A stretch of 64,000 bases of DNA from Crocinitomicaceae bacterium. GTDB lineage: Bacteria; Bacteroidota; Bacteroidia; Flavobacteriales_D; Crocinitomicaceae. Shown here in pieces: positions 1-64,000 of this stretch (within the stretch, counting starts at the first letter, position 1; every line of letters starts with the position of its first letter). The notes under the pieces were generated by a model. That model was not told where the DNA came from, did not search any database, and saw only the letters and a list, made by a program, of their open reading frames with translations. The position numbers and the translations under genes are program-made. The stretch is taken from NCBI GenBank assembly GCA_030830785.1, contig JAURMI010000013.1, positions 124,001 to 188,000 on the forward strand, given 5' to 3'.

Positions 1-37
1 CATTAAATAACATGTAATTAGATGGATTGTACGTTTT

Positions 38-57
38 AAAAAACGTTTTTAAAAACG
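38..57 (-). terminator. weak AT hairpin downstream of cutC
   Basis: Positions 44-57 are a perfect palindrome (CGTTTTTAAAAACG). Read on the minus strand just after the cutC stop it is followed by a T-rich run, as in an intrinsic terminator with a very AT-rich stem. It could instead be an operator-like palindrome; a second imperfect copy overlaps it at 32-45. Confidence 0.35.
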
Positions 58-98
58 ACAATCTTTGACAAAGTTAAGTATTAAAAGAAGTGAGAATA

Positions 99-800
99 CT
101 ATATAGCAGATAAGATGCGTTTTAACTTAGACTCGCTAACCCTTAATATGGTTTCAGAAAATGCAGAATCTTCATCTAAAAGAACTTTTTGTGTGGCAGA
201 AAAATGAATGCCTGAAAGCCCATTTATATCAGCTAATTTATGAATGTTTCCCGCATTAACTCCACCACCAGCCATGATTTCAATGTTATTCTTGGCGTAA
301 GCGCACATTTCACTTAATTCTGCTATCCCCAATTCAACATTGGATGCAAATCCCGAAGTTAGGACACGATTAAAACCAATATCAATCAAAACCTCTAAAG
401 AATGCTTCCAATCTATAGATTCATCGAAGGCACGATGAAAAGTCCACTCTAGTTCTGGTGCACATTCTTTTAGGCTTTTGAGAATCAATTTATCAACATT
501 ATAATTTTCCATTAATATACCCACAACAACACCATGCGCGCCTATTCGCCGGCAATTATCTATTTCGCGTTGAATTATTGTCAATTCCTTATGACTATAA
601 CAAAATCCGCCGGCCCGAGGCCGGATTAACACATGCGTACTTAGGCCTAAATTTAAAGCATAATCCACTAGCCCCGCTGAAGGTGTAAGCCCACCTTGTT
701 CTAAACTCTGACACAGTTCAATGCGGTCAAAACCATATTTTGAAGCCAAATCAATTGCTTCAACAGAGGCTACACAAAGTTCAAGCTTTAGTCCGTTCAT
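99..800 (-). CDS. cutC: CutC family protein
   Basis: A TIM-barrel protein of the CutC family, historically called a copper homeostasis protein, although its true biochemical role is unsettled. The N-terminal stretch LELCVASVEAIDLASKYG, the RIELCQ segment, the LIRPRAGGFCYS motif and the HRAFD motif are all typical of the family. I chose the ATG at 798-800 (protein starts MNGLKLELC) because CutC proteins begin directly with the LEVC-like first strand; a longer form from 842 would add 14 unmatched residues and overlap the promoter of the divergent gene. The length of 233 residues is normal. It is divergent from the E1 dehydrogenase gene and sits alone. Confidence 0.88.
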   Translation of the reverse strand: MNGLKLELCVASVEAIDLASKYGFDRIELCQSLEQGGLTPSAGLVDYALNLGLSTHVLIRPRAGGFCYSHKELTIIQREIDNCRRIGAHGVVVGILMENYNVDKLILKSLKECAPELEWTFHRAFDESIDWKHSLEVLIDIGFNRVLTSGFASNVELGIAELSEMCAYAKNNIEIMAGGGVNAGNIHKLADINGLSGIHFSATQKVLLDEDSAFSETILRVSESKLKRILSAI

Positions 801-848
801 TAAGGGCAAAATTGCATAATTTACTTCAAAAATCAGGCCCAATTTCTG

Positions 849-856
849 TATATTTG
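849..856 (+). promoter_or_regulatory. -7 box TATATTTG for the E1 gene
   Basis: A perfect match to the Bacteroidota -7 consensus TAnnTTTG, 17 bases before the ATG at 874. The GTG at 856, the apparent upstream in-frame start, lies inside this box, which argues against its use. No clear TTG -33 element at the usual spacing. Confidence 0.6.
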
Positions 857-873
857 TGGGTAATCAGCTTAAA

Positions 874-3318
874 ATGGCCAAAGAAAAAAAAGAAACAGCA
901 GCCGAACACCTCAATTTTCAATCATTCCAAGAACAAGTACTCGAAGACTATGCACTTGCTTGTCTTTCTCGAGAAGCCTCATTACTTGGTCGAAAAGAGG
1001 TGTTAACAGGTAAAGCAAAGTTTGGCATTTTTGGGGATGGTAAAGAGTTGGCTCAAATAGCGCTCGCCAAACAATTTCAAAATGGGGACTTTCGATCGGG
1101 CTACTATCGAGATCAAACTTTAATGATGGCCATTTCTGCCCTAACGATCGAACAATATTTTTCTGGGCTTTATGCGCACACCGATGAGCAGATTGAACCT
1201 CAATCAGCGGGAAGGCAAATGGGTGGTCATTATGCAACAAGAAATCTCGATAAGGATGGCAATTGGAAAAATTTAAGTGATCAAAAAAATAGCTCTTCAG
1301 ATATTTCTCCAACAAGTGGACAGATGCCGCGATTATTGGGCTTAGCACAAGCCTCTAAAGTATACCGCAATCTTCCTGATTTAAATAATATTGAAGCATT
1401 TAAAAAATTTAGTGTTTCAGGAAATGAGGTGGCTTTTGGAACTATTGGCGACGCCTCTACCTCTGAGGGATCATTCTGGGAATCGATGAATGCTGCCGGA
1501 GTTCTTCAGGTGCCAATGGTGTTATCGGTCTGGGATGATGGCTACGGGATTTCTGTACCTAGAGATCTTCAAACCACAAAAGGTAGTATCTCAGAAGCAT
1601 TAGCTGGCTTTCAACGAAATTTAGAAAAACCTGGTTTTGAGATATTCGTTACGAAAGGTTGGGACTACCCGCACTTGTGCGAAACTTACGAAAAAGCAGT
1701 TCAGATAGCGCGCAAAGAACATGTGCCAGTTTTAGTTCATGTTCAAGAGGTAAATCAGCCGCAAGGTCACTCGACTTCGGGTTCACACGAAAGATACAAG
1801 TCAAAAGAAAGGCTTCAATGGGAAAATGACTTTGATTGCATTGTAAAATTTAAAGAATGGATTTTATCTTTCAGTAAAAAAGGTTTAGAATTAGCCACCC
1901 AAGATCAGCTTGACCAAATTGAAAACGAGGCTAAAGAAAGAGTTAAAAAGGCAAAAAACATCGCTTGGCAATCCTATACCCAAGACATTGAACAAGATAA
2001 GAAGAATTTACTCGACATCTTGGCTAGTTTTGATGCCAACCATCCAAAACACGATTTAGCCCAAGCGAGCCTCAATCAACTCTCAAAAGAAAAAGACAAC
2101 ATTCGAAAAGATTTAATGAGCCATGCACGCAAATTATTGCGTCAGAGTTTAAATGACGCTTCTAGTGAGCTCAATGAATTGAGAAATTGGATTGTAAAAA
2201 TGCGGTTAAAGGCACAGGAGCGCTATAGTTCACACTTACATTCAAATTCAAGCCAACAGATTGCAAATATTGGTAAAGTTCCCGTGGCATATGGAAACGA
2301 AACACAAAACGAAGACGGGAGGATCATTCTTAGGGAAAATTTTAGAAAGATCTTGGCGACACGGCCAGAAGTTTTGGTTTTTGGCGAGGATGCGGGTAAA
2401 ATAGGTGGTGTAAACCAAAGTTTTGAAGGCCTTCAAGAGCAATTTGGTGCATTAAGGGTGTCAGATACAGGAATTCGCGAATGCACAATTATTGGGCAAG
2501 GTATAGGAATGGCTATGCGCGGACTCAGACCAATTGCAGAAATTCAATATTTAGACTATCTTTTGTATGGCCTTCAAATCATGTCCGATGATTTGGCAAC
2601 TGTACAATATAGGACAAAAGGTGGTCAGAAAGCTCCATTAATTGTTTCTACAAGAGGACATCGTTTAGAAGGTATTTGGCACAGCGGCTCGCCTATGGGA
2701 ATGATAGTAAATGCACTGCGCGGTGTTCATGTGTGTGTGCCGCGGAATATGACCAAGGCCGCAGCATTTTATAATACTTTACTACAGGCCGACGAACCGG
2801 CATTGGTTATTGAACCACTTAATGGTTATCGCACAAAAGAACGTATGCCAATTAATTTTGGAGAATTTACAGAACCTTTAGGGATTCCAGAAATTGTTGT
2901 TGAAGGAACAGATCTGACAATGGTGTCCTATGGATCTACATTTAATATCTGTGAGCAAGCAGTTGAGCAACTAGGAGAATTAGGCGTTTGTGTTGAACTT
3001 ATTGATGTTCAGACGCTTTTACCTTTTGATATTGAACATATTATTAGCAAATCATTGTCCAAAACAAATGCTTTGCTCATTGTAGATGAAGATGTAAGTA
3101 GTGGCGCTAGCGCGTTTATTTTAGATCAAATTTTGGTTAAGCAAAATGGCTATCAATACTTAGATGTGTCGCCACAAACGCTTACTGCCAAAGACCACAG
3201 ACCAGCTTACGGTTCTGATGGAGATTACTTTAGCAAACCAAATTTGGACGATATAGTAGAAAAAGCATTAGAAATGATGCGCCAAATTGACCCATTAAAA
3301 TACCCTAAACTTTTTTAA
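874..3318 (+). CDS. fused 2-oxo acid dehydrogenase E1 (alpha-beta)
   Basis: Thiamine-diphosphate-dependent E1 component of a 2-oxo acid dehydrogenase complex, probably the branched-chain (2-oxoisovalerate) type, with the alpha and beta subunits fused in one 814-residue chain. The alpha part carries the ThDP/Mg motif GDASTSEGSFWESMN near residue 192 and GYGISVP after it; the beta part begins near residue 480 and shows VFGEDAGKIGGVNQ and PIAEIQYLDYL. A charged, helical linker of about 150 residues lies between. Such fusions are common in Bacteroidota. The E2 and E3 genes are not in the window. The start is ATG 874, behind a perfect -7 box. The exact substrate cannot be read from sequence; pyruvate is less likely but not excluded. 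Confidence 0.9.
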   Translation: MAKEKKETAAEHLNFQSFQEQVLEDYALACLSREASLLGRKEVLTGKAKFGIFGDGKELAQIALAKQFQNGDFRSGYYRDQTLMMAISALTIEQYFSGLYAHTDEQIEPQSAGRQMGGHYATRNLDKDGNWKNLSDQKNSSSDISPTSGQMPRLLGLAQASKVYRNLPDLNNIEAFKKFSVSGNEVAFGTIGDASTSEGSFWESMNAAGVLQVPMVLSVWDDGYGISVPRDLQTTKGSISEALAGFQRNLEKPGFEIFVTKGWDYPHLCETYEKAVQIARKEHVPVLVHVQEVNQPQGHSTSGSHERYKSKERLQWENDFDCIVKFKEWILSFSKKGLELATQDQLDQIENEAKERVKKAKNIAWQSYTQDIEQDKKNLLDILASFDANHPKHDLAQASLNQLSKEKDNIRKDLMSHARKLLRQSLNDASSELNELRNWIVKMRLKAQERYSSHLHSNSSQQIANIGKVPVAYGNETQNEDGRIILRENFRKILATRPEVLVFGEDAGKIGGVNQSFEGLQEQFGALRVSDTGIRECTIIGQGIGMAMRGLRPIAEIQYLDYLLYGLQIMSDDLATVQYRTKGGQKAPLIVSTRGHRLEGIWHSGSPMGMIVNALRGVHVCVPRNMTKAAAFYNTLLQADEPALVIEPLNGYRTKERMPINFGEFTEPLGIPEIVVEGTDLTMVSYGSTFNICEQAVEQLGELGVCVELIDVQTLLPFDIEHIISKSLSKTNALLIVDEDVSSGASAFILDQILVKQNGYQYLDVSPQTLTAKDHRPAYGSDGDYFSKPNLDDIVEKALEMMRQIDPLKYPKLF

Positions 3319-3330
3319 ACTTTTAGAAAT

Positions 3331-3364
3331 AAAAAAGGGAAGCACGAATGCTTCCCCCTTTTAT
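3331..3364. terminator. bidirectional intrinsic terminator
   Basis: An A-run, the stem GGGAAGC with loop ACGAAT and GCTTCCC, then a T-run, placed between the convergent E1 and proteorhodopsin genes so that it can serve both. Confidence 0.85.
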
Positions 3365-3387
3365 TAACTATTGGAACAGAAAACTCT

Positions 3388-4140
3388 TTAAGCTTTAGAA
3401 TCAGATTTTGCCAATGCATAAATCACTAAACCGAATCCGATTTTATTGACAGCATCACCAATATTGTAGACAACATTCATCCACGCGCCAGATTCCTCAC
3501 CTCCAAAGGTGACACCGAATAAACCACCTGGTGTACCGAGAATATAACCCAATGGATATATTGCCCAACCTACAAGAACAAACCATGCGAGAATGCGCGT
3601 GGCTTTAGCAACCGCAGGGCCAGCAGATTCAGCCAATTTGGCAACTTCTCCAAACCACACCAAATAAGCAATATAGAAGTAGGCGAGGCCTGAAAGCACA
3701 CCCCACATCACACTATTGTCACGGTCTACGGCCTCTCCAAAATAGCCGGTTACGAGCATAACAACTGACGCGAAAATCAATTTCCATAACAAACCAATTT
3801 TGGCACCAGCCTTTTTAGTTATAAGGTAGAACTCTACACACATTAATGGAACAGTTAGCATCCAATCGACATAACGAAAGAAAGTAGGAGACTCTTTAGT
3901 TTCGGTGTAATAATCCCGCATGTAGTAGTAATGCACTGCTGCAATAAAGGTAATCAGACCTGAAACCAAAATGGAGGTTCTCCATTTGTCTTCCATGTTG
4001 CGCATTTCCATGAAGAAAAATGCTGCTGCGGCCATCATGGCCATTGTTCCAATGAAGAAAGTAAATGCCGTATAGGTATTTACATCCCCATTTTTAAAAA
4101 TTGCCGCCACTTGTTGGGCACTAGATAAAGATATTAGCAT
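3388..4140 (-). CDS. proteorhodopsin (light-driven proton pump)
   Basis: Seven-helix microbial rhodopsin of 250 residues that uses retinal to pump protons outward in light. The retinal lysine is K233 in DAVNKIGFG. The helix C motif RYVDWMLTVPLMCVEFYLI gives D92 (proton acceptor), T96 and E103 (proton donor), i.e. the DTE signature of outward proton pumps, not the NDQ or NTQ motifs of sodium or chloride pumps. H70 matches the conserved H75 that pairs with the acceptor. The spectral-tuning position (105 in the reference proteorhodopsin) is M100, the usual state of green-absorbing flavobacterial pumps. No retinal-forming blh or carotenoid gene lies in the window. Flanked by terminators, so probably transcribed alone. 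Confidence 0.97.
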   Translation of the reverse strand: MLISLSSAQQVAAIFKNGDVNTYTAFTFFIGTMAMMAAAAFFFMEMRNMEDKWRTSILVSGLITFIAAVHYYYMRDYYTETKESPTFFRYVDWMLTVPLMCVEFYLITKKAGAKIGLLWKLIFASVVMLVTGYFGEAVDRDNSVMWGVLSGLAYFYIAYLVWFGEVAKLAESAGPAVAKATRILAWFVLVGWAIYPLGYILGTPGGLFGVTFGGEESGAWMNVVYNIGDAVNKIGFGLVIYALAKSDSKA

Positions 4141-4191
4141 ATAAATAGGTTTTAGTTTTCCTACTCTTTTCTGGCTTTTCGGAAACCGCCG

Positions 4192-4213
4192 TTAAACAAT
4201 TATTAAACAATTA
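4192..4213. repeat. tandem 11-bp repeat upstream of proteorhodopsin
   Basis: TTAAACAATTA occurs twice head to tail with no spacer, 52-73 bases upstream of the rhodopsin start codon. A period of 11 bases puts both copies on one face of the helix, so a bound regulator is conceivable. No perfect TAnnTTTG box is present in this intergenic stretch. Confidence 0.45.
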
Positions 4214-4236
4214 TAGTAAAATTTTGTTTAGAAAAT

Positions 4237-4262
4237 GGAAAAAAACTTTAAACAAAGTTTAA
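4237..4262 (-). terminator. probable terminator after sppA
   Basis: Inverted repeat AAACTTT (4243-4249) and AAAGTTT (4254-4260) with a four-base loop; on the minus strand the stem runs into a T-tract. The stem is short of G and C, so it is weak. Confidence 0.45.
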
Positions 4263-4309
4263 CAAAAAACTAGATCTTTTTGTTAATTAGTACCTGAATA
4301 TCAGCAAAA

Positions 4310-6097
4310 TCAATGGATTCGAAGGACGAAAGGCAAGCGCATTTGGATGCCCTTCATTTGAATAATTTGCGCAAATTTTTCAAAATAGCTTAAAAAATAT
4401 CCGATCGACATTTTAGAATCTGAGAAATCATCCTCTAATTGCTCATCGAGAATGGAAAGAAACATATCTATGGTATTTGGCTTTTTCTTTGGATAAAATA
4501 CGACCTTTTCAATACCCAATTCTTTTTGAAGCTCTGAAATGGTTTTTTGTAAACCGCCCATAGCATCCACCAATCCTAATTTTAGCGCTGATGATCCAGA
4601 CCAAACCCTACCTCTAGCTATTTTTTGAACTTCATCCTTGGAAATTTTTCTACCCCCAGAAACACGCTTTACAAAAAGTTGATAGATTGTATCAATTTCA
4701 GTCTGGATCATTTGGATTTCTGTTTCATTTGGTCTTCGGGTTAAAGACAATTCTCCGAATTGATGGGTAAGAACTTCATCGGTATTGATGCCCAATTTAT
4801 TCTGCATAAAATCTCCGCCGTAAGGCAATAACCCAAATACACCAATAGATCCAGTTATGGTCATGGGTGATGCAAAAATCTTGTTGGCAGGTGTCGCTAT
4901 ATAATAACCACCAGATGCCGCATAATCACCCATGGAAACATATAATTTCTTTTTGGCTGCTGTAAGTGAAATTTCTTTCCAAATTTCTTCACTTGCCATT
5001 GCAGAACCTCCCGGACTATTTATTCTTAAAACAACGCCTTTAATTTGATCATTTTCTCGAACCTCCTTGAGTAATCGCATCATTCGAACCGTGCTAACTT
5101 GAGGGCCTTCTGATTGAACTTCACCTTGAGCATTGATAACCGCAATGTGATTTTTTTGAGCAGCTATTTTCTGATTGTCTTCAAATGCTTCTTTTGCATA
5201 TTTTTTAAATTTTTGTAAACGCAGCGTAGCATTATCCTCAATTCCTGCCTTTTTCTTAATTAGGTATAAGACTTCGTGTCTATATAAATTCTTATCGATG
5301 AGTCTAAACCTTTTTGCATGTGTTAAATTTCGAATATTAAGGTTATAGGCAAGAGAGTCTAAATAGGCAGTATCAGTGGCTGTGCTCTTGGCAACATCAT
5401 TTCTGACATTTGACCATAAATTGTCCAATAATTCCTTTGTTTGATGCCGAGATGAGTCCGACATTTGATTCAAATAAAACGGTTCTACGGCACTTTTAAA
5501 ATCGTTTTCTTTTCCTCTAACCACAATAACACTCATTTGTAATTCGTCGAGCAGTTTTTTAAAAAAATAGCTTTCGGCTTGCAATCCATGCCATAGAAAA
5601 GTGGCTCCATGCATTCCATAAACCTCATTGCAAACACTACTGACATAATAATCCCTTTGGCTCACTTGTTCTCCTGCCAAATATGCTACCACAAATTTTC
5701 CAGAATGCTGAAAATCTTCAATGGCAGATCTTAATTCATTGGCAGTTGCCATTCCCATTTCAGGATTTTTCATTTCTAAAAAAATCCCTTTAATTTTCTT
5801 GTCATTGGCTGCCTTCTGCAAGCCAATTATAATTTCAGCTATATTAAGAGACTTATCAACTTTCAAAGTATAGGGATCTAAAGATTCAGTTTCAATATCA
5901 GAAATTGTTCCTGATAATTTTACATGAAGAACAGTATTGTCCTTAAGGTTGAGTGGCTGCGGGCCAAAATCACCAAATGAACCTATAATTCCGCCGATTA
6001 CTAAAAAAAACAGTAACATGCCAATAAGGCCCGCAATTAATACTGCTAAAAAACTTGGCCAAAATAACTTGGAAAATGAAATTCGATTCTCTGACAT
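4310..6097 (-). CDS. sppA: signal peptide peptidase SppA, 67K type
   Basis: Membrane-anchored serine protease of family S49 that degrades cleaved signal peptides. A single N-terminal transmembrane helix (about residues 10-35) is followed by two tandem SppA domains, giving the long 595-residue form as in Escherichia coli. The catalytic lysine is in DFKSAVEPF (around residue 200, first domain) and the catalytic serine in AASGGYYIATP (around residue 394, second domain); the substrate-groove motif RINSPGGSAMASE is intact. The start codon lies one base after the TAA of the upstream peptidase gene (TAAtATG), so the two are probably translationally coupled. Confidence 0.95.
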   Translation of the reverse strand: MSENRISFSKLFWPSFLAVLIAGLIGMLLFFLVIGGIIGSFGDFGPQPLNLKDNTVLHVKLSGTISDIETESLDPYTLKVDKSLNIAEIIIGLQKAANDKKIKGIFLEMKNPEMGMATANELRSAIEDFQHSGKFVVAYLAGEQVSQRDYYVSSVCNEVYGMHGATFLWHGLQAESYFFKKLLDELQMSVIVVRGKENDFKSAVEPFYLNQMSDSSRHQTKELLDNLWSNVRNDVAKSTATDTAYLDSLAYNLNIRNLTHAKRFRLIDKNLYRHEVLYLIKKKAGIEDNATLRLQKFKKYAKEAFEDNQKIAAQKNHIAVINAQGEVQSEGPQVSTVRMMRLLKEVRENDQIKGVVLRINSPGGSAMASEEIWKEISLTAAKKKLYVSMGDYAASGGYYIATPANKIFASPMTITGSIGVFGLLPYGGDFMQNKLGINTDEVLTHQFGELSLTRRPNETEIQMIQTEIDTIYQLFVKRVSGGRKISKDEVQKIARGRVWSGSSALKLGLVDAMGGLQKTISELQKELGIEKVVFYPKKKPNTIDMFLSILDEQLEDDFSDSKMSIGYFLSYFEKFAQIIQMKGIQMRLPFVLRIH

Positions 6098-6098
6098 A

Positions 6099-8312
6099 TT
6101 ATGAATTTAAAAGTGTATGAAGACCGATGCGATTTACAGGATTGATGCGCAATGTGAAACGTATTTTTTGAGCGTAATTTTTAAATAATTCATCGGCAAT
6201 AAAATTGCCTTCAGGCCCCGCATTGGAACCCGACATTAGAGGGAAGTATAATCCAAATACCTTGCCAAATCGAAGCGCGAGGCCAGAATTGTAGTATGAA
6301 TCCATTGTTTTGAATACACCAGCACCCATGCCGTAATCGACAAAAGCACCCAAAATATTTGGCTTGATTGGCAGTTGTGCATAAACTGTTGCAGTAGTTA
6401 ACCAATTGATATTGCTACCAGCCGCGTTTGCGGTGTGGAATTGCCCCTGAGCGTTCATACGCTGTTGTGACCAAAAACCACTTGTTTCAGATCTTCCAAA
6501 ATTATAATCTTCCAAAAATAAATCTTGCTGCCCTTGTAAGCCATTTATGGACCAAAACAAACGACTTGGATCCAAATTATTCGAAAACTGTCTAGCGAAG
6601 GTATAACCGCCAAATAAATTGAGTTCAATATTACGATCTAAAGTACCGACTCGATAATTGAAAGATTGCTTCAAATTAGACCAAATGCGAGAAGTAAATT
6701 GTTGGTCATTTGGGCTAATTTTTTGCTCAAAGTACTCGTATCGATTGATCCACTGTGCCTGATAAGCAGGTTTTCTAAAATTAATAGTATGCTGCACAAA
6801 GAAGCCACGTTCTTTTGAAAATAGAGACTCCACATTGCTTTTTGCAAGCCCTTGTATCAATAAATCATAATGCACAGAGTGACGTGCTTGGCGATCACCA
6901 TAATTGAGTGCCAAATACGGTGATAAGGAAAGAAAATAATCTTTATTATTTACCCGATCAGTGCCAAATGATTTAACTGAGAGACCCAAACGCATGAGCT
7001 CGATGGCTTTGGTAGGTAAAATTTGATAAGAAAATTCAGCGATACCAGCTGGGCGTATGCGCGCTGTACTGAGCATCGGGCTCATTAAATAAGTAAATTT
7101 CTTAGGCGCTAAACCGATATTATGCAGCGTAATACCAGCCATGAGGCCATCATAAACATTGCCACCGAGCATTGGAGTCCAGAAAATTGCCGTTTGATCT
7201 TTTTGATGATCGCCAAATAAGAATTCAAATTTAATTGGTTCAAATCTATGAAAGGTCTGATTTTTGACCCAAAGGTTATTCTGACGATTAAGTTCTGGAA
7301 TATCATTATTGCGATCAATTTCCACCTTGGTGATGTCTCCGATTGGTGTTTTTGCTGTAACTGATTTTTGCCCTGGCTCAGCCCATATTGTTTCAAGCTG
7401 TCCATTTTTTCCATAAACATTTACTTCCACAGGGCCGTTTATTTGGCCTTTGTTTATCAAGTTAATTACCGTGCCATTCTTGGCCATCTGAACCGACTTC
7501 AGCTTGTAATCTAGGTGTTTGGTTGTTTGAATGAGGTCATTGAATAACCAACCTAAATCTTTACCCGTTTGAGTTTCCAAAACTTTGCGGAGATCTGCAG
7601 GTTGTGGGTGTTTGAATTTCCATTGTTGATAATAGGCAGACATGGCCGCATCAAATTTTTCTGCACCTAAATAATCCATCAAATAGTAGAAAACCACACC
7701 CGTTTTTTGATACATGATTGCTCCATAATTTAGACTAGAAAAGTCATCAGAATGCAATTCAAGAGGCTGATCTAGTCCAAAACTTGCCAAACTACGGTAG
7801 GTAATGTCACCAGCATCATGGTGATCGAGCTCATTAAGGTGAAAGCGGCCACCTGCTACCATATCAGAAAAACGCGTATTATTTGGATATTTAGTTTGTA
7901 CGTAGCGCATTTCATTGAGTGTATTTAGGCCTTCATCCATCCAACCATGAATGCGTTCGTTGGATCCTAAAATACCATAAAACCAATTGTGGCCGACCTC
8001 GTGCACAATAACTACTTCTAAATCTTCTTTAGAACTGGCATTTCCAATTACTGTTATCATAGGATATTCCATACCACCTCCTGCACTGATAGTGCCATCA
8101 ATGGCTGTAACGTGCTTGTATGGATAGTCACCGTTCCAAAGAGAATAATAATACGTCCCGTCATTGATATATTCCAATGAATTGGACCATAGCCTTGCAT
8201 TTTGAGGGGTAAACATAGCCCAACTCGTTACAGTATCCTTGGAATGAGGTAAAACAACCTCGCCCTTGAGCACCAAAAAGCGTTTGTCTGCAAACCATGC
8301 AAAATCATGCAC
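6099..8312 (-). CDS. M1-family metallopeptidase, C-terminal part (frameshifted)
   Basis: This carries the catalytic half of an M1 (gluzincin) aminopeptidase: HEVGHNWFYG supplies the zinc-binding HExxH and the third ligand is the E of GWMDEGLN 19 residues later. It begins abruptly at the DFAWFADKRF segment, which is internal in full-length relatives. The same frame stays open further upstream (to about 8396) and reads a plausible linker, so the true protein starts in the preceding gene and the reading frame changes near the A7 run at 8389-8395. After the peptidase domain (to about residue 320) there is a long C-terminal region of alternating aromatic strands that resembles an outer-membrane beta-barrel, but the last residue is not aromatic. 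Either a sequencing error, a recent pseudogene, or slippage-dependent expression. Confidence 0.75.
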   Translation of the reverse strand: MHDFAWFADKRFLVLKGEVVLPHSKDTVTSWAMFTPQNARLWSNSLEYINDGTYYYSLWNGDYPYKHVTAIDGTISAGGGMEYPMITVIGNASSKEDLEVVIVHEVGHNWFYGILGSNERIHGWMDEGLNTLNEMRYVQTKYPNNTRFSDMVAGGRFHLNELDHHDAGDITYRSLASFGLDQPLELHSDDFSSLNYGAIMYQKTGVVFYYLMDYLGAEKFDAAMSAYYQQWKFKHPQPADLRKVLETQTGKDLGWLFNDLIQTTKHLDYKLKSVQMAKNGTVINLINKGQINGPVEVNVYGKNGQLETIWAEPGQKSVTAKTPIGDITKVEIDRNNDIPELNRQNNLWVKNQTFHRFEPIKFEFLFGDHQKDQTAIFWTPMLGGNVYDGLMAGITLHNIGLAPKKFTYLMSPMLSTARIRPAGIAEFSYQILPTKAIELMRLGLSVKSFGTDRVNNKDYFLSLSPYLALNYGDRQARHSVHYDLLIQGLAKSNVESLFSKERGFFVQHTINFRKPAYQAQWINRYEYFEQKISPNDQQFTSRIWSNLKQSFNYRVGTLDRNIELNLFGGYTFARQFSNNLDPSRLFWSINGLQGQQDLFLEDYNFGRSETSGFWSQQRMNAQGQFHTANAAGSNINWLTTATVYAQLPIKPNILGAFVDYGMGAGVFKTMDSYYNSGLALRFGKVFGLYFPLMSGSNAGPEGNFIADELFKNYAQKIRFTLRINPVNRIGLHTLLNS

Positions 8313-8355
8313 GCGATCTTGTTTATATTGTATAGTTTTGAATGTACTTGCCGAT

Positions 8356-9096
8356 TCAGGAAAATTTTTTGAACGATTGGACGGCTCGTTTTTTTAATTT
8401 CTCTAATTTCTTTTGGCTTTCAGCCACCTTTTCGTTTAAAAAAATAATTTCTGAAGACGTTTGTAATTCACCAGTTGCGCCAACCACATAATTTGCCGGA
8501 ACAGTAATTTTAACATCAAAACTTCCATATTCTGAATAAAACTCACCTTGATTGAGGTAAGGCATGGGGTTCCATCCATTTTGATCATATACTGCCGGTT
8601 TTGGGTACCATTGTGTAATTTGATATGACTGCCCAATATGGCCTAATCTTGAAATAGTTCCCGATGGAATAGTTACTTTGAAGGGGGTTGTAATGCGTAA
8701 GGATTGTCCAGGTAGTAATGGATTTTCTAAACGAAGTATGGCGATATCGATATGCTCAGAACTATATTCCCAATTTGAACTTGCCCCATTGATTTTAAAA
8801 TCTAAAGAATCTATATAGCCCAAATCGGCTGCATCTGCCTTGGCAAGCTTATCGCCCTCATTTCGCTTTAATTGCTTGGCCAATGCTGTTTTGTCGTTTT
8901 TATATGCATTTGGCCAAAGATGCATGTAAATCTCATTGAGAGGAGTTTTTGAGTTGTTCTTATATGTTATGGCTTCATTCCCTCTTAAAATATGATTATA
9001 ATCATCAAGTTTAACCTCAATCTGGTAACTCACTTCTTGTTGAAAATATTGAGAGAATCCTGTAAATGGCAAAAATAAAAAAGCAAATTTTTTCAT
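8356..9096 (-). CDS. M1-family metallopeptidase, N-terminal part (frameshifted)
   Basis: The N-terminal saddle domain of an M1 aminopeptidase, preceded by a short signal peptide (FAFLFLPFTGFSQ). ITQWYPKPAVYDQNGWNPMPY and the VVGATGEL strand are hallmark segments of Bacteroidota M1 homologues. The frame ends after VQSFKKFS, just where the linker to the catalytic domain should begin, and the remainder is found in another frame in 6099-8312. Removing one A from the A7 run (8389-8395 on the plus strand as T7) joins the two into one open reading frame of about 1,000 codons. On its own this fragment lacks the zinc site and should be inactive. Confidence 0.75.
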   Translation of the reverse strand: MKKFAFLFLPFTGFSQYFQQEVSYQIEVKLDDYNHILRGNEAITYKNNSKTPLNEIYMHLWPNAYKNDKTALAKQLKRNEGDKLAKADAADLGYIDSLDFKINGASSNWEYSSEHIDIAILRLENPLLPGQSLRITTPFKVTIPSGTISRLGHIGQSYQITQWYPKPAVYDQNGWNPMPYLNQGEFYSEYGSFDVKITVPANYVVGATGELQTSSEIIFLNEKVAESQKKLEKLKKRAVQSFKKFS

Positions 9097-9134
9097 GTTG
9101 GAGATTTAATTTAAAGTTAAGAACTTTCAGGTAA

Positions 9135-9164
9135 TAAAAAAGCCACTCGAAAGTGGCTTTTTTA
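9135..9164. terminator. intrinsic terminator
   Basis: A-run, perfect stem AGCCACT / AGTGGCT with CGAA loop, T-run, just downstream of the minus-strand MopE-repeat gene. Confidence 0.9.
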
Positions 9165-9189
9165 TTACAACTTACTTAAAATTCCGTAT

Positions 9190-11862
9190 TTAAAATTTAA
9201 CAATTCTTTGAATGCTTTGAGCTGCATCGCTTTTAATCGATATTAAATAGGTGCCTGCTTTCAAAGAGGATAAATCCAAAAGATAATCATTGCCATCTAA
9301 AGCAAAGTCCAACATTACTTTTCCACTCAAATCAGCAACAATTATGTTTGCCGAAATTTGTTTGTTGAAAGAAAGTTTAACCATACCAGAAGTTGGATTA
9401 GGTGATAGTTGTGCAAGCAACTCTTGTGCTTCCAAACCGAGTATACCATCTACTCCATCGCAGTTTTCATCAATTCCATTGCCCTCTGTATCTGGTGCAC
9501 CAGGATAAGCCATGTTGTTGCTATCGTCACAATCACCATTTTGAGTGGCATATCCAGCTATTGGTTCACAAGAAACCGTTGGATTACCAATACCAAAACC
9601 ATCACCATCGCCGTCGAAATAATAATTCAAGAAAGTTAGACCTTCGTCTACCTGACCATCGCAATTGTTATCTAAACCATCGCATATTTCTGTTGCACCC
9701 GGGTAAATAGTGTTATCCATATCATCACAGTCTCCACCAATTGCCACTGTATTTGGCGGCTGTACGCAGGCTTCTGTGCCTGTAGCATCATCACCAAAAC
9801 CATCTTGATCAGCATCAACGTAATACATTATTGGAGCTATTATATTTGGATCTGTATCGTCGCAATCTCCATCAGCTAACACATAACCAGTGGGTTGATT
9901 ACATCCAGTAATGGTTACATTATCATTACCTACTTGATCATTGTCTAAATCCTGATACCAAATTGTATTTGGATTGATCGCTGCATTCGCATCATCACAA
10001 TCTAAGTTATTTGCAACAAAACCTACTGGAGCATTACATATAAGGGTGTCCATTGATGGATCGCCAAAGCCATCGCCATCAGCGTCAACGTAAAATAATG
10101 TTGGTACGCTAATTATTGAATTCCCCCAAATAGAAACATTGTCCATCCTCAAGGTAGAGGTTGCAGTTGCCTGATTGGTTACATAAAATCTAAAAGTAAC
10201 GCTTGCAAGGTTGGCAAAAGCTGCAGGTAAATTAACTGTATCAGCTAAAAACACATTACCATTCCATGCTGTTCCAATCGTATCTATGTCTGTTGCAAAG
10301 TTGTCAAGGCTTGAGCGCAAGTGAATGGTTGGCGTACCACCAGTAGAGCTCGTTCGGTGATTGAGGGCTAATTTAGAAAGATTTAAATTCGTACAATTGG
10401 CACCACTTAGGGAAAACTCGTTGTATTGGTTTAAATCTATAACTGCGCTTTGATTCCAACCACTTCGATTAAAGATTCCTCCACCAGCAGCACATGTGGT
10501 TCCTGTAGCCATAAAATCAGAAAACACCCAATTTGAAGAGGCATTTGTTGCTGCAACATCCTGAACGGAGCAATCCGTCGTTCCAGCAAATTCGTAAATT
10601 CCGAGCTGCAACGGTGCATCAAAACCGTTGCAATCCTCATCAATTCCGTTTCCTGGTATATCGATAGCCCCTGGGTTAATGGCGCTATTGCTATCATCAC
10701 AATCCAAATCGTTAGTGACGTATCCAGCAATTGGGTTGCAACCCAATTGGGATACCGCAGGGTTGCCATATCCATCGCTATCCAAATCTTCATAATAGAG
10801 TAAAGACCCTACAATATTTAAATTTAAGGTGATGGTACTATCACAACCATTGATATTTTGAGTCATTTGCGTATAAGTACCTGATGCTGTGTAGGTTTGA
10901 CCATTAAGCGTATAGTCTCCACAATTAGTGATATTTAATGTAGAACTAGTCGCATTGTTTATTGTCAAATTTAAATTTATGACCGAGTCGCAACCTGCTG
11001 CATTGGCATTTGCCAAAGTCTGTGTGTAGGTACCGGACGAAGTATATGTTTGTGCGTTTAATGTATAACTAGAACAAGCCGTTGCACTCATTGTATTGTA
11101 GGTAATACAAGATGAAGCGGAAGAGGGAGTAACCGAAGCCCAGGTTTCTCCTGCGCGTATTTCATCAATTTCAAATGTTCCGATACCCGTTGCTTGACGC
11201 AAAGCTACTGATTGAATGCCATTGGCAGGCCAAGAAGAACTGCCCTGAGAATTGGTAGCACCAGCTACAGGTTCAGCAGCTCCTGGTATTGGATTTAACC
11301 AAAGACTTGCATCTATCCCCCCTGTGGCATTTTGAGTTGCTTTTGCAACAACAAAATAGGTTGTATTGGGGATTAAATCTTGAGCAATGTAGCTGGGAGT
11401 AACTGTTCCACCACTCGTATTCAATATTCCTAAATTAAAGGTATTTGGTGTTGCACCTAAACATATATATAACCTCGGGAAATATATGGTCACAGACGTG
11501 CCTGCCGTACCTCCAAAAGCCATTAAATAGCTACCTGTGGCCGTCATATTGGTCAAATCTGTTACATTGATTAGAAATGAAACGTAGCCTTCATTCCCGG
11601 TGGTGGTAAAAGGTTTATTAATATCTTGTGAAACTGATGCAGACATTCCTACTCTATTGCCAACAGATGCGGGTAAACCTGGATAAGACAAACTATTGCC
11701 ACTACCCGATGGTGTAGTTATTGCTGTAATTGGCCCTGTTGAGCCACTATGCACTGTCCAACCGTTGGCAGATGCTTCACCAGTAAAGTTAAAAGATTCA
11801 AATGTTTGAGCAAAGGAGAAAAAGGAAAAGAAGCAAAGAAAACAAAGTAATAATTTATTCAT
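9190..11862 (-). CDS. T9SS-secreted protein with MopE-type metal-binding repeats
   Basis: Exported 890-residue surface protein. A signal peptide (LLLCFLCFFSFFSFAQ) is followed by a domain of about 220 residues that looks like a lectin-type jelly roll, then two copies of a cysteine-containing repeat (TLNAQTYTSSGTYTQ and TLNGQTYTASGTYTQ). From about residue 354 to 804 come five MopE-like putative metal-binding repeats, each with a D-x-D-x-D-G/Q loop such as DADGDGFGD and a DCDD segment; a further beta-domain interrupts them after the first. These loops resemble calcium-binding sites. The C-terminus (LSPNPTSGMVKL to the end) is a type A T9SS sorting domain. Function unknown; a calcium-stabilised surface adhesin or stalk is an inference. 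Confidence 0.85.
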   Translation of the reverse strand: MNKLLLCFLCFFSFFSFAQTFESFNFTGEASANGWTVHSGSTGPITAITTPSGSGNSLSYPGLPASVGNRVGMSASVSQDINKPFTTTGNEGYVSFLINVTDLTNMTATGSYLMAFGGTAGTSVTIYFPRLYICLGATPNTFNLGILNTSGGTVTPSYIAQDLIPNTTYFVVAKATQNATGGIDASLWLNPIPGAAEPVAGATNSQGSSSWPANGIQSVALRQATGIGTFEIDEIRAGETWASVTPSSASSCITYNTMSATACSSYTLNAQTYTSSGTYTQTLANANAAGCDSVINLNLTINNATSSTLNITNCGDYTLNGQTYTASGTYTQMTQNINGCDSTITLNLNIVGSLLYYEDLDSDGYGNPAVSQLGCNPIAGYVTNDLDCDDSNSAINPGAIDIPGNGIDEDCNGFDAPLQLGIYEFAGTTDCSVQDVAATNASSNWVFSDFMATGTTCAAGGGIFNRSGWNQSAVIDLNQYNEFSLSGANCTNLNLSKLALNHRTSSTGGTPTIHLRSSLDNFATDIDTIGTAWNGNVFLADTVNLPAAFANLASVTFRFYVTNQATATSTLRMDNVSIWGNSIISVPTLFYVDADGDGFGDPSMDTLICNAPVGFVANNLDCDDANAAINPNTIWYQDLDNDQVGNDNVTITGCNQPTGYVLADGDCDDTDPNIIAPIMYYVDADQDGFGDDATGTEACVQPPNTVAIGGDCDDMDNTIYPGATEICDGLDNNCDGQVDEGLTFLNYYFDGDGDGFGIGNPTVSCEPIAGYATQNGDCDDSNNMAYPGAPDTEGNGIDENCDGVDGILGLEAQELLAQLSPNPTSGMVKLSFNKQISANIIVADLSGKVMLDFALDGNDYLLDLSSLKAGTYLISIKSDAAQSIQRIVKF

Positions 11863-11931
11863 AATTTTTTTTAACTATAAAAATAAGCATTTGATTCGGA
11901 ATCGATATTAATTTGATATGAACAAAACATT

Positions 11932-11959
11932 AAAAAAGGCGAAGTTTCCCCCGCCTTTA
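11932..11959 (-). terminator. terminator after pnp
   Basis: On the minus strand, AAGGCG, a short purine-rich loop and CGCCTT are followed by a T-run, just downstream of the pnp stop codon. Confidence 0.8.
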
Positions 11960-11977
11960 TCTCTTTTAGATATTGAT

Positions 11978-14128
11978 CTATTCTTTAGTGTTTGGCTCTT
12001 GAGAAGGCCTTTCTGGACGAGGCAATAAAACTTTGCGAGAAAGCTTCCATTTTTTCGTTTTAGGATCCTTGCCTATAACTTTAAAGGTGAGCATTTCCCC
12101 TTCCTTAACCACATCATCCATTTTAGCTGTTTTCTCCCATGCAAATTCAGAAATGTGTATCAAACCATCAGTACCTGGAACAATCTCAACAAAGCAGCCA
12201 AAATCCTTGACAGATTTTACTTTTCCTTCATACGTTGCACCATCTTCAACCTGAGGTGGGAATGCAATTTGGCGGAGTAATCTAATGGCTTCTGCCATAT
12301 CATTACCATTGTTAGAAAGTACTTGCACTCGGCCTTCGCCATTTGGCAACTCTTCTATGGTAATTGTTGTATTGGTTTCCTTTTGTAGTCCTTGAATTAT
12401 TTTACCTCCAGGGCCGATAATGGCACCTATCATTTCATTTGGAACATTAAATGCTTCTAAACGTGGGGTTTGCGGTTTCAATTCCGGACGAGGGGCTGCC
12501 ATTGTTTCTGTAATTTTTCCCAAAATGTGCATCCTTCCAGCTTTGGACTGTTCTAGTGCCTGAGTAAGAACCTCGTAAGGCAATCCATCTACTTTAATGT
12601 CCATTTGACATGCTGTGATCCCATTGGCTGTACCCGTAACCTTGAAATCCATATCTCCTAAGTGGTCTTCATCACCTAAAATATCGGACAAAACTGCAAA
12701 CTTACCTTCATCGGCAACCAAGCCCATTGCAATCCCAGAAACGGGTGCCTTAATAGGAACACCACCATCCATTAAAGCCAGGGTGCCTGCACAAACTGTT
12801 GCCATTGAAGAAGATCCATTTGATTCTAATATGTCAGATACAATGCGTACTGCGTAAGGGTAGTCATCTGGTAAAACAGGTTTAAGAGCTCGAAGTGCTA
12901 AATTTCCATGGCCAATTTCTCGTCTTGAAGTTCCACGTAGTGGTTTTGCTTCTCCTGTAGAGAATGGCGGGAAATTATAGTGTAACAAAAATTTTTCAGT
13001 TCCTTGAAAGGTTGCTCCATCTATGAGTTGCTCGTCCATTTTGCCCCCCAGAGTGAGGGTAGTAAGTGACTGGGTTTCACCACGAGTAAATACTGCCGAA
13101 CCATGCACCATTGGAAGGTAATCTACCTCTGCCCAAATCGGACGGATTTCATCAAATTGGCGGCCATCAAGACGCTTTCTATCATTTAACATTACCCAAC
13201 GCACTGCCTTTTTCTTTACCTGTGAAAAGTAAACTGAAATGAATTTAGATGCATTTTCTAGTTCTTCTTCAGAAAATGAAGCTTTAACTTCCTCTTTAAT
13301 TGCATCAAACAATTCAGTGCGTTTTGCCTTATTTGCAAGACCCATTCGCGCTACTTCCTTACATTTTTCCATGGCCAAGTCAAAAACTCTATTGCGCACC
13401 TCCTCATCGTGAACTTCATGAGAATATTCACGCTTAGGGCTAGATGTAGAAATTTTTGCTGCCAATTCTAATTGAAAATTACATTGCTCAATAATTGCGG
13501 CATGAGCCAATTTAATAACTTCTACAAGTTCATCTTCAGAAATTTCTTGCATTTCGCCTTCGAGCATATTGATGTCTTTGGCAGTTCCTGCAATCATCAC
13601 ATCGATATCTGATTGGGCCATTTCGGCCATTGTTGGATTAATGATAAATTCACCATTAACTCTCCCAACACGCACCTCTGACATTGGCCCATTAAATGGA
13701 ATGTCTGAAACTGCAATTGCAGCAGAGGCTGCAAAACCGCAAAGCGAATCTGGGTTGTTAACTCCATCATAAGACATGAGTTGGATCATCACCTGAACTT
13801 CTGCATGGTAATCGTCTGGAAATAGAGGTCGCAATGCACGATCCACCAAACGCATTACAAGAATCTCCGTTTCAGATGGTCGCGCCTCTCGGCGGAAAAA
13901 CCCACCTGGAAAACGACCCGCAGCTGCATATTTTTCTCGGTAATCGACTGTTAATGGAAGAAAATCGACGCCTTCCTTTGCGTCTGGGGCTGCTACTACA
14001 GTAGCCAGCAACATGGTGTCGCCCATGCGCACCACAACAGATCCATCTGCCTGTTTTGCCAATTTACCAGTTTCGACATAGATTTCTTTGCCGCCTGTAG
14101 TCATTGACATTCTTGTTCCTATATTCAT
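11978..14128 (-). CDS. pnp: polyribonucleotide nucleotidyltransferase
   Basis: PNPase, the 3'-to-5' phosphorolytic exoribonuclease that acts in mRNA turnover. Two RNase PH domains are present, the first starting at the N-terminus ([24 protein letters not shown]) and the second near residue 315 ([20 protein letters not shown]). They are followed by a KH domain with [11 protein letters not shown] and an S1 domain with [11 protein letters not shown]. The length of 716 residues is normal. It follows rpsO in the same direction, the classic rpsO-pnp order, with a strong hairpin between them, so part of its transcription probably comes from read-through. Confidence 0.98.
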
Positions 14129-14158
14129 CTTTATTTATTTACAACTTTTAAAACAAAA

Positions 14159-14193
14159 GAAGGGGCTTTCGATACAATCGAAGCCCCCTCTCC
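14159..14193 (-). terminator. hairpin between rpsO and pnp
   Basis: On the minus strand GGGGCTTCGAT and ATCGAAAGCCCC form a long stem with a short loop, followed by a T-rich stretch. It can act as a partial terminator or as an RNA-processing site between rpsO and pnp. Confidence 0.75.
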
Positions 14194-14220
14194 CATAAAA
14201 TTTCCAAACTTGAATAAAAC

Positions 14221-14490
14221 TTAACGACGCAGTCCTAAATCTTTAATCAATGCTCGGTATTTCTCAATATCTTTCGCTTTCAAGTAGTCTAATAAACTTC
14301 TGCGTTTTCCTACCAATAACTGAAGCGCACGTTGCGTTCCATAGTCTTTTCGGTTCTTTTTCAAATGCTCAGTAAGATGGGCAATTCGAAATGTGAACAA
14401 CGCGATTTGACCTTCCGTCGATCCTGTATTTGCTTCAGAACCACCGTGTTTAGCGAAGATTTCTTTCTTTTTATTTGAATCTAAATACAT
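14221..14490 (-). CDS. rpsO: 30S ribosomal protein S15
   Basis: Ribosomal protein S15, which binds the central domain of 16S rRNA early in small-subunit assembly. The 89-residue length and the segments GSTEGQIALFTFRI, LTEHLKKNRKDYGTQRALQ, LVGKRRSLLDYL and Y-ALI-LGLRR are canonical. It has its own promoter with a perfect -7 box and a TTG at the right spacing, and an untranslated leader of roughly 50 bases that could hold an S15 autoregulatory structure, although I cannot recognise one. Confidence 0.98.
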   Translation of the reverse strand: MYLDSNKKKEIFAKHGGSEANTGSTEGQIALFTFRIAHLTEHLKKNRKDYGTQRALQLLVGKRRSLLDYLKAKDIEKYRALIKDLGLRR

Positions 14491-14547
14491 GCCAATATTT
14501 GTGTAAATGATTATTATGTAAACTGACCACTTTGATCAATATGGGTG

Positions 14548-14577
14548 CAAAGATACAAACTCTTTTTAAAACAACAA
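14548..14577 (-). promoter_or_regulatory. rpsO promoter (TTG-N19-TATCTTTG)
   Basis: On the minus strand, TTG at 14577-14575, 19 bases of spacer and TATCTTTG at 14555-14548: an ideal Bacteroidota promoter. The -33 element overlaps the T-tract of the terminator of the upstream gene. Confidence 0.8.
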
Positions 14578-14606
14578 AAAAGCCGCTTCATACGAAACGG
14601 CTTTAT
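14574..14606 (-). terminator. terminator after the 264-residue membrane protein gene
   Basis: On the minus strand GCCGTTTC, loop GTAT, GAAGCGGC, then a T-run: an 8-bp stem with typical terminator form. Confidence 0.85.
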
Positions 14607-14627
14607 AAATTTTACAAATTATTCTGA

Positions 14628-15422
14628 CTAATCATTCTTTGTTCGAATGGCAATTGGCAAGGCCAACCTGGGAATAAAACGAATTAAGGCATGTGCCATG
14701 CTAAGGGCATAATTATAAATTTGTTTTAAAGCATAAAAATAAATCAAGTATAAAAAGGAGGTGACAATTATCATAATTGCTCCCTGCATTTCTGGACCAA
14801 AATTGTCATAGGACCCTGCTACCATTTTTGCCATTGGATTTTCTGCGCTTAAACTTGTAACCATATCTAGACCTGGCGAGGATAAACTCATTACCATATT
14901 CATTATAGTATCCCATAAATCAACTATAGGAGCATAAGCATAGGAACCTACTAAAGTTGCACAAATCTGCATTAATCCCATATAGAAAAATAACGTAAAC
15001 CCTATTTCACCAATTAGTGTAATCAACCTAGGAAATAATGTTCCAGTTAAATACTCAAGTAAACCGTTGTATTCATGTTCCTCTAATTGACTGGTTCGTT
15101 TTTTTACGAGACTATACAAAAACCAAGCGCAAACCAAACTGATCACTACGCCGAGTATGAGCCCAACAATGGCTCCTGCTTTTTGGCCTCCAGATAAGCC
15201 ATCACCATCTAGTAATTTAAGGAAACCTTCATCTCCGGCTATGCCTGCAAAGGTTAAGTAAATACCCCCTAGTAATAAAGCATAAGAGAGTAGTCTCCAA
15301 ATCAAAACAATGACCCATTTAAATAAGTGTCCATTGTCTATTTTACCCAAGAAAGGTAAAACGCGGTTGTTGTAATTATCATCGATAATTCCAACTTTTA
15401 CAAAAGGTAAATTCTGTTCCAT
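14628..15422 (-). CDS. multi-pass membrane protein of unknown function
   Basis: I do not recognise a characterised family. The 264-residue protein has a soluble N-terminal stretch of about 35 residues, then hydrophobic segments at about 36-65, 83-107, 127-160 and 210-235, which suggests four or five transmembrane helices. A loop rich in small polar residues (about 165-208) lies between the last two. It has no signal peptide or catalytic motif that I can see. It lies alone between two terminators, upstream of rpsO. Confidence 0.7.
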   Translation of the reverse strand: MEQNLPFVKVGIIDDNYNNRVLPFLGKIDNGHLFKWVIVLIWRLLSYALLLGGIYLTFAGIAGDEGFLKLLDGDGLSGGQKAGAIVGLILGVVISLVCAWFLYSLVKKRTSQLEEHEYNGLLEYLTGTLFPRLITLIGEIGFTLFFYMGLMQICATLVGSYAYAPIVDLWDTIMNMVMSLSSPGLDMVTSLSAENPMAKMVAGSYDNFGPEMQGAIMIIVTSFLYLIYFYALKQIYNYALSMAHALIRFIPRLALPIAIRTKND

Positions 15423-15522
15423 AGCAATAATTTTTTATAGTTAATACCCCTAACGTAGTAAAAAAGAATCAATTAGCGGTTTTTAACTAAAGAATTTTTT
15501 GAACATTTTTTTAAAAAAAAAT

Positions 15523-15551
15523 AAAAAAAAGACCCAAAAAATGGGTCTTTG
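15523..15551 (-). terminator. terminator after the DUF4190-like gene
   Basis: On the minus strand GACCCA, a T-rich loop, TGGGTC and eight T residues. Confidence 0.85.
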
Positions 15552-15591
15552 GAAAACGATTCACCAAATCGCTTCAATGTCTAATTTAAGA

Positions 15592-15936
15592 TTATAAATC
15601 GCCGTCCTCTAAATCTAAATTATCAAATGATTCATCATAATTGTAATTCATGTTATCTAACTCGTCCATTGTATTGTCAAATTCTGATGCCGCCTTTGAA
15701 ACTGCATACCACTGAAAAGCTGAAATTCCTATACCTACAACGGAACAAGCTAATCCGGCAATAGCAAATCCTTTTTTCAATTTGGTAATTCCAATAATAC
15801 TAAATATTAAGGCTATTACACCTAAAAATATAGCGAAAACACCGATTAGGGGAATTAAAGAAATAAGGAGGGTCAAAATCCCTACAATCATTCCGACTAA
15901 ACCAAATGCATTTAATTTTTCATTATCATTTTCCAT
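15592..15936 (-). CDS. small DUF4190-like membrane protein
   Basis: 114 residues with two tandem hydrophobic helices (about 12-45 and 55-78) rich in G, I and L, joined by a short basic turn GITKLKKGF, and a highly acidic C-terminal tail (DELDNMNYNYDESFDNLDLEDGDL without hydrophobic residues of note). The helical hairpin with G-LG-I-A motifs resembles DUF4190 proteins, which have no known biochemical role. It has its own terminator. The following 300 bases up to the next gene contain a B12 riboswitch on the other strand. Confidence 0.7.
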   Translation of the reverse strand: MENDNEKLNAFGLVGMIVGILTLLISLIPLIGVFAIFLGVIALIFSIIGITKLKKGFAIAGLACSVVGIGISAFQWYAVSKAASEFDNTMDELDNMNYNYDESFDNLDLEDGDL

Positions 15937-16019
15937 AGTTTGTAAAATTTAAAATTCGCTTAAAAATAAAAATTAAAATAATAAAATTTTATTCTCGAAC
16001 CTTACGTTTCAATTTTATT

Positions 16020-16027
16020 TAATTTTG
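16020..16027 (+). promoter_or_regulatory. -7 box TAATTTTG for the riboswitch transcript
   Basis: A perfect TAnnTTTG match a few bases before the first conserved base of the cobalamin riboswitch, so the transcript would begin almost at the aptamer. No clear -33 TTG at 18-20 bases. Confidence 0.55.
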
Positions 16028-16032
16028 TAATG

Positions 16033-16184
16033 TTATTTGGTGCTTGCCAATCAAGCTTAATAAGGAATCCGGTTAAATTCCGGAGCTGTATCTGCAGCTG
16101 TAAGTTTCTCAAAATGAGTTTTATAATGCCACTGGTTTTCGGGAAGGCAAAACTCAAAAAGAAACGAGCCAGAAGACTTGCCTC
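16033..16184 (+). promoter_or_regulatory. cobalamin (B12) riboswitch
   Basis: Matches the conserved core of the adenosyl/methylcobalamin aptamer (Rfam RF00174) in order: GGTGCTTGCC at about 16039, AAGGAATCCGGTTAAATTCC with GGAGCTGT, then GCAGCTGTAAG, the B12 box ATGCCACTGG at 16127-16136, CGGGAAGGC at 16140-16148, and GAGCCAGAAGACTTGCC at 16166-16182. Spacing between the blocks fits the family. About 107 bases separate its end from the likely start codon; a short imperfect hairpin around GGG-ATTATTATG-CCC (about 16226-16242) and a later T-run may form the expression platform. Confidence 0.95.
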
Positions 16185-16291
16185 ATAATTGCGTAATAAC
16201 TTCAGATTAAAGTTTATAGCGCCTTGGGATTATTATGCCCTAGATGCATCACTTTTTTCAAAGTTGGAATATGAATTTTAAAATTTTATTT

Positions 16292-17545
16292 ATGAAAAAA
16301 GTATCATTTTTTTTATCACTGTGTTTTTTACCCGGTATTTTTGCCCAGCAATATACCCATCAAGTTTTAATTGCCAACGAAGGTTATTTTGATTTTCAAA
16401 CCAATTCTATAATCGAGCCGGCAACGATTGGTAGCTATAACCCCATTAATCAAGTATATTTCGTGGTCGACACGCTTTTTGGACAGCGTTTTAGTTCCGA
16501 TATACTCATAGATAACGATAGTTATTTTGTTGCCGCGGATACCAAAATATTCAAGTTTGATTTAAACTCACATCAGCAAATCGGGAGTATTGAGCTTCCC
16601 GGAGTTCGGAATTTAGCAATTTGGGGAGATTACTTGATAGCCACCAGAGGTGAGTATTTACAGGCCTTCGATTCTTACTTACAAGTTTTTAATAAATCAA
16701 ACCTTCAACTAATTGTAGCTTTCGATACGATTACTGGACCGAAATGGTCTACTCAAAATATGATTGTATTAAACGATATTGCATATGTAGCCGTAAACAA
16801 CGCGTATGAATGGGGAAATGAAAAAGGATTAATTGGGCAACTCGACTTAAATACCCTGGCGTATGGCTCTGAAATTGATTTAGGGCAGGATGGGAAAAAT
16901 CCTGATAATATGTTTCTATATAACAATGAAATTTACACCGTCAATAATAAAGATTGGTCAGGGACATCAATTTCTAAAATTGATATTAACGGAAATGTTC
17001 AGACACAAAATATAGCAAATGCCACTACGGGTTGTGGCACTTCAGCGCTTCGCGATGACAAAATTGTTTTTCAACTCTCCATGGACAATATTTTAAATAA
17101 TTTCAATATAGCCGCCTTGAATAATGAAGGTCCGATAAATGGGATTGTCAATAATTTTTATGAATTAGCTCAAGACCCAAGCTCTGGTTTTCTTTACACG
17201 AGTGCTACTGACTTCTTTTCAGAAGGTAAAATTTTTGTTTATGATGCAAACAACGACCTTCAAAATCAATTCGATGTAGGTGTTTCTCCAGGTACAATTG
17301 TATTTGATGTACGTTCTAGTGCTTTGATAAATGAAAATGAAAACGATACTAAAATTTATCCAAACCCTTCAAGTGGTGTTTTTAGTTTGATGGGTGGTGT
17401 ACGCTCAAATCCATACCACATTTTCAACATTGCAGGGCAAGAGATTTTAACGGGCATGGAGGCTCAAATTGATTTAAGCCCTTTTGAAAACGGTGTGTAT
17501 TTTTTATTCGATGAAAAAACGTGCCTGAAACTTATCAAAAAATAA
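16292..17545 (+). CDS. BtuG-like beta-propeller protein with T9SS tail
   Basis: Exported protein of 417 residues. I chose the ATG at 16292 because it opens directly into a signal peptide (SFFLSLCFLPGIFAQ); an upstream ATG at 16244 would place 16 polar residues before it. The mature part (about 20-340) has regular repeats of four-stranded blades, e.g. VLIANEGYFDFQTNS, SYNPINQVYFVVD, DNMFLYNNEIYTVNN, and resembles the YncE/DUF5074 propellers that include the Bacteroides B12-binding lipoprotein BtuG. From about residue 349 (KIYPNPSSGVFSL) to the end it has a T9SS type A sorting domain in place of a lipoprotein anchor. It is the only gene between the cobalamin riboswitch and a terminator. A role in capturing corrinoids at the surface is inferred from fold plus riboswitch; binding is not proven by sequence. 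Confidence 0.82.
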   Translation: MKKVSFFLSLCFLPGIFAQQYTHQVLIANEGYFDFQTNSIIEPATIGSYNPINQVYFVVDTLFGQRFSSDILIDNDSYFVAADTKIFKFDLNSHQQIGSIELPGVRNLAIWGDYLIATRGEYLQAFDSYLQVFNKSNLQLIVAFDTITGPKWSTQNMIVLNDIAYVAVNNAYEWGNEKGLIGQLDLNTLAYGSEIDLGQDGKNPDNMFLYNNEIYTVNNKDWSGTSISKIDINGNVQTQNIANATTGCGTSALRDDKIVFQLSMDNILNNFNIAALNNEGPINGIVNNFYELAQDPSSGFLYTSATDFFSEGKIFVYDANNDLQNQFDVGVSPGTIVFDVRSSALINENENDTKIYPNPSSGVFSLMGGVRSNPYHIFNIAGQEILTGMEAQIDLSPFENGVYFLFDEKTCLKLIKK

Positions 17546-17561
17546 GCTCGAATTTTAGTTT

Positions 17562-17593
17562 AAAAAAGGCCGCACCTGTATGCGGCCTTTTTA
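17562..17593. terminator. intrinsic terminator after the BtuG-like gene
   Basis: A-run, stem GGCCGCA / TGCGGCC with CCTGTA loop, T-run. Confidence 0.92.
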
Positions 17594-17602
17594 GTGTTTA
17601 TA

Positions 17603-17610
17603 TATCTTTG
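17603..17610 (+). promoter_or_regulatory. -7 box TATCTTTG, four bases before ATG
   Basis: Perfect -7 consensus followed by TTCT and the ATG at 17615. Transcription would start at or very near the start codon, giving a leaderless mRNA. Confidence 0.65.
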
Positions 17611-17614
17611 TTCT

Positions 17615-18109
17615 ATGCAAACTATTCTCGATAAAAAGCAAATAGACCAAAAAATAATAAGACTAGGGCACCAGCTCATCGAAGAGGCCTTTGATCAAGA
17701 AGAAATTTATTTAGGTGGTATTGTTGGCAACGGATACATTTTTGCTCAAAAGTTAGCTGAAGTAATCCAACAAAATAGCAATCTGAAAATAGTGTGTTTC
17801 GAAATTAAAATTAATAAGGACGAACCATGGAGCGAAACCATTCTTTTTTCAATTGATCAAAAGTTACTTAAAAATTCGTACGTCATTTTGGCTGACGACG
17901 TTGTGAATAGTGGCAAAACCATGCAGTATGCCTTGCTTAAATTTTTAGAGCAAGCAACAAAAGCAATTAAAACTGTAGCATTGATAGACAGACAACATCG
18001 TCGTTATCCTATTAAAACTGATTTTACAGGCCTAAGCCTTTCTACAACACTGAAAAATCACGTTGAAGTTGACTTCAATAATAAAGATCCCAAAGTTTTC
18101 TTGTACTAA
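17615..18109 (+). CDS. PyrR-like type I phosphoribosyltransferase
   Basis: 164-residue protein of the type I phosphoribosyltransferase fold. The PRPP-binding loop is VILADDVVNSGKTMQYAL (about residues 90-107), and LIDRQHRRYPIKTDF near the C-terminus recalls PyrR (uracil phosphoribosyltransferase/attenuation regulator). The start is ATG 17615, because the upstream residues would be encoded by the promoter. It opens a four-gene run with murQ, an arginase-family gene and a membrane protein, the first two joined stop-to-start without a gap. No pyrimidine gene or PyrR-binding loop is nearby, so the substrate could be any nucleobase. Confidence 0.82.
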   Translation: MQTILDKKQIDQKIIRLGHQLIEEAFDQEEIYLGGIVGNGYIFAQKLAEVIQQNSNLKIVCFEIKINKDEPWSETILFSIDQKLLKNSYVILADDVVNSGKTMQYALLKFLEQATKAIKTVALIDRQHRRYPIKTDFTGLSLSTTLKNHVEVDFNNKDPKVFLY

Positions 18110-18937
18110 ATGAATAAAATAACAGAATCTACTTCAGTTTTTGATCACCTTGAGCTAATGAGCACTGCACAATTACTCGACTCAATCAACTCACAAGATA
18201 AACTTGTTCCTTTAGCGGTTTCAAAAATAATTCCTGAAATTGAATTATTTATTAATGATTGCTTTAAAAGAATGAAAAAAGGCGGCAGGTTATTTTACAT
18301 AGGCGCTGGTACGAGCGGACGCTTAGGGATTGTAGATGCGAGCGAATGCCCACCAACCTTTGGTGTCGAACACGGCAGGGTTGTTGGTTTAATAGCAGGC
18401 GGTGATAAGGCCATTCGAAAAGCAGTTGAATTTGCAGAAGATGATATAACACAAGGATGGAAGGATATTTTAGAGTTCAATCCAACTCCATTAGATACAA
18501 TTGTTGGCATTGCCGCCTCAGGAACAACCCCTTATGTATTGGGTGCCATCAAGTCAGCTAAAGAATTTGGACTCCTTACTGCAGGGTTATCCTGTAATCC
18601 GGATTCTCCTCTTGCCGAAGTTTCTCAGCATGCCTTAACTCCAATTGTTGGGCCAGAATTCATTACAGGGAGTACCAGAATGAAATCTGGTACGGCCCAA
18701 AAGCTTGTTCTCAATATGATATCGACAAGCCTCATGATCAAACTAGGCCATATAAAGGGAAATCTTATGGTGGATATGCAACTCTCTAATGACAAACTTG
18801 TCGAGCGGGGCTCGATTATGGTAGCAAAGGAACTCCAAATTAATCCTCATATGGCTCAAAAATGGTTGCTAAAGCATGGTTCAGTACGCAAAGCCATAGA
18901 AGCATTTAAAAAACAATCAGAAAATGAGCAACTTTGA
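18110..18937 (+). CDS. murQ: N-acetylmuramic acid 6-phosphate etherase
   Basis: MurQ cleaves the lactyl ether of MurNAc-6-phosphate to give GlcNAc-6-phosphate, a step of peptidoglycan recycling. A SIS sugar-phosphate-binding domain is present with YIGAGTSGRLGIVDASECPPTFG (read as two parts: the loop GAGTSGRLG and the acid-bearing DASECPPTF), VGIAASGTTPYV, and GSTRMKSGTAQK. The 275-residue length is a little short of the enterobacterial enzyme but usual for Bacteroidota. The start codon directly follows the stop of the phosphoribosyltransferase, and the last 14 bases overlap the next gene. Together with mpl at 33 kb it indicates an active cell-wall recycling route. Confidence 0.95.
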   Translation: MNKITESTSVFDHLELMSTAQLLDSINSQDKLVPLAVSKIIPEIELFINDCFKRMKKGGRLFYIGAGTSGRLGIVDASECPPTFGVEHGRVVGLIAGGDKAIRKAVEFAEDDITQGWKDILEFNPTPLDTIVGIAASGTTPYVLGAIKSAKEFGLLTAGLSCNPDSPLAEVSQHALTPIVGPEFITGSTRMKSGTAQKLVLNMISTSLMIKLGHIKGNLMVDMQLSNDKLVERGSIMVAKELQINPHMAQKWLLKHGSVRKAIEAFKKQSENEQL

Positions 18938-19967
18938 TCCAAATGGCGTAGGAATAGCCAATGGAAATATTTTTGGATTTCCTTGTAACGAAGAGGGTGC
19001 AGATATTGTTCTAGTACCTGTACCGTGGGATGCCACTGCATCTTATGGAAAAGGAACAAGTAAGGGGCCACAAGCCATTCTAGAAGCTTCAACTCAACTT
19101 GATTTTTTTCATCCCGAATTACCGAAAGCATACCAAACCAAAGTTTTTATGACAGCAGTGTCTGAAGAATGGTTGGAATTAAATGAGCAGCTCAGTAGTG
19201 AATCGAAGAAATATCTTTCTTACATAGAAGAATTTGGAGAAAATAAAGCAAAGGAAAAGTTTGGTTATATTATTGAACAAATCAATTTAGCTCAAAGTGC
19301 ACTTTGTGAAAATTTGAAAGAGCGGTGTTTAGCTTTATTGAGAAATGATAAAACACCATGTGTTTTGGGGGGCGAACACTCAAGCCCTCTTGGATTGTTA
19401 CTTGCCCTTGATGAAGTTTATGAAGAATTTGGGATTTTGCAAATCGATGCCCATGCAGATTTAAGACAAGCCTATGAAGGATTTGAGCAATCGCATGCAA
19501 GTATCATGTATAATGCCTTAAATAAGCTAAAACATTTAATTGGACTCACACAAGTTGGAATTCGAGATCTGTCACAAAATGAGGTTGATTTAGCAATACA
19601 AGATTGGCGCGTCCACACCTTTTTTGATTGGGAATTAAAAAATGCTCAATTTCAAGGTAAAACTTGGACTGAGCAAGTAAATAACATTATCGACTCCTTA
19701 CCTCAAAAAGTTTATATATCCTTTGACATAGATGGCCTTAAGCCAAATCTGTGCCCAAATACTGGCACACCAGTACCAGGTGGTTTTGAAATGCATGAAA
19801 TCGTGTTCTTAATTTTTCAACTTGTAAAGAGTGGTAGACAAATTATTGGGTTTGATTTGTGTGAAGTTGCGCCAGGTTCAGTTAATGATTGGGATGCAAA
19901 CGTTGGTGCACGCGTTCTATGGAATCTAGTTTGTGCGACACAAATTTCAAGAAGAACACTTAAATGA
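18924..19967 (+). CDS. arginase/agmatinase/formimidoylglutamase family hydrolase
   Basis: Binuclear manganese ureohydrolase of 347 residues. The metal-binding motifs are GGEHSSPLG (usual GGDHS), LQIDAHADLR and ISFDIDGLKP, the last two with the paired aspartates intact; GTPVPGGF follows as expected. In DGLKP a lysine replaces the aspartate seen in many relatives, and the first motif has E for D, so the enzyme may belong to a distinct subgroup. Substrate (arginine, agmatine, formimidoylglutamate or other guanidino compound) cannot be told. A helical insertion of about 60 residues (about 75-135) is typical of the Bacteroidota subgroup. It overlaps murQ by 14 bases and the next gene by 4. Confidence 0.88.
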   Translation: MSNFDPNGVGIANGNIFGFPCNEEGADIVLVPVPWDATASYGKGTSKGPQAILEASTQLDFFHPELPKAYQTKVFMTAVSEEWLELNEQLSSESKKYLSYIEEFGENKAKEKFGYIIEQINLAQSALCENLKERCLALLRNDKTPCVLGGEHSSPLGLLLALDEVYEEFGILQIDAHADLRQAYEGFEQSHASIMYNALNKLKHLIGLTQVGIRDLSQNEVDLAIQDWRVHTFFDWELKNAQFQGKTWTEQVNNIIDSLPQKVYISFDIDGLKPNLCPNTGTPVPGGFEMHEIVFLIFQLVKSGRQIIGFDLCEVAPGSVNDWDANVGARVLWNLVCATQISRRTLK

Positions 19968-20491
19968 AAATAACTCAAAAAAAAATAGCCTCGATTTTAA
20001 GTATCGTCTTTGGACTCCTAAGCCTACTAAGTTTTTGGAATAGCTATAATTGGAATATATTAGGTTGGGGTAGCCAATTATTTTTATTCCCTTTTTTGGC
20101 CCTTATTAGTTTTATGGCCAAATTGAGCCCAAACAAACCCAAAAAATGGATTTATATACAATTTGCGCTCCTACTTTTACACACAACAATTTATATTATG
20201 GTATGGTATTTACAAAATCCATATCGACCTAATTTACTATTGCTTTTAGTACCAGTTTTGTGCTCAACTGCCGTTTTGATTTGGTCAAAAATTTCTCGTT
20301 TAGGCAATGATGCAGACCAACAAAAATTATTGCTTCAAAAAAAAGGCATTTATTTCACATTGCTGATCGCAATGCTGCTTTATACTTCGATGGGTATTTT
20401 TGTTCAGTTAAAGCTTGTCCTCCCAGGAATAATTTTTGAAACGATTGGATTGATTGGCTATTTCTACTTATTAATCAAATACAGCGATTAA
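19964..20491 (+). CDS. hypothetical multi-pass membrane protein
   Basis: 175 residues with about five hydrophobic helices (roughly 10-28, 32-52, 65-84, 90-108, 130-150, 152-172) and no recognised domain. The ATG overlaps the stop of the ureohydrolase gene (ATGA), so it is the last gene of the operon. Its stop overlaps by four bases the end of the convergent NlpC/P60 gene. No function can be assigned. Confidence 0.75.
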   Translation: MKITQKKIASILSIVFGLLSLLSFWNSYNWNILGWGSQLFLFPFLALISFMAKLSPNKPKKWIYIQFALLLLHTTIYIMVWYLQNPYRPNLLLLLVPVLCSTAVLIWSKISRLGNDADQQKLLLQKKGIYFTLLIAMLLYTSMGIFVQLKLVLPGIIFETIGLIGYFYLLIKYSD

Positions 20492-21147
20492 GGTTTTAAT
20501 ACCCTTCCATAGCCCACAAGACGTTGTTGCCAATAGGATGAATTCTCTAAATCAGTAACAATAATTCCTTTAGAAGAGCTTGCATGGATCATTTTTTTTG
20601 GCATTCCTTCTGCCGACACAATGATTCCCACATGACTTACCTCCTGCCCTTCTGCAAAAAAAACCAGATCCCCAGGCCTGACATTCGCACTTATCACTTT
20701 TTGACAGAACTCATACTGAAGCACAGCCCTCCTCGGTAAGTTTTGTCCGTTTTTTTCAAAAACGTAACACACAAAACCGCTACAATCAAATCCATTTGTG
20801 TCATTACCCCCGTATTTATATGGTATGCCTAAGTGATTTTGTGCCTCTTGGATTATAGCTTGGGTTTGATCGATTCTTTTGGGCATCCATTCAATTTCAA
20901 AAGCATGTCGTTGGACCCAATGGGCCCAATGAATATCTTTGGACAGTTCTTGCGCGGCCAAAATTCTATAATTAGACAGCTCTTGATTGTTTTCATAGCT
21001 TGGGTTCATCATTAAACGACCTGCCCTTCTATAAACCATTTTATAATGTCCTTGTTTGTATAAGGTTTTTAACTTCTCAATTTTAACATCTTGAGCTTTA
21101 AAATCTCCAATCCATAAAATAAAAAAAATTGGAATCGTATACCTCAT
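20488..21147 (-). CDS. exported NlpC/P60 family cell-wall hydrolase
   Basis: 219-residue protein with an N-terminal signal peptide (IPIFFILWIGDFKAQ), a short helical region of about 70 residues, and a C-terminal NlpC/P60 domain from about residue 100. The catalytic cysteine is in FDCSGFVCYVF, preceded by the diagnostic IPYKYGGNDTNG, the first histidine in VSHVGIIV, and the polar third residue in MIHASSSKG. Such enzymes cleave D-Glu-diaminopimelate bonds in peptidoglycan stem peptides. Its start codon is two bases after the stop of the upstream propeller-like gene, so both are in one unit. Confidence 0.9.
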   Translation of the reverse strand: MRYTIPIFFILWIGDFKAQDVKIEKLKTLYKQGHYKMVYRRAGRLMMNPSYENNQELSNYRILAAQELSKDIHWAHWVQRHAFEIEWMPKRIDQTQAIIQEAQNHLGIPYKYGGNDTNGFDCSGFVCYVFEKNGQNLPRRAVLQYEFCQKVISANVRPGDLVFFAEGQEVSHVGIIVSAEGMPKKMIHASSSKGIIVTDLENSSYWQQRLVGYGRVLKP

Positions 21148-21149
21148 AA

Positions 21150-22244
21150 TTAATTTGAATAGATTCGACCATCGGAGAAAACAATCGAATTCAGATTGGG
21201 AAGTTTTACTAAAACTTTGTTCCCATAAATTTCAAAATCTGCATTTTGCATATTGGTGATTTCTTGTAAAACTCCATCAACCAAAGCGCTAGTTCCACCA
21301 ATAATATTTCGAAATACTAAAACATTATTTTTCAACAGATAAGATTGAGGCAAATAAGTTGAAACTTGAATGCGTTCTTGATTTGTATAAGCAAAAAAGT
21401 AAGAGTTTTCTAACCAAACACAGATGTCGTCTTTCACATCCCAATGATCGGTAGAAAAGTTTGATAAGGCCGTCTTTAGCCCATCCTGATAATGCCAGAG
21501 GTTTCCATTTAAATCTTCGTAAACTATAAATCCTCTACCAGCTTTATATTTTTTAATAGGAAAGGTTTCTAATTCTATAAATTCCCCACGGTCGAAAACA
21601 AAGAAAGACTGCGTGTAAGGATCCTTAAAGCAAAATACATCTGTGCCTAGTTGGAAGTCTAGTACCTCTTCATTGTATGTTCCAATTTCATATTTTTGAC
21701 CTCGCCAAAACACAAAATACGTGTTGCTATTGTCTTTGAAAACAACCAAATTTTCACCTAGAATTGCATTCATGGAAAGGCCATTTGTCAGCGTTACTAA
21801 GCTTTCTATTTTTTGATTCCAATATATTTTTAATGCTTGATAACGGGTATCCTCAAAAACAATGATACTGTCTTTTACACTAAACTCTCGACCAAAATTT
21901 GTCAATTCAGTGAATTTGCCATTGTCCCACATTCTTAAACCGTTTGCAATTTTGTAAGCCATTAAATGGTCGGAAACTTGATAGTTGACATTAAGTGTTG
22001 TAACATCTATGCGCGATTTTCCATCAAATAGCTTAAGGTTGCCCCTGGTATCAATGTAAGCAATGATTTCATCACCAGCTTTATAATTCACGATTGGTTG
22101 AATCTCAATTTGTCGAAAAAAACCATCTTGAAAAGCAACGAAAAAATTATTGAAATCTAAGGTTGGGACAAGGCCTTGTGAGTAGCACCCTGTTGTATTT
22201 AGTATTATCAAAAAAATACAAGAAATAAATCTTTTAAAAGGCAT
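21150..22244 (-). CDS. exported beta-propeller-like protein of unknown function
   Basis: 364 residues with a hydrophobic N-terminal signal (FISCIFLIILNTTGCYSQG); the cysteine does not sit in a convincing lipobox, so cleavage by signal peptidase I is more likely. The rest is built of repeats of about 45 residues with the pattern IVYED-NGNLWHY-DG, as in a propeller or similar repeat of short beta-strands. No enzyme motif and no T9SS tail. A perfect -7 box lies four bases upstream of the ATG. It is co-transcribed with the following NlpC/P60 gene, so a link to the envelope is possible but not shown. Confidence 0.78.
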   Translation of the reverse strand: MPFKRFISCIFLIILNTTGCYSQGLVPTLDFNNFFVAFQDGFFRQIEIQPIVNYKAGDEIIAYIDTRGNLKLFDGKSRIDVTTLNVNYQVSDHLMAYKIANGLRMWDNGKFTELTNFGREFSVKDSIIVFEDTRYQALKIYWNQKIESLVTLTNGLSMNAILGENLVVFKDNSNTYFVFWRGQKYEIGTYNEEVLDFQLGTDVFCFKDPYTQSFFVFDRGEFIELETFPIKKYKAGRGFIVYEDLNGNLWHYQDGLKTALSNFSTDHWDVKDDICVWLENSYFFAYTNQERIQVSTYLPQSYLLKNNVLVFRNIIGGTSALVDGVLQEITNMQNADFEIYGNKVLVKLPNLNSIVFSDGRIYSN

Positions 22245-22248
22245 CTTT

Positions 22249-22256
22249 CAAAGTTA
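22249..22256 (-). promoter_or_regulatory. -7 box TAACTTTG, four bases before ATG
   Basis: Reading on the minus strand, TAACTTTG is followed by AAAG and the ATG at 22244. Predicted leaderless start. No TTG at the ideal -33 distance. Confidence 0.6.
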
Positions 22257-22331
22257 TCAAAATTTGAGCCAATAAATGTAACTTAGGACCACTTATCAAA
22301 CAGGTTATGAAAAATTCGATAGAATTCTAAA

Positions 22332-23852
22332 ATGAACAAACTTTCATTAACACTCCTGCTATGGCTAATTATGACATTGCACGCCAATGCGCAAAATGTA
22401 TTGGTTTCAACAGGCGCTCTTTTTGAAGGTGAACCTTTTCTTGCAGTTAATCCTAATAATAACCAACATCTTGTTGCTGCCTGGATGGGTTTTCAATTCA
22501 ATCAAAAAATAGTGATAAAAAGTTGCTTTTCATTGGATGGTGGAAATACTTGGAGCACTCCTAATTGGCAATCCCATCAGCAAAGCGGCAACACAAGTGC
22601 TGATGTTTCGTTGGCATTCAATTCAAATGGAGCGCTTTTTATGAGTTATGTAGATTATGACAATGTAAATTTTAGTAATGGAAACATTATCTGCCGAAAG
22701 TCTTTGGATGGAGGAAATAGTTGGGGCATAGCCGTAGTTGTTTGTGATGTCTCGATTTGTCCAGATCAATTATGCATAGACCGTCCTTGGATGACGATAA
22801 ATCCTTTTAATGATGAAATTGTCGTTACCAGCATGAATGCCGATCAACCAAGTTTAATTCAAGCACCATATCACCCATATATATCTACCTCAACAGATAA
22901 TGGCAATAGCTTCACGACCCAAATTTTAGATAATGTTCCTTTTTTATCTGGAAGTGTAATTAATCAACCTATGCCCTCCCCTGCTTTTTCGAACGATGGG
23001 ATCTTTATGGCAATTTATCCCAGTTACGAGCCGTCTCAAAGTCTTTTGCCAAGGTTGATTGAGGTGCAAAAAAACCCTGGGTTAAATCCTTTTAGTTATC
23101 AAATGGCATATCAAGGAGTAGGTTTTGGCACTTCAAATGATACCCTTAAAAGTGCGCCTCACTTGACCTTAGACCCTAACAATAGCGGACGTGCTGCTTA
23201 CTTGTTCGTTACAGGAGCTTTTGGTGATCCTGATATTGCCTTAATCGAAAAAAACAATAGCATTTGGAGTGCACCTCAGCGCATCAATGAGGATGCCCAA
23301 AATAATGGCGTTGTGCAAGATTTAGTCTGGGCAGATTATGACAATGATGGGGATTTAGGTATCTGCTGGCGCGATCGTAGAATGGGTAGTCCTAGTACCT
23401 ATCAAACTTCGAGCGAAATTTATTGTCGAATCAAAAAAGCTGAAGTGTGGGAACCAGAATTTGTTATCAGCCCGATAGTTGCACACGATTCAATCTTACT
23501 TGAAAATGGAAATGATTTTTTAAACGTACAGTTTCAGAACAATTATTTATATACAATTTGGGGCGATGTTAGAACTGGAACGCTTAAAATTTACCTCAAC
23601 AAATTTAACCAAAACACCGGTAGCATATCATTGCATGAAATTCCAACATCAAACACATTTTATCCCAATCCAAGTACAAGATTTTTCCAAGTACCAATAA
23701 ACTTACAGTCAAAACCATACTACATTGTCGATTCAAATGGGCAATTAATAATAAATGGAAACTTATCTGAACAAATTGATTTAAATCATGTTGCCAAAGG
23801 ATCTTACTTTCTTTTTGTAGAAGGTGATCAATACAAATTATTAAAAAATTAA
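22332..23852 (+). CDS. T9SS-secreted BNR-repeat (sialidase-like) propeller protein
   Basis: 506 residues: signal peptide (LTLLLWLIMTLHANAQ), a sialidase-type propeller with Asp-box-like motifs (SLDGGNTWSTP, SLDGGNSWGIA, STDNGNSF) spaced through residues 55-200, and a T9SS sorting domain from about 441 (TFYPNPSTRFFQVP). The arginine triad and the RIP/FRIP motif of true sialidases are not evident, so it may be a non-catalytic or different glycan-binding propeller. The sorting domain resembles that of the BtuG-like protein at 16.3-17.5 kb. It appears to be a single-gene unit. Confidence 0.85.
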   Translation: MNKLSLTLLLWLIMTLHANAQNVLVSTGALFEGEPFLAVNPNNNQHLVAAWMGFQFNQKIVIKSCFSLDGGNTWSTPNWQSHQQSGNTSADVSLAFNSNGALFMSYVDYDNVNFSNGNIICRKSLDGGNSWGIAVVVCDVSICPDQLCIDRPWMTINPFNDEIVVTSMNADQPSLIQAPYHPYISTSTDNGNSFTTQILDNVPFLSGSVINQPMPSPAFSNDGIFMAIYPSYEPSQSLLPRLIEVQKNPGLNPFSYQMAYQGVGFGTSNDTLKSAPHLTLDPNNSGRAAYLFVTGAFGDPDIALIEKNNSIWSAPQRINEDAQNNGVVQDLVWADYDNDGDLGICWRDRRMGSPSTYQTSSEIYCRIKKAEVWEPEFVISPIVAHDSILLENGNDFLNVQFQNNYLYTIWGDVRTGTLKIYLNKFNQNTGSISLHEIPTSNTFYPNPSTRFFQVPINLQSKPYYIVDSNGQLIINGNLSEQIDLNHVAKGSYFLFVEGDQYKLLKN

Positions 23853-23895
23853 AATGTGTTGATATCTTCAGTATACTACAAAAGAAAAATAGCGG

Positions 23896-23903
23896 TATCT
23901 TTG
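23896..23903 (+). promoter_or_regulatory. -7 box TATCTTTG, four bases before dnaX ATG
   Basis: Perfect -7 box, then AAAT and ATG at 23908; predicts a leaderless dnaX operon transcript. Confidence 0.65.
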
Positions 23904-23907
23904 AAAT

Positions 23908-25023
23908 ATGAGTGAATTTGTAGTTTCGGCACGCAAATACCGCCCCCAAACATTTGATACCGTTGTTGGGCAACAAGCCATAACTGGCACACTCAAAAAT
24001 GCGATTAAAAATGCGCATTTGGCACAAGCATTTCTTTTCTGTGGCTCAAGAGGTGTAGGAAAAACAACTACCGCACGTATTCTGGCTAAAACAATCAATT
24101 GTTTTGAACCTACTTCTGCAATTGAAGCCTGCGATAAATGTGATTCATGTATATCCTTTCATACTGGTAATTCGCTTAACATCTATGAATTAGATGCCGC
24201 TTCGAACAATTCAGTTGACGATATTCGAAATCTCATAGATCAGGTGCGTATTGCTCCTCAATTAGGCACCCATAAAGTGTACATTATTGACGAGGTACAC
24301 ATGCTCTCTTCCAATGCCTTTAATGCTTTTTTAAAAACACTTGAAGAACCGCCAAAGCATGCCATTTTTATATTAGCTACTACAGAAAAGCATAAAATTA
24401 TTCCAACAATACTTTCTCGGTGTCAGATTTTTGATTTTCAAAGAATTCGCGTGAAAGACATTGCCGATCATCTTGCTACTGTTGCTAGCAAAGAAGGTGT
24501 ATCCGCTGATCCAGAAGCATTACACCAAATTGCCTTGAAAGCGGATGGTGCATTACGCGACGCTTTGTCCATTTTTGATCAAATAGTTACTTTCGCTGGC
24601 AACACACTTACCTACAATGATGTACTGGCCAATCTTCACATTTTAGATTATGAATATTACTTTAAAATAATTCATGCAACAGAGAGTGAGGATATTCCAA
24701 CTTCTTTGTTAATCTTAAATGAAATTTTAGAACTTGGGTTTGATGCGCACCAATTTGTAATTGGATTGGCTGAACATTTACGCAATCTCTTGGTCTGTAA
24801 AGACGAAAAGACAGCCAATTTATTAGAAGTGCCCGACACCATTAAACAACGCTATATCGAACAAGCCAACCAAGTGCATGGCAATCGTTTGCTACGAGCC
24901 TTGAATGTTCTTTCTAAAACAGATGTAGATTTTAAAGCGTCTAAAAATAAACGCTTGTTGATCGAGGTAGCCCTCATGCAACTCTGTTCATTGAAGCAAG
25001 AGGAAGAAAAAAAAAAAGCCTAA
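23908..25023 (+). CDS. dnaX: DNA polymerase III gamma/tau subunit, zero-frame (gamma-like) product
   Basis: AAA+ clamp-loader subunit. Walker A is GSRGVGKTTTARIL (about residues 45-58), a zinc module with four cysteines follows (CFEPTSAIEACDKCDSC), then Walker B IIDEVHMLS and the SRC sensor-1-like LSRCQIFDF; domain III runs to about residue 360. The zero frame stops after EEEKKKA at 371 residues, which corresponds to a gamma form. The stop follows an uninterrupted run of eleven A residues (25007-25017). The remaining conserved C-terminal part of DnaX continues in the -1 frame, see the next entry. First gene of an operon with menE, a dnaJ-like gene and nth. Confidence 0.95.
   Translation: MSEFVVSARKYRPQTFDTVVGQQAITGTLKNAIKNAHLAQAFLFCGSRGVGKTTTARILAKTINCFEPTSAIEACDKCDSCISFHTGNSLNIYELDAASNNSVDDIRNLIDQVRIAPQLGTHKVYIIDEVHMLSSNAFNAFLKTLEEPPKHAIFILATTEKHKIIPTILSRCQIFDFQRIRVKDIADHLATVASKEGVSADPEALHQIALKADGALRDALSIFDQIVTFAGNTLTYNDVLANLHILDYEYYFKIIHATESEDIPTSLLILNEILELGFDAHQFVIGLAEHLRNLLVCKDEKTANLLEVPDTIKQRYIEQANQVHGNRLLRALNVLSKTDVDFKASKNKRLLIEVALMQLCSLKQEEEKKKA
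25007..25017 (+). other. A11 slippage site in dnaX
   Basis: Eleven consecutive A residues. Zero frame reads GAA AAA AAA AAA GCC TAA. A one-base backward slip (or one extra A in the mRNA, or loss of two) moves translation to the frame that encodes the tau C-terminus. A purine-rich AAGAGGAAG lies just upstream. Comparable sites control dnaX in Thermus (A9, transcriptional slippage) and Escherichia coli (A6G, ribosomal -1 frameshift). Confidence 0.7.
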
Positions 25024-25616
25024 CGGATAGAGTAGACATTTTGCCTTCAGCGTTAAAATCTCTTAGGAGGTCAAGTCCGATTCCCAAAAAAAGTAGCCCC
25101 AAAGATCTAGTTTTAGAAAGAAACCAAGCGATTAAAATCACGCAAAAGCAAACTAGTATAAGTTCCTCAATTATTTCTATCAAAGAAACGCTGCTTAAAG
25201 ATGAAAAATCGAAGAACGAACTCAGAAAAGAGGACTTGCCTCGTGAAGTATTACACATTGATCACATTAAGATGTATTGGAAACAGTATGCCTTTCAGCT
25301 CAAAGAAGATGGAATGGAAACCTTCTACAATGCACTGATCAAGAGAGATCCGATATTAATTTCAGACGAAACTATAGAATTGACCGTAGACAATTTAGTT
25401 CAATTCAACTATATCAATACACACTTAATTACATTCAAGGATTTTATGCGAAAACAACTAAATAATCATTTTTTAGATATTGTTTTAGTGCAGGCCCCAC
25501 CCAGTGAAAATGAAGATAAATTTTTAACGGGTAAAGATAAATTTGCTGCAATGGCCAAAAAAAATCCAGAGCTGAACACACTTAAAAATCGTTTTAATTT
25601 AGACATAGACTATTGA
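25017..25616 (+). CDS. dnaX: DnaX tau C-terminal extension, -1 frame
   Basis: An open frame of about 199 codons continuing from the A11 run. A charged, low-complexity linker (residues KSLRRSSPIPKKSS and on) is followed by a conserved helical domain with HIDHIKMYWKQYAFQLKE and ends with AMAKKNPELNTLKNRFNLD, which is the usual C-terminal signature of Bacteroidota DnaX. It has no good start codon of its own (only a TTG at 25041 without any sign of initiation) so it is best read as the tau part of dnaX, giving a product of about 570 residues. The stop codon overlaps the menE start (TGATG). Confidence 0.8.
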   Translation, partial: SLTDRVDILPSALKSLRRSSPIPKKSSPKDLVLERNQAIKITQKQTSISSSIISIKETLLKDEKSKNELRKEDLPREVLHIDHIKMYWKQYAFQLKEDGMETFYNALIKRDPILISDETIELTVDNLVQFNYINTHLITFKDFMRKQLNNHFLDIVLVQAPPSENEDKFLTGKDKFAAMAKKNPELNTLKNRFNLDIDY

Positions 25617-26629
25617 TGCATCCTAAATGGCATATTGAGAAATTAAATTCCAGTATGGAGCAAGCGCTAGAAGATTTTTTACATCGTTGGCAAAATAATT
25701 TGAGTTTCGAATTGAAAAGCTCTGGAACAACTGGAAAACCTAAAATTTTTAAATTTTCTAAAGAGCAATTGATCCAATCTGCCCGCTCTAGTATTAAGGC
25801 CTTTAATCTTCACGCATCATCAAAAGTTTTACTATGTTTACCGCTAAGCAGTGTAGGTGGGCTCATGCAGCTAGCCAGAGCAATGGTTGGAAATTTCAAT
25901 TTGTACATTGTAAATCCATCCTCAAGACCGCTTGAACAATTTAATGAATCCTTTGATTTTGTTTCAATGGTACCGACACAATTACATCAAAGTCTTAGAA
26001 TGGATGCATTTAAATTAATGCAAATAGATAAAATTTTGATTGGTGGTGGGCCAATGAACGATGCACTTCTGAGGGAATGTTGGAAAGAAAAAATAAATGT
26101 CTGGCATAGTTTTGGAATGAGTGAAACATTATCTCATGTCGCACTTAGAAAAGTGAGCCCTATTGAATCAAAATATTTTGATTCCTTACCTGGCATTTCA
26201 TTTTCTGTCGAAAACTCGTGTTTGGTCATAAACTATCCTGCGCTTCAAATTCATCAATTGAAAACCAAGGATATTGTAGAATTAGTAGATTCACACTCAT
26301 TTAAATGGTTAGGGCGTGCAGATAATGCAATTAATTCTGGCGGTTTTAAAATAATCCCTGAATTGCTCGAAGAAAAGTTGCAGCAACACTTAAAAATACC
26401 TTTTTTTATCACTGGTGTTGTGGATCAAAAATGGGGTCAAACTATTGGACTTCTCATTGAAAGTTCGAATGAGCCTGACATGTCATTTATAGATCAATTG
26501 GATTTTCTACCACATGAGACACCTAAAAAATACTTTTGGTTAAAACAGTTCAAGCGCACCATAAATAACAAAATAAAGCGTAACGCTACCACCAAAATGG
26601 TTAAAGATGCAGATTGGAGATCCATATAA
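25616..26629 (+). CDS. menE: 2-succinylbenzoate-CoA ligase (MenE-like)
   Basis: AMP-forming acyl-CoA synthetase of 337 residues, the short form seen for MenE in Bacteroidota, which activates o-succinylbenzoate in menaquinone synthesis. The AMP-binding loop SSGTTGKPKIFKFS is at about residues 36-50, WHSFGMSETLSHVALR contains the conserved G-SE-T, and LGRADNAINSGGFKI the C-terminal hinge. The C-terminal lysine region is present (NNKIKRN). The start ATG overlaps the tau stop as TGATG. The last 23 bases overlap the next gene. Other men genes are not in the window, so the assignment rests on length and motifs. Confidence 0.85.
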   Translation: MHPKWHIEKLNSSMEQALEDFLHRWQNNLSFELKSSGTTGKPKIFKFSKEQLIQSARSSIKAFNLHASSKVLLCLPLSSVGGLMQLARAMVGNFNLYIVNPSSRPLEQFNESFDFVSMVPTQLHQSLRMDAFKLMQIDKILIGGGPMNDALLRECWKEKINVWHSFGMSETLSHVALRKVSPIESKYFDSLPGISFSVENSCLVINYPALQIHQLKTKDIVELVDSHSFKWLGRADNAINSGGFKIIPELLEEKLQQHLKIPFFITGVVDQKWGQTIGLLIESSNEPDMSFIDQLDFLPHETPKKYFWLKQFKRTINNKIKRNATTKMVKDADWRSI

Positions 26630-27464
26630 AGTTTTAGGTGTTGATGCTAATGCAACAGCATCAGAAATTCGAAAGGCATATCGATCTTTGGTTAAAAAAT
26701 ACCACCCTGATAAAAATAAAAGCCCTTCAGCAGCCAAGCAATTTTTAGCCATCCAGACCGCTTATGAGCAAATTTGCAATGGTGTTACCACTGAATTTGA
26801 AACCAACTCTGTTAGGCATAAAGAAACGCAGTTTGAACAAGATTTAGAAAAGTACAAACAACGACGCCAAGCGGCAAGAGAAAAACTCCGTCACAAAAAG
26901 CGCCAAGAAGAAGCCTACAGACTAGCGTTTATAAAACGTTTGAAATCTGGAAAAATTAAATTATGGCATTTGTCAATTGCTTATTTTGGGATGCTTTTAT
27001 TTGGGGTAGTTTGGATAGATTTTTTTATGGGTGAATCTCAGCAGGAAATTGTCGTAAAGTCATATGGAATTCGGACTTATGGCAGTATTGATGATCACAG
27101 TGTTCAACTATTACAAAGCACTGATAATCGTTATTTTTGGTGTGCAGATTTCAAAAGTGAGCAACTTCAAAAAGTTCAGTCCTTAAAAGCAATAGAAACA
27201 CCTTGGTTACATCAAGTAAAGGCGCTTTCTTTTAATGATGGTATCTATAAAAAATCAATTGCCGTTCACTTTAGTTTTTATTGGGCGCAAATTTGGTTGA
27301 GTTTTCTTTTTCTAATTCCGCTTGTCAGTTGGTATTTTGCAAGTGCGGATATCCTTTTTGTTGCAGGATCTTTCATATCTCGTTACTTTATTTTAGCCTT
27401 CATTTTATGGTTTTTAATCAGTGAGAATCGATTTATTCACCTTTTTAGTTTTGGTCTGTTATGA
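26607..27464 (+). CDS. membrane-anchored J-domain protein
   Basis: 285 residues. An N-terminal DnaJ domain (residues 1-60) has the HPD motif in VKKYHPDKNKS and the start DPYKVLGVDANATASEI. A highly basic coiled coil (about 68-105) follows, then a transmembrane helix (about 118-135), an extracytoplasmic domain of about 80 residues, and two closing hydrophobic helices. It is therefore a co-chaperone that could recruit DnaK to the membrane (inference). It lacks the zinc-finger and C-terminal domains of DnaJ. Overlaps menE by 23 bases and nth by 4, so it is translationally coupled. Confidence 0.88.
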   Translation: MQIGDPYKVLGVDANATASEIRKAYRSLVKKYHPDKNKSPSAAKQFLAIQTAYEQICNGVTTEFETNSVRHKETQFEQDLEKYKQRRQAAREKLRHKKRQEEAYRLAFIKRLKSGKIKLWHLSIAYFGMLLFGVVWIDFFMGESQQEIVVKSYGIRTYGSIDDHSVQLLQSTDNRYFWCADFKSEQLQKVQSLKAIETPWLHQVKALSFNDGIYKKSIAVHFSFYWAQIWLSFLFLIPLVSWYFASADILFVAGSFISRYFILAFILWFLISENRFIHLFSFGLL

Positions 27465-28108
27465 TGTCTAAGAAAGAAAAAGCTGCATTTTTAATAGATA
27501 CCTTAGAGAATCTTTATCCAGAAACGCCAATTCCATTGGACCATAAAGATCCATTTACGCTGTTAGTTGCCGTTTTACTTTCAGCCCAATGTACCGATGC
27601 ACGAGTAAATACGGTGACACCAAATCTTTTTGCCCTTGCAGACAACCCTTTTGATATGTCAAAAATTCCTGCCGCTACCATACAACAAATCATTCGACCC
27701 TGCGGACTTGCTCCCAAAAAAGCAATAGCCATAAGTGAACTTTCGAAGATTTTAGTCGAACGATATAACGGTATTGTTCCTCAAAATTATACTGATTTAG
27801 AGGCATTGCCAGGGGTCGGACATAAAACTGCTTCTGTTGTAATGTCTCAAGGTTTTGGATTCGCGGCATTTCCTGTTGACACCCATATTCATAGGCTACT
27901 CACACGTTGGGGTTTAACTGAGGGTAAAAATGTTGTACAAACTGAACGCGACGCAAAGAAATTGTTTGAAGAAAAATATTGGAACAAACTTCATTTGCAA
28001 ATCATTTTTTATGGCCGGGAATATGCCCCTGCAAGAAGTCCTAAACGTGAAAAAGATTTCATTACGCTAAAAATTGGCACGCCTAAAGCTATTGCTGAAT
28101 TAAAGTGA
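27461..28108 (+). CDS. nth: endonuclease III (no Fe-S cluster)
   Basis: Base-excision-repair glycosylase/AP lyase of the HhH-GPD family, 215 residues. The helix-hairpin-helix with catalytic lysine is LPGVGHKTASV and the catalytic aspartate is in FPVDTHIHRL; SAQCTDARVN is also typical. The C-terminal loop that carries four cysteine ligands of the [4Fe-4S] cluster in Escherichia coli reads YGREYAPARSPKREKDF, with no cysteine, so the cluster is absent. Activity is probably kept since both catalytic residues are present. Start ATG overlaps the stop of the J-domain gene. Fourth gene of the dnaX operon. Confidence 0.93.
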   Translation: MMSKKEKAAFLIDTLENLYPETPIPLDHKDPFTLLVAVLLSAQCTDARVNTVTPNLFALADNPFDMSKIPAATIQQIIRPCGLAPKKAIAISELSKILVERYNGIVPQNYTDLEALPGVGHKTASVVMSQGFGFAAFPVDTHIHRLLTRWGLTEGKNVVQTERDAKKLFEEKYWNKLHLQIIFYGREYAPARSPKREKDFITLKIGTPKAIAELK

Positions 28109-28170
28109 TATTAACAATTGTTCATAACCCACCTTTACAACTTTTTCATAATTAAGCCAACTTGGCTATT

Positions 28171-28199
28171 TTGGTTCCCAAGACCTTTCGCTATATTTG
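28171..28199 (+). promoter_or_regulatory. dnaB promoter (TTG-N18-TATATTTG)
   Basis: TTG at 28171-28173, 18-base spacer, perfect -7 box at 28192-28199, then TTCT and the ATG at 28204. Best example here of a complete promoter with the four-base, leaderless spacing. Confidence 0.8.
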
Positions 28200-28203
28200 T
28201 TCT

Positions 28204-29754
28204 ATGGATGCCCCAGATAACAATCGTAAAGCTATTTCACGTGTAAAGAATGCTCCTCAGCCATTTACTGATTTAGGGCGAATTCCACCCCAAGCCACTG
28301 ACATCGAACAAGTGGTGCTCGGAGCCATGATGCTTGAAAGCCGCGCTATTAACGACACAATTGATATACTCACAGAGAAAACGTTTTATGATGTCAAACA
28401 TCAATATATTTTTAAGGCAATTAGAACCCTTTTTGGAGCAACTAAGCCAATTGATTTAGTCACTGTCAGCACACAACTCCAAAAAAATGGCGAATTAGAG
28501 CTTGCAGGTGGAGCTGCCTATGTGAGTTCGCTTACTACAAGAGTTGCAAGTGCTGCCCACGTCCAACACCATGCACGGATTCTTGCTGAAAAATTTATTA
28601 AAAGAGAATTAATCAATGTGAGTTCTCAAATTATTCGGGATGCCTACGACGATACTCGAGATGTTTTTGATTTGCTAAATGACGCAGAATCAGATCTTTT
28701 TAGCATAGCTGAAAACACCATGTCAAAACAAGTTGGCGCAATGTCATACATTGTTCAAGAAGCGATTCATGAAATTGAGTTGGCCTCAAAAAATACCGAT
28801 GGAGTTTCTGGGATACCGACTGGTTTTCATGAATTAGATAAGGTCACTTCAGGTTGGCAGCGCTCAGATATGATTGTAATCGCCGCTAGACCTGGAATGG
28901 GGAAAACGGCCTTTGTCTTATCAATGGCCCGCAATACTGCAGTCGACTACAAGAAAGGTGTGGCGATTTTTTCTCTGGAAATGTCATCGGTGCAATTGGT
29001 TAAAAGACTTATTGCAAGTGAGTCAAGACTTTCTGGAGAAAAACTAAGAAAAGGAGACCTTAAAGAACATGAATTTCAACAATTGCATACGCGCATTAGT
29101 AAATTAGCCGAAGCACCGATTTTTATTGACGATACTCCCGGGATAAACGTATTTGATTTCAGGGCGAAATGTCGAAGATTAAAAGCCCAACACCATATAG
29201 ACTTAATTATTATTGACTACCTCCAACTCATGAGTTCAAAAGATTCAAAAAGTGGGGGCAACAGAGAACAAGAAATTTCAACAATTTCTCGTTCAATTAA
29301 AGAAATTGCCAAAGAACTCAATGTGCCTATCATCGCACTTTCCCAGTTGAGTCGTTCAGTAGAAAATAGAGGTGGAGAAAAACGTCCTATGTTATCAGAT
29401 TTAAGGGAATCTGGCGCTATAGAACAAGATGCAGATATTGTTTCCTTTATTTATCGCCCTGAATATTATGATTTAACACAAGATTCAGATGGGAATTCCA
29501 CCTTAGGGATCGGTGAGATAATCATAGCAAAACATCGAAATGGAGCGCTTAGGAATGTGCGTCTGCGTTTTGTTCCAGATTTTGCACGCTTTGAAAACCT
29601 AGACGAAATGGAGCCTTTAGATATTCACGGAACCTCTAATGCCGGGCTAGCACAATTCAATGAAGCCTTTTCTACTTACACCATTAAAAGTAAAATGGAT
29701 GACAATGAAGAAGATATTTTTGGCAAAGACGACAATGAACAAGAGCCATTTTAA
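28204..29754 (+). CDS. dnaB: replicative DNA helicase DnaB
   Basis: Hexameric replicative helicase, 516 residues. The N-terminal primase-interaction domain (PPQATDIEQVVLGAMM) runs to about residue 170; the RecA-like ATPase begins with Walker A ARPGMGKTAF at about 228 and has Walker B LIIIDYLQLMS and the arginine-finger region ENRGGEKRPMLSDLRESGAIEQD. I start at ATG 28204 because the upstream in-frame ATG at 28162 lies before the promoter's -7 box. An acidic C-terminal tail ends the protein. No intein is present. The next gene begins inside its last 20 bases. Confidence 0.97.
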   Translation: MDAPDNNRKAISRVKNAPQPFTDLGRIPPQATDIEQVVLGAMMLESRAINDTIDILTEKTFYDVKHQYIFKAIRTLFGATKPIDLVTVSTQLQKNGELELAGGAAYVSSLTTRVASAAHVQHHARILAEKFIKRELINVSSQIIRDAYDDTRDVFDLLNDAESDLFSIAENTMSKQVGAMSYIVQEAIHEIELASKNTDGVSGIPTGFHELDKVTSGWQRSDMIVIAARPGMGKTAFVLSMARNTAVDYKKGVAIFSLEMSSVQLVKRLIASESRLSGEKLRKGDLKEHEFQQLHTRISKLAEAPIFIDDTPGINVFDFRAKCRRLKAQHHIDLIIIDYLQLMSSKDSKSGGNREQEISTISRSIKEIAKELNVPIIALSQLSRSVENRGGEKRPMLSDLRESGAIEQDADIVSFIYRPEYYDLTQDSDGNSTLGIGEIIIAKHRNGALRNVRLRFVPDFARFENLDEMEPLDIHGTSNAGLAQFNEAFSTYTIKSKMDDNEEDIFGKDDNEQEPF

Positions 29755-31012
29755 GCTACTTTTTTGCATTACAATTTTTTGTTTTTCTTTTCAATATAAA
29801 GCGAGCCAAATTTTGGTCCCTATGGATCAAAGCCAAAGAGATCACCTCAAGGCATATGGGGTTGCATATTGGGCATTAGAAAATCAAGTTACGATAGAAT
29901 GGTTGCTCAATTACCGAGGTGGTAGTTTTTTAATTCCTCATTTACAACGCATAGAAGAAGAACTTTTGTTGCGAAATGTAAGTTACCAAGTTTTAGCCGA
30001 TGGACAAGTCAACAAGATTAAGACAGAAATTGCCGATCCAGAAATCAATATGGAAGTGGTTCAGTTGGAAAAAGCACCCAAAATTGCAGTTTATACCCCT
30101 CCCAACAAACTTCCTTGGGATGATGCAGTAACCCTAGTACTGACCTATGCTGAAATAAAATATGATCAAATCTATGACTCGGCTATTGTAAATGGAGTGT
30201 TACCAAAATACGATTGGTTGCATCTTCATCACGAGGACTTCACAGGACAATATGGTAAATTTTACGGGTCTGCTCGATTTCAAAGTTGGTATCAACAAGA
30301 AGTAAAACGCTCTGAAGCAACAGCTGCTCAATTAGGTTTTTCATCAACGGCCGCATTAAAAAGATCTGTTGCATTAAACATTCGAAATTTTGTCATCGGT
30401 GGAGGTTTTTTATTTACCATGTGTTCTGGCACGGATTCTTTTGACATTGCCTTAGCCGCTCAGAATGTAGATATACAAGAGGCGGTTTTCGACAAAACGC
30501 CCTCTGATGCTCGCGCTCAAGAGAAGCTAAATTTCGATGAGACTTTTGCATTTAAGGACTTTCATATAATTAAAGATCCCATGGTTTATGAATACAGTGA
30601 CATAGATGCTACGGATTTAAGAAATCAGCGACTGATAACTGAAAAATCAGATCAATTCACACTTTTTGATTTTTCAGCAAAATGGGATATTGTTCCAACG
30701 ATGCTTACCCAATGTCATGTGGATGTGATTAATGGATTCATGGGGCAAACTACTGATTTCCACAAGGAATTTATTAAGCCCAATGTTTTAATATTAGGCG
30801 AGAATAAGGCAGCCAATATTGCAAAATATATACATGGTGAATATGGACAAGGCACTTGGACTTTTTACGGTGGACATGACCCAGAAGACTACCAGCATCT
30901 CGTTGGTGACCCTCCTACTGATCTCAATTTACATCCAAATTCTCCAGGTTATAGGCTCATTCTCAATAACATATTATTTCCTGCCGCAAAAAAGCAAAAA
31001 CGCAAGACATAG
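29735..31012 (+). CDS. exported 'asparagine synthetase B'-type protein
   Basis: Protein of 425 residues of a Bacteroidota family usually named asparagine synthetase B, although it shows none of the AsnB glutaminase or PP-loop motifs. A signal peptide follows the chosen start (FKLLFCITIFCFSFQYKAS). Conserved segments are HLKAYGVAYWAL, WLLNYRGGSFL, KLPWDDAVTLVLTYAEI, YDWLHLHHEDFTGQYGKF, and GGGFLFTMCSGTDSFDIAL. The last resembles the cysteine elbow of class I glutamine-amidotransferase-like folds, and TFYGGHDPEDY may supply a histidine (inference). I chose ATG 29735, which overlaps dnaB by 20 bases in another frame, because earlier in-frame ATGs lie deeper in dnaB and ahead of the signal peptide. 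True function unknown. Confidence 0.82.
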   Translation: MNKSHFKLLFCITIFCFSFQYKASQILVPMDQSQRDHLKAYGVAYWALENQVTIEWLLNYRGGSFLIPHLQRIEEELLLRNVSYQVLADGQVNKIKTEIADPEINMEVVQLEKAPKIAVYTPPNKLPWDDAVTLVLTYAEIKYDQIYDSAIVNGVLPKYDWLHLHHEDFTGQYGKFYGSARFQSWYQQEVKRSEATAAQLGFSSTAALKRSVALNIRNFVIGGGFLFTMCSGTDSFDIALAAQNVDIQEAVFDKTPSDARAQEKLNFDETFAFKDFHIIKDPMVYEYSDIDATDLRNQRLITEKSDQFTLFDFSAKWDIVPTMLTQCHVDVINGFMGQTTDFHKEFIKPNVLILGENKAANIAKYIHGEYGQGTWTFYGGHDPEDYQHLVGDPPTDLNLHPNSPGYRLILNNILFPAAKKQKRKT

Positions 31013-31120
31013 TTTTGTAAAAAAAAGTTAAGATTTATCAAAATTTTACTTAAACTTGCATCACAATTCAAATCTCCCCAGCTAGGGATTCTCCAAAAAT
31101 CATTACATAAGACCCCATTA

Positions 31121-32671
31121 ATGGATATTAAAACTCTAGAGAGTAAAAAAATCTCAGATCTGCGTGTAATAGCGCAAAGCTTTGGCATCGATGCCAACGG
31201 CATGAAAAAAAATGAAATCATTGAAGCCTTAACTTCTGGTGGTTCTTCTCAAATTTCTGAAGCAGAGTCTAAAAACGATTTAACCTTGCCAAAAGCAGAA
31301 AGTCATGAAGGCCCAAAGAAATCTAAGCGTACTGAAACTACTCGTGAATTGGAAAATACTACAGCTTCAAGCGAGAAAGTGTTTGAAAGTGAAAATACTT
31401 CAGACCAATCAACGCAAGAGAATGCAGACAAGCATCAAAGTAAAGCAGATGCAGATCGTATTGATCATTCCAATAGACAAAAACGTCAAGATCAACAGCA
31501 GCAACAGCAACAACAACGTCAAGAACAAGCTATTAAGGAAGAATTATTCGACCTTGTTGGAATCGTTACAGCTGAAGGTGTTCTTGAAGTCATACAGGAC
31601 GGATACGGTTTCTTGCGTTCATCAGATTACAATTATCTTCCATCTCCCGATGATATTTACGTTTCACAGCATCAAATAAAACTCTACGGATTAAAAACGG
31701 GCGACACTGTTAAAGCAACCATTAGACCGCCTCGAGAAGGAGAGAAATTTTTCCCTTTGGTTAAAGTTGAATCGATCAATGGACGAGATCCATCATACAT
31801 TAGAGATAGGGTTCCTTTCCAGTATCTCACCCCGCTTTTCCCATCAGAAAAATTCAAATTAACCGGACATAGTCAAGAGACTTTGTCAACACGTGTTATG
31901 GATTTATTTGCGCCTATTGGCAAAGGACAACGCGGTATGATAGTTGCACAACCTAAAACGGGAAAGACAATGTTATTAAAGGATGTCGCCAATGCTATTG
32001 CGGCAAATCATCCCGAAACTTATCTTATTGTTCTACTCATTGATGAACGTCCTGAAGAAGTTACCGATATGGCGAGATCTGTAAAAGCAGAAGTCATTGC
32101 ATCTACCTTTGATGAACCTGCAGACCGCCATGTAAAAGTTGCAAATATGGTCCTTGAAAAAGCCAAACGCATGGTAGAATGTGGCCATGATGTATGTATT
32201 CTTTTGGACTCGATAACGCGTCTTGCAAGGGCCTACAATACTGTATCTCCTGCATCTGGAAAAGTTTTATCCGGAGGAGTTGATGCAAATGCCTTACACA
32301 AACCAAAAAGATTCTTTGGCTCAGCGCGTAAAATTGAAAATGGTGGTTCATTATCAATCCTGGCAACTGCCCTCACAGAGACTGGTTCTAAAATGGATGA
32401 GGTTATTTTTGAACAATTTAAAGGGACGGGTAATATGGAATTACAACTCGATCGAAAAATATCCAATCGTCGCATTTATCCAGCCATTGATATAACGGCT
32501 TCTGGGACACGTCGTGAGGATTTATTGGTGAGCAAAGATGTGTTGCAACGTGTATGGTTGATTCGAAAGTTCATTGCGGATATGAACCCAGTCGAGGCGA
32601 TGGAATTCATGAAATCTCATATGGAGAATACGCTCTCTAATGAAGAATTTCTTGTATCAATGAATAGTTGA
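31121..32671 (+). CDS. rho: transcription termination factor Rho
   Basis: Hexameric RNA-dependent ATPase that terminates transcription, 516 residues. Residues 1-35 form the Rho N-terminal helical domain ([29 protein letters not shown]). An inserted hydrophilic region of about 100 residues ends in a run of eight glutamines. The RNA-binding cold-shock-like domain ([22 protein letters not shown]) and the ATPase with Walker [11 protein letters not shown] (about residue 277), Walker B-type [15 protein letters not shown] and the Q/R-loops follow. The inserted disordered region is a Bacteroidota feature. The stop overlaps the start of the next gene (TGATG). The 108 bases before the gene hold no perfect promoter box. 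Confidence 0.97.
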
Positions 32672-33210
32672 TGAAAAGCGGTTGGTTTTACGCGCTTGTT
32701 TTCAGCTCTTTATGGATAACTATAAAGATGATTGCTTTTGCAGTGCAATGGAATCTTGATGATATACAATATTTCGTACTACTCAATATGGCGTTGCTCA
32801 CCGCAAGTATTGCTTTGTTTATGTATCGTCAAAAAAGACTTCAAACGGAAAGTAATGTTTTAAGTGATACGAAAATAGGTCTGAAAGTTGGCCTACCCTA
32901 CACCCTAATCATAAGTTTTTTCTTGTTCTTCTATTATCGAGATATCTATCCAGAATTTAATGTAAACAAACGTGCTGCAATAGAACAAAATATGGACACT
33001 CCAGAAAAAATTGCAAAAATCAGAAAAGCAAACAACGCTTTAGAAAATAAAACCGATAAGGAAATTATTGAGCTAGCAAGAAAAAATAATGAGTTAATGT
33101 TTAGCCCTAATTTTACGCTTAGCATTAGCTTATTAGCGCTCTTAGTTTACAGCACCTTAAATAGTTTGCTTATAGCAGTAATTTATAGAAAAGTTGTTTT
33201 TAGAGATTAG
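32671..33210 (+). CDS. DUF4199-like membrane protein
   Basis: 179 residues with four predicted transmembrane helices (about 6-24, 33-52, 72-92 and 150-172) and a charged helical stretch between the last two (ENMDTPEKIAKIRK-like, KTDKEIIELARKNNELM). This pattern fits the DUF4199 family of Bacteroidota inner-membrane proteins of unknown role. ATG at 32671 overlaps the rho stop. It converges with mpl, overlapping its last 11 bases. Confidence 0.75.
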   Translation: MKSGWFYALVFSSLWITIKMIAFAVQWNLDDIQYFVLLNMALLTASIALFMYRQKRLQTESNVLSDTKIGLKVGLPYTLIISFFLFFYYRDIYPEFNVNKRAAIEQNMDTPEKIAKIRKANNALENKTDKEIIELARKNNELMFSPNFTLSISLLALLVYSTLNSLLIAVIYRKVVFRD

Positions 33211-34558
33211 AAATCAGATCTTGACCTAAGTCTTCAAAATTAATTCCATCAAAATTTCCACTAGACATCATGAGCAAAACCTTGTTTTTCCAGTCATGTT
33301 GATGAATTACTTCTAAAACTTCAGCAGTTTGCGTAAGCACCTGCACACCACCTCCGAATCCTTTTTCAACATCTTTATTGGATAAGGTTGGTAACTTTTT
33401 GTGAGCCACTACCTCTGGGCTATAATACACTATAGCATAATCTGCTGCCTCCATGGCAAGGTTATACTGTGGTAAGAAATGTTTTTGAAGAGAACTATAA
33501 GTATGTAATTCCATACAGGCTACGAGCTCTCGATTTGGGTATTGTTGCTTAACAGCGGCAGTTGTGGCTTTTAATTTGGAAGGAGAATGTGCAAAATCCT
33601 TATACATGACAAAAGTTGGCGCCTCGGCAACCTTCTGAAGTCTCTTGCCTGCACCTGTAAAATCATTCATCGCATTTAAAAAAACTTCTGGACTGATTTC
33701 CATCTGTTGGGCAACACGCATTGCACCCATTAAATTTTGAAGATTGTGCGCACCAAAAATTAACAAATCAAATTGCCTCCCCTCGAAAAAAACGCGGGTG
33801 CCATTGGGTGTTGGCTCAAACTCGGGTGTATAATATGGGATTATTTTTAATTCTGGTGAATTGTCGGCTAGATCTACCAGTACGGCATCTTCTCTATTAT
33901 AGATTAACGCACCATTGCCTTCAATGAGCCTAATAAATTGTCTGAATTGATCAGTATAATTTTCAAAAGTAGGAAACACATTGATATGATCCCAGGCAAT
34001 CCCTGAAAGTAAGGCAATATGTGGTTTGTAGAGATGAAATTTGGGTCTTGAATCGAGCGGTGAACTTAAATATTCATCGCCCTCCAAGATCATATATTTG
34101 GCCGTTTGCGACAATCGCACCATACAATCGTAACCTTCAAGTTGGGCACCAACCATATAATCTACTTCGAGATTTAGCTTGGCCATTACATGCAAAAGCA
34201 TTGAAGTAATTGTGGTCTTACCATGACTTCCTCCAATTACTACTCTAATTTTATCTTTACTTTGCTCGTATAGGTATTCTGGATAACTAAAAATTGGAAT
34301 ATTTAATTTTTTGGCCGCTGCTAACTCTGGGTTATCTGCTCTTGCATGCATTCCTAATATTACAGCCGATAATCTGCTGTGAATTCGGCTCTCATCCCAG
34401 CCAATATTTTCAGGTAAAATACCTTGTTTTTGTAATCGAGATTTTGAGGGTTCAAAAATTTCGTCATCCGAACCAGTTACTTGAATTCCCTTTCTAGATA
34501 AAGCAATGGCCAAGTTGTGCATGGCACTACCTCCAATTGCAATAAAATGAACATGCAT
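33200..34558 (-). CDS. mpl: UDP-N-acetylmuramate:L-Ala-gamma-D-Glu-mDAP ligase
   Basis: Mur ligase of 452 residues that reattaches recovered tripeptide to UDP-MurNAc in peptidoglycan recycling. The N-terminal Rossmann part begins with HFIAIGGSAMHNLA (Mpl, rather than the GIGGxGM of MurC), the ATP loop is GGSHGKTTITSM at about residue 108, and LEGDEYLSSPLDSRPKFHLY and YKDFAHSPSKLKATT are characteristic of Mpl. It would work with the MurQ encoded at 18.1 kb. The gene starts six bases after the stop of the large exported coiled-coil protein gene, so they are probably co-transcribed. Confidence 0.94.
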   Translation of the reverse strand: MHVHFIAIGGSAMHNLAIALSRKGIQVTGSDDEIFEPSKSRLQKQGILPENIGWDESRIHSRLSAVILGMHARADNPELAAAKKLNIPIFSYPEYLYEQSKDKIRVVIGGSHGKTTITSMLLHVMAKLNLEVDYMVGAQLEGYDCMVRLSQTAKYMILEGDEYLSSPLDSRPKFHLYKPHIALLSGIAWDHINVFPTFENYTDQFRQFIRLIEGNGALIYNREDAVLVDLADNSPELKIIPYYTPEFEPTPNGTRVFFEGRQFDLLIFGAHNLQNLMGAMRVAQQMEISPEVFLNAMNDFTGAGKRLQKVAEAPTFVMYKDFAHSPSKLKATTAAVKQQYPNRELVACMELHTYSSLQKHFLPQYNLAMEAADYAIVYYSPEVVAHKKLPTLSNKDVEKGFGGGVQVLTQTAEVLEVIHQHDWKNKVLLMMSSGNFDGINFEDLGQDLISNL

Positions 34559-34563
34559 GTATC

Positions 34564-37086
34564 TTATTTTATCAAAACGTTGGCACCAGTGGAATCGTTA
34601 AACCAGACATATTCGGTACTCACTTGACCATCTCGTGTGAAATAAGTTTTGCCATGCTCATCGGTGGTTTGTTCATATACGACACCATAACCATTGGCAT
34701 CTACCACAACACGCCTAATAATTACCTTGATTACATATCCTTCCTTATTGGTAATTTGATAGGTTTTCTCCGTCATTGTGTTCGGAGGAAAAAGCACGCC
34801 ATTTTCGTCCCTGATATAATTAGGCGTCGTTTTAAGCTCTACCTTCGATGCAGCAACTTGTTGAATTTGCACATATTGCTCCATCCCACCCTTAATTGCT
34901 TGTTCTTCCTGAACTTGTTTATGAAATTCAACATCTTGACTTCGTTGATTCAATTCTCTAACATTTTGCTCTGCAATCAAGTTGTCTTGCGCCGATTTTA
35001 AATCCTTTTGATTTTGAATGATATTTAATCTATCTAATTCATACTGTTGACGCTCTTCTGCTGCCTTTTGATCAGTGATGTTTTTATAATCTTTCTCGTC
35101 TTTCCAGGCATTTAGATTTTCAGCGTTTTCTTGTTGACGCTGACTAGTTGCAGCGCTTCGAGCCTCAATAGCGACCTCGGTTGCTTGGGCAATATGCTGC
35201 TGATCTAATTGTAATTGGGCCTGAGTATTAACCGCCTCGTTAGATTTTATTTCCCGTTGAGATTTGATCAACTCCAATTGTGCCGAAGTCTCAAAAGAGC
35301 CAATTTGGGCGTTTTGTCCAGCAAAGTAATTTCGATATTCAACTTCAGTTCGAATTTGTTGTTGAATTTGATAGGGCGCTTCTTTTTTTGCTTCTTGAGT
35401 TTGGCTCAAACTATTAAATGACATAGAATTATCAGCAGTAACTAGTTGGCCAGGAGCGCTTAAACTTATTCCTGTTGGAGGAGTAGGAGTTGTAACTTTA
35501 ACGATTTTCATGTCTGCCGGCATCTTTAAAGCCCTTAAGGAATCTGCACTTTTTTTAAGCGCAGTAAATGCTTCTGAAGCAATGTAGTTTTGATATTTTT
35601 GACCTTTCGCATAAACATTCTCAAGTGCCTTCAAAGCAGCTTCATTATCTTTGGATTTAACTAAAGAATAGGCATTTTTTCGATCTGCATAAAACGATTC
35701 CATTGCACTAATCTTTTCTTTTAATTCAATGACTTCAATCTCGTTTTGTTTGCTCTTCATAGGATCGGAGTTAAGAATATTTTTAGCCACCGAATAAAAT
35801 TGTGGCCCTTTTAAAAAGTTTTCGTTCGCTTTGGCCAATTGATCCTGATAGACCTGAGAAACCGAATTTATTGCGGCAGTTACACGACTTAAACCCGTTT
35901 GCAATTCTTTTGAATAGTTATCTATAAGCGTTTGTTTATGAAAAAGAGCAATTTGCTTATCGGCTTTCTTATAGGATTCTAAGGCAAGGTCGTATTTTTT
36001 TTGAACGTATTGATCGTTTGCCAATTTCATCAATTTTTTCAATTCAGTTTCTGTTAAAATATCTTGTTTTATTTCTCTAATCCTTCTTAATTCAACTTCT
36101 ACTTGATCCTTCTGACTTGGCTGAATTTGTAGGGCTTCATTCAATTTTTTAATGGCCTCATCATAGCGTTTAGAATTAATTAATGATGTCGCTGCTTGCA
36201 TTGCCTTTTGAAAGGCCTGAGATTTAACTTTATTTTGTTCTGATTCAACCTTCTTTTGTTCAATTGCTGCCAATTGTTTTTGAATGTATTGATTACCAGG
36301 TAGAATGGCGTCTGCCTCTTTATATTTGATTCGAGCCAAATTATAATCCTGCTCAAGCATAGCGGCATTAGCCTGATCTAATAAAGCGGACTGCTTGGCT
36401 TTATTTTCAGACAATTGTTCTGCGTCGCGTTGTGCATCGAGAATTTTTTGCTTTTGATTTAGCGCTTGAGCATCGTTGGGCCGAATTTGTAGAATGGAGT
36501 CTAGATAGACAATTGCCATTGCTTGGTTTTGCTGGGCAATCTGTTCGGAATATTTTTGCTGGAATTGCGCACATTTTTTTTGATCGATGGCTTGCTGATA
36601 AGCTGCACTGGCTTTTGCATCTGCATCTGATTTGACTGCAACAATTTGATCAATTCGGGCCGATGCGTCTGACCAAACATATTTATCGGTTGGAATATTC
36701 TTGGCAAAACCTAAATCGACATCGGATAAAATAGGGTATAATTCGGCAACAAGATTTCTGTTCAATTTTAAACCATAGGCAGATTGCGTTTGCCCCTTTA
36801 ATGAAGAGAGGTCTATTGCAATTAATTTTGTTAAATATGCCCCTTTGGTAAATCGCAATTGGATATCTTGACCTTGAACAATTCTGGCTGAAACGTAGTA
36901 TTGTCCACTTTCATCCGCTAAGACTTTGGTTAAAACGGCATCATTTTGAATTAAATCTACATTTACACCGTAGATCGGTTTTTTATCTAAGAAATTCTGC
37001 GTACTGCCCTCGATGACAACAAGCAAGTCGCGCTGCGCCAAAAGCTGCAATGGTAGCACAAACAACAACAAGAATAATTTAGTCAT
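34564..37086 (-). CDS. large exported TPR/coiled-coil protein, unknown
   Basis: 840 residues, not assigned to a known protein. A signal peptide (LFLLLFVLPLQLLAQ) precedes a carboxypeptidase-regulatory-like beta domain (about 20-110: IYGVNVDLIQNDAVLTK, ADESGQYYVSA). Residues about 150-520 are helical with TPR-like units rich in lysine and alanine (SKRYDEAIKKLNEALQIQP, KKYDLALESYKKADKQ). After a proline-rich spacer (about 530-550) comes a Q/E-rich coiled coil (about 590-740), and a beta-rich C-terminal domain (YVIKVIIRRVVVDANGYG). No T9SS tail and no lipobox. It may be a periplasmic scaffold. It precedes mpl in one unit; its promoter region has only a 7-of-8 -7 box match. Confidence 0.8.
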   Translation of the reverse strand: MTKLFLLLFVLPLQLLAQRDLLVVIEGSTQNFLDKKPIYGVNVDLIQNDAVLTKVLADESGQYYVSARIVQGQDIQLRFTKGAYLTKLIAIDLSSLKGQTQSAYGLKLNRNLVAELYPILSDVDLGFAKNIPTDKYVWSDASARIDQIVAVKSDADAKASAAYQQAIDQKKCAQFQQKYSEQIAQQNQAMAIVYLDSILQIRPNDAQALNQKQKILDAQRDAEQLSENKAKQSALLDQANAAMLEQDYNLARIKYKEADAILPGNQYIQKQLAAIEQKKVESEQNKVKSQAFQKAMQAATSLINSKRYDEAIKKLNEALQIQPSQKDQVEVELRRIREIKQDILTETELKKLMKLANDQYVQKKYDLALESYKKADKQIALFHKQTLIDNYSKELQTGLSRVTAAINSVSQVYQDQLAKANENFLKGPQFYSVAKNILNSDPMKSKQNEIEVIELKEKISAMESFYADRKNAYSLVKSKDNEAALKALENVYAKGQKYQNYIASEAFTALKKSADSLRALKMPADMKIVKVTTPTPPTGISLSAPGQLVTADNSMSFNSLSQTQEAKKEAPYQIQQQIRTEVEYRNYFAGQNAQIGSFETSAQLELIKSQREIKSNEAVNTQAQLQLDQQHIAQATEVAIEARSAATSQRQQENAENLNAWKDEKDYKNITDQKAAEERQQYELDRLNIIQNQKDLKSAQDNLIAEQNVRELNQRSQDVEFHKQVQEEQAIKGGMEQYVQIQQVAASKVELKTTPNYIRDENGVLFPPNTMTEKTYQITNKEGYVIKVIIRRVVVDANGYGVVYEQTTDEHGKTYFTRDGQVSTEYVWFNDSTGANVLIK

Positions 37087-37128
37087 GATGATTCTAGGTT
37101 AATCAAATATGGTTAGAACGCAAATTGG

Positions 37129-37136
37129 TACATTTG
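37129..37136 (+). promoter_or_regulatory. -7 box TACATTTG for the FAD oxidoreductase operon
   Basis: Perfect TAnnTTTG 40 bases upstream of the ATG at 37177, in the divergent intergenic region. Confidence 0.5.
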
Positions 37137-37176
37137 TTTCAATCACAAATTTGCTAAAAATCAACGAGTAAAAAAA

Positions 37177-38298
37177 ATGCTTTTTTTTGAACAACTAAGC
37201 TTTTGGGAACGACAACAGTATATTGAAAATAACACTTTTGTAATTATAGGAGCTGGGATTGTTGGTATGTCTACAGCCCTCTCTCTTCACGAGCGTTTTC
37301 CAAAGGAGAAGATCCTAATCATTGAACGTGGTTATTTACCAACTGGGGCGAGTACGAAAAATGCCGGTTTTACTTGTTTTGGCAGTCCGACTGAACTTAT
37401 TGATGATATTAATTTAATAGGAGAGGATAAAATGTGGCAAACAGTTGCTTTACGTTTAGAGGGCTTAGCACTGCTAAAAAAAAGAATATCTAAACGCGAA
37501 ATGGAACTAAAGGAAAGTGGGTCTTGGGATTTAATTTCAGCTAATCAGTCATTAATCGATAAGGATATTTTGGATTATTTGAATAAAGAATTTCTTCTCC
37601 AATTTGGGTTAAAAGATGTCTATAGCATAGATAATCAGATTATTGCACAATCAAAATTCTTCGGCATCAAAGAGGCTTGTAAAAATCAGTATGAAGGAAG
37701 TGTTAATCCTGGCAAACTAATGCATGCCCTTTATCATAAATGCATAAGCGCTAAAATTCAATTTTTATTTGCTACAGAAATGCTCGAATGGACTTCAAGT
37801 GCAAATGAAGTAAATATTCTTACCAATTTTGGTGAACTTAAAGCCAAACAAATGTTTTTATGCACAAACGGCTTTGCCTCTAAGTATTTCTCACAAGAAT
37901 TAAAACCGGCCAGGGCACAAGTTTTAGTAACCAAACCCCTTAGACATTCTATTTCAGGAACTTTTCATAGCGACAGGGGTTACTATTACTTTCGAGATAT
38001 TGGCAATTGCATTTTGATAGGCGGTGGTAGAAATTTGGATTTTCATGGTGAAACGACTACAAAATTTGAAAAAAATCAGCGCATACGTCAAGCTATTTTA
38101 GATAAATTGACGCATGAATTATTGCCCAATCAACCATTTGAAATTGCTTATGAATGGTCTGGAATCATGGGCGTGGGAAGTGAAAAAACACCACTAATTC
38201 GCTCTTTGAACAAAAATGTACACGCAGGTGTTCGAATGGGAGGAATGGGCCTGGCAATCGGATCTGCTGTTGGGGCTGAACTCAGTAAACTTGCATGA
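37177..38298 (+). CDS. FAD-dependent amino-acid oxidoreductase (DAO family)
   Basis: 373-residue flavoprotein of the D-amino-acid oxidase/ThiO/glycine oxidase family. The FAD Rossmann motif is VIIGAGIVGMSTAL (about residues 22-35) with LIIERGYLPTGASTKNAG after it, and the C-terminal FAD contact is in GVRMGGMGLAIGSAVG. The N-terminal 20 residues (FFEQLSFWERQQYIE) are extra compared with many homologues and are a lineage trait. No thiamine or amino-acid gene is adjacent, so the substrate is open. The stop overlaps the start of the DUF2452 gene (ATGA). Confidence 0.88.
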   Translation: MLFFEQLSFWERQQYIENNTFVIIGAGIVGMSTALSLHERFPKEKILIIERGYLPTGASTKNAGFTCFGSPTELIDDINLIGEDKMWQTVALRLEGLALLKKRISKREMELKESGSWDLISANQSLIDKDILDYLNKEFLLQFGLKDVYSIDNQIIAQSKFFGIKEACKNQYEGSVNPGKLMHALYHKCISAKIQFLFATEMLEWTSSANEVNILTNFGELKAKQMFLCTNGFASKYFSQELKPARAQVLVTKPLRHSISGTFHSDRGYYYFRDIGNCILIGGGRNLDFHGETTTKFEKNQRIRQAILDKLTHELLPNQPFEIAYEWSGIMGVGSEKTPLIRSLNKNVHAGVRMGGMGLAIGSAVGAELSKLA

Positions 38299-38786
38299 GT
38301 ATGACAAATAATGAGGATAAAAAGAAAAAAATTGTCAATCCAATTGACATAGACAAAATTGCCATAAATCCGCATTTATTGCCCTATGCGCACAGCGTTG
38401 GTGGAGCCTCAATTAAACCAGAAGATAAGGGAAAACTAAAAGGAAGGGCACTTAGTGCAATGAATCAACAGACCGATATGCAGCTCTCTCAAATATACGA
38501 GCAGATGCAATTGTTGGCAACCCAAGCACAAAAAATTCAAACTCGTAAAGTAATATCGGACTACATATACCAAACCGAATTGCGTTTTGAACCACTAATC
38601 AATCATGTATATCACTTATATAAAAAGGCAGATCAAAAGTTAATGCTTTCCTTGATTGAAAAAAATGCTTGGGGAAAATCTGGTTCAAGCCTCCATTTTT
38701 TAGCCAGTGTTAAATTACTTGCCGATCATACTTGGGAATTGATAGACCAAGACCCAGATTTTGATTTCTTTGAGCAAAACAGTTAA
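38295..38786 (+). CDS. DUF2452 family protein
   Basis: 163-residue soluble protein with the conserved run IDKIAINPHLLPYAHSVGG, then KGKLKGRALSAMNQQTDMQ and helical segments (QIYEQMQLLATQAQ). It fits DUF2452, a conserved family in Bacteroidota with no known function. The ATG overlaps the oxidoreductase stop by four bases; a second in-frame ATG two codons later could also be used. It converges with yaaA with a four-base overlap. Confidence 0.88.
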   Translation: MSMTNNEDKKKKIVNPIDIDKIAINPHLLPYAHSVGGASIKPEDKGKLKGRALSAMNQQTDMQLSQIYEQMQLLATQAQKIQTRKVISDYIYQTELRFEPLINHVYHLYKKADQKLMLSLIEKNAWGKSGSSLHFLASVKLLADHTWELIDQDPDFDFFEQNS

Positions 38787-39532
38787 CGAGTAAAGCACCA
38801 AGAAGTATCAGAAGAAATTTCGGCATTAAAACGATAACCCAATAAATCGAATTTTTTAATTTCTTCAGTTTCATGAATTTGTTGCTGTGCACACCATTTT
38901 AACATAGCGCCCCTTCCTTGTTTTGAAAAAACGGAAATCGTTTTTAATTGTCCATTTTTATTTTCTAAAAAAGATGGAGTAATCATACGCTCATTCAACG
39001 ATGAATCAACAATAACATTGCTATATTCGGAGCTTGCTAGGTTCACTATTTTTTGATTTGACTTTAAGTATTTATGCATATAAACATTTAAGGGCTTTTT
39101 CCAAAAGGAATACAATGAAGTTCCTTTAGTGAGCAAGCCACTTTGCGCCATTTCTAATCTATAGGGTTGGACACCATCCATTGGATTTAAGGCGCCATAA
39201 AGTGCTGAAAGAATGATTAAGCGTTCTTGAAGATATTGCAGTTCATGCTGCTGTAAATTGGCTGCATCCAATGATTTATAGGCCTCTCCGATATAGCTAA
39301 AAATTGCTGGTGCACCATTTATTTTATTTGATTGTTTTCCCCAAGCACTTATTATTTGATGGGTCTCTTCAGCCTTTTGGACGGATAACTTCATTTGGGT
39401 CATTATTTTTTCTACGGACCACTTTTTAAGTTCCTTCATCAAAAAAAAAGATTCTTTTTTAAATTTCAAATTAAGGCTTGATTGTAAGTGATAAGCGCGC
39501 ATTTGTTTAGCGGGTGAAAACAAGAATACCAT
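38783..39532 (-). CDS. yaaA: peroxide stress protein YaaA
   Basis: 249-residue member of the YaaA/DUF328 (UPF0246) family, linked in Escherichia coli to lowering free iron and protecting DNA under hydrogen peroxide. FLFSPAKQM at the start, APAIFSYIGEAYKSLDA, LSALYGALNPMDGVQPYRLEM and NLASSEYSNVI are family signatures, and KQGRGAMLKWC lies near the C-terminus. A -7-like box TAATTTTA (one mismatch) stands five bases before the ATG. Likely a single gene. Confidence 0.95.
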   Translation of the reverse strand: MVFLFSPAKQMRAYHLQSSLNLKFKKESFFLMKELKKWSVEKIMTQMKLSVQKAEETHQIISAWGKQSNKINGAPAIFSYIGEAYKSLDAANLQQHELQYLQERLIILSALYGALNPMDGVQPYRLEMAQSGLLTKGTSLYSFWKKPLNVYMHKYLKSNQKIVNLASSEYSNVIVDSSLNERMITPSFLENKNGQLKTISVFSKQGRGAMLKWCAQQQIHETEEIKKFDLLGYRFNAEISSDTSWCFTR

Positions 39533-39609
39533 AAGCGTAAAATTAATGTTTCGCCTCCTTATTTAAAAAAGTTTAATAAATTCATTGTACGCTTTAATCC
39601 ATATTAACT

Positions 39610-42600
39610 ATGAAACTCATTTATCTTCTATCTTTTTTAATAATAATTGATAGCATCTCAGCCCAACAGTCTGAATTTTATGGCTATTTTGAGCCTACAA
39701 TTAGTGTGTTAATTGAAGCTGAAAACCAAGCCGTTAATAAAAAAGATTTAATTGTTCCAAATTTCAAAGGCAGAGAAATACCCCAATCTGTACAGAGCAA
39801 CAACCATCATTTAGACTGGGTTTGGCAACAACATCAAAATTCACAAAAATCAACTTCGGCTAGCTTGCTTTGGCAAGTTCAAGGAATTGGCAATGGCATT
39901 TCGCCGCCAGATCCTAGTGGCGAGGCAGATTCAACTGTATACATTCAAGGAACGAATGCTGGAAGCGGGGGCTCTTTTAAAATTTTTAACAAGACAACTG
40001 GCGCCTCAGTTAGCGGTGCATTGGTTATGTCTTCTTTGGGAAGTCCAAATGTTACTGGTCTAGGTGATCCAGTGGTTCTTTATTATAAAACGGCCAAGCG
40101 TTGGATTATTACCCAATTTTCGACCCAATCTCAGAAAAAACTTTTGGTCTATATTTCCCAAACAAGCAATCCTCAAGGGGCTTATTATTTCTATCAGTTT
40201 ACCTGCCCGAATTTCCCAGATTATCCTAAATGGAGTATTTGTGAAACATCAGATGCCATTTTAGCAACCACAAATGAAGGAGGGCCACCCAGAGTATATG
40301 CAATGAAATTGAGCGCCATGCTCTCAGGAGCTACTTCGCCATTTATTGGTGTACCAATTGGATATACACTCAATGGATTTGGATTCCAATCAATAACCCC
40401 AGTTGATCTTGAAGGGGACCTCCCTGCTCCCACTGGTCAAAAACCGCTATTTGTGCGGCATCGAGATGATGAAAAGCACAGCAATGGTTCACCAGATAGC
40501 CCAACAAACGATTGGATTGAAATTTGGGAAATGAATATCAATTGGACAAATAATACGGGCAGTGTATCAAAAATTCAAGATGTCCCTATCGCAGAAATAG
40601 ATTCAGATTTGTGCGGATTAACGAGTTTTTCGTGTATTCCTCAGCCTGGAACAACTGTCAAACTAGACCCCTTACGTGAATGTGTAATGTACAAAGCACC
40701 AATGCGGGTTTTTTCTGATCATCAAGCAATGGTGCTTTGCTTAGCCACAGATGTCAATGGAAATAATCGCGCAGGTGTGCGCTGGTTAGAGTTGCGGCGG
40801 CCAACAGGTAGCACCGGGTCTTGGAGTCTACATCAGGAAGGGACCTTTGCGCCGGGCACATCACTTAATCGATGGATGCCCGCCATTAACATTGATAAAT
40901 TCGGCAACATTATGATGGCCTATTCTACATCGAGTAATACTGCGCCTGATTACCCATCCATTCAAATGACTGGCCGAAAGGCTTGTGATCCTTTAGGGCA
41001 AATGACCTTACCCGAAATGGTTATCAAGCAAGGTCTGTCATCTAGGACATCCAATACCAGATGGGGAGATTACCACCATATGTGCATCGATGATTACGAT
41101 GGCCTGACCTTTTACTACACTGGCGTTGTGATGAATAATAGCAATAATATTGTAACCAATATTTCGGCATTCAAAATGGACCCTGACACCTTAGATTTAG
41201 CGATTTTAGGTGCATTTACGACCCAAAATGGTGGTATATGTGGCTCATCTACACAATTAGGCGTTATCGTAGAAAACAGAGGCTTGAATGGTGTGAGTTC
41301 CTTTGAATTGAATTCGACAATTGGAACTGCAACAAGTGCAAATCAGACTTTTACTAGTTTAAACCTTTCAAATTATCAATCTATAGATACGATTTATTAT
41401 ACTGTTGTAGGGCTACAACCTGGTTGGAATACGATATTGCTCAATCTGGCCAATATCAATGGCATGGGTGATGATCAAAACACTTGTGACGACCAATTTA
41501 ACATTGAAATTCAAGTCACAGGATCATTGGCCATTAATGTTGTTCCTCTAATTCTTCAACAGCCAACTTGCAATGGCAATGACGGAACCATTGACCTTAA
41601 TGTATCTGGTAGTACAGGATCTTTAACTTATCAATTAGGTTCACTTCCAACACAGAATACATCCTTATTTAACGGGTTGGCGGCAGGCAACTATACCTAT
41701 ACCGTAGAGGATTCCTCAGGCTGCGCTGTGTCCGGTTCGGTTGATTTGATCTCAAGTACAGTAATTAATTCTTCGGTTAATTTATTGACTGAAAATGCAT
41801 GTGCCGGAGACCAAACCGCTTCTATAGAAGTTTTACCGGCCAGTGGTAATGCCCCTTATAGTTTCAGCATCAATAACGGAGCAAGCCAACCAAGCAATAC
41901 CTTTGTCAATTTAGGTGCCGGTACCTATAACATTGGCATTTTGGATGCCAATGGCTGCACGGCTCAAATTGAGTACGTGGTGAGCGCTCCACAGCCGATC
42001 ATTGTAAATCTAATCCCTACTATGATAAGTTGTAATAGTGCAAACGACGGTATGCTCTCAAGTCAGGTAACAGGAGGAACTTCACCTTATAGTTATGAGC
42101 TCAATGGGGTTGTTTCAAGCAATGTTGTATTCAATAATTTGGCTCCAGGAACCTATACTTTATTGGCAACCGATGCCAATGGTTGTCAGCAGTCTTTTAC
42201 CTCTACAATTATTGAACCCGATCCACTTGTTTTAACGGCAAATGCAACTGTGGCTAATGCAAACGATGGTACCATTTCAATGAGCGCAAGCGGAGGAAAT
42301 TCACCTTATAGTTATTCAATTGATGGAAATGCATATTACAGTGGTTCATTCTTTTCTAATCTAAGTGTAGGCACCTATACGTGTTATGTAAAGGATAATA
42401 ACGGTTGTATAACAACTCTTGAAGTAACTGTAAATAGCTCCTCATTGACAGAACTAAGTTTTGAGAATTTGATATTATATCCAAACCCAAACAATGGAAA
42501 ATTTGAAATTCACATAGACGGTATCTCTGGATCTAATGTAGAATTAAAATTATTTTCAATACTTGGGCAACACATCAGTAGCTATAATTTAGTGGCGGAA

Positions 42601-42714
42601 AATGGCACTGTTCATAAATCAATAGAATTAAGTCCGAAAATTGCCGCAGGGACTTACTATTTAGGTATCTACGACTCTAAACATTCAGCTGTACTTGAAT
42701 TTATTAAAAAGTAA
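39610..42714 (+). CDS. T9SS-secreted protein with SprB-like repeats
   Basis: Exported surface protein of 1034 residues. Signal peptide LIYLLSFLIIIDSISAQQ; residues about 80-530 form a propeller-like domain with an SGEADSTVYIQG-type start and many tryptophans, resembling secreted proteins annotated only as T9SS substrates. A linking CARDB-like domain follows (about 530-640: AQLG-V-NRGLNGVSSFELN-like pattern). From about 650 to 940 there are four SprB-type repeats of about 75 residues, each with C-x-DGTI and SYSIDGNAY or YTLLATDANGC patterns. The last about 80 residues (LILYPNPNNGKFEIH) are a T9SS type A sorting domain. SprB repeats occur in gliding adhesins, but no gld gene is in this window. 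Confidence 0.85.
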   Translation: MKLIYLLSFLIIIDSISAQQSEFYGYFEPTISVLIEAENQAVNKKDLIVPNFKGREIPQSVQSNNHHLDWVWQQHQNSQKSTSASLLWQVQGIGNGISPPDPSGEADSTVYIQGTNAGSGGSFKIFNKTTGASVSGALVMSSLGSPNVTGLGDPVVLYYKTAKRWIITQFSTQSQKKLLVYISQTSNPQGAYYFYQFTCPNFPDYPKWSICETSDAILATTNEGGPPRVYAMKLSAMLSGATSPFIGVPIGYTLNGFGFQSITPVDLEGDLPAPTGQKPLFVRHRDDEKHSNGSPDSPTNDWIEIWEMNINWTNNTGSVSKIQDVPIAEIDSDLCGLTSFSCIPQPGTTVKLDPLRECVMYKAPMRVFSDHQAMVLCLATDVNGNNRAGVRWLELRRPTGSTGSWSLHQEGTFAPGTSLNRWMPAINIDKFGNIMMAYSTSSNTAPDYPSIQMTGRKACDPLGQMTLPEMVIKQGLSSRTSNTRWGDYHHMCIDDYDGLTFYYTGVVMNNSNNIVTNISAFKMDPDTLDLAILGAFTTQNGGICGSSTQLGVIVENRGLNGVSSFELNSTIGTATSANQTFTSLNLSNYQSIDTIYYTVVGLQPGWNTILLNLANINGMGDDQNTCDDQFNIEIQVTGSLAINVVPLILQQPTCNGNDGTIDLNVSGSTGSLTYQLGSLPTQNTSLFNGLAAGNYTYTVEDSSGCAVSGSVDLISSTVINSSVNLLTENACAGDQTASIEVLPASGNAPYSFSINNGASQPSNTFVNLGAGTYNIGILDANGCTAQIEYVVSAPQPIIVNLIPTMISCNSANDGMLSSQVTGGTSPYSYELNGVVSSNVVFNNLAPGTYTLLATDANGCQQSFTSTIIEPDPLVLTANATVANANDGTISMSASGGNSPYSYSIDGNAYYSGSFFSNLSVGTYTCYVKDNNGCITTLEVTVNSSSLTELSFENLILYPNPNNGKFEIHIDGISGSNVELKLFSILGQHISSYNLVAENGTVHKSIELSPKIAAGTYYLGIYDSKHSAVLEFIKK

Positions 42715-42731
42715 ATTAAAGTTAAACGCAT

Positions 42732-42761
42732 AAAAAAAGCCGCTTACCGCGGCTTTTTTTT
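42732..42761. terminator. bidirectional intrinsic terminator
   Basis: A7, stem AGCCGC / GCGGCT with TTACC loop, T7, between the convergent SprB-repeat gene and secDF. Confidence 0.92.
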
Positions 42762-42774
42762 ATACGTTTTATTT

Positions 42775-45762
42775 TTAATCACGCAGACGTTTTGAAAAGT
42801 CTAATAAAATTGGTGTTGCCACACAAAGTGATGAATACGTTCCGATTAATACACCCACCAATAAGGCAAATAAGAATCCTTTGATGGCTGGGCCACCAAA
42901 AATGAACATAATCAATACAACAACGAATAAAATCATTGAAGTATTAAATGTTCTTGAAAGAGTACGGTTCAAAGAACTATTAATAATGTCCACATGATTA
43001 TCATCAGGTTTACTTTTGCGTAGATTTTCTCGGATGCGGTCAAAAACAATGACCGTATCATTCATGGAGTAGCCAATTACCGTAAGGATTGCCGCTATGA
43101 ACGCTTGGTTAACATCCAAGGAAAAAGGAAGAAATCCGTGGAGTAAAGAAAAAATAGATACTACAAAAAAGGCATCGTGGGCCAAACCAACAATTGCACC
43201 CAAAGAATATTGCCAATGTCCGAAACGAATAAAGATATAAGCAAAAATAGCCAGTAAAGCAATGGTGATGGCGATGGTTGAAGATTTCCAGAGTTCACTA
43301 GAAATAGACTCTGAAATTGAACGCGACCCTTCAATATCATAAGATCCCATTTTGTCCTTGCAAGCATTGAGGCCTTCTTTTAGTTTTTCATTAACTTGAT
43401 CTGTTGCACCATCATTATTTGACAAATAATTCGTAACGATTTCAACGTTGTAATCATTCGATTTTGTCTTAAGGTCTATAGAAGCAGGTTCGCCATTTTC
43501 TATAAAAACCTTACTTAATTCAGTTCGAATTTTTTCAATATCCGCTTTATTCTCAAACTTCACAGAAAAGGAACGGCCACCCGTAAACTCGACACTTTGT
43601 TTTAAACCACGCGTAGTAATAGAAACAACCCCAGCAATGGTCACAATTATTGAGAAAATATAGAAATACTTTCTTTTGCCCATCCAATTGAAATTGAAGT
43701 TTTGGAAAAGGCCTTTAGAATATTTCGTGTGAAATGATACCGCCTTTCCTTTGGCCAACCAAGTATGAATTGCCAATTCAGCAATTACCAAAGCAGAAAA
43801 CAATGAGGTGAAAATTCCTATAATCAAGGTGGTTGCAAAAGATGCAACTTCACCTGTTCCAAATACTTTCAAAATAACGGCCACCAACAAGTGAGTCACA
43901 TTGGCATCAATAATAGAAGGCAAGGCTTTTCGGAAACCTGTTCTAATTGCAGTTTGAGTATCGGCCCCTAGAGCTTGTTCTTCTCGAACGCGCTCGAATA
44001 TCAGGATGTTAGCATCTACGGCCGTACCAATGGTTAAAACAATACCAGCTATTCCAGCAAGTGTAAGCACCGCACCAAAGGAAGCCAGCGTTCCAATAAG
44101 AAATATTACATTGACTAACAAGGCAATATTGGCTGCCTGGCCTGCTTTTCCATAGTAGAACATCATGTATATTAATACAGCAATAAATGCTACTCCAAAT
44201 GAGATTAAACCGGCCCTTGAATTTTCAGCACCAATGGTTGGCCCTACTTTTTGAAGGTCCTTAATAACACATGGTACTGGCAAGGCACCTCCATTCAATA
44301 AGCCAGCTAAATCTTCTGCTTCTTGAAATGAAAAACTTCCTGAAATTTGCGTATTACCATTGGTAATTGCATTGATTACACGCGGAGCACTATAGACCAA
44401 ACTATCCATCGAAATGGCGATGATACGGTCTTTGTTTTCGGTAGTCATGCGGCCCCACTCATCAGCACCCTCGTCAGTCATAGAAAGGCTTACAATAATG
44501 CTTCCATCAGTTTGATCATAATCGACTTTTGCATTTTTAATGTGTTCTCCACGAACACGTGCCTTGCCATTGTCAGGTATGCGACAAGCATATAGAAAAT
44601 AAGCTGTCTTCTTGGTTTTATTATCGACACTTTCAGGTTTTGCAGACCACATGAATTTGAGGTCTTGTGGAAAGGCATTTTGAACGTCTTTACGACGCAA
44701 TATTTTCTCTACATTGGCCTTGTCGTTGGCATTCACGTACCCGATTGCATAACCACCAACTGGCGTTAACAATTCTGCTAAACTTTTTTTAGAGGCATTG
44801 GGTATTGAGGCTTGTGCATTAATACTTTGGGCTTGTTCAGCACTATCTTTAGCTATTGCTGTGCTATCCGAAGTAGTGTCTTCAATTTCCGTTGAAACAA
44901 TTTCATTTAGTTTACTAAGCCTTGTAGCCTCTGCCCATTGGGTCTGAATTTGTTCAGGCAAGTAAGTTTCATAAAATTCCAAGTTAGCCGTAGAGCGAAT
45001 TTTTCTTGAAACGGTTTCTTCATCTTGCACACCAGGAAGTTCAATAAAAAGACGGTTAGTGGATTTATCACGCTGAATATTTGGCTGTGCAACACCAAAT
45101 TGATTGATTCGACGACCAATGATATCTTCAATTCCCTTCATTGAAGAAGCGACCAGATTGCGAAGATAGTTTTCTACTTCTGCATCTGGAGTTTTAATAC
45201 CAAATGACTGGCCACGAATAATATAGCTTAATGGCAGCGACCCATTGGCTTTCTTGTAAGCCGAAATGAAAGTAGCAATGAAATCGCCACCGTCTTTGTT
45301 GTAGGTTGCCAAAGCCCTGTTAAATGGTTTTAAAAACTTTGGATCTGAAATACTCTTTACTTGGCCTTTAAGCAAATCTGGATAGGAAATTTCAACTGTA
45401 ACGCTCATCCCTCCAACGAGGTCCAGACCAAAAGCCAGTGACATTTTTTTAACCTGGGCAAAAGTTGAACCCAAAACAGGATAGACTGGTTTTTCTCCTT
45501 TTTGTCGCAAGATTTCATTGAGAAAAGCGGCTTTCGCCAATTCTATGGCTTCAGGATCGCTGAAATCCACCTCTGTATTATTGGGTAATATTGCTTTTCC
45601 ACCTGTGGCTTTAGCTTCGTCTCGAAGCATTTGCACCTTCAGATTTGCTTCTTTTGCAGCCTTGTTTTCAACGTTGTTTGCTACCCATGTAAAAGAGAGC
45701 TGATATACACATACAGCGGTCAGAAGTATAGACAGGAACCAAAAAAATCCTTTTAAACGCAT
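42775..45762 (-). CDS. secDF: protein translocase SecDF (fused)
   Basis: Single-chain SecD-SecF that uses the proton-motive force to help Sec-dependent export. 995 residues: a first transmembrane helix, the SecD motif FGLDLVGGMSVTVEIS at about residue 105, a large periplasmic domain with an acidic insertion (TEIEDTTSDSTAIAKDSAEQ), then GTAVDANILIFERVREE in the SecD membrane part; the SecF half starts at about 680 (FNFNWMGKRKYFYIFS) with VEFTGGRSFSVKF and GYSMNDTVIVFDRIREN. The fused form is usual in Bacteroidota. A complete promoter lies upstream. It would supply the T9SS cargo in this window at the inner membrane. Confidence 0.97.
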   Translation of the reverse strand: MRLKGFFWFLSILLTAVCVYQLSFTWVANNVENKAAKEANLKVQMLRDEAKATGGKAILPNNTEVDFSDPEAIELAKAAFLNEILRQKGEKPVYPVLGSTFAQVKKMSLAFGLDLVGGMSVTVEISYPDLLKGQVKSISDPKFLKPFNRALATYNKDGGDFIATFISAYKKANGSLPLSYIIRGQSFGIKTPDAEVENYLRNLVASSMKGIEDIIGRRINQFGVAQPNIQRDKSTNRLFIELPGVQDEETVSRKIRSTANLEFYETYLPEQIQTQWAEATRLSKLNEIVSTEIEDTTSDSTAIAKDSAEQAQSINAQASIPNASKKSLAELLTPVGGYAIGYVNANDKANVEKILRRKDVQNAFPQDLKFMWSAKPESVDNKTKKTAYFLYACRIPDNGKARVRGEHIKNAKVDYDQTDGSIIVSLSMTDEGADEWGRMTTENKDRIIAISMDSLVYSAPRVINAITNGNTQISGSFSFQEAEDLAGLLNGGALPVPCVIKDLQKVGPTIGAENSRAGLISFGVAFIAVLIYMMFYYGKAGQAANIALLVNVIFLIGTLASFGAVLTLAGIAGIVLTIGTAVDANILIFERVREEQALGADTQTAIRTGFRKALPSIIDANVTHLLVAVILKVFGTGEVASFATTLIIGIFTSLFSALVIAELAIHTWLAKGKAVSFHTKYSKGLFQNFNFNWMGKRKYFYIFSIIVTIAGVVSITTRGLKQSVEFTGGRSFSVKFENKADIEKIRTELSKVFIENGEPASIDLKTKSNDYNVEIVTNYLSNNDGATDQVNEKLKEGLNACKDKMGSYDIEGSRSISESISSELWKSSTIAITIALLAIFAYIFIRFGHWQYSLGAIVGLAHDAFFVVSIFSLLHGFLPFSLDVNQAFIAAILTVIGYSMNDTVIVFDRIRENLRKSKPDDNHVDIINSSLNRTLSRTFNTSMILFVVVLIMFIFGGPAIKGFLFALLVGVLIGTYSSLCVATPILLDFSKRLRD

Positions 45763-45794
45763 TTTCTAGAATATTTGAAATTTAATTAAGGTTG

Positions 45795-45825
45795 CAAATA
45801 TAGGATTTTGCAACTTTAAATTCAA
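45795..45825 (-). promoter_or_regulatory. secDF promoter (TTG-N20-TATATTTG)
   Basis: On the minus strand TTG at 45825-45823, 20 bases, TATATTTG at 45802-45795. The leader to the ATG is about 26 bases. Confidence 0.7.
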
Positions 45826-45834
45826 ATAAAATAT

Positions 45835-46962
45835 CTAGGCTTGTTTGGCTAATTTAACTAGACCTTCAGCGAATTGTTCCCAAGCGCCTTCAAGATCTAA
45901 TTCATTGGTTAAAAGTTGTGTATTGCACTTTTGAATTTCGCCCGATTCAAATAGCGACTTAATGCGTTTAAAAAAATGTGTTTTCTCTGTATCCTCTAAT
46001 ACAAATCCTTGAGCAGCTTTTTCCAAATTTTCAGCCAATCCGCCGACATTTGTGCATAATAACGCTCGTTTTTGACTCAATGCAAGTGCGCGAACACCAG
46101 ATTGAGTAGCGCTTTGATAAGGCAGCACAACTAAGTCACAGGCTTTAAAATATAAAGCCACTTTATCTTCAGCAATAAATGTTTGATCAAAACGCCAATT
46201 TTTAAAGGGTAGTTGGTTTAACTTATCCCAATAAACTTGGTTGTTGCCATATACCTCCCCAGCAATTAAAAGTTGGTAATCGTCTTCGAGTAAACTGAAT
46301 GCATCAATTAAGGTTTCGAGTCCTTTGTAGGGTCTAATTAGCCCAAAAAATAAAAGTGTTTTTTTAGTTGCCTCTAAGCCCAATTCCATACATGCCTGTT
46401 CTTTTGTCAATTCTTGATTGTCTAATTGATACGGCGGATGATGCAAAACACTTATAAGGGCCTTGGGTTTGAGGGTTAAAACTTGTTGTTTAACTGCATC
46501 GGAGAGCACCACAAAACCGTCATAAGCATTTAAAAACATCTTATTAAACCATCGATCGAAAAAACGCTGCTCATGAGGTATTAGGTTGTGTATAATAGCT
46601 ATTTTCTTAGTGTTTTTAGGTAAAAACCATGTCCAAAAAACCATCATTGGCGCCATAAATGTCATCCAATATGTTGTTATAAAAACAGTGGGCTTTTCTC
46701 TTCTAAGTCGTAGGGCCGAAGACACATAACTCAATGGATTAAATGTAGAGACGATACCTTCATTAGGAGCGCTTGAAGCCGAATAATCAAATTGACTTGT
46801 GCCGGGAAAAAGCCAATTTGGGTACTGTTTTTTAAAGGTATAGGCCTTAACTTCTTGAATTTTGGTCAGCGCACTAAGTGTCTTGGCACTAAATTTCGAA
46901 ATCCCCCCCCTAAAAGGTGGCAATGCAGAAAAGAAAATCCACTTGGACTGATTTTGTTTCAT
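45835..46962 (-). CDS. glycosyltransferase family 4 (GT-B fold)
   Basis: 375-residue glycosyltransferase. The N-terminal glycine loop LPPFRGGISKFS and the C-terminal nucleotide-sugar domain with LLFFGLIRPYKGLETLIDAF (around residue 205, in part) and DLVVLPYQSATQSGVRALAL mark a GT4-type retaining enzyme. It probably extends a surface glycan or glycolipid, but donor and acceptor are unknown. The codons of the glycine loop form a run of eight G residues (C8 at 46903-46910), striking in this AT-rich DNA and prone to slippage. It is the last of four genes joined by four-base overlaps. Confidence 0.9.
   Translation of the reverse strand: MKQNQSKWIFFSALPPFRGGISKFSAKTLSALTKIQEVKAYTFKKQYPNWLFPGTSQFDYSASSAPNEGIVSTFNPLSYVSSALRLRREKPTVFITTYWMTFMAPMMVFWTWFLPKNTKKIAIIHNLIPHEQRFFDRWFNKMFLNAYDGFVVLSDAVKQQVLTLKPKALISVLHHPPYQLDNQELTKEQACMELGLEATKKTLLFFGLIRPYKGLETLIDAFSLLEDDYQLLIAGEVYGNNQVYWDKLNQLPFKNWRFDQTFIAEDKVALYFKACDLVVLPYQSATQSGVRALALSQKRALLCTNVGGLAENLEKAAQGFVLEDTEKTHFFKRIKSLFESGEIQKCNTQLLTNELDLEGAWEQFAEGLVKLAKQA
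46903..46910 (-). repeat. G8 homopolymer in a glycosyltransferase gene
   Basis: Eight consecutive C on the plus strand (G on the coding strand) encode the end of Arg18 and Gly19-Gly20. Such tracts near the start of glycosyltransferase genes often mutate in length and switch the gene off. Confidence 0.7.
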
Positions 46963-47717
46963 AGATTGGGATCTTGGTTATGTGCACGACACCAATTCAA
47001 AAACTCACTAAGTTCTTTTTCTGAAAGTGCTCTACCCTTTCTATACATTATTTTGTTTTTTACTTCGCCTGATTTGTCAAAATAGGTCGCCCAACCATGT
47101 TGAAGGTTATTTTTATAATTTATCGTTACCATTTGCTCACCTGAATTATAATATTCTGTCCAAAGGCCATTTTTTTCACCCTCCGTGTAAGAACCACTCA
47201 TTTTAAGATTACCGTTGTAAAAATATTCTTGGTAAGTACCATTTGGCTCTCCATTATGGAAGTGTGTAATTTGTTGAATCTGTAACTTATTTTCTAAATA
47301 TTGTCCCTCCTTAAAATAGTAAACGCATTTACCTTCAAGCACATCATTTTTATAGTTTTCAGCACAAATCAGTTCACCACTGATGGCATAGCTATACCAT
47401 AACGAATCTTTACGCCCATGTTTGTAGAATCCGTCACTTAGAATTTGTCCATTCTCAAAATACAACATGACAGCCGCGGTATTATTTGGCAATCCGTGTT
47501 TAATTTCAGCTTTTTTTTGGCCAGATTCAAAGTAGTAAATGAAGATTCCAATGGGTAAATCATCCAAAAACTGCCCCGTGTATTGTGGCACATTTGATCC
47601 CGGGTAATTTTTTTGCCATGCACCTTGTTTCTTACCATTCCTATCAATTTGGTTAGGTTGGGCATTTAAGTTAAAGCCTATACATATTTGCAAAAGAACA
47701 AGAAAAATATTTTTCAT
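46959..47717 (-). CDS. exported MORN-repeat (YwqK-like) protein
   Basis: 252 residues with a signal peptide (IFLVLLQICIGFNLNAQ) and tandem MORN-variant repeats of about 22 residues, e.g. YTGQFLDDLPIGIFIYYFESG, FHNGEPNGTYQEYFYNGNLK and SGSYTEGEKNGLWTEYYNSG. Databases often label such proteins 'YwqK family antitoxin', but in Bacteroidota they are generally exported repeat proteins of unknown function, and there is no toxin gene here. It sits between a HAD phosphatase and a glycosyltransferase with ATGA overlaps on both sides. Confidence 0.82.
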   Translation of the reverse strand: MKNIFLVLLQICIGFNLNAQPNQIDRNGKKQGAWQKNYPGSNVPQYTGQFLDDLPIGIFIYYFESGQKKAEIKHGLPNNTAAVMLYFENGQILSDGFYKHGRKDSLWYSYAISGELICAENYKNDVLEGKCVYYFKEGQYLENKLQIQQITHFHNGEPNGTYQEYFYNGNLKMSGSYTEGEKNGLWTEYYNSGEQMVTINYKNNLQHGWATYFDKSGEVKNKIMYRKGRALSEKELSEFLNWCRAHNQDPNL

Positions 47718-48253
47718 AAGTATGCGCTTAACTGGGCCAAATGTCCAATCTTAAAGTCTGGAATTTCCTTGATTAGTTCTTCAGATTCCACTAAGATAGT
47801 GAACATTCCGAGTCGCTTACCAAATTGTATATCTGTGTTGGTGTCGCCAATCATGATAGACCGACTAAAGTCAATGTCAGGAAACATGGCCTTTGCCTCA
47901 AATCCCATTGTTGTGTTTGGCTTTCTTCGCTGCTCAATTCCATTTTTATATTCCGTTGCCGCAAGGACGGCATCGATCTTCATACCAACGCTCTGAAGTG
48001 CCTCGACCATACTTTTATGAATTGTATCAAGCTCAAACTGCTTAATTAAACCCTTAGCAACGCATTGCTGATTGGTAACCACCACAATTTTATCAAAAGC
48101 TTTGCCAATAATTGGAGCCGCGTCCATTAAACCCGGAGTAAATTCAAATGAGGACCAATCGAGAATATAGTTGTTAAAGGTGCGTTTATTGATGACGCCA
48201 TCACGGTCTAGAAAAAGCGTCCACCCACCATTTATTTTCGGGAATTCTATCAT
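47714..48253 (-). CDS. HAD-IIIA phosphatase (GmhB/HisB-N-like)
   Basis: 179-residue phosphatase of the HAD superfamily. Motif I is LFLDRDGVINKRTFN with the nucleophile and acid aspartates, motif II VVVTNQQCVAKG, motif III lysine in QRRKPNTTMGFEAKA, and motif IV MIGDTNTDIQFGKR. This set matches D,D-heptose 1,7-bisphosphate phosphatase (GmhB) and the phosphatase part of HisB. In this glycosyltransferase operon a role in making a sugar precursor is more likely than histidine synthesis (inference). The cysteine zinc-loop typical of GmhB is not obvious. Four-base overlaps on both sides. Confidence 0.88.
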   Translation of the reverse strand: MIEFPKINGGWTLFLDRDGVINKRTFNNYILDWSSFEFTPGLMDAAPIIGKAFDKIVVVTNQQCVAKGLIKQFELDTIHKSMVEALQSVGMKIDAVLAATEYKNGIEQRRKPNTTMGFEAKAMFPDIDFSRSIMIGDTNTDIQFGKRLGMFTILVESEELIKEIPDFKIGHLAQLSAYL

Positions 48254-49194
48254 TGACCAATCTTGCCTGTGATCAGGTAATGGTTTCGGGAACTTGAATT
48301 GCGGCCAATCAATTCTGCAACGAATCCTGCCATGAAAAATTGAACTCCAATAATCATTGCAACCAATGCAACATAAAAATCTGTTCGCGATGCAAGCCTT
48401 TCTGCGGTATGATGAATAAATACCTTATCAATACCCATGTAGGCAAACAAGCCAAAACCGACAAAAAACATAAATACGCCTATTGCACCAAAAAAGTGCA
48501 TCGGCTTTTTTCCGAATTTACCCATAAATGCCACCGTCATTAGGTCTAATGGGCCATTTAAAAATCGATTGAGTCCAAATTTCGTTACGCCATATTGCCG
48601 TGCCCGGTGTACGACTACCTTTTCACCAATTTTTTGATATCCGGCATATTTTGCTAAAGCAGGAATGTAGCGATGCATGTCGCCATATAATTCTATACTT
48701 TTTACTACCTCACTTTTATACGCCTTAAGTCCACAATTAAAGTCGTGAAGATGTATACCTGTAATTCGACGTGCCGCCCAATTGTATAATTTGGTTGGAA
48801 TTGTTTTTGAAAGAGGGTCATGGCGCACCTTCTTCCAACCCGATACTACATCGAAATCCTCTTGGGTAACCATGCGATATAATTCTGGAATTTCATCAGG
48901 TGAATCTTGTAAATCGGCATCCATAGTAATCACAACCTGACCTTTTGCAGCCTCAAAACCTACATGCAGGGCTGCCGACTTGCCATAGTTTCGCTGAAAT
49001 TTTAACCCTTTAATTGAAGCATTTTTTTTACTCAACTCAACGATGACATCCCATGAACTATCCTTGCTACCATCGTCTATGAATAAAAGTTCATAACTTA
49101 ATTGATTGTCGCGCATAACACGATCAATCCACTCGTGCAAATCGGGTAATGATTCTGCTTCATTAAATAAGGGAACTACAATTGAAATCTGCAT
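48250..49194 (-). CDS. polyprenyl-phosphate glycosyltransferase (GT2, GtrB/DPM1-like)
   Basis: 314 residues. A GT2 domain with VVPLFNEAESLPDL at the N-terminus, FIDDGSKDSSWDVI and TMDADLQDSPDEIP (the DxD of the donor site), followed by two transmembrane helices near the C-terminus (about 230-255 and 268-292). This architecture is that of enzymes that transfer a sugar to undecaprenyl phosphate for later use in the periplasm. First gene of the four-gene operon, with a -7 box 17 bases upstream of the ATG. Confidence 0.93.
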   Translation of the reverse strand: MQISIVVPLFNEAESLPDLHEWIDRVMRDNQLSYELLFIDDGSKDSSWDVIVELSKKNASIKGLKFQRNYGKSAALHVGFEAAKGQVVITMDADLQDSPDEIPELYRMVTQEDFDVVSGWKKVRHDPLSKTIPTKLYNWAARRITGIHLHDFNCGLKAYKSEVVKSIELYGDMHRYIPALAKYAGYQKIGEKVVVHRARQYGVTKFGLNRFLNGPLDLMTVAFMGKFGKKPMHFFGAIGVFMFFVGFGLFAYMGIDKVFIHHTAERLASRTDFYVALVAMIIGVQFFMAGFVAELIGRNSSSRNHYLITGKIGQ

Positions 49195-49211
49195 GGGTCA
49201 AAAATGAAATT

Positions 49212-49219
49212 CAAAAATA
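49212..49219 (-). promoter_or_regulatory. -7 box TATTTTTG for the glycosyltransferase operon
   Basis: Perfect TAnnTTTG on the minus strand, 17 bases before the ATG at 49194, and just beyond the stop of the preceding T9SS gene. Confidence 0.5.
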
Positions 49220-49223
49220 CGTT

Positions 49224-51569
49224 TTATTGTCTGGTTTTAATCCAAGAAAGTCTTTTACCAGCAATATCCACAAAATAAAAGCCATTTGGCAAATAACTTG
49301 TATCAACAGTATTCACAGTAGGTGAAAGCAGTCCATGGGCACATATTTTTCCATCTAGTTGAGAAATTTCATAAGCATATTCTCTGTCAATTCCTTGAAT
49401 CTTTAGTTGATCATGACCAGGATTTGGATACAGTTTAATGTTTTGTCCAATTTCGAGATTCGTTGCCGACAATACCGACGCATTGGTTATACTGAAATGG
49501 TCAAAAGCAGCCTCTGTAATGTTGGGATTACCCGGATAGTCTGCAATACTCAAACTTAACATCATTGTATTAGTGAAGGGAATGAGGCCATTGAGTTCAA
49601 TGCTCTTGTACTCCCATTGCATAGGATTACCCTCAGGGCCTATAATTTGCTCAATAAGTACGGTTTGTAAACCATTAGAAAGCCAAATTGATAGTGTATC
49701 GTCAAAGTTTCCGGGCCCGTGAAAACAGAAAAAAGATCGCGCATAATTGAGGTATGGTGTGCTAAGGCCATTTAAATCAAAAATTGGCGAAATTAAGGAC
49801 GTTGAACCATTATCGACATCATTTTGATCGGGATTAAGGTTAGTCCCGTTACCTGTAACCATACAAATATCGAAGCAGTCATATTGAGCATCATAGTCAA
49901 AGACTGTATTGGTTGTTGGATTGGGAATTGCACGTTCCCAATTTCCTGTTTGTGCATTAGCAAGAACAGACCAGCCAAAATCAAAAGTAAAATCATCATA
50001 ATAACCTTTCTTCAAATAAACAGTTAACTGCTGTGTGGTGGCATCGATCTGAGGATTCAGACATTTCGTCTCATAAGACCACTTACCAATGACTAATTCA
50101 TAGGTATCTTGATAAAATAGCGTAAAATCTTCTTGGCCAATACCATTTGATACACCTTGATGAACAATTTGGGGATGTACCAATTTAATTTGTGCATTCG
50201 ATATCGGTGCATTAGTAGACTCGTCAAGTACGGTAACTTGCAAAGTGTATGGAGGAATGGCTAATAGATTAAAATTTTGGATGGTTGTAGTTCCTTCTGT
50301 CAAGGAAACTTGTAACGTCTGTGGATAATATCCCGGCTTATTGACTTCAACTATATAATTTCCCGAAAAGGCCATTCCAGTTTTATAGACACCTTGTGCA
50401 TTGGTCAATTCTGACATGGCTGCTCCAAGCAAATCAACACTAACTCCTGAGAGAACCTGCCCAGTGGCTAAATCTTTTACTACTCCAATCAAACTAGCCG
50501 CCGGAGAATAATTTATCTGAAGCACGTAAAGCCCTTCTGTTATGTCTGCTGCAACAGCTTTGTTTGAGTTGAAAAATGGAAAAACACCCCAGCAACCATC
50601 AAAACCAGGAGTTTGACCTGGGTAGGTATCATAACGGCCAAGTTGAATTAAATTTGAAGGGTCATGTGCGTCATGTACCACAATACCATCACTATAATAG
50701 CTTGTAATCAAATAATCACCTTTTACATGTGTGTTGTGCGGAATTACGCTCGTCCCTTGGGTGGTTTGAACGCGATCTATCTCCGTAATTTGTTGTAAAT
50801 CGCTAATGTCAAAAGCCGCTACGAAAGCACCAGATATTTCATCTGTAGTATAAACCGTTTGACCGTCCGAACTTGGCCAAATATTGTGTGTAAAAAAGTT
50901 GGGCGTATTGTGCGTTGCTAAAAGTACTGGATTACTATGATTGGAAACATCCACGATGCAAAAATAGCCATCATAAATATGTGCAGTGTAAAGGGTGTCA
51001 TTGCGTTCATAACCATCATGCACATAAGAAATATCGAAAACCCCAACTTCCTGGGGCTGCATAGGATTGTTATTTAAATCTAGGATAATGACCCCCTGAT
51101 TGTCGCGATTGGCCCCAAAAATATATCCATAGCCACTCTCAGATGTGAAACAAGTGTGGGCACTTTGCCATGGATTGGATGCAGGGCCTGTATAAATGGC
51201 TGTCGGTAGGTTGGTGGACTGTGGCAGTGGGCTAAGATCAATAATCAACAGACCGTCTTCGGCCTCTGTTGTGACGTAGGCAAAATCACCAAACACACAT
51301 GGGTCTCGCCAGATGGATTCTGTGCCTGCCAGCCAAAAAACCTCTTGAGGTTGGGCGCCATTAGTAATATCGACAATCGACGTGCCTTTAGAGGTACCAA
51401 CTATGGCGTATTCATTGCCTAGTTCATCTGTATAACCCCAAACATCATTGAGGTTGGCACCGTGCAATGCCTGATAGTCGATGTGCGAAAGGGAATCAAT
51501 AGAAAATTGACTATGTGCTTTAGAAAAAAATGCGCATTGAAAAACAAAAAGGATCCGTAATAAATTCAT
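49224..51569 (-). CDS. T9SS-secreted choice-of-anchor B family protein
   Basis: 781 residues. After a signal peptide (ILFVFQCAFFSKAHSQ) a propeller of LVIVD-type repeats covers about residues 25-350 (NLNDVWGYTDELGNEYAIVG, DISYVHDGYERNDTLY, VVHDAHDPSNLIQLG), the mark of the choice-of-anchor B family. Two carboxypeptidase-regulatory-like beta-sandwiches follow (about 355-520), then a domain of about 170 residues, and a T9SS sorting domain from about 713 (KLYPNPGHDQLKIQ). Function unknown. It starts two bases after the stop of the PNGase F-like gene, so the two are co-transcribed. Confidence 0.87.
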   Translation of the reverse strand: MNLLRILFVFQCAFFSKAHSQFSIDSLSHIDYQALHGANLNDVWGYTDELGNEYAIVGTSKGTSIVDITNGAQPQEVFWLAGTESIWRDPCVFGDFAYVTTEAEDGLLIIDLSPLPQSTNLPTAIYTGPASNPWQSAHTCFTSESGYGYIFGANRDNQGVIILDLNNNPMQPQEVGVFDISYVHDGYERNDTLYTAHIYDGYFCIVDVSNHSNPVLLATHNTPNFFTHNIWPSSDGQTVYTTDEISGAFVAAFDISDLQQITEIDRVQTTQGTSVIPHNTHVKGDYLITSYYSDGIVVHDAHDPSNLIQLGRYDTYPGQTPGFDGCWGVFPFFNSNKAVAADITEGLYVLQINYSPAASLIGVVKDLATGQVLSGVSVDLLGAAMSELTNAQGVYKTGMAFSGNYIVEVNKPGYYPQTLQVSLTEGTTTIQNFNLLAIPPYTLQVTVLDESTNAPISNAQIKLVHPQIVHQGVSNGIGQEDFTLFYQDTYELVIGKWSYETKCLNPQIDATTQQLTVYLKKGYYDDFTFDFGWSVLANAQTGNWERAIPNPTTNTVFDYDAQYDCFDICMVTGNGTNLNPDQNDVDNGSTSLISPIFDLNGLSTPYLNYARSFFCFHGPGNFDDTLSIWLSNGLQTVLIEQIIGPEGNPMQWEYKSIELNGLIPFTNTMMLSLSIADYPGNPNITEAAFDHFSITNASVLSATNLEIGQNIKLYPNPGHDQLKIQGIDREYAYEISQLDGKICAHGLLSPTVNTVDTSYLPNGFYFVDIAGKRLSWIKTRQ

Positions 51570-51571
51570 TA

Positions 51572-54500
51572 TTAAGGTTTAATTAATTTTTGATTGTGAA
51601 TGCCAAGTGTAGTCTCAATTTGAATTAAGTAAGTACCTGAGGGGTAAGCACTCATATCTATAAAACTTTCAGCAAATTGGGCAGATGCATTCATGTCTTC
51701 TTGGTAGAGTTGCCGACCCATTAAATCGAGCAATTTAAGTTTTGCACTACCGTTAATTTGGCCACTTAATTCTATGGTTGTGAGACCAATTGTTGGGTTG
51801 GGATAAATTTTAATTTCTGGAGTTTGATTTAATTCTGGTACGTCTAAGGTAAAACCTACCGTAAAATCATAGCGGTGATAGTGGCCAAAATCACCAGGAA
51901 AAAATTCTATGTAGCTCCCCCCTACTTTTCTCAGGCGCATCTGACCAGCAGTTTCTCCTTCTACTTGGGCTGAATACCAGAACGACAAACCGTCATGGTC
52001 TGTATCCTCAATTATTATAGAATAACAACCTGGAGCCAAGTCAAAAGTGTCTTTGTATTGCGTAGAATTCTGTAGGTTGCTGCGTTCAAATAATACATTT
52101 CCTGCGTGGTCTAAAAGTTGATAGCTATTTTCTACGGCCTTGTTGTTTGTGGTAAGCCACACAAAAAACGGTCCATCGATGCGTTCAGGGGCATCGTACT
52201 TTACAGTCATCAAACTATTCTGATTATATAAATCCGGACCAATATTTCCATTGACATCGGCAACCCAAGCAGTAAAGGTGTAGGAGCTATCTTGCTCATA
52301 CCACCAGTTCATGTCTGTTACGGGAATTTCTACTACCGTCTGATCCAAAAAGTCCAAGTATCCGGTCCAGTCATAAACCAGATTTTCACCATAATCTAAC
52401 CAACAAAATATTCTACACGCGGTAAGCGGCGCCAAGCCCGTATTTTTGAGAATAATCCTAGGGTTTTGACATGTAGGATTCCACTTGGAATAATACTCAT
52501 AGTTATTTGGGTTGAGGACATCAACAATGGCAGCATCATACTCAAAATTTGGTGCAGAGTAAGAAATTAGATCGTAGGCAGCAATGTAATTACCCCCAGC
52601 CTGCCCCGGATCATTGGCAGGTACAGCATTGACTGCATAATCCAATTCAACAGTATCACCCGGTGTAACATATGGAGTGAGTTCAAATTCAAAATCCTTG
52701 ACCATATCACCTGGGCACCAACCTTCTCTGGCATAAGGCCAAGTTCCACCTTGCCCAATATTGGGGTTGTCTCCGCATGCCATCGCATCCCAAATACTCC
52801 AATTGAATCTAGGTATACCATCTACTTTGATTTGATGACTATTATTTACCCATTCGCAACAGGCGTAGTCTCCAACTTGGCCATGGCCAGACATGCGTGT
52901 TTTAATTTTAAACATTTCGGCGCTATCCGATAGCACCACTGGCTTAGATTGTAAAACCCCATCTGCAGCCATTTGGCCAAAATTATATGACCTGGACTCT
53001 GCCCATATCGGTTCTCTTTTAACAACATCTCTCGGTGGTGTTCCTTTAATGAAGGCAAACTTAAGGTCCAATAATTCTTGTGTATTGTGAGCGGAAAGGT
53101 CAACAAGACCATGTAAATATTGTTGGTAGTCTGTAACGTCGTAAATCCACGTAAATCCGTTCGGGCCTAAATCAAATTGGATACCATAGGGTGTAATGTA
53201 ACGAGCAATCTCCACATTATTGATGACTTCATATGGTGGGTTGTAGACTACAATGGGTTGGTTATTCAAGGAAAGCGTAGTTTGCACTGGTGTTGAACTT
53301 AGAACATTTCCATTAGCATCTATGACTGCTTGCACACCCTCAGGTGCGCCAATATAGGTTTCAACTAATTGAAAATGCCTGTTTAATGGGGCCTGTTCAA
53401 ATACAACAACGGGTTCTTTAAGAATGGGTTGATTCACCAAGGTGGTGGTCATGCCTTGGGCAATATCTTGACCGATTTTCAGGACAGGCCTTAAATTAAG
53501 TACCTGAGTACCTGCATAGACTCCAAAGATAGGGTCTGGTGCTACCATCCCAAATTCAGAGGGCATGAGGGTATGGCCGTTTCCACTTAAATCATAAGCA
53601 TAACGGAGGTTATCAAAATCATGGTACAGCACCAAATCATTCCAATTCGGATGCGTGTTATCCACCTTTTGTTGGTAGAAAGTGGCAATAGTAGATTCGT
53701 TCAAAGCCGCCTTGTAAATGCGGAGTTCGTCTAATTTACCAGACCAAAAATTTGCAGCATTGCCATTAGCGCCAATGATGAATTTTTGTATATAACCTAT
53801 TTCTCTATTTTTATTCGTGCCGCTATGCCAAAGCGTGCCATTTTTATAAATAAACATTTCACCATTGGCTTGGTCTTTTACAAAAGCCCAATGGTTCCAT
53901 TGGTAATCACCAATATCATTACTTGTAGCAACCTTATTAATGCGGTCATAGCCCGTTTCGTCTCCAGCATCAAAATAAATATTGTTATTGCTCCATGGCA
54001 TGTGAATATTGAACACCCTGCGGCCTGCACTGTCAAATGCTTCCATAATGCTTGTATTTACACCCATATTGAACTCTGAACGCGCCCAAAATTCGACCGT
54101 AAAAGCGCCTCCAATTTCTTCATTAACAAAAGAAGACATCGTATAATTTGAACCCGAAAGCGTGAGTGTGCCGTTTCGGCTTCCATAGGCAACAGACATG
54201 GGGTTTGGGGTCTGCTCCATGAGGAATTCCAAGTTTTGACTCGCTGGAAAATCATTGTTGTTTTGACCAAATTGCACCAAGATATTGGACGTGCCATCCC
54301 AAACAAAATCTTGAAAAAATACAAAGGTATTCCAACCCGCAACTAAGGGTGCATTTGCCATACCCGGGCCAAAGGAAGCATTAAAAACACCTAAAAATGG
54401 CGCTTGAATAAACTCCGTCAGGGTAGTTTGCTGAGTATGGGCCATCTGTATGCTGGGCCACTGTAATTCTCCTCCTGTTACAAGATTGAGTTGTATTGAA

Positions 54501-55054
54501 CTAATCGGCCCAGCTTGAATTCCCGCCGCATTTAGTTCTGCAGCCGTCATGATGAACTGATAACGGCTACCTTGAACACTATTGACAAAAGGTTTTGTTG
54601 ACACAACACTTCCGTTATTAAAGGCTATATGACTCAAAGGAGCCCCAGAGGCATTTGTTTCAGGCCGTGTATATACTGGCATTTGATATTGATCCACTTC
54701 AGTGTATGGAAGCGGTTTTAAATTTATTTGAACAGGACTTGAGCAATTTGCTAAAAATTGCATGCCATTGATGGCAACTGAATCAAAAGCACCGGTATGG
54801 TCATAAACTTTCGTGTAAGTGAGGTAATCCCATTCTCCGCAGTTGTATTGATCCCAGGTGGTGAGCGGTGAGCACTTGAGTTTATAGTACATCTGTACTT
54901 TCTCAAAACGTTCTGTATCTAAAGAAGCAGGGAATTGAAAATTCGCCCGACGTGTCGTGATTGAATCAAAAGTAAATGTTTGTACCCAGGTAGTATCTTG
55001 GGCAAAAATCGATAATTGACTGAGGAGAATAAAAACAAAAAGTAGGTATTTCAT
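51572..55054 (-). CDS. T9SS-secreted PNGase F-like protein with LamG domain
   Basis: About 1160 residues. I start at the ATG at 55054, which opens into a signal peptide (LLFVFILLSQLSIFAQ). The N-terminal PNGase F domain has KCSPLTTWDQYNCGEWDYL around residue 65, with the WD pair expected near the active site. A LamG/concanavalin-like domain is inserted at about 305-460 (AFTVEFWARSEFN, KLDELRIYKAALN). The second PNGase F domain carries GHGQVGDYACCEWVNNSH near 725 and WDAMACGDNP. A T9SS sorting domain ends the protein (KIYPNPTIGLTTIELSG). PNGase F releases N-glycans from proteins; many related proteins are not tested, so activity is uncertain. Confidence 0.87.
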   Translation of the reverse strand: MKYLLFVFILLSQLSIFAQDTTWVQTFTFDSITTRRANFQFPASLDTERFEKVQMYYKLKCSPLTTWDQYNCGEWDYLTYTKVYDHTGAFDSVAINGMQFLANCSSPVQINLKPLPYTEVDQYQMPVYTRPETNASGAPLSHIAFNNGSVVSTKPFVNSVQGSRYQFIMTAAELNAAGIQAGPISSIQLNLVTGGELQWPSIQMAHTQQTTLTEFIQAPFLGVFNASFGPGMANAPLVAGWNTFVFFQDFVWDGTSNILVQFGQNNNDFPASQNLEFLMEQTPNPMSVAYGSRNGTLTLSGSNYTMSSFVNEEIGGAFTVEFWARSEFNMGVNTSIMEAFDSAGRRVFNIHMPWSNNNIYFDAGDETGYDRINKVATSNDIGDYQWNHWAFVKDQANGEMFIYKNGTLWHSGTNKNREIGYIQKFIIGANGNAANFWSGKLDELRIYKAALNESTIATFYQQKVDNTHPNWNDLVLYHDFDNLRYAYDLSGNGHTLMPSEFGMVAPDPIFGVYAGTQVLNLRPVLKIGQDIAQGMTTTLVNQPILKEPVVVFEQAPLNRHFQLVETYIGAPEGVQAVIDANGNVLSSTPVQTTLSLNNQPIVVYNPPYEVINNVEIARYITPYGIQFDLGPNGFTWIYDVTDYQQYLHGLVDLSAHNTQELLDLKFAFIKGTPPRDVVKREPIWAESRSYNFGQMAADGVLQSKPVVLSDSAEMFKIKTRMSGHGQVGDYACCEWVNNSHQIKVDGIPRFNWSIWDAMACGDNPNIGQGGTWPYAREGWCPGDMVKDFEFELTPYVTPGDTVELDYAVNAVPANDPGQAGGNYIAAYDLISYSAPNFEYDAAIVDVLNPNNYEYYSKWNPTCQNPRIILKNTGLAPLTACRIFCWLDYGENLVYDWTGYLDFLDQTVVEIPVTDMNWWYEQDSSYTFTAWVADVNGNIGPDLYNQNSLMTVKYDAPERIDGPFFVWLTTNNKAVENSYQLLDHAGNVLFERSNLQNSTQYKDTFDLAPGCYSIIIEDTDHDGLSFWYSAQVEGETAGQMRLRKVGGSYIEFFPGDFGHYHRYDFTVGFTLDVPELNQTPEIKIYPNPTIGLTTIELSGQINGSAKLKLLDLMGRQLYQEDMNASAQFAESFIDMSAYPSGTYLIQIETTLGIHNQKLIKP

Positions 55055-55095
55055 AGTGAGGATAAATAGTCCTCTAAAATACAAACTATTTAATT

Positions 55096-55941
55096 CTAAT
55101 TGAAAAACAATTGCAACGACAAGCCCAGGGTTTCTCTAAGTTGTGTGCGGTCAATAATATAATCTAAGAAACCGTGCTCTAATAAAAACTCACTTGTTTG
55201 AAATCCTTCTGGCAAGTCTCGGCCAATTGTTTCTTTAACCACACGAGGGCCGGCAAATCCAATGAGTGCGCCAGGTTCTGCAATATTGATATCGCCGAGC
55301 ATCGCAAACGATGCGGTAACCCCACCAGTGGTAGGGTCTGTGAGGTAAGAAATATAAGGCAATTTTGCTTCGGCCAATTGACCTAATTTTCCCGAAACCT
55401 TGGCCATTTGCATTAAGGAAAAACCTGCTTCCATCATACGTGCCCCACCAGATTTTGAAATAATCATAAATGCTGACTTTTCTGCAATGGCAACATCAAT
55501 TGCTCTGGCAATTTTTTCTCCCATTACTGAACCCATAGAGCCGCCAATAAAATTAAAGTCCATGGCTGCTACCACCAACTTATGACCGTTAAGGGTTCCT
55601 TTTGCCGTTCTAATGGCATCTTTTAAGCCCGTATTTTTTTGTGTTGATACAATGCGGTCGACATATTTTTTTGTGTCTTCGAAACCCAAGGGATCACCAG
55701 ATGAGAGCTTGGTATCTAATTCCTTAAATTTTTGATCGTCGAAAAGCAATCTAAAATACGCTTCAGCACCAATGCGTTCATGGTGAGAGCAGCGATTGCA
55801 GACATAGCTACTTGCCAAAAGATCCTCACTGGTATATAAGGTTTTGCAATTTGAACAGCGTACCCACAATCCTTCAGGTACCTCCATTTTTTCGGAGGTT
55901 GCAGTTGTAATTCCTTCTTTGTTTCTTTTAAACCAAGCCAT
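55096..55941 (-). CDS. accD: acetyl-CoA carboxylase carboxyltransferase beta subunit
   Basis: 281 residues, the first committed step of fatty-acid synthesis. An N-terminal zinc ribbon with two CxxC pairs (RCSNCKTLY and [12 protein letters not shown], about residues 28-60) precedes the crotonase-fold carboxyltransferase domain with [29 protein letters not shown] and [15 protein letters not shown]-like [13 protein letters not shown]. It begins two bases after the fbaA stop and is translationally linked to it, an order found in other Bacteroidota. Confidence 0.97.
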
Positions 55942-55943
55942 AT

Positions 55944-57005
55944 TTAAATCAAAGTATTGATATTTTTTAGATCCACAAAAGTTTGCTCCAATCGCTTTAT
56001 AAAATTCATTTCACCAGCACGCAAAATATTGCGTGGATCATAGTATTTTTTGTTGGGTTGGTCTTCCCCGTCGGGATTTCCAATTTGGGTACGAAGATAA
56101 TGCATTTTGTCTTCGATGTAGTCTCTAAGGCCTGCGCTGTACGCAAATTGCATGTCTGTATCTATATTCATTTTGACCACACCGTAGCTAATTGCTTCAT
56201 GAATTTCTTCAATGCTAGAGCCCGATCCACCATGGAAGACGAAGTCAATGGGATTATATTTAGTGTGAAATTTTTCCTGAATATAATTTTGAGAATTTTT
56301 CAAAATAACTGGAGTTAATTGGACATTTCCCGGTTTGTAAACGCCATGCACGTTTCCAAAAGAAGCAGCAATGGTAAAGCGATGAGAGATAGCATTTAAG
56401 GCCTCATATGCAGCAGCTACCTCTTGGGGCTGTGTATAAAGTTTTGAATTATCAATTTCTGTGTTGTCGACGCCATCTTCTTCGCCACCTGTAATACCCA
56501 ATTCAATCTCAAGTGTCATATCTATTTTTGACATACGGCGCAAATAGTCTTTACAAATTCGCAGATTTTCTTCGAGTGGCTCCTCACTTAAATCAATCAT
56601 GTGTGAACTAAACAAGGGTTTTCCTGTTTCAGCAAAAAATTTTTCTCCTTCATCGAGTAAAGCGTCAATCCAAGGCAATAAGTTCTTGGCACAATGGTCC
56701 GTATGTAAAATAACTGTTGCGCCATAAGTTTCGGCCAAGGCATGGATGTGCTTTGCACCAACTATTGAACCTAAAATTGCGGCCTGATGGCTTGTATTTG
56801 ATAGACCTTTACCTGCCATGAATTGCCCTCCTCCATTAGAGAATTGTATAATAACGGGAGCATGAAGTTTGGCTGCGGTTTCCATAACTGCATTTATTGT
56901 ACTGCTACTCGTTACATTGACGGCTGGTAATGCAAAGCCTTTTAATTTAGCTAACTCAAATATGGCTTGAACGTCATTACCTGTGGCCACACCGGACTTG
57001 ATCAT
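55944..57005 (-). CDS. fbaA: class II fructose-bisphosphate aldolase
   Basis: 353 residues. Zinc-dependent aldolase of glycolysis and gluconeogenesis. [17 protein letters not shown] holds the catalytic aspartate and first zinc histidine, [13 protein letters not shown] the conserved E-G segment, and [14 protein letters not shown] the phosphate-binding loop with the last zinc histidine. Length and motifs match the class IIA (FbaA) type of Escherichia coli. It is upstream of accD in one unit. Confidence 0.97.
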
Positions 57006-57104
57006 GTCGATTTTTTGTTGTTGATTGATAGTACAAAATTAGAAATTATCTACGATATAATATTTCCACAAAAGTTGCGTTATAAAAGAAAGAATTTACT
57101 GCCT

Positions 57105-57251
57105 ATGATTAAAAATACTTACCCAACACATCCCAAGCGGACAAAATCATTTCTTCCCAATCCACAGGTCCTGGACTTTTTAAAAAAATACAGTGCTTCA
57201 ATAGAAGTTCTTAAAGGAAAAAAGAACATTATTTTGATCCAAAAAAATTAA
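57105..57251 (+). CDS. possible small basic protein
   Basis: 48 codons from ATG 57105: basic N-terminus (TYPTHPKRTKSFLPNPQ), then a helix-like stretch VLDFLKKYSASIEVLKG and a closing strand. The S/P-N-P-x-x-x-x-x-FLKKYSxSxEV pattern recalls short conserved proteins of Bacteroidota that I cannot name. It lies in the gap between the divergent fbaA and a terminator that fits its 3' end. No clear promoter box. It could be a chance frame; its codons look like those of its neighbours. Confidence 0.5.
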   Translation: MIKNTYPTHPKRTKSFLPNPQVLDFLKKYSASIEVLKGKKNIILIQKN

Positions 57252-57253
57252 TT

Positions 57254-57278
57254 GAGCGCCTTAGGGCGCTTTTTTATT
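57254..57278 (+). terminator. terminator between the small protein and DUF1801 gene
   Basis: Stem AGCGCC / GGCGCT with loop TTAG then T6 on the plus strand; on the minus strand the stem also precedes a T-rich run, so it may serve both genes. Confidence 0.85.
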
Positions 57279-57618
57279 GCCTACTTTGTAGATAGTTGAG
57301 CATCTCTTCAATTAAATCCAATGGGAAACTAGCATCAAGAGGTAATTGCAATGCGCCTTTTGAAAATTTCAAGCCTCTTCTCTCGAATTCGCTTGTGAAT
57401 TTAGATATTGTTTTTGCTCCAGGATAAAGGCCAATGTGTTTTGAATACCCGGCATAATGGATAAAATTTTTTCCGTTGCGCTCAAAAGTTGGAATTCCAT
57501 AACTTATTTTTTGATTTAGGCCCGAAACTTTAGCATTGATAAAATTATGCAATTCCTTTAATTTGACTTGTGTATGCAGAGGGAACTGCCCAATGTGTTT
57601 TTCAATTTCTCGGTGCAT
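57274..57618 (-). CDS. DUF1801 family protein
   Basis: 114 residues of the DUF1801/YdhG-like fold. KISYGIPTFERNGKNFIHYAGYSKHIGLYPG and FSKGALQLPLD (read as separate pieces) are the hallmarks, together with the closing helix DLIEEMLNYLQSR. Function unknown; proteins of this family bind small ligands or iron chaperone frataxin-like partners in some species. The start overlaps the stop of the SRPBCC gene by one base (TAATG), so they are coupled. Confidence 0.9.
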   Translation of the reverse strand: MHREIEKHIGQFPLHTQVKLKELHNFINAKVSGLNQKISYGIPTFERNGKNFIHYAGYSKHIGLYPGAKTISKFTSEFERRGLKFSKGALQLPLDASFPLDLIEEMLNYLQSRQ

Positions 57619-58034
57619 TATTTTTCACAATAAGCTTTAAAATGATCTAATATGGCCTGCCAACCGTTTTGCTGCAATTCTCTTGGGTTCATGCCCTCTG
57701 GTTCAAAACGCTGGTCTAGTCTTATGCCATTTTCTATTGAGGTGAATAACACTTCAACTTTTCTTCCATCCTCCAATTCTGATGCAATAAACTTATTGGT
57801 ATCAATTTGTCTGAAAGTAGCATTGAGATCAAAACCCATTGAGCCATCTTTGGCTTCCATTCTATAACTAGACTTACCTCCTACTCTTAAATCACTTATT
57901 GCCCTTGGACAACACCATGATTCGTGCGCAAAATTCCAATGAACAACGTGTACTTCTTGTGTCCATTTTTCCCATATTTGATCAATAGGTGCAGCTATAA
58001 TAGCCGAAACTTCAATCCATTGATTATTTTCCAT
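57618..58034 (-). CDS. SRPBCC/AHSA1-like protein
   Basis: 138-residue START-like protein with the AHSA1 signature VSAIIAAPIDQIWEKWT at the N-terminus, a hydrophobic cavity fold inferred from the family, and the C-terminal helix GWQAILDHFKAYCEK. The family includes activators of Hsp90 ATPase and many ligand-binding proteins of unknown role. A perfect -7 box stands four bases upstream of its ATG; it shares a divergent promoter region with uvrB and is co-transcribed with the DUF1801 gene. Confidence 0.9.
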   Translation of the reverse strand: MENNQWIEVSAIIAAPIDQIWEKWTQEVHVVHWNFAHESWCCPRAISDLRVGGKSSYRMEAKDGSMGFDLNATFRQIDTNKFIASELEDGRKVEVLFTSIENGIRLDQRFEPEGMNPRELQQNGWQAILDHFKAYCEK

Positions 58035-58038
58035 AAAA

Positions 58039-58046
58039 CAAATATA
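58039..58046 (-). promoter_or_regulatory. -7 box TATATTTG, four bases before the SRPBCC ATG
   Basis: Perfect box on the minus strand, followed by TTTT and ATG at 58034. Divergent from the uvrB box, 22 bases apart. Confidence 0.65.
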
Positions 58047-58068
58047 AAATGAAGACCATTAAAATTGG

Positions 58069-58076
58069 TAATTTTG
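58069..58076 (+). promoter_or_regulatory. -7 box TAATTTTG, four bases before uvrB ATG
   Basis: Perfect box, then ATCC and the ATG at 58081. No LexA-like palindrome is evident in the short divergent region. Confidence 0.6.
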
Positions 58077-58080
58077 ATCC

Positions 58081-60099
58081 ATGCAATTTGAGCTTGTTTC
58101 CCAATACCAACCAACCGGTGATCAGCCCCAAGCAATTAGGCAGCTCATCGATGGATTAAAGTCACAAACAAGCCATCAAACGCTTCTAGGAGTAACGGGA
58201 AGTGGCAAAACTTTTAGTGTGGCCAATGTTATTTCAGAAATTCAACGACCTACGCTGATTTTATCGCATAATAAAACTTTGGCAGCCCAACTTTATGGCG
58301 AATTCAAAGGGTTTTTTCCCAATAACGCCGTAGAATATTTTGTATCTTATTACGATTACTACCAACCTGAAGCCTATATTCCTTCCACAGGAACTTTCAT
58401 TGAAAAGGATTTGCAGATTAACGACGAAATTGAAAAATTGCGCTTGGCTGCTACATCGGCCTTGTTAAGCGGAAGGCGCGACGTTATTGTGGTGGCCTCA
58501 GTAAGTTGTATTTATGGAATTGGCAACCCAACCGAATTTAAAAATAGCATTATACATTTGCGTATTGGACAAGTTCTAGTACGCAACAAATTTTTATTCA
58601 ATTTAGTCGAGAATTTATATCAGCGCACCGATAAGACGCTTGAACGCGGTCAATTTCGTGTAATTGGTGACACTGTCGATATTTTTTTGGCATACGCTGA
58701 CTATGCCATTAGAATTTGTTTTTGGGCCGATGAGATAGAGCAAATTTTAGCCATTGATCCCGAAAGTGGAGCTACTATAGATAGTTTTGAGACGATTGAT
58801 ATTTTTGCCGCAAATCTTTTTGTTTCTAGTCCAGAAAATACACGGCAGGCCATCACAAAAATACAAGATGATCTAGTGGTGCAGGTCGCAAATTTTAGGG
58901 CCGAAGGCAAATTAGAAGAAGCCAATAGACTTGAAGAACGCGTGAACTATGATTTAGAAATGATTCGAGAACTTGGTTATTGTTCTGGGATAGAGAATTA
59001 TTCGAGATACTTTGACAGACGTGAGCCTGGAGAGCGTCCATTTTGCTTATTGGATTATTTTCCTGACGATTTTCTCATGGTTATTGATGAAAGCCATGTG
59101 ACTTTACCACAAGTAAGGGGCATGTACCAAGGAGACCGCTCGAGAAAAATTAATCTTGTCGATTACGGCTTTCGATTGCAAGCGGCAATTGATAACAGAC
59201 CCTTACAATTTAATGAATTTGAAGGGTTTTTAAAAAATGTAATTTATGTTTCTGCAACGCCGGCTGATTACGAGATGCAAATGTCAGAAGGCATATTAGT
59301 TGAACAACTCATCAGACCCACAGGTTTGCTTGATCCGCTAATAGAAGTACACCCGAGTTTAAATCAAATTGATCACTTGATTGAGCAGATCCAGCAAAGA
59401 CGGCAGAAAAATGAGCGGACTCTAGTGACTACGCTAACCAAGCGCATGGCCGAAGAACTGCAAAAATATTTAGACCGATTGGGCATTCCTTGTAGGTATA
59501 TCCATTCTGAAATTGATACGATAGAACGAGTGGAGATATTACGCCAATTGCGTTTAGGAAATTTTGATGTTTTGATAGGGGTAAATCTTTTACGCGAAGG
59601 ATTGGACCTACCAGAGGTTTCCTTAGTAGCCATTTTAGATGCAGATAAAGAAGGATTCTTGCGCAATGAGCGCTCTTTGGTTCAAACTGTGGGGCGTGCG
59701 GCAAGAAATGTGAATGGTAAAGTAATAATGTATGCAGATAAAGTCACAGACTCTATGCAGCGTACCATAGATGAAACCGCCAGACGGCGTCAAAAGCAAG
59801 AAGCTTACAATTTAGCACACAATCAAGTTCCACGACCCTTGATAAAAACCAAAGACAAAATTTTAGAAAGCACAAAGGTTGCCGATGGCGATCAAGCCAC
59901 CAGACTTGCACGAGCAATGCTTAAAGAGAATAATGCAGCACAACCAACGATTGAATTAACTGATCTAAGCCGCGAAGAATTTCAAAAAGAAATTAAAGTG
60001 CTTAAAAAAGAAATGCAACGCGCAGCCAAAGAATTAGATTTTATTGAAGCTGCCCGCATCCGTGACCTTATTAAAAATTTAGAACAACAATACACATGA
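58081..60099 (+). CDS. uvrB: excinuclease ABC subunit B
   Basis: DNA damage-verification helicase of nucleotide excision repair, 672 residues. Walker A LLGVTGSGKTFSVANV at about residue 36, the beta-hairpin YYDYYQPEAYIPSTGTF at about 92, helicase motifs DESHVTLPQ and QTVGRAARNVNGKVIMYADK, and a C-terminal UVR motif that binds UvrC (LDFIEAARIRDLIKNLE). Length is standard. The next gene starts within its stop codon (ATGA). Confidence 0.98.
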   Translation: MQFELVSQYQPTGDQPQAIRQLIDGLKSQTSHQTLLGVTGSGKTFSVANVISEIQRPTLILSHNKTLAAQLYGEFKGFFPNNAVEYFVSYYDYYQPEAYIPSTGTFIEKDLQINDEIEKLRLAATSALLSGRRDVIVVASVSCIYGIGNPTEFKNSIIHLRIGQVLVRNKFLFNLVENLYQRTDKTLERGQFRVIGDTVDIFLAYADYAIRICFWADEIEQILAIDPESGATIDSFETIDIFAANLFVSSPENTRQAITKIQDDLVVQVANFRAEGKLEEANRLEERVNYDLEMIRELGYCSGIENYSRYFDRREPGERPFCLLDYFPDDFLMVIDESHVTLPQVRGMYQGDRSRKINLVDYGFRLQAAIDNRPLQFNEFEGFLKNVIYVSATPADYEMQMSEGILVEQLIRPTGLLDPLIEVHPSLNQIDHLIEQIQQRRQKNERTLVTTLTKRMAEELQKYLDRLGIPCRYIHSEIDTIERVEILRQLRLGNFDVLIGVNLLREGLDLPEVSLVAILDADKEGFLRNERSLVQTVGRAARNVNGKVIMYADKVTDSMQRTIDETARRRQKQEAYNLAHNQVPRPLIKTKDKILESTKVADGDQATRLARAMLKENNAAQPTIELTDLSREEFQKEIKVLKKEMQRAAKELDFIEAARIRDLIKNLEQQYT

Positions 60100-60374
60100 A
60101 GCCGATTGATCTATTTCGAATAGCAGCCATTGGTGAAGGATTTTCTTGGCTGGCCCTTTTGCTTACCATGTTTTTAAAATATGGTTTGCAGCTACCAAAT
60201 CCAAATATTTGGGTTGGTTACATACATGGTGGCCTATTTCTTTTTTACTGTTTAATTATTGCCTATTTCTTTTTAAAAGAAAAATGGCGCGTTTCTATCT
60301 GTTTAATTTTGTTCATTACGGCCTTTGTTCCGTTTGGCACTTTCTGGGCAGAAAAGAAATATTTACGTCATTGA
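60096..60374 (+). CDS. DUF3817 membrane protein
   Basis: 92 residues with three hydrophobic helices and the family motifs FRIAAIGEGFSWLALL, MFLKY at the end of helix one and GYIHGGLFLFYCL with the conserved histidine, then FVPFGTFWAEKK. Matches DUF3817, often linked to integral-membrane small proteins of unknown function. Its ATG overlaps the uvrB stop, so it is expressed with it. Confidence 0.88.
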   Translation: MKPIDLFRIAAIGEGFSWLALLLTMFLKYGLQLPNPNIWVGYIHGGLFLFYCLIIAYFFLKEKWRVSICLILFITAFVPFGTFWAEKKYLRH

Positions 60375-60421
60375 TTTGATGTTTTTTTCTATCTTGTTTA
60401 CTTAATTTAAATTTCAATCAT

Positions 60422-60964
60422 ATGCTTAAATTTTTAAAACGTATTTTTATTTTAATTGGCCTTATCATTGGAGTAGTGCTTATTGTTGCTTTGTTCATCC
60501 CCACTGAATTTGATGTAAAACGTGAATTGGTTATTACACAACCCAAAGACATTGTATTTAATTATATCGTTGAGTTAAAAAATCAAGAAAATTACGGCGT
60601 ATGGTGGAAAGCAGACCCAAAAATTAAAATTAGCTACAGTGGTACAGACGGACAGCCTGGATTCATTACCAAATGGAAAAGCAAAAAAGAGGAAGTAGGA
60701 TCTGGCCAACAAAAAATTATTTCTCTTACCCAAGGAGAACGCATTGACCTCGAACTAAAATTCATAGAACCATTTGAAAGCACCAATAAATCTTTTATGG
60801 CAACAAAACAAATTGACGAATCATCTACGCGTGTATCCTGGGGTATAAGTGGAGAAATGCCTTATCCGATGAATATCATGACACTTTTTATTAATATGGA
60901 TGATCAATTGGGATCAGACCTCGAAAAGGGATTAAAAAACTTAAAAAATATCCTCGAAAAATAA
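60422..60964 (+). CDS. membrane-tethered SRPBCC (polyketide cyclase-like) protein
   Basis: 180 residues: an N-terminal transmembrane helix (FIPTEFDVKRE begins the soluble part after LIGLIIGVVLIVALFIP) and a START/SRPBCC domain of about 150 residues with RELVITQPKDIVFNYIVELKN and RVSWGISGEMPYPMN. This layout is common in Bacteroidota; a ligand is not known. A -7-like TATCTTG sequence at about 60389 is one base short of consensus. Upstream of the fabI promoter. Confidence 0.85.
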   Translation: MLKFLKRIFILIGLIIGVVLIVALFIPTEFDVKRELVITQPKDIVFNYIVELKNQENYGVWWKADPKIKISYSGTDGQPGFITKWKSKKEEVGSGQQKIISLTQGERIDLELKFIEPFESTNKSFMATKQIDESSTRVSWGISGEMPYPMNIMTLFINMDDQLGSDLEKGLKNLKNILEK

Positions 60965-60970
60965 AGTTGT

Positions 60971-60978
60971 TAACTTTG
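60971..60978 (+). promoter_or_regulatory. -7 box TAACTTTG for fabI
   Basis: Perfect box, 17 bases before the ATG at 60996. Confidence 0.5.
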
Positions 60979-60995
60979 TCCAAAAATTGAAGCAC

Positions 60996-61811
60996 ATGTC
61001 AAATGAATTACTAAAAGGGAAAAGAGGCATCATATTTGGTGCATTAAATAATCAAAGTATTGCTTGGAAAGTTGCCCAACGAGCTCATGAAGAAGGCGCA
61101 ACTTTTGTTTTAACCAATGCTCCTATTGCAATGCGAATGGGAGAAATAAATGAATTGGCTGCCCAGACAGGTAGTCAAGTTATCCCTGCAGATGCAACCA
61201 ACCTTGCTGATTTAGAAAATCTGGTTACTAAGGCTCAAGAAATATTGGGAGGAAAAATTGATTTCGTATTGCATTCCATTGGCATGTCTCCAAATGTGCG
61301 CAAAGGCAAACATTATACAGAAAATGATTATAATTATTATGGGCAAACTATGGATGTTTCGGCCATGTCTTTGCACAAAACCTTGGCCACCCTCTACAAA
61401 CATGACGCTATGAATGAATGGGGATCTGTAATTGCCCTTTCCTATATTGCAGCGCAACGAATTTTCCCTGACTACAATGATATGGCCGATGCTAAGTCAT
61501 TATTGGAATCTATCGCGCGTTCATTTGGTTATCATTACGGTATTAAAAAGAAGGTACGCATCAATACCATTTCGCAATCGCCTACAGTCACAACAGCTGG
61601 CCAAGGCATCAAGGGATTCACTGAGTTCATTAATTTCTCAGAACAAATGTCGCCGCTAGGTAATGCCAGTGCAGTTGCATGCGCAGACTATTGCATTAGT
61701 ATGTTTTCTGACCTCACGAAATATGTTACGATGCAAAATCTTTTTCATGATGGTGGATTTTCCAACACAGGAGTTACCCAACAAGTCATTGAACGATTCG
61801 GGGACGAATAA
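60996..61811 (+). CDS. fabI: enoyl-[acyl-carrier-protein] reductase FabI
   Basis: NADH-dependent reductase that ends each elongation cycle of fatty-acid synthesis, 271 residues. The atypical SDR cofactor loop GIIFGALNNQSIAWKVAQ at about residue 10, DFVLHSIGMSP, and the active-site YNDMADAKSLLESIAR (tyrosine and lysine spaced as in FabI, Y-x6-K) are seen. The start is ATG 60996; an in-frame TTG three codons earlier is unlikely. Ends before a strong terminator. Confidence 0.96.
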   Translation: MSNELLKGKRGIIFGALNNQSIAWKVAQRAHEEGATFVLTNAPIAMRMGEINELAAQTGSQVIPADATNLADLENLVTKAQEILGGKIDFVLHSIGMSPNVRKGKHYTENDYNYYGQTMDVSAMSLHKTLATLYKHDAMNEWGSVIALSYIAAQRIFPDYNDMADAKSLLESIARSFGYHYGIKKKVRINTISQSPTVTTAGQGIKGFTEFINFSEQMSPLGNASAVACADYCISMFSDLTKYVTMQNLFHDGGFSNTGVTQQVIERFGDE

Positions 61812-61824
61812 AATAATAATAGAT

Positions 61825-61855
61825 AAAAAAAGGCCGCGCATGCGGCCTTTTTTGT
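61825..61855. terminator. bidirectional intrinsic terminator
   Basis: A-run, stem AGGCCGC / GCGGCCT with a very short loop, T-run, between fabI and the convergent VPS10/BNR gene. Confidence 0.92.
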
Positions 61856-61868
61856 TTGGTTAAGAATT

Positions 61869-64000
61869 TTATTCCCCTTCTTTCCAATTCAATCGATACT
61901 TGGTGTAAGGAATATTTGCGTTTTCTAGCGCATTTTGCAAGGCTTCAATGCGTTTTTGATAAGCACTGAGCAATTCTTTGAACTGTCCGTATTCTTGCTC
62001 TACCATTTGCACCGTAGCGCGGTGGGTTGCTGTTACTGAGGTAGTATTTTCAGAGAGTTGGTATTCAAGTAGCCCCAATCGACTTGTAAACGATGGCGCA
62101 GTCTCAAACTCGTGTCTGGCGCGCAGTTCATCGCCATAGAGCTGCTCTTTAAGTTGTGCTTTTATTATCTTAAGTTCACGAATATCTTTAAGCAATTGTA
62201 GATCTGTATTGGGATAATTCAGCACGGCTTTTTCAATTAAAATGAGTTCATCGTTGAGATCTGAATAAAGCATCTGTGAACCACTTACCTTCCGATTAAG
62301 TTCTGCTACCGATACCCTAAAGGCATCTAGCCCAGGTTGATCTTTAGCAATCAGCGTTTGGTTGTTTAAGCCTTTTACAACAAAGGAGGTGTTGCTTATT
62401 AACTCATTAAGTTCTCCATTGTGCACCATTACAACGCGTAAGAAGTAGGTGCCTGGCACCACCAAAGTACCTTGTCCGCCATGACCAATCGGGTTGGTAC
62501 TTGTTTTGCGTAAATTCCAGTTTTGTCTTACAAGGCCCTTTTGTGCATCAGTTGTAATTCTTTTTATTTCATTGCCTTTTTCATCGGAAATAATCCAAAT
62601 AAGTTGAGCGTTTTCTTCGAGCTGTTCTGCTTTAAGTTCATCGAAGCTTGGATAGCGAACATCCTTTTTGTCTTTTTCAAGTTCTTTTTCCTTTTTTTGA
62701 CGTTCACTTTTAAGTGATTGTGGAACTTCTTTGACATGTAAAGTGAATGTGGCGCCAAAACTTGGATTTTTTGCAGACCACATGTTATGGCCCTGAAACC
62801 CTGTCCCCTCTAAACCTAAAGGATCCGCTTCGATATAGAGTAATGCATCTTTAATAGGAAATAAATGCGCTTTTTTCTCTAGGTTTTCTTTACTCAAAGT
62901 ACGCAGTGGGCTGTAGTTATCCAATACATAAAAACCGCGGCCAAAGGTTGCCGCCACCAAGTCTACTTCTCTTTCTTGAATATCTAGATCATAAACAGAA
63001 GTGGTAGGTAATCCTGCAAGTTTTGTCCAGTTGATTCCTCCATCTGTACTAAAATAAGCACCAAATTCCGTGCCGACAAACAATAAATTCTCAACCACTG
63101 GATCTTGTTTAAGACAGTAAACGGTGCCTCTATCGGGTAAATTACCGGCGATACTTGTCCAAGTTTTTCCCTTATCGGAAGACTTTAATAAATAAGGCTT
63201 AAAATTACCTTGACGCTGGGCATTGAAACAAGCGTAAACTACATTTTCATCATGCGCAGAGGCACTCAGCATATTAACTCTTGTATTGATAGGAATACCA
63301 GAAAATGAATTGTATCGCGTCCAAGTTTTTCCGTCGTCTTCAGAAACCTGAATAAGACCATCATCAGTGCCTACATAGAGTAAACCTTTTTTCTTTGGCG
63401 ATTCGTCCAAAGCCACAATATTTCCATAAATAGTTGTTGATGCATTCTTCATGACGGCATCAATGGTCCAGACTTGGCCCATTACTTCAATTTCGTTGCG
63501 ATCTATTTGTTGGGTTAAATCAGGGCTAATTGTTTGCCAATCATCTCCCCTATTGGTAGACTTGAAAAGTTTATTTGCAGCAAAATAAAGCGTGCTGGCA
63601 TCGTGCTTAGATACAATTAAAGGCGCATCCCAATTCCAACGATAAGCAGGTTCACCAAGTCCAGGCATGGGCTGTATTGGCACTTTCTCGCCAGAAGCCC
63701 GGTCATATCGAACCAACCAACCATATTGTGCTTGGGCATAAGTTATATTGGGGTTAGACCAATCTGTAGCCGATTCAAAACCATCTCCACCATTGGTTAT
63801 GAACCAGTCGGTATTGATAATGCCCGAAACATTCTTTGTAGCCGATGGCCCCCCCATGGAATTATTATCTTGGGTGCCACCGTAAATATTGTAGAAAGGT
63901 GAGGCATTGTCTGTCACTACCTTATAGAATTGAATAATTGGCAAATTGCCATAAAAACTCCATTCCTTGGCATGTGTGTATGTTTCATATAAACCCCCAT
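61869..64000 (-). CDS. VPS10/BNR-repeat propeller protein (5' end cut by window)
   Basis: The frame runs open to base 64000, so at least 710 residues are visible and the N-terminus is missing. Beta-propeller with Asp-box (BNR) motifs: [38 protein letters not shown] and [11 protein letters not shown], plus [11 protein letters not shown] and [11 protein letters not shown], as in VPS10-like 'sortilin' or glycosyl-hydrolase-annotated exported proteins of Bacteroidota. After the propeller a charged lysine/glutamate linker (about residue 410 onward of the visible part), a beta domain ([11 protein letters not shown]) and a helical C-terminal part. No T9SS tail. Function unknown. Confidence 0.85.

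Follow-up and report, generated by a model that had tools for sequence, protein, structure and literature searches.

A cobalamin riboswitch unit with a T9SS-tailed relative of BtuG excludes the BtuB–BtuG operon in two genera of Crocinitomicaceae

Results

The riboswitch unit and its leader

The unit described here lies on the forward strand of the window, by which we mean the whole analysed stretch of 64,000 nucleotides of Crocinitomicaceae DNA, and it has one gene between a cobalamin riboswitch and a terminator-like stem. The aptamer was recognised by the Rfam model RF00174 at 16021-16199 (+), with a score of 97.2 bits (gathering score 31.5 bits), an E-value of 5e-23 and model positions 1-189 of 189 aligned, so the complete cobalamin aptamer claimed in the original prediction was recovered at full length. 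RF00174 matched nowhere else in the window's genome, whose 1.9 Mb assembly has an estimated completeness of 83%. At the start of the leader lies a putative -7 promoter box, TAATTTTG (16020-16027, +), which had also been predicted and fits TAnnTTTG, a motif that we take to be the Bacteroidota -7 box consensus; at the leader start this motif was exact in 16 of 19 aligned leaders, and the other three had TTCG. The same alignment revealed a conserved hairpin, AACTT-CAGATTA-AAGTT, just 3' of the aptamer at 16198-16214 (+), a candidate for the P13/L13 element of the expression platform. It occupies alignment columns 227-243, and its outer pair is G-C in 17 of the 19 leaders and A-U in the window. 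Folded by itself, the window leader had an ordinary energy (z -0.66); the evidence for the riboswitch comes from the covariance-model match together with the compensatory changes, which were present in 22 of the 41 consensus pairs predicted from the 19 leaders. We also noticed two RNA elements on the minus strand of the window, an S15-Flavobacteria ribosomal leader (14488-14555, 64.9 bits) and a DUF805b RNA (4158-4192, 46.3 bits).

Architecture of the encoded protein

The open reading frame at 16292-17545 (+) encodes a BtuG-like propeller of 417 aa with a T9SS tail, and it is followed by an intrinsic-terminator-like site with a 12-pair stem (17563-17592, +), where a terminator had been expected. 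Its ATG at 16292 is conserved across the 23 rows of the propeller alignment (A3); an alternative in-frame ATG at 16244 would give a protein of 433 aa. The protein begins with a putative signal peptide, MKKVSFFLSLCFLPGIFA (16292-16345, +), that has no lipobox. The same absence was seen in the relatives: the lipobox pattern matched none of 80 propellers (its sensitivity is modest, 8 of 15 operon BtuGs), and the Cys that all 15 operon BtuGs have in common is not matched by any invariant Cys in A3. An [ASG]Q pair was found at the signal-peptide site in all 80 relatives. The predicted beta-propeller domain covers residues about 24-339 (16361-17308, +) and the propellers are acidic, with a mean net charge of -18 in 23 sequences.

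The C-terminus, residues 355-417 (17354-17542, +), was assigned as a T9SS type A sorting domain by PF18962 (34.2 bits, cut-off 27, residues 355-405) and TIGR04183 (28.1 bits, cut-off 23). PF18962 was present in all 23 members of A3, and SprA of the T9SS machinery was found in all nine genomes searched, the window's among them. The predicted tail thus stood for the window protein, although five of 76 complete relatives (L222, L224, L225, L226 and L227) had no recognisable tail, their C-termini being shortened and lacking the [PS]NP motif; the two of these that were run, L222 and L224, gave no match to PF18962. A second T9SS-tailed protein is encoded near the unit at 22332-23852 (PF18962, 31.8 bits); it is weakly BNR-like, below the cut-off, and no Rfam match was found before its gene.

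As had been claimed, no btuB adjoins the unit. Two family searches found no TonB receptor on the window's contig, and there was no btuB match in the 80 propeller loci, with flanks of up to 5 kb that were often shorter. T9SS cargo can be released, and type A tails often anchor cargo to surface lipopolysaccharide. The former would allow the protein to be freed into the medium, to bind corrinoid there and to be regained via a receptor, and the missing lipobox and the loci without btuB are consistent with this; it would then resemble BtuJ on Bacteroides vesicles, which are called siderophore-like in the available part of PMC12751083. We consider such a released corrinophore unlikely, given the frequent use of type A tails for anchoring; moreover, some record titles (pond, LacPavin, LeineEff) hint at aquatic habitats, and in open water dilution would make release expensive.

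Kinship to BtuG

The AlphaFold2 model of the window propeller had a mean pLDDT of 82.7. When it was compared with the PDB by Foldseek, the best 13 of 1803 matches were all BtuG (E 1.2e-15 to 4.5e-14; TM by target 0.73-0.80) and the next was a human pre-60S ribosome chain (E 1.2e-10), so that the exported propeller of the original prediction has BtuG as its nearest solved structure. At the sequence level, a search with the window propeller alone matched BtuG structures weakly (E 0.003), and with a profile of 23 relatives the match rose to E 2e-6. A profile-profile comparison between the propellers and 15 BtuG lipoproteins from this family gave E 1.8e-16 over 317 columns, and these operon lipoproteins are themselves true BtuGs (E 7e-99 to BtuG1). 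In the reverse direction, the profile of the BtuG lipoproteins found the propeller in 14 of the 28 genomes that carry it and missed it in the other 14. The window propeller was 17-21% identical to the operon BtuGs. DUF5074 (PF16819) matched neither the window propeller nor the 23 rows of A3, whereas the two operon BtuGs that were run do match it; the T9SS tail was the one Pfam or NCBIfam domain above cut-off on the window propeller. Hence the predicted likeness to BtuG was borne out by fold and profile but not by the DUF5074 model, because of which we call the protein a remote BtuG relative, as profiles and predicted structure indicate.

The ligand contacts of BtuG2, with the numbering of PMC10404256 in its available part, were then placed on the propeller by alignment. 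The NEG that opens the Asn54-Thr64 loop corresponds to N29-E30-G31, Tyr239 to W222, Tyr316 to Y290 and Tyr335 to F308. This mapping is itself inferred, because the alignment stands at about 20% identity. Among the window protein and its 80 relatives, NEG was kept in 81 of 81 and Y290 in 80 (one His), the F308 position was F or Y in all 81, and the W222 position W or F in all 81. Trp272 of BtuG2 has no aromatic counterpart in the propeller, and Trp194 an uncertain one (Y172 or W174), so of the six named pocket positions four are conserved or still aromatic. A putative lipoprotein propeller starting with SCKE was seen directly 3' of the propeller gene in two loci (L222:6264-7337, 357 aa; L226:6303-7373, 356 aa); the alignment of the L222 protein to BtuG has a probability of 95.9%; this protein is without NEG, and neither Pfam nor the PDB gave a match to it.

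The protein could instead be an exported propeller for some other ligand, its gene simply happening to be switched on at low B12. The identity to BtuG of 17-21% and the loss of Trp272 would agree with that, and riboswitch control alone is no proof that the product binds the ligand. We regard it as very unlikely, as in the fold comparison the E-values of the BtuG chains are three to five orders of magnitude below that of the first other match, the four pocket positions are retained as residue or aromatic character and, as described below, the unit excludes a B12 operon and occupies its slot in several species.

Distribution and pairing with the riboswitch

We scanned 150 genomes of the family and found 32 with a match to the window protein at E <= 1e-3, 28 of them strong (at least 51% identity). 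The strong matches fell into two genera, the window's own (g1; 17 of 19 genomes, including the window's) and g18 (11 of 19). The remaining four, from three other genera, had 22-25% identity; G052, G093 and G003 among them were read and had lipoprotein BtuGs after a receptor gene. An additional partial propeller match was seen in G098.

In the named species collection there were 119 relatives, and the best 80 of these were read. Nearly all (79 of the 80) have record titles that begin with MAG; by title, 67 are Flavobacteriales/Flavobacteriia, five Bacteroidetes and eight other (Chitinophaga, Sphingomonadales). In a comparison of protein cores, 27 of the 80 were identical to one from the family genomes, so the two sets overlap. 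The pairing anticipated in relatives was clearly present: in 79 of the best 80 the ORF was preceded, at a distance of 96-194 nt, by a riboswitch core with at most two substitutions, and the sole miss was a locus with just 13 nt before the gene. Only 22 other matches to the core occurred in 751,646 bases on both strands, hence the pairing is not due to chance. RF00174 was confirmed in all 20 loci given to the model, two of them truncated by contig ends. No homologue of the window propeller was found in plasmid records.

The sister operon

Of 20 sister loci read, 15 had a TonB receptor gene followed by a BtuG lipoprotein gene, in most cases with the gene of a DUF4465 or another exported protein on the upstream side and that of a T9SS-type protein on the downstream side, in the order riboswitch-DUF4465-btuB-btuG. 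For comparison sets, 15 BtuGs (A2) and 10 BtuBs (A1) were chosen from the sister loci and L096, and 23 of the 28 propellers formed A3. We annotated ten proteins from the sister loci and the window unit with Pfam. Both DUF4465 proteins that were run have T9SS tails, and B12 binding by DUF4465 proteins is described in the available part of PMC13398666. The fourth operon gene (L096:4400-5350 and L078:4529-5515) encodes a protein of 316-328 aa, in which PF18962 was above cut-off in L078 and below it in L096, with no other Pfam match.

An origin of the unit by deletion within this operon, which would have fused BtuG to the tail of the fourth gene, was considered and dropped, since the T9SS propellers are 48-70% identical to the window's across two genera, whereas between the window propeller and the operon BtuG from g1 the identity is only 20%.

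Mutual exclusion and the shared slot

Among the 38 genomes of g1 and g18, 28 had the propeller, eight the operon, none both and two neither (Fisher p 9e-7, with kinship among genomes ignored). Seven of the operon calls were made by a BtuB with E < 1e-200 together with BtuG; in the remaining genome, G140, the operon is split over two contigs, with BtuG cut by a contig end and the DUF4465 protein on the other contig. A riboswitch was found in 36 of the 38, one apiece, and in all 28 propeller genomes it stands at the propeller; in G146 riboswitch and propeller are joined across a contig break by an overlap of 149 identical bases. Operon-type BtuB occurred in none of the 28 propeller genomes, nor was a BtuG lipoprotein found in them. 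In the window's genome, 83% complete, no ortholog of the operon BtuB was found, and the same was true of 16 congeners that are 98-100% complete. G132 (99% complete) and G149 (85%) yielded no riboswitch, no propeller and no operon.

It was also found that the two cassettes can take the same place. In g18, the slot between the same neighbours holds the operon in G037, G051, G082, G106 and G137 and the propeller in G090, G119, G125, G130 and G143; the slot is partial in G017, G063 and G113 (upstream pair only) and in G074 (downstream gene only), and in G134 the operon begins near a contig end and other genes follow. In g1, the same neighbours lie downstream of the operon in G136 and of the propeller in G108; the contig of G136 begins just before its riboswitch. 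The window propeller and eight of the 16 other g1 propeller loci adjoin the same phosphoribosyltransferase and murQ-like genes, and the remaining eight of these 17 loci are elsewhere, away from the shared slot. For g18, the trees of two flanking genes needed two changes, though the well-supported branches force only one. Species of both genera thus carry either the propeller or the operon in one chromosomal slot, in part of the species. The unit had been proposed as a different solution from the BtuB–BtuG pair, and this statement is now stronger than first made because the unit excludes the operon and sits in its slot in several species.

The gene at 21150-22244 (-) of the window encodes a 10-bladed propeller protein (PF21734, 306.9 bits), and relatives of it lie near this slot in four g1 genomes compared. 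Neighbouring genes were rejected as partners of the propeller since they vary between genomes and the receptor that adjoins it in g18 flanks both cassettes.

Need for B12 and search for a receptor

B12-binding domains were detected in all 31 genomes searched, in proteins that are, judged by size, probably MetH and mutases. CbiC was found in none of 32 genomes. A BtuC-like FecCD permease was present in 30 of 31, G119 being the one without it; in the seven loci read, its neighbours were a lipoprotein and an ATPase, as judged by eye, and one such lipoprotein that was run was Peripla_BP_2. On these three counts, these bacteria most likely need corrinoid from outside and keep an inner-membrane importer.

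At the outer membrane, plug-domain receptors were found at 130 places in seven genomes, and 90 of these, from five genomes, were clustered; 19 places each in G053 and G108, the family-2 receptor of G000 and the operon BtuB of G136 were left out. Eleven groups were common to all five genomes. All eleven were also present in the operon genome G136, and the five-genome clustering had no group confined to propeller genomes, which leaves the transport step without a candidate. We also observed a second TonB receptor family (A4) of 620-670 aa with a QTGHH motif (L069, L125-L132, L134, L140 and L143). It occurs in 13 of the 38 genomes, namely 12 of the 28 propeller genomes and G132, and in none of the eight operon genomes; with 12 of 28 it was rejected as a general partner.

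The B12 receptor might be one of the shared TonB receptors, capped by the propeller as BtuG caps BtuB, which would be a known mechanism with unlinked genes. The eleven common groups would supply such a receptor and the A4 family, absent from operon genomes, another, yet all eleven groups also occur in G136 and A4 is missing from 16 of the 28 propeller genomes. In addition, the propeller has no lipid-anchored linker, which is a possible hinge in BtuBG according to the available part of PMC10404256. Taken together, we find such a cap somewhat unlikely.

Discussion

We think it probable that a B12-repressed, T9SS-exported, BtuG-derived corrinoid-capture protein replaces the BtuB–BtuG operon in these bacteria and hands its ligand to an unlinked receptor. 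What was computed is the aptamer, the fold class, the tail, the pairing, the mutual exclusion and, in part of the species, the shared slot. Judging from the aptamer, low cobalamin would permit expression of the gene, and the product, with its sorting domain and SprA at hand, would cross the outer membrane by T9SS to the cell surface or the outside. The propeller may bind corrinoids in a BtuG-like pocket. The corrinoid would then be passed to an outer-membrane receptor encoded elsewhere and free of riboswitch control, and its further entry could proceed via the conserved BtuFCD-like importer.

More tentatively, and with some doubt, we suggest a BtuB-independent B12 route in which the whole B12-riboswitch regulon found in these bacteria would consist of one secreted BtuG-derived corrinophore. 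The cassette would have displaced the BtuB–BtuG operon more than once, partly at the same locus, and entry would make use of a receptor, or some other route, to which B12 transport has so far not been ascribed. A secreted BtuG relative that has no anchor and stands in the place of a receptor operon would show that B12 capture and transport are separable. It raises the question of the outer-membrane B12 carrier in these likely auxotrophs, for which the shared slot in two genera, with congeners that have either cassette, offers a natural comparison.

With BtuG1-3 of Bacteroides thetaiotaomicron (8bmy, 8okv, 8bai; 3dsm) the window unit shares the BtuG-type propeller fold, B12-riboswitch control, predicted export, several ligand-contact positions and acidity, but it lacks a lipobox, has a T9SS tail and no btuB alongside, and its distance is seen both in the 17-21% identity to operon BtuGs and in the missing DUF5074 match. 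The Bacteroides BtuGs are lipoproteins tied to btuB; of 112 BtuG homologues, 106 belong to btuB operons and nearly all of the 112 have the lipobox Cys (PMC6143338, available part). BtuJ and other DUF4465 B12-binding proteins are similarly exported binders raised under B12 starvation, but in the available parts of PMC12751083 and PMC13398666 they have a jelly-roll fold and are lipoproteins in Bacteroides, whereas the window protein is a propeller. Flavobacterium psychrophilum also has a B12-riboswitch-controlled outer-surface gene, which in the accessible portion of PMC9723704 is a TonB-dependent transporter near cob genes and not, as here, a soluble exported propeller. In the open literature searched there was no description of BtuG or B12 binding coupled with T9SS in such a manner; both terms are present in PMC12578637, whose available part has another subject. 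With the operon of the same family (L096, L091, L078) the unit shares the riboswitch family, T9SS-tailed members and, in several species of two genera, the slot; the operon has four genes, including a receptor and its lipoprotein lid, whereas the unit has one. New here is the finding that the T9SS-tailed propeller and the BtuB–BtuG operon never occur together in the 38 genomes of g1 and g18, and that species of both genera have either of them in one chromosomal slot.
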